A stretch of 32,668 nucleotides of DNA from a virus: positions 1-32,668 of IMG/VR virus record IMGVR_UViG_3300003323_000166. One strand, written 5' to 3'. The notes beneath the pieces are model-generated. The model was not told where the DNA came from. It did not search any database and worked only from the letters and a program-made list of their open reading frames with translations. Position numbers and translations under genes: made by a program. Shown here one piece after another: positions 1 to 32,668 of the stretch (its first letter is position 1; each line of letters starts with the position of its first letter).

Positions 1-433
1 CTTTGTCGCCAGCAGTCGCAGTGCCGAGATCACCAACAAGCGCAGACTGCTTTTCGCCAGTCGTGACACTCGCGCCAATCACCGCAACCTCGCGTGAACG
101 CGGCTCATGCTCGAACAGATAGGCGGTAGCGCTAGCCTTATCACCAACGAAGCGCACAACGCCCTTGGGAAACTTGCACTTGCCACCGAGCATCACGATG
201 GAATCGCTTTCAACCTCAACGACCAACCACTTTGCCGAGCTATCGAGGTAGCTGCTGCAACCCGAATCTCCTTGACCGTAGAGCCAGCCATGCAGGCCAT
301 TGCCGCACTCTTCGTTTTTGATCCAGTCCGGCGCGATAGCTTCTTCGCCAACACCGGGCCACACGAAACCGTTCTGACTCGACATGTCTTCGCGGCAGGT
401 ACGCAGGACCAGTGCCGTCTTTTTCTTTGCCAT
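1..433 (-). CDS. Partial conserved phage protein, DUF7666-like, cut by the window start
   Basis: Reading leftward from the ATG at 433 there is an open frame of 144 codons that runs off the window edge, so the C-terminus is missing. The protein begins MAKKKTALVLRTCREDMSSQ and contains an NGFVWP segment and a GNGLHGWLYGQGD segment. It then turns towards a Thr/Ala/Gly-rich stretch (GDLGTATAGDK) that looks like the start of pentapeptide-style repeats. I recognise this layout from phage proteins carrying a DUF7666-type domain; no biochemical function is known to me. A GGAGAG ribosome site lies 5 bases before the ATG and a promoter lies at 472-500. It is probably the first gene of a leftward operon that continues beyond the window. 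Confidence 0.75.
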   Translation of the reverse strand, partial: MAKKKTALVLRTCREDMSSQNGFVWPGVGEEAIAPDWIKNEECGNGLHGWLYGQGDSGCSSYLDSSAKWLVVEVESDSIVMLGGKCKFPKGVVRFVGDKASATAYLFEHEPRSREVAVIGASVTTGEKQSALVGDLGTATAGDK

Positions 434-471
434 CGCTCTCTCCATCTGTTGTGTGGTGCGCTGATGGAGGT

Positions 472-500
472 ACTGTAGCAAAATGATTCAGTCGACGCAA
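472..500 (-). promoter_or_regulatory. Leftward promoter (pL-like)
   Basis: On the minus strand a -35 element TTGCGT (500-495) and a -10 element TACAGT (477-472) are 17 bp apart. The -10 is directly preceded by CATTTTGC, the same arrangement as in the rightward promoter at 1721-1748. It would drive the gene starting at 433. The shared motif over the -10 suggests control by the same repressor. Confidence 0.55.
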
Positions 501-511
501 GCAAAATGATT
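478..511. repeat. Direct repeat of 11 bp, putative repressor or Cro operator pair
   Basis: GCAAAATGATT occurs at 478-488 and again at 501-511, 23 bp apart, close to two helical turns. The first copy overlaps the spacer up to the -10 of the leftward promoter; the second lies just upstream of its -35. The reverse complement (AATCATTTTGC) shares CATTTTGC with the operator in the rightward promoter. Operator identity is inferred from position and similarity. Confidence 0.5.
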
Positions 512-522
512 GATGCGCGGCC

Positions 523-547
523 AAAAAAAAATCCCGCCGAAGCGGGA
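523..547 (-). terminator. Intrinsic terminator of the immunity operon
   Basis: On the minus strand CCCGC-TTCG-GCGGG is followed by a run of A on the plus strand (T in the RNA). It lies 21 bases after the lipoprotein stop and ends the repressor operon. Confidence 0.85.
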
Positions 548-567
548 CATTGCTGTGGTTGGTTGTT

Positions 568-924
568 CTAGTAGGTGCTGCAGTTAGTGAAGACTCCTTG
601 TTGGACGCACTGTGTAGTCGTCATGCTTGGCCCTGGATATGGTCGAGGTCCGGATTGCTGAAGCAATCCCATGCCAGCACTGAATATAGCCATTCTGTTG
701 GCTTGATCTGCCGCCAGGGCGTTTGCGTAGTTGTTACAGCTGTCCCCGCGCTCGGCAACCATGCCAAGAGCAACGCGCTCCGTATCCCGGTTCCCCAATG
801 GCCCCCCGGCGTATGCCCGCCGACACAACTCTAGTGAGGTCATTTCTTGCGCCTGTTCTCTTGTCAGAGCACAACCAGATACAGCGACTACTACTGCTAC
901 TACGAGTAGTGTTCTGTTAGGCAC
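568..924 (-). CDS. Lipoprotein, candidate lysogenic-conversion or superinfection-exclusion factor
   Basis: A 118-residue protein with a short basic N-terminus (VPNRT), a hydrophobic core of Leu/Val/Ala and the lipobox VSGC, so Cys18 would be lipidated and the product anchored in a membrane. The mature part has a few Cys residues and ends CSTY. I chose the GTG at 924 because GAGGGGGG lies 7 bases upstream and because it puts the signal peptide at the N-terminus; the frame stays open to a TTG at 975. The gene overlaps the preceding one by 25 bases and is the last before a terminator. It appears to share a transcript with the repressor. In lambdoid phages such co-expressed lipoproteins often alter the lysogen surface; that role is inferred. 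Confidence 0.75.
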   Translation of the reverse strand: MPNRTLLVVAVVVAVSGCALTREQAQEMTSLELCRRAYAGGPLGNRDTERVALGMVAERGDSCNNYANALAADQANRMAIFSAGMGLLQQSGPRPYPGPSMTTTQCVQQGVFTNCSTY

Positions 925-1139
925 AATACATCCCCCCTCAATGTGTCTAATAACTCTCCTGCAACCGCGTAACAACCTAGCAGCGCCATGAAGGCTTGGG
1001 GCGCCTTTAGGTCCGGCATGTCGTACATGATGCGACCGTCTGGTAGTAGCTTGATCTCCACCGTTGCAGTTTGTCGCTGCACATTTTTTCGGTATGTCTC
1101 AAGCTTTATCACTTTTGCTCGTCTTGCTCCTCGTGGCAC
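900..1139 (-). CDS. Small protein of unknown function in the repressor operon
   Basis: A 79-residue protein starting at a GTG with GGGGG six bases upstream. The N-terminus is basic (PRGARRAK), followed by a region with alternating polar and hydrophobic residues and MYDMPDLKAPQAFMALLG. No family is recognised. It overlaps the repressor gene by 41 bases and the lipoprotein by 25, so it is tightly coupled to both. A shorter start at the GTG at 1112 is possible but has no well-placed ribosome site. Confidence 0.6.
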   Translation of the reverse strand: MPRGARRAKVIKLETYRKNVQRQTATVEIKLLPDGRIMYDMPDLKAPQAFMALLGCYAVAGELLDTLRGDVLCLTEHYS

Positions 1140-1671
1140 GTTCTACCCCCTGTTTCTGACTGGCAAGAACGACCTCCTCAGGTTTCCTTACTCTTGCGGA
1201 AGTACGCTCACCATCACTTCGCTCGCCCTCTTTTGTTATTGGACCTTCATGAGGGGCCGTGGCAACAATATTGCCACTGTAGGGAGTACTTACCGCGTTT
1301 ACTTTTGCTAATACCTGATCTTTTTCCAACTCAAGATGTGCATACATCTCTTGGACCATAGCCAAGCATCGGGACAGATCAGAGTCGCTTAACGACTCAG
1401 CAATTTTGCGTAGTTCCTCCAGCTGCATAGCGCGCAGGGACTGGATCTTCGTTTCCTCGTGGGGAAGATCCATCCAACCCATTGGCTTACACCTTACCTG
1501 CTCGAATCGACGGGCGAGGTTGGGGCCAATGTTGCGCGTAGGGTTTTCTCCAATCAGCTGTCCCATCTGGGAATCAGACATTTTCATGTCGCGCGCAAGC
1601 TGCGCATTCGATCCCGCCTCTCGAGCGAGGCGTCGCGCGTTCTCTCTTCGGATGTCACTGGTCGTCTTCAT
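1099..1671 (-). CDS. Phage repressor (CI-like) with N-terminal HTH, no S24 domain
   Basis: A 190-residue protein. Residues about 7-60 form a lambda-repressor-like helix-turn-helix: IRRENARRLAREAGSNAQLA, then MSDSQMGQLIGENP, NIGPNLARRFEQ and KPMGWMD. This pattern is common in repressors of betaproteobacterial phages. Residues about 72-125 look helical and could mediate dimerisation. The last 65 residues are polar and charged with no hydrophobic core. I see no S24/LexA peptidase region and no Ser-Lys dyad. The start at 1671 is chosen because the HTH begins there; the open frame extends to 1788, but that extension would run back through the promoter region. It is divergent from the Cro-like gene across a 106-bp control region. 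Confidence 0.85.
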   Translation of the reverse strand: MKTTSDIRRENARRLAREAGSNAQLARDMKMSDSQMGQLIGENPTRNIGPNLARRFEQVRCKPMGWMDLPHEETKIQSLRAMQLEELRKIAESLSDSDLSRCLAMVQEMYAHLELEKDQVLAKVNAVSTPYSGNIVATAPHEGPITKEGERSDGERTSARVRKPEEVVLASQKQGVERATRSKTSKSDKA

Positions 1672-1720
1672 GGCTGCGGAAGGTAGCAACCCGCAGCTTT
1701 TTGATATACGAGCATCGTGA

Positions 1721-1748
1721 TTGACTTTACGTAGCATTTTGCTATAGT
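1721..1748 (+). promoter_or_regulatory. Rightward early promoter (pR-like)
   Basis: TTGACT (1721-1726) and TATAGT (1743-1748), 16 bp apart, give a near-consensus sigma-70 promoter whose start would fall about 20 bases before the Cro-like ATG at 1778. It lies in the divergent region between repressor and cro. Confidence 0.8.
1732..1744. promoter_or_regulatory. Putative operator, perfect dyad over the pR -10
   Basis: TAGCA-TTT-TGCTA is a perfect inverted repeat ending inside the -10 hexamer. The extended motif CATTTTGCTATAGT (1735-1748) matches CATTTTGCTACAGT in the leftward promoter (minus strand 485-472) at 13 of 14 positions. A protein bound here would block the promoter. Confidence 0.6.
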
Positions 1749-1777
1749 GTCCATCAAGCATCGATTTGGGACACAGC

Positions 1778-1987
1778 ATGGACCTCAAAGCCTATTTCCA
1801 GGCCACCAAGCCGCAAGAGCGCGACGCTCTAGCCAAGGACTGCGACACGTCCGCCGACTATCTGTACCTCTGCGCGCGTGGCGACAGGCGACCTGGGCCA
1901 GTTCTCGCAAAGAAGCTTGTTGCGGCTGAGCCTCGGCTAACTCTTGCAGAGCTTCGCCCCGACCTTTGGTCAGATCAACCCGCATAA
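1778..1987 (+). CDS. Cro-like / YdaS-like DNA-binding regulator
   Basis: A 69-residue protein starting MDLKAYFQATKPQERDALAK. The sequence LAKDCDTSADYLYLCARGDR followed by RPGPVLAKKLVAAEP fits a small HTH of the Cro/YdaS type: helix, turn, recognition helix, then a helix that packs the C-terminus. The gene is the first of the rightward transcript and faces the repressor, the usual position of cro. An in-frame TTG lies upstream at 1766, but the ATG at 1778 gives the standard start of the family. A terminator follows at 2003-2029. Confidence 0.8.
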   Translation: MDLKAYFQATKPQERDALAKDCDTSADYLYLCARGDRRPGPVLAKKLVAAEPRLTLAELRPDLWSDQPA

Positions 1988-2002
1988 CGATCTCCCCCTT
2001 TT

Positions 2003-2029
2003 GGCGTGCCCGTCGCACGCCTCTTTTTT
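2003..2029 (+). terminator. Intrinsic terminator after the Cro-like gene
   Basis: GGCGTGC (2003-2009), loop CCGTC, GCACGCC (2015-2021), then TCTTTTTT. It would limit early transcription past the Cro-like gene unless antiterminated, like tR1 of lambda. Confidence 0.85.
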
Positions 2030-2038
2030 AGTCGCCAG

Positions 2039-2074
2039 CCAACTGGGTAACCAAGTGGGTATTCAACTGGGTAG
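2039..2074. repeat. Three tandem 12-bp repeats upstream of the early operon
   Basis: CCAACTGGGTAA, CCAAGTGGGTAT and TCAACTGGGTAG follow each other without gaps. An inverted copy of CCAACTGGG lies at 2115-2123, in the first codons of the next gene. Tandem repeats at about one helical turn suggest a protein-binding array, either for a regulator of this operon or for replication. Confidence 0.6.
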
Positions 2075-2110
2075 CGATTGATTGTCACTAATAAGAAGAG
2101 AGATGCGCCC

Positions 2111-2467
2111 ATGACCCAGTTGGAGATTCGCATGTTCGCGCCGTTTGTTGAGGCGCACAGACTTCCGGATTCGGAAGTGGAAGCCATGACCTTTGAGCAG
2201 ACAGTCGAGTATGCGCTCGCATCGGGCCTGAAACGGTTCGACCGGCGCACTCTGGCAAAGCTCGCAGGCATCCACTACCCGCACTTCGGGGATCTGATTT
2301 CCGGTCGCCGTCCTTTCCCGGCAACCAAATTGGCGCGCTTCTGCATGTTGTGCGGATGCGCATATCCGGAACAGTGGCTTGAGATTCGCAAGCGCCGTGA
2401 CATCGAGGAATACAAGCGTGTCAGTGGCGAAGCGATCTACGAGTACTTGCAGCAGAGGGTGGCATGA
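2111..2467 (+). CDS. HTH regulator, possibly CII-like
   Basis: A 118-residue protein. Residues about 42-85 read RRTLAKLAGIHYPHFGDLI and RRPFPATKLARFCMLCG, which fits a Cro/C1-type helix-turn-helix. The C-terminus is charged and helical. The ATG at 2111 has a purine-rich AAGAGAG site 8 bases upstream; the open frame extends back to a TTG at 2078. The position directly after cro and before replication genes is where cII sits in lambdoid phages, so a CII-like activator is plausible. The sequence does not settle whether it activates or represses. Confidence 0.65.
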   Translation: MTQLEIRMFAPFVEAHRLPDSEVEAMTFEQTVEYALASGLKRFDRRTLAKLAGIHYPHFGDLISGRRPFPATKLARFCMLCGCAYPEQWLEIRKRRDIEEYKRVSGEAIYEYLQQRVA

Positions 2468-2778
2468 GTGAGCAGTTTAAGGACTACGTGACCGGCGGCG
2501 CCTTCAATCTGTCGTTGTCGCGTCGTCAAACCGAAATGCTTTCCAACATGGATCAATTTGGTTGCAGCTGGGGCTATCTCAGCACCGGCAACTCACTGAT
2601 CGCGAAGGGCCTGTGCGAACGCGTGACGGACGGCGAATTTGCCAAGTTCCAACTTACTGAAGCTGGAAAGCTGGTAATCCCGCTTCTCAAGCTGGCTGGC
2701 CTATACACGCATATGGACATCCCGGCAGCAGTCGAGTTGCCGCCCATTGAAATCCAGATCACGCGGAGGGGGCAATGA
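2464..2778 (+). CDS. Conserved phage protein of unknown function
   Basis: A 104-residue protein that starts in an ATGA overlap with the preceding gene, so the two are probably translationally coupled. The middle reads RRQTEMLSNMD, then LIAKGLCERV and FQLTEAGKLVIPLLK. This resembles the helix-wing pattern of winged-helix proteins (a transcriptional regulator-like fold is a guess). No signal peptide or membrane segment is visible. Confidence 0.7.
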   Translation: MSEQFKDYVTGGAFNLSLSRRQTEMLSNMDQFGCSWGYLSTGNSLIAKGLCERVTDGEFAKFQLTEAGKLVIPLLKLAGLYTHMDIPAAVELPPIEIQITRRGQ

Positions 2779-2993
2779 AACACAAAACCCAATACGACCG
2801 CATCTGCACCGCCCTGCGCATCAAGGCGATGACGACGATGGAGTTGATCGCAGCCGGTGGCACGGTCTGCCCGTGGAAGCGCCTCAAGGAAGCAGTGGAC
2901 TACGGCTACCTGCGAGCCAACGAAAAGCTCGTAGAGGGCACAAAGCGCGTCAATGGCAAGACGCTTAAGACTTGGAAGATTGTGCGGGTGTGA
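2775..2993 (+). CDS. Small winged-helix-like protein of unknown function
   Basis: A 72-residue basic protein in ATGA overlap with the gene before it. The sequence YDRICTALRIKAMTTMELIA, then WKRLKEAVDYGYLR and a terminal KTLKTWKIVRV, looks like a compact winged helix with a beta wing at the end. The gene directly precedes the replication initiator. The function is unknown. Confidence 0.65.
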   Translation: MKHKTQYDRICTALRIKAMTTMELIAAGGTVCPWKRLKEAVDYGYLRANEKLVEGTKRVNGKTLKTWKIVRV

Positions 2994-3002
2994 GGACCGT
3001 TC

Positions 3003-3812
3003 GTGATCATTGAGCCTGACTTCGTTGACCACTGGAAGACGCGCATGTTGGTTGGTCTTCTTGGAGACGACGAACTCGCCCCTGTCTATCTGATCCGGCT
3101 TTGGTCGCATTGCCAGAACCGTAAGGCGTGGGTGTTCGAGAACATGCCCACCTTGGCTCTTAAGGGCGTGTGTCACTTCAAGGGCGATGCAGAGGCATTT
3201 GAACAGGCTTTAGTGACCTCCGGATTCATAGAACGGGATGGCGCATCTGTTCGTGTCATGGGCTGGGATGAGTACAACGCTTCTCTCATCGCCAACTGGG
3301 AAAACGGCAAAAAAGGTGGTCGTCCTCCCAAGCAAAAGAACCCAACAGAAACCCATGGGTTAACCAAAGAGAACCCAAACGGAACCCAAGAACAACCCGT
3401 GGGCAATCCGATAAGAGAAGAGAAGATAGGAGAAGAGAAGACATTAAACGTTAGTGGTTCATCAAAGGCAGAGGCGCGCGCTTCGCGCTTGCCCAACAAC
3501 TGGGAAGCAACCGATGAACAGCTTTCGTTTTGTCGCAAAGAGCGTCCAGACCTAGATGCTTTCGTTGTCGCTTCTCGATTCCGGGACTACTGGGTTGCCG
3601 TTGCTGGCGCCAAGGGGCGAAAGCTGGATTGGGATGCGACGTGGCGTAACTGGGTGCGAAATGAAAAGTCCGTGCAGCCAAGAGCATCGCCCGGAAGTTA
3701 TGCGCAGCAACGAGATCAACAACGCGACGAGACCATCGCAATCCTGACCGGCAGAAGGCCAAATGAACGCACCACTGACGCAATCGACGTTGAAGCAAGA
3801 CCAATCGACTGA
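3003..3812 (+). CDS. Replication initiator (lambda O-like role) with winged-helix N-domain
   Basis: A 269-residue protein starting at GTG with GAGGA six bases upstream. Residues 1-105 resemble the N-terminal winged-helix domain of phage DnaD-like replication proteins (DFVDHWKTRMLVGLLGDDEL, WSHCQNRKAWVF, FIERDG, VMGWDEYN). Residues about 106-165 are a low-complexity linker rich in Asn, Pro, Thr and Glu. The C-terminal part (FRDYWVAVAGAKGRKLDWDA, WRNWVRNE) is the conserved tail seen in many phage replication proteins. The linker DNA carries phased iterons, as lambda O carries its own origin. It overlaps the helicase-loader gene by 50 bases. Confidence 0.8.
   Translation: MIIEPDFVDHWKTRMLVGLLGDDELAPVYLIRLWSHCQNRKAWVFENMPTLALKGVCHFKGDAEAFEQALVTSGFIERDGASVRVMGWDEYNASLIANWENGKKGGRPPKQKNPTETHGLTKENPNGTQEQPVGNPIREEKIGEEKTLNVSGSSKAEARASRLPNNWEATDEQLSFCRKERPDLDAFVVASRFRDYWVAVAGAKGRKLDWDATWRNWVRNEKSVQPRASPGSYAQQRDQQRDETIAILTGRRPNERTTDAIDVEARPID
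3339..3400 (+). repeat. Phased iterons, candidate replication origin
   Basis: AACCCA is found at 3339, 3350, 3372 and 3383, with AACCCG at 3394. The spacings are 11, 22, 11 and 11 bp, so all copies sit on one face of the helix. A degenerate TAACCA fills the empty register at 3361. The copy at 3350 is part of a perfect 12-bp palindrome, AACCCATGGGTT (3350-3361). The array lies inside the linker of the initiator gene, the classic place for a lambdoid origin. A purine-rich stretch (3411-3440), suited to unwinding, follows. Confidence 0.6.
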
Positions 3813-4464
3813 TTGGCCGAGCGACGCAGTGCCGCAACGATGGGTGGATGATCTTTTCGCACGCATGTCCGGCATGTATGGCTCCAAGTTCGCCGACCTA
3901 TGGCGCGGCGTGGATCTCAGTGTTGTTCGCAAGATGTGGGGCCAAGAACTGGCGAAGCTGACAAAGGACGAACTGAAATTCGGCGTTCACGCACTGATGG
4001 GGCGTCCTTTCCCCCCCACGCTTCCGGAATTCGTATCGCTCTGCAAGCCGCCGCTCAACTATGACGCGGCCCTGTACGAAGCAACCCAACAACTACGGCT
4101 GCGAGCCGAGGGGAAAGATCAGTGGAGCAATCCGGCGTTCTACTGGGCCGCGATCAAGATCGGCGAGTTCGACATGCTCAATACGGGCCATGCGGTGTTG
4201 ATCAAGCGGTTCTCCGTTGCGCTGGATGATGTTTTGCGCGGCGACGTTGCGCCTGTCCCTCCGCGAGCCGTTGCTTTGCCCGCACCTGGGCGTGGTCGCG
4301 CGGCTCCGGAGGCGGTGCGTCAGGCCGTCGAAAAGGTGAAAGCGCTGAACCACGTTCCGGGCAATAAGGAATGGGCAAAACGCATTCTGGAAAAGAAGGA
4401 CAAGGTGACGATCACCGTCCGCGATATGGCATTGCGCGCGCTTAGGGCGCCGGAGGAAGCATGA
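3763..4464 (+). CDS. Replication protein P-like helicase loader
   Basis: A 233-residue protein whose residues about 28-90 (VDDLFARMSGMYGSKFADLW, VRKMWGQELAKLTKDELKFG, then RPFPPTLPEFVSLCKPP) fit the lambda P family. That family recruits host DnaB helicase to the initiator at the origin. The C-terminal part is basic with Ala/Pro-rich stretches. The ATG has AGAAGG upstream and overlaps the initiator gene by 50 bases, matching the O-P order in lambda. Homology to P is clear in pattern but weak in detail. Confidence 0.75.
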   Translation: MNAPLTQSTLKQDQSTDWPSDAVPQRWVDDLFARMSGMYGSKFADLWRGVDLSVVRKMWGQELAKLTKDELKFGVHALMGRPFPPTLPEFVSLCKPPLNYDAALYEATQQLRLRAEGKDQWSNPAFYWAAIKIGEFDMLNTGHAVLIKRFSVALDDVLRGDVAPVPPRAVALPAPGRGRAAPEAVRQAVEKVKALNHVPGNKEWAKRILEKKDKVTITVRDMALRALRAPEEA

Positions 4465-4700
4465 AAGAACTGCAGGATTTGCCGTATCGCGGCGCTTACC
4501 CGAGAAATTTTGACGTGAAGATCAAAAACTCAAGCGAAGGATGTTTCTCGATAAAAGTTCTTGGGCTGTCCAATCAACGGAACCCGGAAGAACTGCGTGC
4601 GGCGATAAGAGCGATTGAGGCGGCTAAGACGTTTTTGGAGATTGAAATGTTCCAACGATTTGGAGTCGGTGGTGAGCAAATCGAAGACACGCCGAACTAG
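4461..4700 (+). CDS. Small early protein of unknown function
   Basis: A 79-residue protein in ATGA overlap with the helicase-loader gene. It has a short beta-rich start (FDVKIKNSSEGCFSIKVLGL) and a helical second half (PEELRAAIRAIEAAKTFLEI). No family is recognised. Its 3' end overlaps the next basic protein by 29 bases. Confidence 0.65.
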   Translation: MKELQDLPYRGAYPRNFDVKIKNSSEGCFSIKVLGLSNQRNPEELRAAIRAIEAAKTFLEIEMFQRFGVGGEQIEDTPN

Positions 4701-4827
4701 GCGGCACCGGCGTCAGAACAAGCAAGTTCTGAAGTTTGGAAAGAAGGCCGCTCCGCGCCATCGCCTCAAGAAAGGCAGAACTGGTGGAGTGTTTACAAAA
4801 TACCTGAAGTCCTTGAGGTCAAAGTGA
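4672..4827 (+). CDS. Very basic 51-residue protein
   Basis: The protein begins VSKSKTRRTRRHRRQNKQVL and is about 40 percent Lys plus Arg, suggesting nucleic-acid binding. I chose the GTG at 4672 because GGAG lies six bases upstream; the same frame is open back to 4615. It overlaps the previous gene by 29 bases and precedes the next by 4. No family is recognised. The composition is extreme, so an out-of-frame artefact cannot be excluded, but position and ribosome site support a real gene. Confidence 0.5.
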   Translation: MSKSKTRRTRRHRRQNKQVLKFGKKAAPRHRLKKGRTGGVFTKYLKSLRSK

Positions 4828-4831
4828 AACC

Positions 4832-5047
4832 ATGAGCCGCTTCGAAATGTCCGCCAGCAAGCCCGAAGAAATCCAGTTTGAGCTTCGGGCGACGCTGACG
4901 CTGAAAGAATGGTGTGAGATCCGCGATCAACTCAAGAGCGAAAAGTTTTATGGACCTACCCAATGGTTACGGGATGCAATCGCAAAGTCTGTGAGTTTGG
5001 CAAATGCTGAGTTTCGGCACTTCCCAGATGACGGGCAACAAACATGA
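4832..5047 (+). CDS. Small early protein of unknown function
   Basis: A 71-residue protein. The pattern IQFELRATLTLKEWCEIRDQ followed by a helix ending WLRDAIAKSV suggests a strand plus two helices, as in ribbon-helix-helix proteins; this is a guess. It sits between the basic protein and the nuclease-like protein and joins the latter by an ATGA overlap. Confidence 0.65.
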   Translation: MSRFEMSASKPEEIQFELRATLTLKEWCEIRDQLKSEKFYGPTQWLRDAIAKSVSLANAEFRHFPDDGQQT

Positions 5048-5361
5048 GCAGCAGTCCCACCCAGCGAAGCAAAGCCCTACTGGAGTCGCAGGGCTACAAG
5101 GTCTGGATCGTTGAGCATTGGAATAGCTTCGCGCGAATCAGGGTGGATATGTGGGGCTTCCTTGATTTGGTAGCAATCAAGCCCGGCGAAACAGTAGGCG
5201 TGCAGACAACAAGCTATTCAAACCTGTCCGCCCGGATCAGGAAGATAGCAGAGCACGAGAACGTAGGAGCAGTGAGAGAGGCCGGTTGGCGAATTCTCTG
5301 CCATGGGTGGAAGAAGAACGCTAAGGGCCGGTGGGAGTGTGTGGTTAGGGATGTTAGCTAG
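5044..5361 (+). CDS. Conserved phage protein, possibly a PD-(D/E)XK-like nuclease fold
   Basis: A 105-residue protein of a type common in phages. It starts with a helix (TQRSKALLESQGYKVWIVEH), then RVDMWGFLDLVAI and VGVQTTSYSNLSARIRKIAE, and ends with RILCHGWKKNAKGRW. The GFLDLVAI-x-VGVQT layout resembles the core of Holliday-junction-resolvase and VRR-type nucleases (Gly-Asp strand, then a polar strand). The usual E-x-K is replaced by Q-T-T, so activity is doubtful. Function in recombination or DNA processing is an inference. Confidence 0.7.
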   Translation: MSSSPTQRSKALLESQGYKVWIVEHWNSFARIRVDMWGFLDLVAIKPGETVGVQTTSYSNLSARIRKIAEHENVGAVREAGWRILCHGWKKNAKGRWECVVRDVS

Positions 5362-5370
5362 GAGGAAGAC

Positions 5371-5652
5371 ATGGAATTCGCAGCTCAAGAAATGCCCCGT
5401 TACCGTTGCCATAAAGAAGTGTGGGCTTTGAAGATCAAGGCCATTGAGCAACCCGAGGAATTCAAGACCGCTTATCCGCATGGATATTGGCTCATCGTTC
5501 CCGAAGATGAGGGCTATGGGCCAATCGAGGTGCCCCACGATTACATGCTTAAACACCATGCGCGGGTGGGCGGTTACTACGTTGTCTACAAGGACGGCTA
5601 TGCGTCGTATTCGCCTGCAGAAGCTTTTGAAGACGGATACACGCGAATTTAG
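5371..5652 (+). CDS. Conserved phage protein of unknown function
   Basis: A 93-residue protein with a strong AGGAGG ribosome site. It contains the segments PRYRCHKEVWALKIKAIE, GYWLIVPEDEGYGPIEVP and GGYYVVYKDGYASYSPAEAF, ending EDGYTRI. I recognise this as a widespread phage protein found in many proteobacterial prophages; its function is not known. It is beta-rich, probably cytoplasmic. Confidence 0.8.
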   Translation: MEFAAQEMPRYRCHKEVWALKIKAIEQPEEFKTAYPHGYWLIVPEDEGYGPIEVPHDYMLKHHARVGGYYVVYKDGYASYSPAEAFEDGYTRI

Positions 5653-5660
5653 GGGGCTTT

Positions 5661-5753
5661 ATGTCTACCACTTGGTGCACGCGATGCGGCGGCTACGGCC
5701 ACTCACAATCCAACTGCCCATGGATTCGCCACGTTAGGTTGGCTGGGAGGTAA
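5661..5753 (+). CDS. 30-residue CCHC zinc-knuckle protein
   Basis: A very small gene: ATG at 5661 with GGGGG five bases upstream and a stop at 5751. The protein MSTTWCTRCGGYGHSQSNCP continues for ten more residues to LAGR. Cys6, Cys9, His14 and Cys19 form an exact C-x2-C-x4-H-x4-C zinc knuckle, a fold that binds single-stranded nucleic acid. It lies 8 bases after the previous stop and 2 before the next start, so it fits the operon well. Similar microproteins occur in other phage early regions. Confidence 0.7.
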   Translation: MSTTWCTRCGGYGHSQSNCPWIRHVRLAGR

Positions 5754-5755
5754 TC

Positions 5756-5962
5756 ATGCGAGCGTTTGCACAACATCTAACGCAAGCCCGAGAAGAGCGC
5801 GGGATGAGCCAACGAGAGCTGGCGAGGCGTGTCGGCGTGAATTCGGAAACCATCTCGCGGTACGAGCGCGGCCTCAAGGAGCCGATGCTGAAAAGCCTAG
5901 TCGCGCTGGCTCAGGAGTTGGATTGCTCGATTGATTTCTTGGTGGGGCTGGAGGAGGCATGA
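5756..5962 (+). CDS. XRE-family HTH regulator
   Basis: A 68-residue protein that is nearly all helix-turn-helix: LTQAREERGMSQRELARRVG, VNSETISRYERGLKEP and LVALAQELDCSIDFLVG. It matches the XRE/Cro-C1 family closely. GGGAGG lies just before the ATG at 5756. It is the second Cro-type regulator in the early operon and may tune early or late expression; the target is unknown. Confidence 0.9.
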   Translation: MRAFAQHLTQAREERGMSQRELARRVGVNSETISRYERGLKEPMLKSLVALAQELDCSIDFLVGLEEA

Positions 5963-6222
5963 ACTTGCGTCATTGGATCAATCGTTTTTCGTGGCTCAAG
6001 TTGTTGTACAGCGATATGGCTATCACGCATACACCGCCGCCCGAACCGCCCGAGGCCGGAAAGAAGCGTCGGCATGGGTGGGTGAGCATCTGGAAGGCGC
6101 ACCCAACTACGCCGCCACGCGTGAATGGCTTTGTTCATAAATCCGAATGGGAGGCCAAAGAGGTCGCTCGGCTACATGGGCAAGACCTGTTGGCTACGGT
6201 CAAGGTGGAGTGGGAGGAGTGA
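5959..6222 (+). CDS. Small early protein of unknown function
   Basis: An 87-residue protein in ATGA overlap with the XRE regulator. After an aromatic N-terminus (NLRHWINRFSWLKLLYSDMA) comes a Pro-rich turn (THTPPPEPPEAG), then RRHGWVSIWKAHP and a helix. Single Trp-rich start could associate with a membrane but lacks a clear transmembrane segment. No family is recognised. Confidence 0.65.
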   Translation: MNLRHWINRFSWLKLLYSDMAITHTPPPEPPEAGKKRRHGWVSIWKAHPTTPPRVNGFVHKSEWEAKEVARLHGQDLLATVKVEWEE

Positions 6223-6386
6223 TGGCTACCTACGAGCAAGCCCCAATCACGGATGCGAAAAAGCATGCCGCCCAGCAAGCGGTGGATATGCACGCAGGCA
6301 ATGAGCAGCAGCCGGTGCCAGTCGAGCAACCTACCGAGCAGATCGACTGGGAAAAGCATCGCCAATTCATGCGGGGGCTGGGGTGA
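6222..6386 (+). CDS. 54-residue early protein of unknown function
   Basis: The ATG at 6222 shares one base with the stop of the gene before and has GGAGGAGT just upstream. The protein is acidic and Gln/Glu-rich and ends IDWEKHRQFMRGLG. The frame is open further upstream to 6147, but the 6222 start has the better ribosome site. It overlaps the YbcO-like gene by 4 bases. Confidence 0.6.
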   Translation: MATYEQAPITDAKKHAAQQAVDMHAGNEQQPVPVEQPTEQIDWEKHRQFMRGLG

Positions 6387-6685
6387 GCAAGATCCGCAAG
6401 TCGGCCAGAAACGAGGACTGCCAAGTACGCATTCCTGGCATCTGCACGTTCGATAGCACAACGACGATCTGGTCCCACTATCGCGGGGAAGCCGGTGGCA
6501 AAGGCATGAGTCTCAAGTCGGATGACTTGTGCGGCGCCTACGCATGCACCGCTTGTGATGCCGTGTATGACGGCCAGCTTAAGGCGCCTCCCGGCATGAC
6601 TCGCGAGCAGATCGAAAACGACTGGCTTACCGGCCATATCCGCTCGATGCGCATCCTGTTGCGCAAGGGCTTGATCAAGGCATAG
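6383..6685 (+). CDS. YbcO-like putative nuclease (DUF1364)
   Basis: A 100-residue protein starting at GTG, overlapping the previous stop. The segments IRKSARNEDCQVRIPGICTF, TIWSHYRGEAGGKGMSLKSD and CGAYACTACDAVYDG match the DUF1364 family, whose member YbcO of the DLP12 prophage has an HNH-like zinc-bound nuclease fold. Cys14 and Cys21, His32, and the CxxC pair at 54-57 fit the expected metal and active-site set. In lambdoid phages this gene sits among the nin-region genes before Q, as here. The substrate is unknown. Confidence 0.8.
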   Translation: MSKIRKSARNEDCQVRIPGICTFDSTTTIWSHYRGEAGGKGMSLKSDDLCGAYACTACDAVYDGQLKAPPGMTREQIENDWLTGHIRSMRILLRKGLIKA

Positions 6686-6693
6686 GTGGAGAA

Positions 6694-7074
6694 ATGGCAA
6701 TTTCTGAATCGACTATCCGCGACATTTGTGACTTCATGCGGCCGGGCTCACAGGCGATGTGCGATGAGGTGGCAAGCGCTATTGGTAAGGCCCGCGTTAC
6801 CACTCGGGAAGCACTGGGGATCATGGTCAAGCGCGGCTTGGTCACCAAAAAGAAAAGCAAGTGCAAGAAGTTTGGCGGCATCTCTGTTACTTACACGCGC
6901 ACTGATGAGCGTTACTACGCGCCGGAAAGTAAAACAGCTTCATACGATTTCACAGAGCTACTGAACGCTTGGAAGGTGCGCGCAGCCACGACATGGCACG
7001 GCATCTCGCATATGCACGAATGCTCAGATGAGCCTTTGGGCTTCGGGGAATTCGCTGACGGTACGTGTCTATAA
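6694..7074 (+). CDS. Winged-helix-like phage protein of unknown function
   Basis: A 126-residue protein. Its first 75 residues (ISESTIRDICDFMRPGSQAM, IGKARVTTREALGIMVKRGL, then KKKSKCKKFGGISVTYTRT) look like a winged helix with a basic wing, suggesting DNA binding. The rest is less ordered, ends GTCL and has several Cys and His residues. It lies between the YbcO-like nuclease and the Q-like gene. No named family is recognised. Confidence 0.65.
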   Translation: MAISESTIRDICDFMRPGSQAMCDEVASAIGKARVTTREALGIMVKRGLVTKKKSKCKKFGGISVTYTRTDERYYAPESKTASYDFTELLNAWKVRAATTWHGISHMHECSDEPLGFGEFADGTCL

Positions 7075-7084
7075 GGGAGGGTAG

Positions 7085-7492
7085 ATGACAGATCAGGAAC
7101 TTCGGGCATTCTGCGGAGACTGGGCGTACTGGTGCTATTCCAAGCGATATTTCGCCCCGCCCGTGCCCCCTAACATCTTGGCGCGCTTCCAGAAAAGCCG
7201 ATCAGTGCCACGAGAGCCTGATGGACCCCTGAGCGCAGACATGGCTTACTTCAACATGGCTATTCACGGACTGGCCGAGCAGGAACCAGACGACGCCATT
7301 TGCTTCACCCTCTTCTACTTCTACCGCTTTCGCCCAATTAAGGTGCTGGCGGCGGAATTGAAGATCGGACATCGCACCTTCTATGACAGGATGGACAGGT
7401 TTGCTCGCCGCGCCCAAAAGCTGGCTGCTACGATCAAGCGTGTTCACCTTGCCAACGCGGAAGAGATGCGGGAATTGGTTGACACGGATTAA
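7085..7492 (+). CDS. Late gene activator, Q-like antiterminator
   Basis: A 135-residue protein. The N-terminal half carries aromatic residues (WAYWCYSKRYFAPPVPPNIL). The second half (CFTLFYFYRFRPIKVLAAEL, KIGHRTFYDRMDRFARRAQK) has a sigma-region-4-like HTH, typical of phage Q-type antiterminators. It is the last early gene and directly precedes a promoter, a repeat set and a terminator. That is the arrangement in which Q acts. It would modify RNA polymerase so that it reads through late terminators. The family assignment is by pattern and position. Confidence 0.65.
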   Translation: MTDQELRAFCGDWAYWCYSKRYFAPPVPPNILARFQKSRSVPREPDGPLSADMAYFNMAIHGLAEQEPDDAICFTLFYFYRFRPIKVLAAELKIGHRTFYDRMDRFARRAQKLAATIKRVHLANAEEMRELVDTD

Positions 7493-7526
7493 TGCGGAAA
7501 AATCCGCACAATTTAGGTCCGCACAA
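7493..7526. repeat. Repeated TCCGCA elements, candidate Q-binding site
   Basis: TGCGGA (7493-7498) is inverted with respect to TCCGCACAA at 7503-7511, and the same 9-mer recurs at 7518-7526. The last copy falls between where the -35 and -10 of the late promoter would be, the place where lambda Q binds. Binding by the protein encoded just upstream is inferred. Confidence 0.45.
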
Positions 7527-7542
7527 AACAGGGCTTTATACT
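7513..7542 (+). promoter_or_regulatory. Candidate late promoter (pR'-like)
   Basis: TATACT at 7537-7542 is a good -10 element. The best -35 at 18 bp spacing is TTAGGT (7513-7518), a weak match, as is usual for an activated promoter. The start would be near 7549, about 20 bases before the terminator stem. Confidence 0.5.
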
Positions 7543-7570
7543 AGACTTTCTGCAATGCTGTAATTCGTGT

Positions 7571-7596
7571 GCCCGCCTTGAGCGGGCTTTTTCTTT
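7571..7596 (+). terminator. Leader terminator (tR'-like)
   Basis: GCCCGC (7571-7576), loop CTTGA, GCGGGC (7582-7587), then TTTTTCTTT. It lies just after the late promoter and before the first late gene, so unmodified transcription would stop there. Confidence 0.85.
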
Positions 7597-7606
7597 GGGG
7601 TTTCGG

Positions 7607-7813
7607 ATGGCGACACGGAAGCAAAAAGAGGCTGATACCGTGGCCCATTGCGGCAATTGCCGTTACTTCAAAGAAGAAAAAGAAGGTTACGAGACATGCC
7701 GACGCAATCCGCCCCAAGTCATGATTGACGAAGAAGGCAATACGTCGAGCGTGTTCCCGCCCATCATTGCGGCTGAGTGGTGCGGCTGCTGGGCTCCCAA
7801 GCTGAACGCCTGA
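7607..7813 (+). CDS. Small Cys-rich zinc-ribbon-like protein
   Basis: A 68-residue protein with CGNCRYF near the start, a single Cys at ETCRRNPP, and CGCWAPK at the C-terminus. This Cys pattern suggests a bound zinc or an iron-sulphur-free rubredoxin-like fold. I chose the ATG at 7607 (GGGG six bases upstream); the frame opens at 7595. It is the first gene past the leader terminator and overlaps the phosphoesterase gene by one base. Confidence 0.7.
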   Translation: MATRKQKEADTVAHCGNCRYFKEEKEGYETCRRNPPQVMIDEEGNTSSVFPPIIAAEWCGCWAPKLNA

Positions 7814-8973
7814 TGGCCTCGTTACGCGACTTTGCGACGCCCAGAGAGCTTGAATATCTGGATGCCGTTGAGAAGCACGGCAGCGAGCGCAAGGCAGCCG
7901 AAGCGCTGGGCCTGTCGCGCGGCACGATCAGCACAGCGGTAAAGCGGATCAAGGAAAAGGCGGCGCGGCGCGGGTACAGCCCGGAGCATAGTTGGACGCG
8001 GCCAGTGCCTGAAGGCCACCGGGCGCGTGGTGTTTCGACGCTGTTTGACCTGGATGGCAACCCCATCATGCAGTGGGTCAAGAGCGAGATAGACCATAAG
8101 CGCCAGGCCGAGATGATGCGGGCGGCCGCTGATGCGATGGCAGAAGAACTGCCTCGCGTTAAGCCGGTAGCTTTCTCTGGCAAAACGGATGCTTCGCTCT
8201 GCAACCTGATTGTTTTTACCGACTACCACCTCGGCATGCTGGCTTGGCACAAGGAGGGTGGCGCGGACTGGGATCTCAAGATCGCCGAACAGATGTTGTT
8301 GGCGGCGTTCCTGCATTTGGTAGAGGCATCGCCCAAGGCCGGGAAATGCGTGTTAGCTCTGCAGGGTGATTTTCTGCATACGGATGGGCTAAAGCCACTG
8401 ACGCCAGAGCACCATCACGTACTTGACGCTGATGGGCGGTTCTCCAAGATCATTGAGGCCGCTATCCGCGTTGTGCGCCAGCTGATTGGGTATGCGCTTG
8501 AGAAACATCGGGAAGTGCATCTTTTGATCTGCGAGGGGAACCACGATGAAACGGGCTCCCTGTGGATGCGGAAGATGTTTGCCGCTCTGTACGAAAAAGA
8601 GCCGCGCCTGACGGTCAACGCATCTGAACTGCCGTACTACGTGGTTCAGCACGGTGAGGTGATGCTGGCCTTCCACCACGGCCACAAGGTCAAGAACGAG
8701 CAGCTTCCTGGCTTGTTCGCGGCGCAGTTTGCCTGGATGTGGGGCCAGACGACGAAACGCTATTGCCACACTGGGCACCGGCACCACGTGGATGAAAAGG
8801 AATATGCCGGGATGACGGTGACGCAGCATCCGACACTGGCCGCACGAGACGCATACGCAGCTCGCGGCGGCTGGATTTCGGAGCGCGCAGCACAGTCAAT
8901 CACGTATCACGAGAAATACGGGCAAGTCGCAAGAAACATCGTGACGCCCGAGATGTTGAGCCCAATCCGGTAG
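7813..8973 (+). CDS. HTH-metallophosphoesterase fusion protein
   Basis: A 386-residue protein. Residues about 8-50 form a helix-turn-helix (YLDAVEKHGSERKAAEALGL, SRGTISTAVKRIKEKA). Residues about 128-330 carry the complete calcineurin-like phosphoesterase signature: D137-x-H139, G185-D186 with H189, G242-N-H-D245, H289-G-H291 and G321-H-x-H324. The metal-binding set is intact, so a phosphodiesterase or nuclease activity (SbcD/Mre11-like) is likely. The ATG at 7813 overlaps the previous stop in TGATG; the frame opens earlier at 7777. The position before terminase suggests a role in DNA processing for packaging, but that is inference. Confidence 0.85.
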   Translation: MASLRDFATPRELEYLDAVEKHGSERKAAEALGLSRGTISTAVKRIKEKAARRGYSPEHSWTRPVPEGHRARGVSTLFDLDGNPIMQWVKSEIDHKRQAEMMRAAADAMAEELPRVKPVAFSGKTDASLCNLIVFTDYHLGMLAWHKEGGADWDLKIAEQMLLAAFLHLVEASPKAGKCVLALQGDFLHTDGLKPLTPEHHHVLDADGRFSKIIEAAIRVVRQLIGYALEKHREVHLLICEGNHDETGSLWMRKMFAALYEKEPRLTVNASELPYYVVQHGEVMLAFHHGHKVKNEQLPGLFAAQFAWMWGQTTKRYCHTGHRHHVDEKEYAGMTVTQHPTLAARDAYAARGGWISERAAQSITYHEKYGQVARNIVTPEMLSPIR

Positions 8974-8999
8974 CCAGATCCGCCAGCATTGCCTTTACG

Positions 9000-9312
9000 G
9001 CGCATACAACGCGCTGGGCCTGGGTCTGGCTCCCAGATTGGGACCTTCACACATGCGTCATGGGCTTCCTCCCGTCTACAGCAACAGCCGGGAACTGGGG
9101 CTTGGTCTTGTTGCTGGGGCCACCGCACTATGCGCGGGGCATGACGCAGTTGTGAGGGCCGTCCATTGCCGTATCGGCAGGTGGTAAAAAGACTCGGCCG
9201 AGTATGGCCCTCAACCATTAAGCATCACTTAAAAGTTCCAAGCGTCTCCTCCAAGGTTGGCTATCCAACCACTCGCGCCCCACTGGCATGTGTCAGTGGG
9301 GCGCTTCTTTTT
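9000..9312 (+). ncRNA. Structured non-coding segment, candidate phage RNA ending at a terminator
   Basis: The 349 bases between the phosphoesterase stop (8973) and the next ATG (9323) hold no convincing gene. They have strong fold potential. A 9-bp stem TGCGTCATG (9054-9062) / CATGACGCA (9140-9148) encloses an 8-bp stem CAGCAACA (9079-9086) / TGTTGCTG (9109-9116). Next comes a compact three-way junction. Its outer stem is TGAGGGCCGT (9153-9162) / ATGGCCCTCA (9204-9213), with one G-U pair. Inside are a hairpin at 9163-9184 (core TGCCG-TAT-CGGCA) and a hairpin at 9192-9203. ACCA follows the outer stem directly. A further hairpin GGTTGG-CTAT-CCAACC (9255-9270) and a strong terminator complete the unit. 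It is not a tRNA. An alternative is a DNA-level signal for packaging. Confidence 0.5.
9275..9312 (+). terminator. Strong intrinsic terminator before the terminase region
   Basis: GCGCCCCACTG (9275-9285), loop GCATGTGT, CAGTGGGGCGC (9294-9304), then TTCTTTTT. An 11-bp perfect stem makes it the strongest terminator in the window. It either ends a small RNA or tests late antitermination. Confidence 0.9.
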
Positions 9313-9322
9313 GGGGCTAACC

Positions 9323-9592
9323 ATGAAGTTGACCACTAAGGCGCGCAAGGCGCTGCCGAAGACTGAATTTGCTGGCCCGGGCCGTTCTTACCCGGTTCCC
9401 GATGCAAGCCATGCTGCCAACGCGAAAGCTCGAGCAAGTCAGGCCGTGAACGAAGGCCGCATGTCGAAAGGCCAGGAGGCAAAGATCGACGCCAAGGCCA
9501 ACAAGGTACTGAACCGCGAGCACGGCAAAGCTGGCCCGCGTGAGGTGCAACACCCGCAATCGCACGCTGAGTTTGAAAAGCTCGGCAAGTAA
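9323..9592 (+). CDS. Small basic conserved phage protein
   Basis: An 89-residue Lys/Ala-rich protein. The segment LPKTEFAGPGRSYPVPDASH followed by ANAKARASQAVNEGRMSKGQ is a pattern seen in many phage proteins near the packaging genes, without known function. The ATG at 9323 has GGGG six bases upstream, just past the terminator. The same frame is open to 9257 but that part would lie inside the terminator stem. Confidence 0.7.
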   Translation: MKLTTKARKALPKTEFAGPGRSYPVPDASHAANAKARASQAVNEGRMSKGQEAKIDAKANKVLNREHGKAGPREVQHPQSHAEFEKLGK

Positions 9593-9639
9593 TCAACGCT
9601 TAACTTGGAGCGCTACCCGTAAGGGCGCGGCTGAGAGTT

Positions 9640-9831
9640 ATGAAACTGTATTTCGTACCCAAAGAACACGAAGAAGTAATGCGGGATCTGATAGTCCGCA
9701 TGCATCAAGGCGGTAGCCCCAAGCCTGGGCAAATGATCTTGGTAGAGCCGCATGAGATGAAAGCCCTGTTGGCATCTCACATGATCGAGACGCCAGATCA
9801 GGCCGATATTCCTGAAAGCCATCTGAACTAG
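9640..9831 (+). CDS. Small protein of unknown function
   Basis: A 63-residue protein (MKLYFVPKEHEEVMRDLIVR at the start, ending DIPESHLN) with GAGAG upstream of the ATG. It is predicted soluble, with one helix and a short strand. It lies between the basic protein and terminase small subunit. No family is recognised. Confidence 0.6.
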   Translation: MKLYFVPKEHEEVMRDLIVRMHQGGSPKPGQMILVEPHEMKALLASHMIETPDQADIPESHLN

Positions 9832-9841
9832 AGGTCTATAG

Positions 9842-10162
9842 ATGGCAAAAGGAATAAAGACGGGCGGTCGCCAAGCGGGGACGCCGAACAAGGTAACGCG
9901 CGAGTTTCGGGAGACGGTGCGCAACCTGCTCGAACTGAACGCGGACAACATGACCTTGTGGCTTCAGCAAGTGGCTGAGGGACACAACGATGTCCGCCCA
10001 GCTCCGGATAAGGCGCTTGACCTGTTAGCAAAGCTAGCCGAGTTTGCGGCGCCCAAGCTGTCTCGCACTGAGTTGACTGGCGAGGACGGCGGCCCGGTCA
10101 AGACCGTCACTGAATTCGTTTTGGCTCCGTTCGTAGCCGAGGATGACCAAGCTACGAATTGA
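9842..10162 (+). CDS. Terminase small subunit-like protein
   Basis: A 106-residue protein starting MAKGIKTGGRQAGTPNKVTR. The GGRxxGTPNK-type start followed by a helix (EFRETVRNLLELNADNM) and by PDKALDLLAKLAEFAAPKLS is typical of short terminase small subunits and their relatives in betaproteobacterial phages. Its job would be to recognise the packaging site and load the large subunit. It overlaps the large subunit gene by 20 bases, which supports the call. Confidence 0.7.
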   Translation: MAKGIKTGGRQAGTPNKVTREFRETVRNLLELNADNMTLWLQQVAEGHNDVRPAPDKALDLLAKLAEFAAPKLSRTELTGEDGGPVKTVTEFVLAPFVAEDDQATN

Positions 10163-11459
10163 GATGCCCGCAAAGCTGATCCCTGTATTTCAGGGGCCAG
10201 CAGACGTTAGGGGGGCATACGGCGGACGGGGAAGTGCTAAGACGCGCTCATTCGCCACGATGCTTGCGGTTGTGGGCATGCGGTACGGTCAGGCTGGCGT
10301 GTCTGGCCTGTTGGTCTGCGGTCGGCAGTACATGAATTCGCTGGCTGATTCATCGCTGGATGAGTGCAAGCGGGCCATTGAGAGTGAGCCTGTTCTAGCC
10401 AAGTACTACGAGGTCGGAGAAACCTACATCCGGTCGCGCGATGGGCGCATTGCATTTGCGTTCGTCGGGCTAGATAAGTCGGTTCAATCCATCAAGTCCA
10501 AGGCGCGCATTCTTGTGTTGTGGGTGGATGAAGCGGAACCGGTAACGGATGAGGCTTGGAAGATCGTCATCCCGACCCTTCGAGAAGAAGGCGGCGACGG
10601 CAAAGACGCCTGGAACGCAGAACTGTGGGTGACGTGGAACCCGGCGCGCAAGACGGCTCCGGTTGAGCGCTTCCGCAGCAGGAACGATCCGCTCATCAAG
10701 GTTGTTCAACTGAACTGGCGCGACAACCTGCGCTTTCCGGCCAAGCTAGAGCGTGAGCGCCAACGGGATCTGAAAGAGCGTCCCGAGCAGTACAACCACA
10801 TTTGGGAAGGCGATTACGTCACGGCGCTGGCTGGTGCGTACTACGCCAAGCATCTGCAGGAAGCGAAGGAACAAGGCCGCATCGGCTTCTTCCCTGCTGA
10901 CCCGATGATGACTATCCGCTTGATGTGCGACATCGGCGGGACGGGCGCAAAGGCGGATGCATTCGCCATCTGGGCCATGCAATTCATCGGTCGCGAGATC
11001 CGCGTAGTGAACTACTACGAGGCTGTTGGGCAGCCGCTAGACGCGCACTTGGCGTGGTGTAGGTCGCAAGGCTACGAGCCCAGCAAGGCGCAATTCTGGC
11101 TGCCTCACGACGGCTCTACGCAGGACAAAGTATTCGACGTTTCGTATGAATCAGCACTCAAGAAAGCGGACTATTCAGTCACGGTCGTCCCAAATCAAGG
11201 GCGAGGCGCGGCAATGGCTCGAGTCGAGCGTGCGCGTGTTCTGTTTCCTCAGGTCCGTTTCCATGAGCAAACAACTGAAGCTGGCCGTGCTGCACTGGGG
11301 TGGTATCACGAGAAGCGCGATCAAGAGCGTGGCATCGGCCTTGGTCCTGAACACGATTGGTCAAGCCACGGCGCGGATGCGTTCGGCCTGGGCTGCGTTG
11401 TGTGGCAAGAGCCGCAGGAAATGAAACCGCTGGTTTATCCAAAGATTGGGATTGTCTGA
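10143..11459 (+). CDS. terL: Terminase large subunit (PBSX/terminase_3 type)
   Basis: A 438-residue packaging motor. The ATPase has Walker A GGRGSAKT (27-34), Walker B LVLWVDEA (Asp129, Glu130) and the coupling motif VTWNP (163-167). The nuclease half has the expected acidic residues: Asp263 in CDIGGTGAKADAF with Asp272, Asp323 in PHDG, and Asp412 in HGADAFG. It cuts the concatemer and pumps DNA through the portal into the procapsid. The length and motif order match the family. The next gene starts on its stop codon. Confidence 0.95.
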   Translation: MTKLRIEMPAKLIPVFQGPADVRGAYGGRGSAKTRSFATMLAVVGMRYGQAGVSGLLVCGRQYMNSLADSSLDECKRAIESEPVLAKYYEVGETYIRSRDGRIAFAFVGLDKSVQSIKSKARILVLWVDEAEPVTDEAWKIVIPTLREEGGDGKDAWNAELWVTWNPARKTAPVERFRSRNDPLIKVVQLNWRDNLRFPAKLERERQRDLKERPEQYNHIWEGDYVTALAGAYYAKHLQEAKEQGRIGFFPADPMMTIRLMCDIGGTGAKADAFAIWAMQFIGREIRVVNYYEAVGQPLDAHLAWCRSQGYEPSKAQFWLPHDGSTQDKVFDVSYESALKKADYSVTVVPNQGRGAAMARVERARVLFPQVRFHEQTTEAGRAALGWYHEKRDQERGIGLGPEHDWSSHGADAFGLGCVVWQEPQEMKPLVYPKIGIV

Positions 11460-11611
11460 TGAGCATTGCACTTGCAGTTGTCGTGGAGGCGCTAGAAAAG
11501 CGCGTCAGCGATCTAGAGCGGGCGCTCGAGCAAGAAAAGGCAGCACGCATTGCGCTCGAGCAATCTGCTGCTCGCAAGCCCGGCCCGAAGCCGAAGGAAA
11601 GCAATGGCTGA
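11459..11611 (+). CDS. 50-residue coiled-coil protein
   Basis: The ATG at 11459 overlaps the terminase stop by one base. The protein is almost all helix: ALAVVVEALEKRVSDLERAL then EQEKAARIALEQSAARK and a basic tail KPGPKPKESNG. Heptad spacing of hydrophobic residues suggests a coiled coil. It overlaps the portal gene by 8 bases. The role is unknown; a small packaging or portal-assembly accessory is possible. Confidence 0.6.
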   Translation: MSIALAVVVEALEKRVSDLERALEQEKAARIALEQSAARKPGPKPKESNG

Positions 11612-13766
11612 GAACGCAAAACGCCAACAGATGACAGACAGCGAACTGCTGGCGCTGATCGGCCAGTATGAGCGCGCAAGTCTCGGCTCTAGCGTGTCTG
11701 TTGGCCCGTCTGTCGGCGGCAGCGTGAAGCCCGCTAGTCAGGGTATGACCACACTGGAGATCGACCGCTACAACGCTCTTAACGCCTACTTCGGCCGTCC
11801 GCTGGGCAACGAGGTTGAGGATCGATCGCAAATCGTGCTGCCCGAGCTGCGGGACACCGTTGAATGGATCATGCCGACCCTGATGCGCATGTTCGTCGGC
11901 TCCGGCAAGCCCGTGCAGTTCGATCCTGAGGCCCCTGGCGACGAAGAGCAGGCCGAGCAAGAAACGGAAGTCGTGAACTGGGTGTTCATGAAGCAAAACC
12001 CGGGCTTCTTCATCCTGCATGACTTCTTCAAAGACGCACTGCTTCTTCGCAACGGTTACGTCACGTCGTATTGGGTCAAGGAAAAGAAAAGCAGCGTTGA
12101 GACTTACACGGGTCTGAATGAGCAGGAAGTGACGATGCTCCTGCAGACCGACGATGAGATAGAGATTCTCGGTCAGAGCGAGCGCACGGACATTCTTGAG
12201 ACGCCAGCTGGCCCGCAGCCTTACCAGTGCTTCGACATCAAGATCCGCCGCACGACCGAAAAAGGCCGTGTCCGGGTGGAGTGTGTGCCGCCAGAGGAAA
12301 TGCGCGTATCGCCTCAGGCTCGTCACGGGCTGGACGAATCGCCCTTCACGCAGCACATGTGCCAGAAGTCGCGCAGTGATGCGAAGGAAGAGGGCTTTGA
12401 TCCGGCCAAGGTAGATGCAATCACTGTCGCGCGCCCTGCTTGGCTCGATCTGATCGCCTTGGCGCGTAACGAGGTAACGGATGAACTGTCGGAAGAGAAT
12501 CCGACCGATCCGGCCAGCCAATTGATCGACATCCGCACGAATTACCTGCGGGTGGACTATGACGGCGATGGGATTGCCGAATTCCGCCGCGTTGTTGTGG
12601 GCGGCGATCAGATCTTGAGCAACGAGGAGATCGAGGAAAGTTCGTTCTCCTACTGCTCCCCAATCCGCATGCCGCATCGCCATGTGGGCATCAGCTATTA
12701 CGACCTGCTGAATGATTTGCAGGTCATTAAGACGACGCTGTTCCGCCAAGCGCTGGACAACATCTACATCTCGAACAACCAGCGCGTTGCTGTCAACTGG
12801 CGCCAGGTGAACGTCCAAGACCTGCTTGTGTCCCGTCCTGGTGGGCTGATCCGAGTGGATGGGCCTGTTGCCGACAACATCATGCCATTCCAGCAGCCGT
12901 CGAACCTAATGGCGCAGATCCTGCCCGCCATGGAGTACTGCGACCTGCAGCGCGAGATGCGCACAGGCATCGGCAAGGACACGATGGGCGTTGATGCTGA
13001 TGCACTACAAGACGTGACGAAGGGCGGTCAGCTTGCGGCTATGTCGGCTGCTGCGGCCAAGGTGGAATTGGTTGCTCGATTGCTGGCCGAAGGCGTCAAA
13101 GACATCTTCCAGAAGATCCACAACCTGCTGCGCCGTCACCATGATCATGAACTGACGATCATGCTGACGAACAAGCAATGGCTGACCGCGAATCCCGCAG
13201 ATTGGAAGGAGCGCACCGAACTGGCGATCAATGTCGGCTTGGGCTCAGGCAATCGAGAGGAAGCGCGTGCGAATGTGATGCTGCTCGGCCAAGCGCAGAA
13301 GGAATTGGCCGCGTTCGGCATGGTGGGCCCCAAACAAGCGTATGCGACTTTTAAGCGCGTTACACACCTGCTTGGCTTTGAGAATCCATCGGAGTTCGCC
13401 ATGGATCCGGATTCTCCCGAGTTCCAACAGATGCAGCAGCGCAAGGCTCAACAGCCGCCCGATCCGCATGTGCAGGCTGCCCAGATCAAGGCGCAGGCAG
13501 ATCAACAGATCGCCGGGATGCGTCTGCAGACAGAGCAGACCAAGGCACAGAGCGAACAAGCACGCGCCCAAGTGGAGCTGGCCCACGGCGCCCAGCAAGC
13601 GCAGGCAGATCACGAAGCGCAGATGGCGCAAATCCAGTCGCAAGAGTGGCAAACCGCGCTCAAGGTCATTGGGCAGATCGTTGCATCGCAGCTTAAGCAG
13701 AATGCAGCCGCAGATGCTGGGAAGATGATCAATCAAGACATGTCGGAGGTGCAGCGTGGCTTTTAA
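11604..13766 (+). CDS. Portal protein, podovirus type
   Basis: A 720-residue protein. The N-terminal part contains LPELRDTVEWIMPTLMRMFV. The centre includes IDIRTNYLRVDYDGDGIAEF (a widely conserved portal segment) and QVIKTTLFRQALDNIYISNN. The C-terminal 120 residues are a Gln/Ala-rich coiled coil (AQIKAQADQQIAGMRLQTEQ). Size and layout fit the large portals of podoviruses that form the dodecameric DNA entry ring. The ATG at 11604 has AAGGAAA upstream. It follows terminase directly and overlaps the next gene by 11 bases. Confidence 0.9.
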   Translation: MAENAKRQQMTDSELLALIGQYERASLGSSVSVGPSVGGSVKPASQGMTTLEIDRYNALNAYFGRPLGNEVEDRSQIVLPELRDTVEWIMPTLMRMFVGSGKPVQFDPEAPGDEEQAEQETEVVNWVFMKQNPGFFILHDFFKDALLLRNGYVTSYWVKEKKSSVETYTGLNEQEVTMLLQTDDEIEILGQSERTDILETPAGPQPYQCFDIKIRRTTEKGRVRVECVPPEEMRVSPQARHGLDESPFTQHMCQKSRSDAKEEGFDPAKVDAITVARPAWLDLIALARNEVTDELSEENPTDPASQLIDIRTNYLRVDYDGDGIAEFRRVVVGGDQILSNEEIEESSFSYCSPIRMPHRHVGISYYDLLNDLQVIKTTLFRQALDNIYISNNQRVAVNWRQVNVQDLLVSRPGGLIRVDGPVADNIMPFQQPSNLMAQILPAMEYCDLQREMRTGIGKDTMGVDADALQDVTKGGQLAAMSAAAAKVELVARLLAEGVKDIFQKIHNLLRRHHDHELTIMLTNKQWLTANPADWKERTELAINVGLGSGNREEARANVMLLGQAQKELAAFGMVGPKQAYATFKRVTHLLGFENPSEFAMDPDSPEFQQMQQRKAQQPPDPHVQAAQIKAQADQQIAGMRLQTEQTKAQSEQARAQVELAHGAQQAQADHEAQMAQIQSQEWQTALKVIGQIVASQLKQNAAADAGKMINQDMSEVQRGF

Positions 13767-14115
13767 TCCCTTAGAACTGTTCCTTGCGCTCATGGTTGGG
13801 CACGCAATCGCCGATTACCCATTGCAAGGCGATTTTCTTGCCCGTGCCAAGAATCATCGGGCGCCAGTTGCTGGCGTACCTTGGTATCAGGCACTGACTG
13901 CTCATTCTCTAATTCATGCTGGTGTTGTTTGGTTGATCACCGGAAATATCTTTTGTGCTTTTGCCGAGTTCTTCATGCATTCGTTCATCGACTGGATGAA
14001 ATGCGAAGGTGAGATCGGCTTTAACACAGATCAAGCAATGCATGCGTTTTGCAAGGCAACTTATGCGGCTTTCCTATATCTGATGGTCGCGGGAGGGCTG
14101 ATCCATGGCGCCTGA
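13756..14115 (+). CDS. DUF3307 membrane protein
   Basis: A 119-residue hydrophobic protein starting at GTG with GGAGG seven bases upstream. It matches the DUF3307 pattern: LMVGHAIADYPLQGDFLARA with a conserved Gln, HSLIHAGVVW, FMHSFIDWMKCEGEIGF and DQAMHAFCKATYAAFLYLMV. Three to four membrane segments are likely, with conserved His and Asp residues facing one another. The family function is unknown to me. It is odd to find it between portal and scaffold genes; it could act at the host membrane during infection or in lysis timing. Confidence 0.8.
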   Translation: MAFNPLELFLALMVGHAIADYPLQGDFLARAKNHRAPVAGVPWYQALTAHSLIHAGVVWLITGNIFCAFAEFFMHSFIDWMKCEGEIGFNTDQAMHAFCKATYAAFLYLMVAGGLIHGA

Positions 14116-14389
14116 AGAAGAAGTCATTCGTGGCGGGGATGCCGCCCAGGTGCTGGATGCCCCGATCTTCGTGGAAGCTAAGAAGGCCATAGAGGAAGGC
14201 ATCCGCCGTCAGATGGCTGCTGTCCCCATGTCGGATCAGATGATGCATTCGCGGCTGATCCTGGCACTGCAAATGTGGGACACGCTGGAGAAGTATCTGG
14301 AAAACATCCGGCAGACCGGCCAGATCGCACAGTTCCAGATCAATCAGCAAGAAGAGCAGAAGAAGCGGTTCGCGCTCTTCAGCCGATAG
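14105..14389 (+). CDS. Small head-region protein of unknown function
   Basis: A 94-residue helical protein that overlaps the DUF3307 gene by 11 bases. It contains EAKKAIEEGIRRQMAAVPMS, then LILALQMWDTLEKYLENIRQ and a Gln-rich tail ending FALFSR. It is probably a small head-assembly or scaffold partner by position. A terminator follows 20 bases after its stop. Confidence 0.65.
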   Translation: MAPEEEVIRGGDAAQVLDAPIFVEAKKAIEEGIRRQMAAVPMSDQMMHSRLILALQMWDTLEKYLENIRQTGQIAQFQINQQEEQKKRFALFSR

Positions 14390-14409
14390 CAACACCAGTT
14401 TCACCAACA

Positions 14410-14434
14410 AGCCACCTTCGGGTGGCTTTTTTTA
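14410..14434 (+). terminator. Intrinsic terminator inside the late operon
   Basis: AGCCACC (14410-14416), loop TTCG, GGTGGCT (14421-14427), then a T run. It sits between the head-region protein and the scaffold gene and would need antitermination for the capsid genes to be read from the late promoter. Confidence 0.9.
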
Positions 14435-14447
14435 TTGAGGCGAGCAC

Positions 14448-15509
14448 ATGAGCGATGTGGAAGCGACCACCCACCCGGGCGCCGCAGCCGATACCGAAAG
14501 CCAGTTTCAGAGCTTTTGGGATGCTGGCGCGTTTGATTCGACAGATGAGCCGCCCCGCGAGGATGCGCAGGCTGCTCAGCCTACTGATGAAGCGCCTCCT
14601 GCTGATGACGCTCGCGTGGGTGACGATCCGCCTGCTGACGACGCTGCAAAGAGTGCTGAAGCAACAGAAGAGGAAGCGCCGCAGGCCCAGAGCCTAGACG
14701 AACTGCTGGCTTCTCTGAAGGTCGACCCGCAATCGGCCCGAGCGCTCAATGTTCCGGTGAAGATTGACGGTGTTGAAAAGCTCGTCCCGCTGCAAGACGT
14801 GCTCAAGAGCTATCAGCTTGAGGGCCATGTCAACAACAAGAGCATCGAACTGAGCAACCAGAAGGTGCAGTTCGAGCAAGAGCGCGAAGGCTGGCGCCAA
14901 GCCACGCAACAAGCGCTGCAGCAACACCAGCAGATGGGCCAGTTGGCGCTCCAGATGCTGAATCAAGACTTCGCGCAAGTCGATTGGAATGCGCTGCGCA
15001 CGCAGAACCCAGGCGAGTTTGCGGCCCTGCAAGCCGAGTACGCAAATCGACAGCAACAGATTCAAGGCTTCCTGCAAAACGTGCAAGCACAACAAGCACA
15101 GGAAGCCCAGCATCAGCAGCAATTGCTTCAACAGGCGATTGCTCAAGAACGTGAGCGCCTTATTCAGGCCGTGCCCGAGTGGCAAGACCAAAAGGCGTTC
15201 ACGGAAGACCAGGGAAAGATGGTGAATTACGCCCGCAGCCTTGGGTTTAAGGACGCCGAGCTTAACCAGATCTACGACCACCGCTATATGCGAATTCTGC
15301 ATGATGCGGCGCGTTATCAGGAACTCCAAGCGGCAAAACCACAAGCGCTGAAGCAGGTTCGGCAAGCGCCAGCAATGGCGAAACCGGGATCTCGGACGGA
15401 TACCAACCCCGCAGCGGCGAAGCGTCAACAAGTGATGGATCGCCTCAACCGAAATCCGCGCGATGCGGACGCCCAAGCAGCGGCGTTCGAACTGTTCGCG
15501 AACCAGTAA
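14448..15509 (+). CDS. Scaffolding protein
   Basis: A 353-residue acidic and Gln-rich protein directly before the capsid gene. The first 80 residues are Asp/Glu/Ala/Pro-rich and disordered. Residues about 80-135 hold a conserved block (LDELLASLKVDPQSARALNV then VPLQDVLKSYQLEGHVNNKS). The middle is a long Gln-rich coiled coil. The C-terminus is basic, as expected of the capsid-binding end. It would guide procapsid assembly and leave afterwards. The assignment rests on composition and position. Confidence 0.8.
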   Translation: MSDVEATTHPGAAADTESQFQSFWDAGAFDSTDEPPREDAQAAQPTDEAPPADDARVGDDPPADDAAKSAEATEEEAPQAQSLDELLASLKVDPQSARALNVPVKIDGVEKLVPLQDVLKSYQLEGHVNNKSIELSNQKVQFEQEREGWRQATQQALQQHQQMGQLALQMLNQDFAQVDWNALRTQNPGEFAALQAEYANRQQQIQGFLQNVQAQQAQEAQHQQQLLQQAIAQERERLIQAVPEWQDQKAFTEDQGKMVNYARSLGFKDAELNQIYDHRYMRILHDAARYQELQAAKPQALKQVRQAPAMAKPGSRTDTNPAAAKRQQVMDRLNRNPRDADAQAAAFELFANQ

Positions 15510-15519
15510 GGAGCTTTAA

Positions 15520-16500
15520 ATGTCTGTTCCGTCAAATACCCTTCAGACCTACACCCAGACCAACATCCGGGAAGATCTGTCGAACCTGATTTTCAACGTC
15601 GATCCGTTCAAGACGCCGATCCTGAACATGACGAAGAAAAACAAGGCCACGCAGGGCAACCACGAATGGGATACCGATTCGCTGGCCGCTCAAAACCTGA
15701 GCAACGCCGCCGTTGAAGGTGACGATCCCACGTCGCAATCTCTGACCCCGACTGCGCGTATGGGCAACTATGTCCAAACGTCCACGAAGGTTGTGCAAAT
15801 CTCTGGCAAGTCGCAAGCCGTTGTCGCCGCTGGCGGTTCCAACAAGATGGGCTATCAGCTCATGAAGAAGTCGAAGGAACTGAAGCGCGACATGGAAGGC
15901 ATTCTGTCCAACAACCAAGCCAAGGCCGCCGGTAACTCGACCACGGCATCGAAGCTTGGCGGCCTGCCATGCTGGCTTGCGACGAACACCGTGTTTCAGA
16001 CGGGCGGCACTCCGTCAGGCGCTAACCCGGCGCTCGCTTCGAACGGCTGGACGGATGGATCGGCAACGCGCACGGACAACAGTGCACTCGCAGCCCTGAC
16101 CGAAACGATGGTGAAGTCGGTTCTGCAGAAGATCTACTCGGCATCGGGCGAATCGCCGGAGTACGCGATTGTTTCGCCGGTCAACAAGCAGATCATTTCT
16201 GGCTTTGCTGGCCCGGGCACTCGTTTCATCGAAGTGGAAGACAAGACGCTGAAGACCGCTGTTGATGTCTACCAATCGGACTTCGGCGAAGTGAAGATTG
16301 TGCCGGACATCTTCCTGGCCCGTTCGAAGGACTGCTTCTTCATCAACCCGAACTACCTGCGCGTGGCATACCTGCGCCCCTTCCAGACTATGCCGCTGGC
16401 CAAAACCGGCGACAGCGACAAGAAGATGCTGCTGGTGGACTACACGCTCGAAATGTCGAACGAAAAAGCCCACGGCGGCATTTTCGATACGACGGGTTAA
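15520..16500 (+). CDS. Major capsid protein (DUF5309/SU10-like)
   Basis: A 326-residue protein with the start TYTQTNIREDLSNLIFNVDP followed by FKTPILNMTKKNKATQGNHE, a typical opening of the DUF5309 family of HK97-fold capsids. Other conserved parts are KSKELKRDMEGILSNNQA and the C-terminal DIFLARSKDCFFINPNYLRV, then LPLAK-like and MSNEKAHGG. It forms the icosahedral shell. GGAG lies upstream of the ATG. A terminator follows, consistent with very high expression of this gene. Confidence 0.9.
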   Translation: MSVPSNTLQTYTQTNIREDLSNLIFNVDPFKTPILNMTKKNKATQGNHEWDTDSLAAQNLSNAAVEGDDPTSQSLTPTARMGNYVQTSTKVVQISGKSQAVVAAGGSNKMGYQLMKKSKELKRDMEGILSNNQAKAAGNSTTASKLGGLPCWLATNTVFQTGGTPSGANPALASNGWTDGSATRTDNSALAALTETMVKSVLQKIYSASGESPEYAIVSPVNKQIISGFAGPGTRFIEVEDKTLKTAVDVYQSDFGEVKIVPDIFLARSKDCFFINPNYLRVAYLRPFQTMPLAKTGDSDKKMLLVDYTLEMSNEKAHGGIFDTTG

Positions 16501-16528
16501 TCGGTAGATTTTCTCCTGGCAATCCTTG

Positions 16529-16555
16529 GGGCGCCTTCGGGCGCCCTTTTTATTT
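16529..16555 (+). terminator. Intrinsic terminator after the capsid gene
   Basis: GGGCGCC (16529-16535), loop TTCG, GGCGCCC (16540-16546), then TTTTTATTT. It may set a step in expression between capsid and downstream tail genes. Confidence 0.9.
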
Positions 16556-16566
16556 GGAGAGTCCTG

Positions 16567-16872
16567 ATGGCTCATTGGGTACCGATTTCTCCCGTTCGTC
16601 CTATTTCGGGCACGGGACAAAACCTAACGGTTGGCGCTTCTTCTGCTTCGTCTGCGGCTTTTGGCACAAACACGTTTGCTGTTTACGTTTCGACAACTGG
16701 CAACTGCCATTTGCGCATCGGGACCGGCACCGTCACTGCTGTAGCCACTGATCTGCTTGTCAAGGCGTCTGATCCGCCTCTTCTCTTGAAAGTCGCGCCC
16801 GGCGAAAAGGTCGCAGTGATTCAGGACGGCGCATCGACCGGCACCTGCAACGTCATCGAAGTTACGCACTGA
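16567..16872 (+). CDS. Putative capsid decoration or head-stabilising protein
   Basis: A 101-residue beta-rich protein, Ser/Thr/Gly/Val-rich, starting MAHWVPISPVRPISGTGQNL and with CHLRIGTGTVTA and GEKVAVIQDGASTG. The small all-beta composition and position directly after the capsid gene suggest a decoration protein. No named family is recognised, so the role is inferred. Confidence 0.65.
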   Translation: MAHWVPISPVRPISGTGQNLTVGASSASSAAFGTNTFAVYVSTTGNCHLRIGTGTVTAVATDLLVKASDPPLLLKVAPGEKVAVIQDGASTGTCNVIEVTH

Positions 16873-16874
16873 TC

Positions 16875-17159
16875 ATGGCAAACATCACTGTTCACGAAGA
16901 AGACGACAAGGTTCACGTCAAGTATTCGGAAGACGTGGAATCGCTTCTCAAGTACACGCACGAGAAGCGCGCGGCTGAGGGCGCCTTTGAGCGCATGGGC
17001 GAATTCAAGCACGTCATGCGTGTGCCGGAAACGGTGATGCTCGACATCAAGATCAAGTACGGCTGGGATTACATGGACCCCGATCATTGGCCATTTGTCA
17101 AAAAGATCCTGACCGGCCCTGAATACGCCATGTTCCGAACCACCAACCGGAAGATCTGA
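16875..17159 (+). CDS. Conserved head-region protein of unknown function
   Basis: A 94-residue protein with VHVKYSEDVESLLKYTHEKR, FKHVMRVPETVMLDIKIKYG and YMDPDHWPFVKKILTGPEY. It belongs to a widespread phage family that follows the capsid gene, without an assigned function that I know. It is soluble and of mixed alpha/beta type. Confidence 0.75.
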   Translation: MANITVHEEDDKVHVKYSEDVESLLKYTHEKRAAEGAFERMGEFKHVMRVPETVMLDIKIKYGWDYMDPDHWPFVKKILTGPEYAMFRTTNRKI

Positions 17160-17160
17160 C

Positions 17161-17502
17161 ATGCAAAAGTACGTGAACAGCGTAGCAAGCCTAACTGGCG
17201 CACCTGTTGGCGGCGCATCCGTGCAGGTCAACAATTATCCGAGCGGAACGGCGGCAACGATCTATTCGGACAACGGCGTGACTCAGGCGGCAAATCCGCT
17301 GACAACTGATGCGGTCAACGGCAGCTTTGCTTTCTACGCGGCAGATGGGCGTTATCAGCTCGTAATAAGCGGCGCCAACATCCAGACACAGACGGTCAAC
17401 GACATTCTGCTTGTAGATCACCTGCCAGCAGATCTCCCGACTTCCCTTCCCGCTTCTTCCGGCCAAGCCTGGAACAACGGCGGCGTCATCTCCGTTTCCT
17501 GA
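17161..17502 (+). CDS. Structural protein, tail-spike-head-like
   Basis: A 113-residue protein, beta-rich: SVASLTGAPVGGASVQVNNY, then VTQAANPLTTDAVNGSFAFY and GRYQLVISG. This pattern (a 'Thr/Asn with default plus GRY-Leu' layout) occurs in small phage virion proteins. It starts 1 base after the previous stop and is followed by the signal-peptide fibre gene. A role in the short tail or fibre base is likely. Confidence 0.65.
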   Translation: MQKYVNSVASLTGAPVGGASVQVNNYPSGTAATIYSDNGVTQAANPLTTDAVNGSFAFYAADGRYQLVISGANIQTQTVNDILLVDHLPADLPTSLPASSGQAWNNGGVISVS

Positions 17503-17503
17503 C

Positions 17504-18586
17504 ATGCTCAAAAGAATTCTTCTCGGCATCTTGCTGATGCCGATGCTGGCGCTTGCCCAAAGCTACCCAAGTCCTACGTTTAACAACCTGACCGTCAACG
17601 GTACATTCACGGCAACTGGGAAGGTTGGGCTTAGTTCGCTTGCTGCGCAGGCGGCTAACACAGCGGTGGCTAACGTAACTGGTTCGTCTGCTACTCCTGC
17701 GGCGGTTGCGCTTCCAAGTTGCAGCGTGGCTAACGGCGCTTTGCAGTACACGAGCGGAACGGGGTTTTCGTGCGGCACCTCATTTGCGCTCACATCTGGA
17801 AACCTTGGCCAATTCGCACCCACTACCTCCGCGCAATTGGCTGCGGTGATCTCTGACGAAACTGGCTCAGGGGCTGTTGTATTCGCGACCAGCCCAACGA
17901 TTAGCGGCGCAACGATTTCTGGCGGAACCATAAACAACACGCCAGTGGGGGCAACCACGCCGAACACTGGCGCCTTTACGACGCTATCAGCGACTAGCAC
18001 TGTAAGCGGAGCAGGTTTCAGCACCTATCTGGCATCGCCTCCCGCAATTGGCAGCACGGCTGCTAATAGCGGGGCATTCACGACTATTTCAGCTAGCGGC
18101 GCCATCACGCCATCGCAAACGTCCGGAATTGTCGGAACCACGACAAACAATAATGCAAACGCCGGTTCGCTAGGCGAATACATTTGCGCACAAGTAACAA
18201 ACGGCGGCTCTCCTACGGGTTGCTCAACAAACAGTAGCACGCCTGTATCGCTCACCAGCAACACTCCCGCAAACATCACTAGTGTGAGTTTGACAGCCGG
18301 GGACTGGCAGTGCACTGGTGTGGCGCAGTTTTTCCCAGCTGGATCCACTGTAACAACGCAAGCCACTGCAGGTATTAGCAGTACGAGCGCAACGCTGCCA
18401 ACCGCAAACGCCCAAACAGCAAACTCCAATCCCCCTAGTACAGCTGGGATCGGCATTCAGTTTGTAGTGCCGCCAGTAAGGCAGTTGCTTTCCGCAACAA
18501 CAACTGTCTATCTAGTCTCGAACTCGGTATTCAGCACTTCTACGGAAACTGGAGGCGGACGTATTGATTGCCGCCGCATGAGGTGA
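17504..18586 (+). CDS. Fibre-like protein with an N-terminal signal peptide
   Basis: A 360-residue Ser/Thr/Ala/Gly-rich beta protein. The first 19 residues (MLKRILLGILLMPMLALAQ) are a textbook Sec signal with a likely ALA-Q cleavage site, unusual for a virion protein. Fibre-type repeats follow: SPTISGATISGGTINNTPVG, PNTGAFTTLSATSTVSG and ANSGAFTTISASGAIT. The C-terminal domain is distinct (PANITSVSLTAGDWQCTG to GGGRIDCRRMR) with paired Cys residues. It could be a tail fibre or a secreted receptor-blocking protein. The N-terminal segment may also serve as a trimer anchor. Confidence 0.7.
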   Translation: MLKRILLGILLMPMLALAQSYPSPTFNNLTVNGTFTATGKVGLSSLAAQAANTAVANVTGSSATPAAVALPSCSVANGALQYTSGTGFSCGTSFALTSGNLGQFAPTTSAQLAAVISDETGSGAVVFATSPTISGATISGGTINNTPVGATTPNTGAFTTLSATSTVSGAGFSTYLASPPAIGSTAANSGAFTTISASGAITPSQTSGIVGTTTNNNANAGSLGEYICAQVTNGGSPTGCSTNSSTPVSLTSNTPANITSVSLTAGDWQCTGVAQFFPAGSTVTTQATAGISSTSATLPTANAQTANSNPPSTAGIGIQFVVPPVRQLLSATTTVYLVSNSVFSTSTETGGGRIDCRRMR

Positions 18587-18589
18587 GAA

Positions 18590-18829
18590 ATGGCTACATA
18601 CGCTTCAGCTTCTGCCACGGTGGTAAAGGCAACCTCCTATGGCAATACCACGGCAGGACCCCTGTCGATCCCTGGGCTGCAAGTTGGGGATGTGCTCATC
18701 AAAGTGATGCCGAACGGATTTGACGGTGGATTTGAAAATGTTGTTTCTGTAGCGGATCAAATTCAACAGCTTACTGCCCTTGATTGGTCGCCGGTGAATC
18801 TTGAGTTCATTCTGATTCGGGGCGTATGA
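18590..18829 (+). CDS. Small structural protein of unknown function
   Basis: A 79-residue protein starting MATYASASATVVKATSYGNT and containing LQVGDVLIKVMPNGFDGGFE. It is beta-rich and lies between the fibre-like protein and the tail adaptor. No family is recognised. It may be a small virion component given its place. Confidence 0.65.
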   Translation: MATYASASATVVKATSYGNTTAGPLSIPGLQVGDVLIKVMPNGFDGGFENVVSVADQIQQLTALDWSPVNLEFILIRGV

Positions 18830-18830
18830 G

Positions 18831-19514
18831 ATGACAATTTTTGTCCCAGCATTAGGGTCAGGAACCCCTACTGGTGTAGCCGGTGTCTACGACTACAACT
18901 CCCTGAAGCAAGCTGTACAAGATTGGTTTGCTCGTTCTGATCTTGGTAATTGGATTGATTACTTTATCCAGATTGCCGAAGCCGACATCTATCGCGACAT
19001 CTTTTCCGTGAACCAGGGGAAAGGGGTGCGCCCGATAGAGGCGCCCCTGAGTGTGACAATCAGCAACGGCGTTGCAGTCGTTCCATCTGACTATCTGGGC
19101 ATCAAGATTGCCCTTGTTTCTCTAAACGGGCAGACATTTGAGATTGAGCGCCGGACTCCGGAATTCATTTACACGCAATTCCCCCAGCAGTCGGCAGGCG
19201 GAACGCCGCAATACATGGCTCGGCTTGGTCAGAACTTCGTATTTGGCCCATACCCAGACTCGAACTACACGATCACCGGCGTCTATTGGCAAAAATCTGC
19301 ACAGTTGACGAGCGTCAATAGCACAACCTGGATGACGAACACGATCCCGACTATTTTTCTGGCTGCCGTCAATCGTGCTGCTGCTCGATTCAACAAGGAT
19401 GAAGAGGCTTACGGCGTATGGGACAACCTCTACACACAACAATTACAGAGTTTCATTCTTGCCGATAAGGCCGAAGAGCTGTCTGGTTCGTCTCTCGCAA
19501 TGGTGGCCGCCTGA
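18831..19514 (+). CDS. Head-to-tail adaptor (P22 gp4-like)
   Basis: A 227-residue protein. YNSLKQAVQDWFARSDLGNW followed by IDYFIQIAEADIYRDIF matches the N-terminal helical core of podovirus adaptor proteins of the gp4 type. The middle (VAVVPSDYLGIKIALVSLNG, then ERRTPEFIYTQFPQQ) and C-terminal ALFLAAVNRAAARFN-like helix also fit. Twelve copies would bind the portal and form the start of the short tail. One base separates it from the gene before. Confidence 0.8.
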   Translation: MTIFVPALGSGTPTGVAGVYDYNSLKQAVQDWFARSDLGNWIDYFIQIAEADIYRDIFSVNQGKGVRPIEAPLSVTISNGVAVVPSDYLGIKIALVSLNGQTFEIERRTPEFIYTQFPQQSAGGTPQYMARLGQNFVFGPYPDSNYTITGVYWQKSAQLTSVNSTTWMTNTIPTIFLAAVNRAAARFNKDEEAYGVWDNLYTQQLQSFILADKAEELSGSSLAMVAA

Positions 19515-21031
19515 TGCAACTTCCAATTGCAGATTATGCGCCGGATCTTCCGCCGAATAACGCAAGCGGAGCGTCTGCGAACATCGTGAACCTATTCCCA
19601 AAGACCAAAGAGTCATGGGGGCCGGTGGGAACGCTTTCGCCGTACAGCGGAAATGGGCTGACTAGCCAGTGTTTGGGAGCCATCGTGGCAATCGACTCCG
19701 GCGCTAACAACTATGTTTTTGCTGGGGACCAAAATAACCTGTATGAGTTGGCACCCGGTAACGCAAACTTTACGACACTGAACACTGGCCTAGCTTTGCC
19801 ATCTGGCGAGCGCTGGGCTTTTACGCAATATGGTCAGCGCGTGATTGGGGCGGGATTTGGCGTAAATCTCAAATCCTTCACGCTTAACTCTAGCTCACAG
19901 TTCACTGATCTTGCCGCAAGTGCGCCGCAGGCTAGATACATCACCACAATCAAAGATTGGGTGATGGTGGCAAACACTTTTGACTCCACGAACGGAGCGC
20001 AGCCGCAGCGTGTGCAGTGGTGCGCAATTGATGACCCCACGAATTGGCCCGCACAAGGCAGCGTAACGGAGGCGCAGCTACTGGCCGGGTCCCAGATTCT
20101 TCCGGGCGATCAGGGATGGATTCAGGGCATCGTCGGCAACCTTGGCACCGCTGATGGCGCGGTTTTCTTCGAGCGCGGCATTTTTCGTGTGGTGTTTCAG
20201 GGTTCGCCTACGGTCTTCGGTTTCTACCCTGCTGAAGGCTCACGCGGCACACCCGCCCCCAAGAGCATCACGCAACTCGGCGCCTTGGTGTACTACTTGG
20301 GCGAAGACGGCTTCTATGCGTTTGATGGATCTACCTCAACGCCAATTGGTGTTGATCGGGTGGATAAGACGTTTTGGGCAAATGTGAACACATCCTATTT
20401 GGCTAACGTGGTCGGGGCAGTGGATCCGATCAATCGTCTTGTGATGTGGCTCTATCCGTCCAATTCGGCATCAGGCGGCATCCCTGATTCTTTGTTGGTT
20501 TTCAACTGGGCACTGAACAAATGGGGCTTTGCGCAGGTGAATGCAGAATACATTTTTCGGGCCATTACACAGGGCTACTCACTGGATTCTCTCAATAGTT
20601 ACGCTGGTGGAATCTACAACCTAGATACGCTGCCTTTCTCGCTAGATTCTCGTGTATGGACTGGAGGCCAAGTTTTGATGGGGGCATTCACTCCATCGCA
20701 TAAGCTGGCCTATTTCACGGGCTCTCCAGCGAATGCAACGGCAGACACAGTGGAGCTAGAACCGTTCGGCAACAAGGGTAACCGCGCTTTCCTGACAAGT
20801 ACGCGCCCGATGATTGACGGCGGCACACCAAGCATTCAAATCGGCACACGAAATCGTCTAGTGGACAAGGTTGTGTTTGGCGCTGCCAGCGTAATTGATG
20901 ACAACGGGGAATGCCCTGTTCGTGCAGACGGTCGGTATTTGCGTGCTCGAATCCAGACAAGCGGCTCATTCAACCATCTTCAGGGCATCGAGATCCCGGA
21001 AGACTGCATTCATGAGTCGGGGCGTCGATGA
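19514..21031 (+). CDS. P22 gp10-like tail hub / DNA stabilisation protein
   Basis: A 505-residue protein, beta-propeller-like: NIVNLFPKTKESWGPVGTLS at the start, then repeated aromatic/Gly blades such as YVFAGDQNNLYELAPG, WCAIDDPTNWPAQGSVTEAQ, FFERGIFRVVFQGSPTVFGF and YYLGEDGFYAFDGSTSTPIG. The packaged-DNA stabilisation proteins of P22-type phages look like this and close the tail hub below the adaptor. It overlaps the adaptor gene by one base and the next gene by 4. Confidence 0.8.
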   Translation: MQLPIADYAPDLPPNNASGASANIVNLFPKTKESWGPVGTLSPYSGNGLTSQCLGAIVAIDSGANNYVFAGDQNNLYELAPGNANFTTLNTGLALPSGERWAFTQYGQRVIGAGFGVNLKSFTLNSSSQFTDLAASAPQARYITTIKDWVMVANTFDSTNGAQPQRVQWCAIDDPTNWPAQGSVTEAQLLAGSQILPGDQGWIQGIVGNLGTADGAVFFERGIFRVVFQGSPTVFGFYPAEGSRGTPAPKSITQLGALVYYLGEDGFYAFDGSTSTPIGVDRVDKTFWANVNTSYLANVVGAVDPINRLVMWLYPSNSASGGIPDSLLVFNWALNKWGFAQVNAEYIFRAITQGYSLDSLNSYAGGIYNLDTLPFSLDSRVWTGGQVLMGAFTPSHKLAYFTGSPANATADTVELEPFGNKGNRAFLTSTRPMIDGGTPSIQIGTRNRLVDKVVFGAASVIDDNGECPVRADGRYLRARIQTSGSFNHLQGIEIPEDCIHESGRR

Positions 21032-21363
21032 CAGCCGTACAAAAAGGCTATCAGGGCGTCCAAGAAGTCATCGCTGACGAGAAAGAACATCGGCGCCAGA
21101 TCGCTCGCCTTGCTAACAGTCTATTACAGGGCAAGACGAACAACGTAATCCAAGTGACGCTGAACCCCAGTGCCACCACAACCATCATCACTGACAAGCG
21201 CATCGGCGCAAACACGGGGATTTTCTTGTCTCCCCTATCTGCCAATGCTGCGGCGGCAATTGGTGGCTTGTATGTGTCTTCGCAGACCAACGGAAGCGCC
21301 ACATTGACCCACGCAAACACGGCGACGACTGATCGCACGTTCAACGTCCTCTTGGTTGGATAG
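21028..21363 (+). CDS. Structural protein of unknown function
   Basis: A 111-residue protein, in ATGA overlap with the gp10-like gene. The first part is helical and charged (YQGVQEVIADEKEHRRQIAR) and the second is beta-rich with TTTIITDKRIGANTGIFLSP and ATLTHANTATTDRTFNVLLV. This type is common in podovirus tail regions; the function is not known to me. Confidence 0.7.
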   Translation: MTAVQKGYQGVQEVIADEKEHRRQIARLANSLLQGKTNNVIQVTLNPSATTTIITDKRIGANTGIFLSPLSANAAAAIGGLYVSSQTNGSATLTHANTATTDRTFNVLLVG

Positions 21364-21365
21364 CA

Positions 21366-21764
21366 ATGCTCTATGGAATTCCGCACACCGACATTGACGC
21401 GGTGTGGGGAGAGGTATTGCCTTGGATTTCTGCGGCTTGCAAACGCAGTCGGGGAAAGTTTGATGCCGACGACATCAAACGCGGCATTTTGAATCGAGAA
21501 GATCAGCTTTGGATCTGGCGCACAGACACATCTTATGCAGTCGGCATTACCAGACTGGTGAATTACCCAAAACAGCGAGTTTGCACGATCCGGATTGTTA
21601 CCGGGCGCAATCGCAAGGAATGGGAAAAGGAATGCATCGCTCAGATTGAAACTTGGGCGAAGTCGCAAGGATGCGACGCAATGGAATTGCAGGCGCGGCC
21701 GGGGTGGGAAAAGGCGCTACCTGGATATGACAAAACCCACGTCTATCTAGAGAAACCACTATGA
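21366..21764 (+). CDS. GNAT-like protein (T7 gp13-like position)
   Basis: A 132-residue protein. WISAACKRSRGKFDADDIKR, then LWIWRTDTSYAVGITRLVNY, CTIRIVTGRNRKEWEKECIA and ELQARPGWEKALPGYDKTHV follow the strand-helix order of GNAT acetyltransferases. A true acetyl-CoA loop (Q/RxxGxG/A) is weak, so enzymatic activity is uncertain. Phage proteins of this kind, such as T7 gp13, are needed to place internal virion proteins. Its position just before the ejection proteins agrees. Confidence 0.7.
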   Translation: MLYGIPHTDIDAVWGEVLPWISAACKRSRGKFDADDIKRGILNREDQLWIWRTDTSYAVGITRLVNYPKQRVCTIRIVTGRNRKEWEKECIAQIETWAKSQGCDAMELQARPGWEKALPGYDKTHVYLEKPL

Positions 21765-22687
21765 GTTCAGGCGGCAGCACTCAGACTGTCCAGAAGAGCG
21801 ATCCTTGGTCTGGGCAGCAGGGCTATCTAAGCAACGTATTCCAGGGCGCCCAAGACGTTTACAGCCATCAAGCGGCGAATCCGTCATCGTCTGTTGCTGG
21901 CTTCACTCCTGCGCAACAACAGGCGATGCAGTTGACGCAGAACGTTGCTAATGGGACTGATTTTGGCAATGCGTCCACCGTCAACAATGCGGCTGGCAAC
22001 TACACAACGAACCTGCTGAACGGCAACTACCTGAATTCCAACCCGGGCAGCTCTGCGTTCAACAAGTTCGCTAGTGGCAACATGATGAACAACCCGTATA
22101 TGACGGGTATGGCGAATGCCGCAGCAGACAGCATCACGCGAGCCTATCAGACCGCCACTTCCCCGCAGACGGCGAGCGCCTTTGCGGGTTCTGGTCGCTA
22201 TGGTTCGGGGGCATATCAGAACGCTGTCAGTCAGAACCAGCAAGACCTTGCTACGCAGCTTGGCAACTCCATGAACAACCTTTATGGAGGGATGTACCAG
22301 AACAACATGCAGAACATGTTGCAAGGTGCGCAGGGGCTTTCGACCAACTACAACACTGCTGCCCAACAGCAGCTTGCTGGAGCGGCAAACGCTCCAAATA
22401 TCGTCAATTCGGTGAACGGCGCTGTATCAAACCTGTACAACATGGGCGGCAATCAGCAAGCGCTCAATCAGCAGCAGATCAACGCCCCATGGCAGCTCCT
22501 TAACAACTTCTCGAATCTGGTTCAGGGCCAATACGGTGGCACGATGACATCGACGCAACCGTATTACCAAAACCGTATGGCCGGTGGCATGGGCGGCGCG
22601 ATGGGCGGTGCAATGCTAGGGAGTGCATTCGGCCCTGTTGGTATGGGGATTGGCGCACTTGGCGGCGGTTTGATGGGCATTCTTTGA
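21761..22687 (+). CDS. Ejection / internal virion protein with glycine-zipper end
   Basis: A 308-residue Asn/Gln/Ala/Gly-rich protein in ATGA overlap with the GNAT-like gene. The N-terminal part contains DPWSGQQGYLSNVFQGAQDV and PAQQQAMQLTQNVANG. The last 40 residues form a Gly/Ala/Met-rich hydrophobic zipper (GGMGGAMGGAMLGSAFGPVG). This layout fits small podovirus ejection proteins that insert into the host membrane. The assignment is by pattern and position. Confidence 0.75.
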   Translation: MSSGGSTQTVQKSDPWSGQQGYLSNVFQGAQDVYSHQAANPSSSVAGFTPAQQQAMQLTQNVANGTDFGNASTVNNAAGNYTTNLLNGNYLNSNPGSSAFNKFASGNMMNNPYMTGMANAAADSITRAYQTATSPQTASAFAGSGRYGSGAYQNAVSQNQQDLATQLGNSMNNLYGGMYQNNMQNMLQGAQGLSTNYNTAAQQQLAGAANAPNIVNSVNGAVSNLYNMGGNQQALNQQQINAPWQLLNNFSNLVQGQYGGTMTSTQPYYQNRMAGGMGGAMGGAMLGSAFGPVGMGIGALGGGLMGIL

Positions 22688-22695
22688 GGTGAAAC

Positions 22696-23091
22696 ATGAA
22701 TAACTATTTTGGCTTTCAAGGGAGTGCCCCGCTGAACTACGGCACGCAAACTCCCACGCAAGGCATGTTCACCGGCCAGCCGTCTCAGATGCAGATGAAT
22801 CCCATAATGGGGATGGCTGCAATGAATCTGATGAATCAATCCGGCCCAAGCTCCCAGCAACAAGGCATCGGGCAGAGCATTATGCGCGCGGCGGTTCCCC
22901 TGATGATGGCAAACAAACAAGGCGGGTTTGGTGGGCTGATGGGCGTCGCCAACCAAATGCCTCAAGCACCGCAGGCTCCTACCCCGTCCATGCCGGGAAG
23001 CATTCCGGGTGCATTCGGCTTTGGGTCAATGCCGCAATATGGAATGCCTGACATGGGCGGCCTCAAGTCTTCGATGTTCATGGGGGCCTGA
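22696..23091 (+). CDS. Met/Gln/Pro/Gly-rich protein, ejection-region partner
   Basis: A 131-residue low-complexity protein rich in Met, Gln, Pro and Gly, for example SQMQMNPIMGMAAMNLMNQS and AVPLMMANKQGGFGGLMG. It has no membrane segment beyond a short hydrophobic patch. It lies between two ejection proteins. The composition resembles their unstructured ends, so a virion role is likely. No family is recognised. Confidence 0.65.
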   Translation: MNNYFGFQGSAPLNYGTQTPTQGMFTGQPSQMQMNPIMGMAAMNLMNQSGPSSQQQGIGQSIMRAAVPLMMANKQGGFGGLMGVANQMPQAPQAPTPSMPGSIPGAFGFGSMPQYGMPDMGGLKSSMFMGA

Positions 23092-23092
23092 T

Positions 23093-24976
23093 ATGGCACT
23101 TTGGGACAATCAACCAGACGGCGGCGGCCTGATGGGGATGCTTGCCAATCCTCAAAGCATGGGGATGCTGGGGCTTGCTCAAGGCCTATTGGCTAGCGCG
23201 GCTCCATCACGCATTCCCGTGTCGATGGGCCAAGCGATGGGCGCCGGGGTTCAAGGTGGTTTGCAAGGCATCGGCAATGGCGTACAAATGCAGCAAAACA
23301 TGCTGAAGATGCGCGCTATGCAGGGCTTGTTAGGCGGTGATGCCTCCCCGCAGGCGCAGCCAACGCAGGCCCCCACAAGCCTACTCGGCGTGCCCAGCAG
23401 CCCAGAGGGCGGCCTGCTCTCACCCACTCTGGCACAAAGCGCTCCGCAACCGGCTCCGCAAGCCCCCGCCCCGCAATCCCCTGGCGCATCTATTTACGGG
23501 CGCACACCACAGCAGCTATTCCAGCAAGGCATGCTGATGAACATGGCGGGCATTCAAGGCGGCGGCGAGCTGATGAAGATCGCCGTTGACCATGACCCGA
23601 CGCTTGCCGCGATGATGCCCACCGATATTACGAAAATGGGCGTGCAAGGTGGCATGTCGCCCCAAGACATCCAGGCGGCCAACCGTATGGGCGTGACCAA
23701 GGCGAACTACATTGCTCCGGTCAATGCTCGTCCCGGTGCGATCTTGCGCGATCCAGTCACGATGCAGCCGATGGCATTCAATCCGCACGTCCCGACTGGT
23801 GGCACGCCGGTATTTGACGCATCTGGCAATGTTGTTGCGATTAATACTCTTCCCGGTGCGGCCACCGTTGAGGGCCAAATGTCGGCGGCTAAGGCTGCTG
23901 GCGAAGGCAGCGCGCTCCCATATTCCGGAGTGGACGCAAGCGGCAATCCTCTGCCCATCACTAACCGCACTGCTGCAGCCACTGGCGGCACTGGCGTCCC
24001 CGCTCCGCTGCGCGCCAATAACCCCGGCGCCCTCATGCCGGGAGGGCGTTTGGCGCAGTATCCGGATATGCAAAGCGGGCTGGCTGCAATGGATGCAAAC
24101 CTTGCTAACTACGGCAAGCAAGGCGTCAACACGCTTTCAGGCGTCATTTCCAAGTGGGCGCCCCCGAACGAAAACGACACCCAAGCTTACATCTCTGATG
24201 TGTCAAAACGCCTTGGCATCGGCCCGAATCAGCGCGTTGACCTGGCCAACCCGGCACATCGCCAAGCAATCGCCACGGCCATCATGCTGCACGAGAACGG
24301 CCCGCAGGCAGTGTTTGGTGGCGGCGCTGCGCAGGCGCCGGGAGCCATGTATGCACAGCCCCCGTTGGGTGCGACTACGGCAGCGAACGCATCTCAGGGC
24401 GCCCCTAGCAAGCAAATGGCCGATGCATATAGCGGCCTTTCTAGCGCAGACGCCAACTATCAGCAGTCGCGCGAGGCGCTTGCCGAAATGCTGCATCTCG
24501 CTAACAACAAGGGCCTGAGTGGTGCGATTGTCGGGGGCGCTTTGCCAGAGAATCTCAGCACGCGCTTGAGCCCCGACGCGGCGAAATATCAGAAGCTGCA
24601 CGCAACTTATGTTGCGCTCCAAGGTAAGGCGCTTGGCTCGGGCGGCACTGACGCAGCTCGAGCGACCATTGATGAGGCGGTGCCGACCTATGACAAGCCG
24701 CAATCGGCCATGGTTAGTGGCCTTGGTACGCAGCTGAACAACCTAGACATCTCGCACCTGAAAACACAGTTTCTGACTCCGGTATATCAGCGCGGCGATG
24801 AAAAGGCGTTCACAGAACAGTCCGCTGCTTTTGACCAGAACATCAAGCCTTCTATGGCTCCTGTTCTGATGATGAGCGGGCCGCAACAACGCGCTGCCGT
24901 ACAAGCGGCAATCAAGGCCAATCCGTCGCTGCGCTCTAACTTCGAGTGGGCATTCAACAATGGGCTGCTGAAATGA
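23093..24976 (+). CDS. Internal virion protein with a lysozyme-like domain
   Basis: A 628-residue protein. The first 130 residues are Met/Gln/Pro/Gly-rich. Residues about 306-405 match the phage lysozyme-like module found in many virion proteins: RANNPGALMPGGRLAQYPDM, GLAAMDANLANYGKQGVNTL, then SKWAPPNENDTQAYISDVSK and AIMLHENG. It would open the peptidoglycan during DNA entry. The C-terminal third is helical. I chose the ATG at 23093 (GGGGG upstream) rather than the earlier frame opening at 23009, which overlaps the preceding gene. Confidence 0.8.
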   Translation: MALWDNQPDGGGLMGMLANPQSMGMLGLAQGLLASAAPSRIPVSMGQAMGAGVQGGLQGIGNGVQMQQNMLKMRAMQGLLGGDASPQAQPTQAPTSLLGVPSSPEGGLLSPTLAQSAPQPAPQAPAPQSPGASIYGRTPQQLFQQGMLMNMAGIQGGGELMKIAVDHDPTLAAMMPTDITKMGVQGGMSPQDIQAANRMGVTKANYIAPVNARPGAILRDPVTMQPMAFNPHVPTGGTPVFDASGNVVAINTLPGAATVEGQMSAAKAAGEGSALPYSGVDASGNPLPITNRTAAATGGTGVPAPLRANNPGALMPGGRLAQYPDMQSGLAAMDANLANYGKQGVNTLSGVISKWAPPNENDTQAYISDVSKRLGIGPNQRVDLANPAHRQAIATAIMLHENGPQAVFGGGAAQAPGAMYAQPPLGATTAANASQGAPSKQMADAYSGLSSADANYQQSREALAEMLHLANNKGLSGAIVGGALPENLSTRLSPDAAKYQKLHATYVALQGKALGSGGTDAARATIDEAVPTYDKPQSAMVSGLGTQLNNLDISHLKTQFLTPVYQRGDEKAFTEQSAAFDQNIKPSMAPVLMMSGPQQRAAVQAAIKANPSLRSNFEWAFNNGLLK

Positions 24977-26745
24977 GCGCATTCGATGATTACTTGAGCG
25001 CTGGGCAGCCACAAGGTCAAGCGCAAGGCTTTGATTCGTATCTTGGGGATCAACAGGCACCGGCTCAGCAAGCAGCGCCGCCTGCTGTGCCTCCCGTTAT
25101 GCGCGCGCCACAAGTACAGCCCGCAACTGCGGCAACTAGTTTTGCCACTGGCGCGATGGACCCTGCTTTTGCAATTGGGCAACACACGTCGCACCTTCTT
25201 CCTCAGGGCATCAACGATGCCATTCGCGGCGTCAATAATTGGCTCTCTGACAAAGGAATTTTGCCTGATTCGCTGCGGATTCCATCGGGTGGCATGGATG
25301 AGTTCGTCAATAACCGAGAAGCGAACTACCAAGCGCAGCGTCAAGCTGCACAGCCACGTCTATCTTCATTGGTGACTGGCCAACAGCCACAACTCCCCAC
25401 GGATTGGTGGCGCCTTGGCGGCAACCTAGTTGGCGCCACTCCGCTGGCAATGGCTGCTCCAGAGACTGCTGGTATGGGCCTGTTGGGCCGGATTGGTGTA
25501 GGCGCTGCTACGGGTGCCGCAAATAGCCTACTGGCGCCCATCGTCACGGATCAGAACAATTCGTATGGAGATCAACTGAAGCGGAATCTAGCTGTTGGCG
25601 GCCTTGTTGGGGGTGCCGCTGTCCCGGTAATGTCTGGGATTGGTGCCGCTATCCGTGGCGTGACAGATCCGGCGCGCCGCGCTTTGGCTGATGCTGGGGT
25701 GACCATGACCCCTGGCCAGATTCTAGGTGGAGCATGGCAGCGGACAGAAGACAAGCTGTCTAGCGTCCCTGTGCTGGGGGATTTCATCAAAAATGCGCAA
25801 CGCCGATCCATTGAGGATTTCAACCGCGCCACATACGGTAATGCCTTGACGCCAATTGGGGAAACGCTGCCCGGCAATGTAGCGACCGGCGCGGATGCTG
25901 TTGGTGCAGTACGAGACAAAATCGGCAGCGTCTACAAGTCGATTGAGCCTAAAGCCACCTTTATGGCCGATCAGAACTTCGCCACCGATCTTGCTGGCAT
26001 TCGCAATTCGCTCGCCCAGGAAGCTCCGGGTGTTCTTGGCCAGTTCGACAACATCGTACAGAACCAGATCACCAACAAACTCACGAACGGGGCAATGAAC
26101 GGCTCGCAGTGGGGCGATACCCGCTCAATGCTCTCTCGCTTGGCTGCAAACCAAATCAAAGGCAACGCAGACGCTGACAAGTGGGCATTGAATGGAGCCC
26201 TTTCTGATCTCGGGAATGCGGTCAATTCTGCGGTGGGTCGTGCCAGCCCGTCTGATGTGCTGCCGACACTCAGCAAGGCAAACGCGGCATACGCTCAATA
26301 CAAGCAGTTGGAGCGTGCCGCAGGCTCTGTGGGCGCATCCAATGCGGGGAACATCTTCACGCCAGGGCAGTACGCAAATGCCGTTCGCAATGGCGCCACG
26401 GCATTTCAGAAGGCCACGAATAGCGGCCTGAATGGTGATCTGGCAAATACAGCCATGAATGTTCTTGGCTCTAAGTATCCAGATAGCGGGACTGCCGGAA
26501 GGTCGTTGCTTGCCGTTGGAGCGGCGGCCCTTGGAGGTCATGCTGTTGCCCCTCAAGCTGTTGCCCCGGCGGCTGCAATGCTTGGTTTGGGTTCGCTTCC
26601 ATACACCAAATTGGGCCAACGGCTAACGCAGGACATGCTACTCAACCGGCCTGCTGTCGCCGCCCCTCTGGGGCAGTTTGTCAGCACCTACGGCCCCACT
26701 GCCGGTCTCTTGCTCGCCCCATCCGTAGCGCGAGGCCAGCCATGA
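24973..26745 (+). CDS. Large ejection / internal virion protein
   Basis: A 590-residue protein in ATGA overlap with the lysozyme-domain gene. It opens MSAFDDYLSAGQPQGQAQGF, then a Pro/Gln/Ala stretch, and a Gly/Ala-rich membrane-like segment near residues 150-210 (PETAGMGLLGRIGVGAATGA, LAVGGLVGGAAVPVMSGIGA). The rest is helical (DFIKNAQRRSIEDFNRATYG, DIFTPGQYANAV-like block) and the end has another Ala/Gly-rich hydrophobic part. It fits the long ejection proteins of P22-like phages. The last 108 bases overlap an antisense gene. Confidence 0.75.
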   Translation: MSAFDDYLSAGQPQGQAQGFDSYLGDQQAPAQQAAPPAVPPVMRAPQVQPATAATSFATGAMDPAFAIGQHTSHLLPQGINDAIRGVNNWLSDKGILPDSLRIPSGGMDEFVNNREANYQAQRQAAQPRLSSLVTGQQPQLPTDWWRLGGNLVGATPLAMAAPETAGMGLLGRIGVGAATGAANSLLAPIVTDQNNSYGDQLKRNLAVGGLVGGAAVPVMSGIGAAIRGVTDPARRALADAGVTMTPGQILGGAWQRTEDKLSSVPVLGDFIKNAQRRSIEDFNRATYGNALTPIGETLPGNVATGADAVGAVRDKIGSVYKSIEPKATFMADQNFATDLAGIRNSLAQEAPGVLGQFDNIVQNQITNKLTNGAMNGSQWGDTRSMLSRLAANQIKGNADADKWALNGALSDLGNAVNSAVGRASPSDVLPTLSKANAAYAQYKQLERAAGSVGASNAGNIFTPGQYANAVRNGATAFQKATNSGLNGDLANTAMNVLGSKYPDSGTAGRSLLAVGAAALGGHAVAPQAVAPAAAMLGLGSLPYTKLGQRLTQDMLLNRPAVAAPLGQFVSTYGPTAGLLLAPSVARGQP

Positions 26746-26826
26746 CCGTATGCGTGGTTTAGCCATGCCAACGCCGACCACAAACACCGCTGTGATGGCG
26801 AGACGCCAAAACTGATCGTCCGTCAT
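26638..26826 (-). CDS. Possible antisense single-membrane-segment protein
   Basis: On the minus strand an ATG at 26826 has GGAG eight bases upstream and opens a 62-residue frame. It starts MTDDQFWRLAITAVFVVGVG, with a likely transmembrane helix at residues about 8-20, then a basic loop (KPRIRSWLASRYGWGEQ) and a Gly-rich tail. Its last 108 bases overlap the ejection gene in antisense. A weak TACAAT (26870-26865) lies upstream. The position between the ejection and fibre genes is where P22 keeps its second immunity region. The gene is plausible but unproven. Confidence 0.4.
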   Translation of the reverse strand: MTDDQFWRLAITAVFVVGVGMAKPRIRSWLASRYGWGEQETGSGAVGADKLPQRGGDSRPVE

Positions 26827-26840
26827 ATCAAAGACTCCGA

Positions 26841-26867
26841 ACCCGCCCAAGTGGCGGGTTTTTTATT
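26841..26867 (+). terminator. Intrinsic terminator between ejection and fibre genes
   Basis: ACCCGCC (26841-26847), loop CAAGT, GGCGGGT (26853-26859), then TTTTTATT. The stem is also within the 5' region of the possible antisense gene. It separates the ejection genes from the fibre and lysis genes. Confidence 0.9.
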
Positions 26868-26881
26868 GTAGGTGATACGAG

Positions 26882-27805
26882 ATGCCACTCTACCAATGGT
26901 CAACAACGCCAGCAAACAATGCTAGCGCCGCCACTGCTATCAACTGGGCTGAGGGTCAACCCCCAAGCTCGGTGAACGACAGCGCACGCCAAATGATGGC
27001 CGATGTTGCTGGGTGGTATCAAGGTGGTCCGGAATGGTTGGCTTATGGAGACGCGCCAACCTATGTCAGTGCCACGCAATTCACCGTGCCAGGAAATTTG
27101 ACTGCTCGCTATACAGTCGGGCGCCGTATTAGAGCTTTTGTCACGGCGGGCACCTTGTACGGGACGATTTCATCGTCTGCATTTACATCCCTTACTACTG
27201 TGGGTGTGACTTGGGATAGCGGGAATCTAGATAGTGGCTTGTCGGAAGTTGACGTCGGCATGCTTAATCCAGCCAATCCTTCTCTTGGCTCTCTTGCTAA
27301 GCTAACTCTTAATGAGCCCGGTTCCAGTAAGGCAACCCTTGTTGTTAATGCCCCATCTGATTCTAACGGCGCTGGGATTCAGCTAATTGGAAACGGAGGC
27401 ACAACCCCCAGTAAGTATCTTCGCTGCTTGTCTGGGCAGTTCTCTATTGTCAATGATGCTTATACCCTACAGATTCTTGTTCTAGATGACTCAGGAAACC
27501 TGACTGTACAAGGAAACATTTCTGCCGCCTCCGACGAAAGGCTTAAGAAAGACTGGCGATCTCTTGGCGGCGAATTTCTGTCGCGGCTTTCATCGGTCAA
27601 ATCAGGGTCTTACGAGCGCGTAGACACCAAGCAACGTCAAGTCGGTGTAGGCGCTCAATCTCTGCAAAAAGTCATTCCGGAAGCCGTGTCTGTAGATGCG
27701 GATGGCTCTCTATCTGTCGCATATGGTCAGGCGGCAATGGTCGCGTGCATTGAGCTTGCCAAGGAAGTTGTTCGCTTGCGCGAACTCGTGGAGGTCAAGA
27801 AATGA
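26882..27805 (+). CDS. Tail fibre/spike with Peptidase_S74 intramolecular chaperone
   Basis: A 307-residue protein. The N-terminus (MPLYQWSTTPANNASAATAI, NWAEGQPPSSVNDSARQMMA) is the short attachment domain common to such fibres. The middle is beta-rich. Residues about 212-305 are an S74 chaperone: SDERLKKDWRSLG with Ser217 and Lys222 as the self-cleaving dyad, then VGVGAQSLQKVIPEAVSVD and YGQAAMVACIELAKEV. The chaperone folds the trimer and is cut off. It likely binds the host surface. The short receptor part suggests a spare, fast-evolving spike. Confidence 0.9.
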   Translation: MPLYQWSTTPANNASAATAINWAEGQPPSSVNDSARQMMADVAGWYQGGPEWLAYGDAPTYVSATQFTVPGNLTARYTVGRRIRAFVTAGTLYGTISSSAFTSLTTVGVTWDSGNLDSGLSEVDVGMLNPANPSLGSLAKLTLNEPGSSKATLVVNAPSDSNGAGIQLIGNGGTTPSKYLRCLSGQFSIVNDAYTLQILVLDDSGNLTVQGNISAASDERLKKDWRSLGGEFLSRLSSVKSGSYERVDTKQRQVGVGAQSLQKVIPEAVSVDADGSLSVAYGQAAMVACIELAKEVVRLRELVEVKK

Positions 27806-28299
27806 CGCTTCCCGCCTCCTTCCCGCTCTCGATGTCTCAGATTGCCGCAGAACTTGGCAAATCTCTTCCGCTCTCCATTCTTGACCCATGGGTTGTTGCG
27901 CTTGCTGGTAAAAGCGCGGCTCCTGTTAGCTTTAGCGATCTACTCGGCAAGACTGGCTCATTCAATGGAAACGTCAACTTTCTGATGGGTTCCGGCGTGA
28001 ATTTTGGGACAGTCACAAGCACTAGCGCATTGGGTTCGTTTTTTGGCGGTGGCATATCTTCACTGGACAACATGGGGGACGCTACGTTTAAGTCTGTCCG
28101 ACTCTCCTTCTCCAGTGCGCCCAATTGGTCCGGGAAAATAAGCGTCACCAATCAAAACAATGGTGCCTCTTCTGTTCTAACGAAACAAAACGCCACCACA
28201 TGGTCAACCACAACAGGGACGGCAAACACGATCCCGGGCAGCACGTTGCCTGCTGGTGGCACCACTTCATCGACGATTCTTATCAAGCCAAGCGTGTAA
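27802..28299 (+). CDS. Fibre companion protein
   Basis: A 165-residue protein in ATGA overlap with the S74 fibre gene. The start TLPASFPLSMSQIAAELGKS is a motif I know from small phage tail proteins that follow fibres, after which DPWVVALAGKSAAPVSFSDL appears. The C-terminal half is Ser/Thr/Gly/Asn-rich and beta-like. It may cap or connect the fibre. The exact role is not known. Confidence 0.75.
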   Translation: MTLPASFPLSMSQIAAELGKSLPLSILDPWVVALAGKSAAPVSFSDLLGKTGSFNGNVNFLMGSGVNFGTVTSTSALGSFFGGGISSLDNMGDATFKSVRLSFSSAPNWSGKISVTNQNNGASSVLTKQNATTWSTTTGTANTIPGSTLPAGGTTSSTILIKPSV

Positions 28300-28311
28300 C
28301 CGAGGACGCCA

Positions 28312-28488
28312 ATGAAAAAAGACATCGTATCTGCTGCAGGGCAGACGGTACCCGCTATTGCCGGAGACATTTGGTTGTGGCTCTCGAATCATGAATTGGC
28401 GTGGTTTGTCTCCCTCCTGACCATTGTCTATATCTGCTCGCAGCTCTGGTGGGGTTGGCGCAAGTATCTGAAGGATCAGAACGAATGA
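28312..28488 (+). CDS. Small holin
   Basis: A 58-residue protein with CGAGGA upstream of its ATG. It starts MKKDIVSAAGQTVPAIAGDI and has a membrane-spanning stretch (LAWFVSLLTIVYICSQLWWG) followed by a charged tail RKYLKDQNE, as in small phage holins; a first weak hydrophobic segment (residues 9-25) may be a second span. It directly precedes the endolysin and shares an ATGA overlap with it. It would form pores that time lysis. Confidence 0.8.
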   Translation: MKKDIVSAAGQTVPAIAGDIWLWLSNHELAWFVSLLTIVYICSQLWWGWRKYLKDQNE

Positions 28489-28955
28489 ACTATGACCTTC
28501 TCGAAGCCGATCTAAGGCGCGACGAGGGAAGCCGCGATAGGCGCTATCAAGATACGGTAGGCAAGTGGACGATTGGTTACGGCCACAACATAGATGCCGA
28601 TCTCCACTACCCGTACACGTTGGCAGATGAGCCTCTAACTGAAGGGCAGAAGCTCACTCTGCTACGCCGTGACATTGCGGCAGCGGTAGCCGCTCTCGAT
28701 GAATACGCTAACTGGTGGCGCGCCATGGAGGAGCCCAGGCAACGCGTGCTTGCCAACATGGCCTTCAACATGGGATGGGGCACCTTGTCCCAATTCAAAA
28801 ACACACTTGAAGCGATGCACTTTGCCAAGTACGACTTGGCGGCTATGGGGATGCGCGCATCAAAGTGGTATCAGCAGGTTGGCGGTGAATTTGAGGCGCC
28901 CGGGGTTCCGGCGCGTGGTGAGCGCCTTGCGCGGATGATGGAAAGGGGGACATGA
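28485..28955 (+). CDS. Endolysin, T4-type lysozyme (glycoside hydrolase 24)
   Basis: A 156-residue enzyme that cuts the glycan chain of peptidoglycan. The active-site triad spacing matches T4 lysozyme: Glu14, Asp23 and Thr29 in RRDEGSRDRRYQDTVGKWTI, then GYGHN. NMAFNMGWGTLSQFKNTLEA is the usual C-lobe motif and the end (GVPARGERLARMMERG) is typical. No signal peptide is present, so it needs the holin for release. The ATG at 28485 overlaps the holin stop; the upstream frame from 28401 lies inside the holin gene. Confidence 0.95.
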   Translation: MNYDLLEADLRRDEGSRDRRYQDTVGKWTIGYGHNIDADLHYPYTLADEPLTEGQKLTLLRRDIAAAVAALDEYANWWRAMEEPRQRVLANMAFNMGWGTLSQFKNTLEAMHFAKYDLAAMGMRASKWYQQVGGEFEAPGVPARGERLARMMERGT

Positions 28956-28956
28956 G

Positions 28957-29556
28957 ATGGAATGGAAAGATATTGCCGGGGTTGTCGCTAAAGCGGCGCC
29001 AATCGTTGGGACATTGCTTGGCGGCCCCGCCGGGGCTGCCGTAGGCGGGCTTGTAGCGGCGGCCATCGGCACTGAATCGACGCCAGATGCGGTTAGCATC
29101 GCATTGCAATCCAATCCTGATGCTATGGCGAAGGTCATCGAAGTGCAGACCAATGCCAAGGTTCAGTTGCAGCAGCTTCTAGTTCAAGCTGAACAAAATC
29201 GCCTGCAAGCTGAAGGCGCCCAATACACTGCAGAAGCCGCAGATCGAGATTCGGCCCGCAAATTGGCAACAGCCCAGCCAGCTGACCATACCCGCCAGTG
29301 GATCACTCTGCTGATGATTGTGGCGGCGTTTGCCATCGTCATCGCTGTCTTTAGCGGTGCCACCAAAGACCTGATCAAAGATCCTTCTTCGTCGCTGGTA
29401 GTGGGTACGCTAATGGGCTACGTCTTCAACGAACTTAAGCAAGTGCTGGCCTTCTGGTTTGGCATGACCAAGGACGGGTCTAGCCAAACCAACGCAATTA
29501 CGCAGTTCGCAACCGCTCCCGGCACAGTGACCATTGACAACGGGAAGGCAAAATGA
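28957..29556 (+). CDS. 3TM holin-like membrane protein
   Basis: A 199-residue protein with GGGGG upstream. It has a Gly/Ala-rich hydrophobic segment at residues about 15-38 (VGTLLGGPAGAAVGGLVAAA), a charged coiled coil at about 45-105 (VQTNAKVQLQQLLVQAEQNR), a membrane span at about 114-134 (WITLLMIVAAFAIVIAVFSG), and a third hydrophobic span near 144-168. This fits the holin_3TM family of phage lysis genes. With the small holin next door it may be a second holin or a pinholin partner. Confidence 0.75.
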   Translation: MEWKDIAGVVAKAAPIVGTLLGGPAGAAVGGLVAAAIGTESTPDAVSIALQSNPDAMAKVIEVQTNAKVQLQQLLVQAEQNRLQAEGAQYTAEAADRDSARKLATAQPADHTRQWITLLMIVAAFAIVIAVFSGATKDLIKDPSSSLVVGTLMGYVFNELKQVLAFWFGMTKDGSSQTNAITQFATAPGTVTIDNGKAK

Positions 29557-29786
29557 ACGCACTTGGCCGCTACATCATGAACTGGCTGCGCTGGTGGGAC
29601 CAGGGCTTGAATGTCCTTACAGGTGGCGACAGCCTAGAGACACTCAGCAGCCGCGCCGGTAAGGGCCAACGTGAGGGCAAGAAATGGGCATGTTACTTGT
29701 GCCGCTTCCTCGACCTCTTCCAGCGCGACCACTGCGAACGCTCAATCAACCCTGACGATGGGGCGAACGCCACTATCCCCGACTGA
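29553..29786 (+). CDS. Small conserved lysis-region protein
   Basis: A 77-residue protein in ATGA overlap with the 3TM holin-like gene. It contains YIMNWLRWWDQGLNVLTGGD, then SLETLSSRAGKG, WACYLCRFLDLFQRDHCERS and INPDDGANATIPD. The GGDxxETxSSRAGK motif is a known signature of small phage proteins at the 3' end of the lysis region. Its function is not known. Its stop is directly followed, in antisense, by the end of the lipoprotein gene. Confidence 0.75.
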   Translation: MNALGRYIMNWLRWWDQGLNVLTGGDSLETLSSRAGKGQREGKKWACYLCRFLDLFQRDHCERSINPDDGANATIPD

Positions 29787-30002
29787 TTATTTGTGGATGA
29801 CTGGGCAGTCTGGCGGGATCGGGACAGTGGTTGAACACACCCCACTTTCGGGCGGTTTGAGTACGGGCGGATTCTGCGGCTGATTGGTGTCTTCCTCGCC
29901 GCCACCGCAAGCGCTCAAAAACACGGCCAAACCGACCGCTGCGAGTGTGTGGAATTTTGCCTTCCGAAGGCAAACACTGTTGTTATATACAGTATTTTTC
30001 AT
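29787..30002 (-). CDS. Small Pro-rich lipoprotein next to attP
   Basis: A 71-residue protein on the minus strand. Residues 12-32 read like a lipoprotein signal (RKAKFHTLAAVGLAVFLSAC) with lipidated Cys32. The mature 40 residues are Pro-rich with two later Cys. AAGGA lies nine bases before the ATG. No start codon lies between this ATG and the signal, so the start is firm. A LexA-like box lies in the first codons. Size and Pro content resemble Rz1-type outer-membrane spanins, but it lies on the opposite strand to the lysis genes. It may instead be a lysogen-surface protein. Confidence 0.6.
   Translation of the reverse strand: MKNTVYNNSVCLRKAKFHTLAAVGLAVFLSACGGGEEDTNQPQNPPVLKPPESGVCSTTVPIPPDCPVIHK
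29975..29994. promoter_or_regulatory. LexA-like (SOS) box
   Basis: On the minus strand TACTGTATATAACAACAGTG has CTGT-N8-ACAG and matches the E. coli LexA consensus at 16 of 20 positions. It covers codons 3-9 of the Pro-rich lipoprotein, an unusual position, and lies about 75 bp from the attachment core. Regulation is inferred from the motif alone. Confidence 0.5.
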
Positions 30003-30067
30003 TTCGCTAAGTCCTTGATTCTTCGTGGATGCGTTATCTTGAGTCTGTGTTTACGTACAGGTGTTTA

Positions 30068-30123
30068 GGACTCAAAATCCCCCGCCGCAAGGCGTGCCGG
30101 TTCGATTCCGGCCTCGGGCACCA
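30068..30123 (+). other. attP: Phage attachment core: 3' half of tRNA-Leu(CAA)
   Basis: The stretch from GGACTCAAAATCC (anticodon loop with CAA at 30073-30075) through the variable arm GCCGCAAGGC and T arm GCCGG-TTCGATT-CCGGC to CTCGGGCACCA is the 3' half of a tRNA-Leu. The upstream bases have no D arm or 5' acceptor strand (a GCCCGAG would be needed), so it is not a full tRNA gene. Integrases that use tRNA genes carry just this half, which rebuilds the host tRNA on insertion. The integrase gene faces it about 400 bp to the right. Confidence 0.85.
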
Positions 30124-30138
30124 ACAGTTTACGACTTT

Positions 30139-30510
30139 TCACCCCTCAAGGGGTGTGTGTTTTTCTGCCAAAGACGCGGCAGCGACCACTATTGCTTTGC
30201 GCGTAGCGGCAGCGAAATTTGGGGCCCGCGAGAGCCATACCCAGTGATCTTCGGTGTCAATAGATGAACCCGCGCAAACCAAGGGGGAATCCTCGACACA
30301 AGAAGTGAACTTGATGCAAATTTCCAGCCGAATAGCTAGGCGAAGCGCATCGCCGTCATCGCTGAATGGGCGCCACGGCTCCCGATCCACAAAGAAAGCT
30401 ATAGCCTCTCCATCTGGCCCAAACCCTATCAAGTCAGGGCTTATTCCGGCTGCTTTTGCTGCCCTTTCCAATATCTCCCCATCTCTGTGGATAGATGTTG
30501 CATCGTTCAC
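30139..30510 (-). CDS. Conserved phage protein of unknown function
   Basis: A 123-residue protein in 4-base overlap with the integrase gene. The segments ILERAAKAAGISPDLIGFGP, FFVDREPWRPFSDDGDALRL and WLSRAPNFAAATRKAIVVAA fit a family common in prophages; the DDGDALRLA motif is typical. The function is not known. It is the last gene of the integrase transcript, just before the attachment core. Confidence 0.75.
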   Translation of the reverse strand: MNDATSIHRDGEILERAAKAAGISPDLIGFGPDGEAIAFFVDREPWRPFSDDGDALRLAIRLEICIKFTSCVEDSPLVCAGSSIDTEDHWVWLSRAPNFAAATRKAIVVAAASLAEKHTPLEG

Positions 30511-31472
30511 TTTTTACCCCCGATCTTTTTCACGGCATCCGCCAATTTATCGTTTAGCAAGTGGCTATAGCGCCTAGTTGAGACCACGGTCTTGTGGCCG
30601 AGCACCTGACCAACGGTGTATAGGTCGATCCCGCTGTTCACCATCTCCGATGCCGCTGCGTGCCGTAGATCGTGAAACCTCACATTCTGCAACTTGGCCT
30701 TCTTGCGTGCCTTGGCAAATTCATGGCCTAGCTTGTTCTCGGTGATCGTGAATCTGACTCGCCGCGCCAACACCGCGATCCGTGGATGAATCGGCACAAG
30801 TCGTCGCTCCCCGTTCTTCGTGTCCTCCAGCAGATAGCCGTTTTTCTTGGGCTTCGCTCGTAGCACCTCGCCGCGCCGCATCCCCGAATAGAATGCTACC
30901 CGGATAGCCGCCCTAGCCTGCTTGTCGGTACAGGCCCATGCAATTCTGACCATATCTTGACGCTTCGGATATGCATGCCGCTCGTTTTTCACGGTTGGCA
31001 TCACCATGCGCTGCGTCTGGTCTTGGTCGATCATCCCGACCTTGTAGGCGTATTTGATCGCAGCCCTGATGTAGGCCATGACGTTGCGAATGGATGCGGG
31101 CTCTAGGCCACGCTCCGACAGCACCCGAGCAAACGTCTTTGACCACTCGTGCAGATCATCTGTGTAGTCGCTCTCGAAATACGTCTGCCACTTCTCAAGC
31201 CTTTGCGCCCGCTTGTCGCCGTCCTTCCAGCGCGCTCCGCAATCCCGGCAATGAGCTGCAACGCACTCACCAATCGTCACACGGCGTTTTATCGCTCCTG
31301 TGGCGACTCCGTATAATTCCGCCTCCCACTGAGCCGCTATCTTGTCCGCGCTTGCTTGACTAGTTCCCGCAGGGAAAACTTTGGTCTTGCGATAACGCTG
31401 GCCGTTGATAACGCGCTCGAACGTCCACCGTAGGCGCTTGCGTCCGGCCTTTGTAATGGTTTCGACTGGCAT
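30507..31472 (-). CDS. int: Tyrosine recombinase integrase
   Basis: A 321-residue site-specific recombinase. The catalytic set is complete: Arg199 (SGMRRGEVL), Lys219 in TKNGERR, His267-x-x-Arg270 (HDLRH), His293 (LGHK) and Tyr302 (TRRYSHL). Residues about 1-60 are the arm-binding start (KAGRKRLRWTFERVINGQRY) and about 65-160 the core-binding domain. It joins attP to the host tRNA-Leu gene and back again with an excisionase. The ATG overlaps the Xis-like gene by 136 bases. Confidence 0.95.
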   Translation of the reverse strand: MPVETITKAGRKRLRWTFERVINGQRYRKTKVFPAGTSQASADKIAAQWEAELYGVATGAIKRRVTIGECVAAHCRDCGARWKDGDKRAQRLEKWQTYFESDYTDDLHEWSKTFARVLSERGLEPASIRNVMAYIRAAIKYAYKVGMIDQDQTQRMVMPTVKNERHAYPKRQDMVRIAWACTDKQARAAIRVAFYSGMRRGEVLRAKPKKNGYLLEDTKNGERRLVPIHPRIAVLARRVRFTITENKLGHEFAKARKKAKLQNVRFHDLRHAAASEMVNSGIDLYTVGQVLGHKTVVSTRRYSHLLNDKLADAVKKIGGKK

Positions 31473-31621
31473 TTGTCTAGGTACGCATAGAGTGATTCAA
31501 CGTCGTACACGTGCGTCTTTCTGGTTAGCTTGTACCGCTTGATGGTGTCGTCCTTCAAGCGGCTGATCTGGTGCGCCGGGATGCCCAGGATCGCGGCGGC
31601 TTCTTTCGCTCCCACTCTCAA
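31337..31621 (-). CDS. Excisionase-like DNA-binding protein
   Basis: A 94-residue protein that starts at TTG with a perfect GGAGGTG six bases upstream. The first half reads like a MerR/Xis winged helix: VGAKEAAAILGIPAHQISRL, then KDDTIKRYKLTRKTHVYDVE and SLYAYLDK. Its position just before integrase and its DNA-binding fold suggest an excisionase that bends attachment DNA and biases the reaction to excision. Its last 45 codons overlap the integrase gene, so that part may be under double constraint. A GTG at 31615 is an alternative start. Confidence 0.65.
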   Translation of the reverse strand: MRVGAKEAAAILGIPAHQISRLKDDTIKRYKLTRKTHVYDVESLYAYLDKCQSKPLQRPDASAYGGRSSALSTASVIARPKFSLRELVKQARTR

Positions 31622-31654
31622 ACCACACCTCCCGCGTCTTAGCTAGGATCTTCT

Positions 31655-31849
31655 TTAAGGCCGATTTTGCGGCGTCTTGTAGATGGTCTTCCATCGTTTG
31701 CTTACCTTCTCTTGAATCTCGATGGGACCGTCTTCTTCATACTGCGCCGCGTAAAGCATGGCGGTTCCCTTTGCTGCGCGCTCTGGCCCTTCAGCGCTCG
31801 CCACTGCAACGCCGTTCTGCATGATTCGGAAATGCCTGTTCTGGCTCAT
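31655..31849 (-). CDS. Small leftward-operon protein of unknown function
   Basis: A 64-residue protein starting MSQNRHFRIMQNGVAVASAE, then GPERAAKGTAMLYAAQYEED and a strand-rich basic end (EKVSKRWKTIYKTPQNRP). A small alpha/beta fold is likely. No family is recognised. It lies 33 bases upstream of the Xis-like gene in the same operon. Confidence 0.65.
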   Translation of the reverse strand: MSQNRHFRIMQNGVAVASAEGPERAAKGTAMLYAAQYEEDGPIEIQEKVSKRWKTIYKTPQNRP

Positions 31850-31882
31850 CTCGTCGTCTCCAACATCCTCGTCAGTGCTGCT

Positions 31883-32212
31883 TCATAGAGCATGGGCCTT
31901 CACCTGTTCCAGCATCTTCGGCCCCATCAAAACGCCGATGCCCGCCGCGTGATACATGCGCGATTCCGTGCCGAAGAACTCGCGCATCCAATCGTTGATC
32001 TCGTCGCGGAAAGGTGACGGTAGGTTGTCGTACACCTTCGGCGTGAGTTGCATCTTGGGCACGTTGTCGAGCATCGGATCTACGAAGATCGGCTGCCCAA
32101 GAATATTTGGCTCCCTCGGAGCCTTGGCCTCAATTTCCGCCATGACGGCCTTGATGTCGCGCAGCATGTCGCTATAGCTGATCGAGTTGCCTGTTCCTGT
32201 CGTAGCGTTCAT
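31883..32212 (-). CDS. Leftward-operon protein of unknown function
   Basis: A 109-residue protein. The ATG at 32212 lies 1 base after the upstream stop (TGAGATG), with GGGAGGGG just before, so it is preferred over the ATG at 32227. It contains SYSDMLRDIKAVMAEIEAKA, VPKMQLTPKVYDNLPSPFRD and MREFFGTESRMYHAAGIGVL. The start looks helical and the end is hydrophobic. No family is recognised. Confidence 0.65.
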   Translation of the reverse strand: MNATTGTGNSISYSDMLRDIKAVMAEIEAKAPREPNILGQPIFVDPMLDNVPKMQLTPKVYDNLPSPFRDEINDWMREFFGTESRMYHAAGIGVLMGPKMLEQVKAHAL

Positions 32213-32213
32213 C

Positions 32214-32651
32214 TCACCCCTCCCCATGCGCGGGCTTGGCGCGGTCTTGAAGCACTGTCAGGCGTGGTACGTTCGGGTAGATGCCCATGATCTTCTCCAC
32301 CTCGCAGCACAGGTTCTGCACCACGGCGATGGGGTCGATGTCGCCTTTGAGCGAATAGACATCGCCATCACACAGACAAGCGTTCTCGCCTTTTTCGGCC
32401 TCACGCGAGAGTGCGAGATTCGGCTGTACCGGCTCCATGGCCCCGCTGTAGCACTCATGGCTTTGGATGAAGGCGCGCAGGAAGCAATCGCGCAAATCCC
32501 TGAACGTGATGCCCCTGATCTCGGTTGCGCCGCGCTCACCGGTACACGTTTGCGGCTGCCCGGAATACGGCCGGTCTCGCCTCATGTTGTGATCGTGCGT
32601 GCCGCACACTTCGTCAATAAAGCCGACGAGCTGATTGATAGGGTCACCCAT
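32214..32651 (-). CDS. Leftward-operon protein of unknown function
   Basis: A 145-residue protein starting MGDPINQLVGFIDEVCGTHD. It contains RGITFRDLRDCFLRAFIQSH, then several Cys residues (ACLCDGDV, NLCCEVEKIMG), so zinc binding is possible. GGAGAGAGCG lies before the ATG at 32651, the same ribosome-site context as the gene at 433. The frame is open to a TTG at 32666 at the window edge. No family is recognised. Confidence 0.65.
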   Translation of the reverse strand: MGDPINQLVGFIDEVCGTHDHNMRRDRPYSGQPQTCTGERGATEIRGITFRDLRDCFLRAFIQSHECYSGAMEPVQPNLALSREAEKGENACLCDGDVYSLKGDIDPIAVVQNLCCEVEKIMGIYPNVPRLTVLQDRAKPAHGEG

Positions 32652-32668
32652 GGTCGCTCTCTCCAATG

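Follow-up and report, generated by a model that had tools for sequence, protein, structure and literature searches.

Phage RNA cassettes with constant ends, a switchable helix and exchangeable interiors

A non-coding segment upstream of the late genes of a 32.7-kb virus record (the window, i.e. the whole stretch of DNA that we analysed) is one member of a previously unclassified phage RNA family, characterized by constant ends, a switchable helix and exchangeable interiors. Its units comprise two domains, A-body 1-B and B-body 2-C. Each domain has a closing helix that covaries, and strand B is contested between these helices. Units pass between phages, with breakpoints of exchange at A and B. 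Below we describe the segment in the window, the class to which it belongs, and the reading that we favour for it among several alternatives.

Results

A structured, non-coding segment in the window

Approximately 350 non-coding bases separate the phrog_704 gene of the window from its late genes, namely the gene for a phrog_16160 protein (start codon at 9324) and that for the terminase (10143-11459). The features of the segment are collected in Table 1. Folding of the complete leader (8974-9316) gave a structure more stable than 100 out of 100 dinucleotide shuffles (z -3.99), and the 3' part folded alone (9243-9316) reached a z of -6.7. The exonuclease/phosphoesterase-family protein encoded upstream shows a LysR-type HTH match (PF00126) at its N-terminus.

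Table 1. Features of the segment and of its upstream neighbour (window coordinates).
Feature	Position	Strand	Remarks
phrog_704 exonuclease/phosphoesterase family gene, N-terminal HTH	7777..8973	+	upstream neighbour, context only
Leader with long hairpin, conserved, upstream of the element	8974..9040	+	kept also in the element-less L005
Short hairpin TCCCA-GAT-TGGGA abutting strand A	9031..9043	+	read from the window sequence
Strand A, CCTTCACA	9044..9051	+	partner of strand B in helix P1a; frame conserved, 99 body families
CA, 5' half of the conserved CA/G(T/C) mismatch	9052..9053	+	frame conservation
Body 1, cloverleaf-like cassette interior	9054..9148	+	P1b (9054-9062/9140-9148), small hairpin (9062-9073) and two arms (9079-9116 and 9119-9139)
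GT, 3' half of the conserved mismatch	9149..9150	+	frame conservation
Strand B, TGTGAGGG	9151..9158	+	common to helices A:B and B:C
Body 2, two hairpins (9163-9184, 9192-9203), closed by B:C	9159..9205	+	sequence comparison; sequence and length not the same in PBR31 and L004
Strand C, GGCCCTCA	9206..9213	+	alternative partner of B
ACCA directly 3' of C, resembling a tRNA 3' end	9214..9217	+	read from the sequence
GTCTCCTCC, anti-SD-like	9244..9252	+	conserved in L001, L004 and L005; similar in L006 and L007
Hairpin GGTTGG/CCAACC	9255..9270	+	sequence and fold
Intrinsic terminator	9275..9312	+	stem sequence not the same in the window and PBR31

An earlier note on this DNA had proposed a series of stems in the segment, and every one of them is present (9054-9062/9140-9148, 9079-9086/9109-9116, 9153-9162/9204-9213, 9163-9184 and 9192-9203), as are the ACCA (9214-9217), the hairpin at 9255-9270 and the terminator near 9275-9312. 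What it had missed is helix A:B, in which 9044-9051 pairs with 9151-9158 and lengthens the 9-bp stem across the CA/GT mismatch. Domain 1 contains the 9-bp stem as its inner part, and domain 2 (helix B:C) corresponds to the 10-bp stem together with ACCA. The newly found helix is incompatible with most of that 10-bp stem (9153-9162/9204-9213). The note likewise did not recognise that the segment is a cassette. The 3' part had also been described as mimicking a tRNA acceptor end without being a tRNA, which agrees with the ACCA that follows the B:C helix and with the lack of any tRNA call (ARAGORN) or Rfam family, including RF00005, in the segment.

We rejected a protein-coding segment: the only annotated ORF (PBR31_00016, 63 aa, in Xanthomonas phage PBR31) is frame-shifted in a related contig (L004) by a 2-nt deletion that falls inside a hairpin loop, bearing out the earlier claim that there is no convincing ORF here. 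A candidate HDV-like ribozyme was dropped, by inspection only, for its P1 strand has no upstream partner.

The element is conserved and accessory

The core of the element (9044-9158) is kept in three other phages. The segment is 77% identical in PBR31, 94% identical over 8970-9158 in L004 (IMG/VR contig 2619619306), and 100% identical over 9047-9158 (112 nt) in G001 (IMG/VR 3300003323_000295), a phage otherwise largely unrelated to the window. The only two further matches of G001 are short (31633-31888, 89%, and 32206-32243, 95%) and lie close to the end of the window, away from the RNA. Body identity with the window is 89% for PBR31 and 97% for L004, compared to about 74-75% for the flanking exonuclease region in both; conservation is thus higher in the RNA core than in the gene beside it. 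Besides two IMG/VR phages, exact 17-, 18- and 24-mers of the window unit retrieved only three hits to bacterial genomes, which are due to chance; a search with GTCTCCTCCAAGGTTGG gave only chance hits apart from the contig of L005, and a plasmid search gave no match.

The element is accessory, since it is missing in one close relative and its slot holds other cargo in two more genomes. In L005 the leader and terminator element remain but 9041-9240 is cleanly missing, L006 carries a tRNA-like unit without an anticodon arm, and L007 an unrelated reading frame with HNH appearance. At yet another locus (L029, 2810-2875), an int-alpA RNA (RF02996) lies directly 3' of the exonuclease gene, which is the slot of the element in the window; another match to RF02996 is found at L124 2569-2642.

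A class of units revealed by its two ends

By inspection, the same ends were seen around unrelated bodies in L006, L031, L034 and a tRNA-rich region of G001, and these common ends were confirmed with a regular expression on the collected loci. The class was found by searching for the two ends and not for the body: as the bodies have hardly any sequence in common, the class escapes family-based searches and is revealed by the two ends alone. A first model (R1) contained an unstructured tail, yet recovered the L031 unit inside a nine-tRNA array.

Scanning IMG/VR with TTCACRCATG...CAGTYGTGARRG returned 65 stretches, and a GC variant of the pattern returned 78, with chance matches estimated at about 5 and about 20, respectively, for an assumed collection size. 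Among distinct exact matches, a body stem with 4 bp or more was present in 50 of 50 for the first pattern and in 59 of 70 for the GC variant, and in 55 pattern-only units the stem extended inward by 6.8 pairs on average, compared to 0.65 in shuffled bodies. A reversed control pattern had 0 matches in 36 genomes, each of which holds the true pattern once or twice. With a relaxed search we kept 130 units, falling into 99 body families.

The shared frame reads A (YYTCACR)-CA-variable structured body-G(T/C)-B (YGTGARRG)-second body-C (CYYTCA, often followed by ACC), where body 1 begins with TG after the CA and ends with CA before the G(T/C). In the window, positions 9044-9158 hold the A:B helix, the CA/GY mismatch and a body stem starting with TG/CA, and a C complementary to B is found at 9206-9213, followed by ACCA. 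Immediately 5' of A, 46 of 93 families have a hairpin with 5 bp or more, compared with 9.9 in shuffles. Tandem arrangements of two or more units occur in L134, L164, L177, L203, L246, L253 and L261, and in three of these (L164, L203 and L246) the spacer measures 76-77 nt, about the size of a tRNA.

Two covarying helices compete for one strand

For helix A:B plus the body stem (62 sequences, 16 pairs), 96.0% of the cells were paired, versus 77.4% after shuffling and 33-49% when slid, and double-change cells numbered 166 versus 47.5 in shuffles; these 62 units had been preselected for at least 6 P1a pairs and at least 4 body pairs, the unbiased measures being the remaining inner pairs and the pattern-only sets. 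The second helix changes in concert too. When B ends in GG, C is CCCTCA in 29 cases and CTCTCA in 3; when B ends in GA, the counts are 0 and 19 (Fisher p 3e-11). If C is chosen by its AAC tail alone and B is ignored, the variable R is paired in 31 of 31, which 0 of 1000 reshufflings match, and the next-but-one outer position of the B:C helix covaries as well. The earlier note had suggested a search for homologues with compensatory base changes, and these exist for both helices.

Of 93 families, 40 yielded a strand C forming 7 bp or more, where shuffles predict 5.5; the other families may lack domain 2 or hold a diverged version of it. RCC lies directly 3' of C in 18 of the 40 (1.8 expected), the strict RCCA only in 3 of them. 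Two mutually complementary loops of domain 2, GGCTGA and GATCAGC, co-occur in 17 families (expected 5, p 7e-11) and could pair with each other.

Helices A:B and B:C cannot both form fully, since A and C are rivals for the same strand, B. For the window (9044-9220), the two states have predicted energies of -75.2 and -75.0 kcal/mol, the optimum being a hybrid of -75.5, and across 35 families the median gap between states is 1.6 kcal/mol; gaps this small are suggestive only, as they are partly expected from the use of strand B by both helices.

Exchange of units and their relation to tRNAs

Identical or near-identical bodies are found in flanks that are no more alike than random pairs (window/L085, L219/L135, L110/L140, L142/L187 and L236/L252). 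The reverse case also occurs, i.e. a flank shared on one side with unrelated bodies next to it (L164/L177, L200/L207, L217/L155 and L244/L110). Units therefore behave as exchangeable cassettes.

Bodies range from an intact tRNA-Ile, called by ARAGORN within the frame of L031, through tRNAs without an anticodon arm (L006, L035 and L209), to bodies in which no tRNA is visible. The L006 unit scores 38.8 bits with RF00005 despite its missing arm. T-arms or D-arms are present in L035/L209, L159, L180, L192 and others, with T-arms in 7 of the 99 body families versus 0.04 in shuffles, and in L185 it is the B-to-C domain itself that is called as a tRNA-Phe. All ARAGORN tRNAs at 3 kb or less from a unit lie on the strand of the unit (33/33). 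The corresponding figures for naive ORFs are 42/86 upstream and 43/88 downstream, in GC-rich DNA where such calls are probably often spurious. The frame in other phages adjoins integrase, terminase, portal, DUF2303/SSB and tRNA genes. In Burkholderia phage Mica the unit sits just 3' of the integrase and just 5' of a tRNA pseudogene; a matching region is found in BcepIL02, BcepMigl, DC1 and CSP3, with the BcepIL02 site located between gp11 (DUF2303) and the SSB gene.

Discussion

A candidate processed RNA and its alternatives

The structure and the covariation of the units are well supported. The explanation that we lean towards, at slightly less than even confidence, is a bistable, tRNA-like phage RNA whose two overlapping domains have strand B in common and which would be processed by RNase P in the manner of C4 RNA. 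In the nascent transcript, domain 1 would fold first. Once C emerges, it would pair at the unoccupied 3' end of B and displace A via branch migration, which would halt at the CA/GY mismatch and leave the inner stem intact. Domain 2 would now present a 7-bp acceptor-like stem plus RCC(A), the pattern read by RNase P in pre-tRNAs and in the C4 precursor, and the enzyme would cut 5' of B. The product of such a cleavage would be a small, stable RNA whose variable body may work in trans, either through antisense pairing or by acting as a decoy that tRNA-binding factors of the host or of defence systems recognise. Processing and stability would depend on the constant frame as a handle, and the body would be an effector swapped among phages. 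Both the RNase P step and the role of the RNA are inferred here. In the window, the element would represent an accessory module placed between the exonuclease gene and the late genes, and ending at its own terminator. More tentatively still, the units could form a widespread class of phage RNA cassettes that use the two-state frame as a processing handle and in which the exchanged bodies are evolving trans-acting RNAs, possibly directed against host defences that target tRNAs.

The tRNA-related bodies invite a different history, in which units are degenerate phage tRNA genes with a complementary leader and trailer, constant ends that recombine, and interiors that decay under little selection beyond pairing. 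The intact tRNA-Ile, the three tRNAs without an anticodon arm, the excess of T-arms and the co-orientation of nearby tRNAs all speak for it. Yet pure decay would lose the CA/GY mismatch, the covarying helices and the long stable body stems found in nearly all families; the second helix, B:C, shows matching changes, and in the window family conservation of the body reaches 89-100%, with flanking genes at about 75%. We consider this history unlikely. Improbable, in our opinion, is a recombination site acting at the DNA level, where the A/B inverted repeat would work as folded DNA and a recombinase would shuffle cassettes as in integrons. Exchange breakpoints that coincide with A and B, constant ends around variable interiors, and the integrase genes beside some units would fit such a site, but G-U is common at P1a pair 2, as expected for RNA and not for DNA, and both the strand bias relative to tRNAs and the B:C covariation argue in the same direction. 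Besides, there are usually 1-2 units per genome, and homologous recombination within the constant ends would suffice for the exchange.

Other alternatives concern the location of the element in the window. The earlier note saw here a structured phage RNA outside known families, a view that stands, and offered as possible roles a late leader responding to antitermination or a DNA packaging signal, which both lose ground. The RNA-type covariation and the shared strand of all 33 nearby tRNAs make a packaging signal less likely. A late-leader element that acts in cis, by put-like or Q-type antitermination, and governs read-through at the 9275-9312 terminator would agree with the position upstream of this terminator and the late genes in both the window and PBR31, and with a Q-like gene annotated upstream in the latter. 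Nevertheless, L005 has no such element, and L006 and L007 have a replacement, though the terminator element stays; this, and the varied neighbours of the frame elsewhere (integrase, terminase, portal, DUF2303/SSB and tRNA genes), make antitermination an improbable role in our view. Finally, GTCTCCTCC, the hairpin and the terminator (9243-9312) could constitute a separate anti-Shine-Dalgarno small RNA, similar to the Betaproteobacteria toxic small RNA (RF02278). The GUCUCCU start and the terminator layout are as in this family (14.8 bits, 9243-9311), and the 3' element persists without the window cassette in L005 to L007. The score is, however, far under the gathering value of 50, and at an equally lax threshold RF02278 matches 13 of 14 control genomes, so we give this idea a low probability.

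Relation to known systems

Our analogy for the units is the C4 antisense RNA (RF01695) of phages P1 and P7, a phage RNA of tRNA size processed by RNase P. According to a passage of PMC5320573 that cites Hartmann 1995, C4 has several stem-loops, is cut by RNase P from a longer transcript, and finds its target through variable loops. Units have constant ends and hypervariable bodies, whereas C4 has one conserved fold; its model gave nothing over the 45-bit cut-off in 12 genomes, and no match at all in the window. With tRNAs (RF00005) the units share those bodies that are tRNAs or lack only the anticodon arm, as well as a B:C helix that amounts to a 7-bp acceptor-like stem plus RCC, and, as in phage tRNA arrays, they are often close to tRNAs on the same strand. 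Unlike tRNAs, their ends are sealed with 7-8 bp outside the conserved mismatch, and most bodies bear no tRNA signature. Proteo-phage-1 (RF03044) and int-alpA (RF02996) are also structured RNAs of proteobacterial phages that occupy or adjoin the same slots (L159, L029 and L124), but their consensus differs and units score under the cut-offs of both models: for Proteo-phage-1 the 42 bits were reached at no unit tested, only at a separate locus of G009. The 3' element of the window resembles RF02278 in having GUCUCCU followed by a terminator hairpin, but the match is below the gathering score and the cassette is not covered by it.

Integron cassettes (attC) likewise have constant paired ends and variable interiors and are exchanged as units. 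The consensus and the cargo of attC differ from those of our units, in which the interior is itself a structured RNA. In accord with the earlier note, which knew no fitting family, Rfam searches covering part of the 99 families matched only the tRNA bodies inside the frame and not the frame, and we found no description of such cassettes in the open-licence literature. Within this scope, we rate the class as new in kind.

With this class, structured phage RNA gains no fewer than 99 body families, with Burkholderia and Xanthomonas as named hosts. The contest of two helices for a single strand is conserved in it, and one exchangeable format unites tRNAs, their degenerate forms and RNAs in which no tRNA ancestry is visible. 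Two questions become testable: do phages deliver variable RNA effectors on a standard RNA chassis, and what accounts for the structured non-tRNA segments within phage tRNA arrays?

We also noticed two further conserved sequences. An intergenic hairpin (GCGCTACCCGTAAGGGCGC, window 9593-9640) lies 3' of the phrog_16160 gene and is near-identical at L005 4614-4661; its CCCGTAAGGG core looks like the hairpins that precede strand A. Between the exonuclease gene and the late genes of the relatives L028, L031, L035 and L036 there is a conserved CGCCTGCTCAGGCGTCACGGGGCGCACGCAGCGCAACGCTGCACGCCGGG.AACCGGC with hairpin potential.
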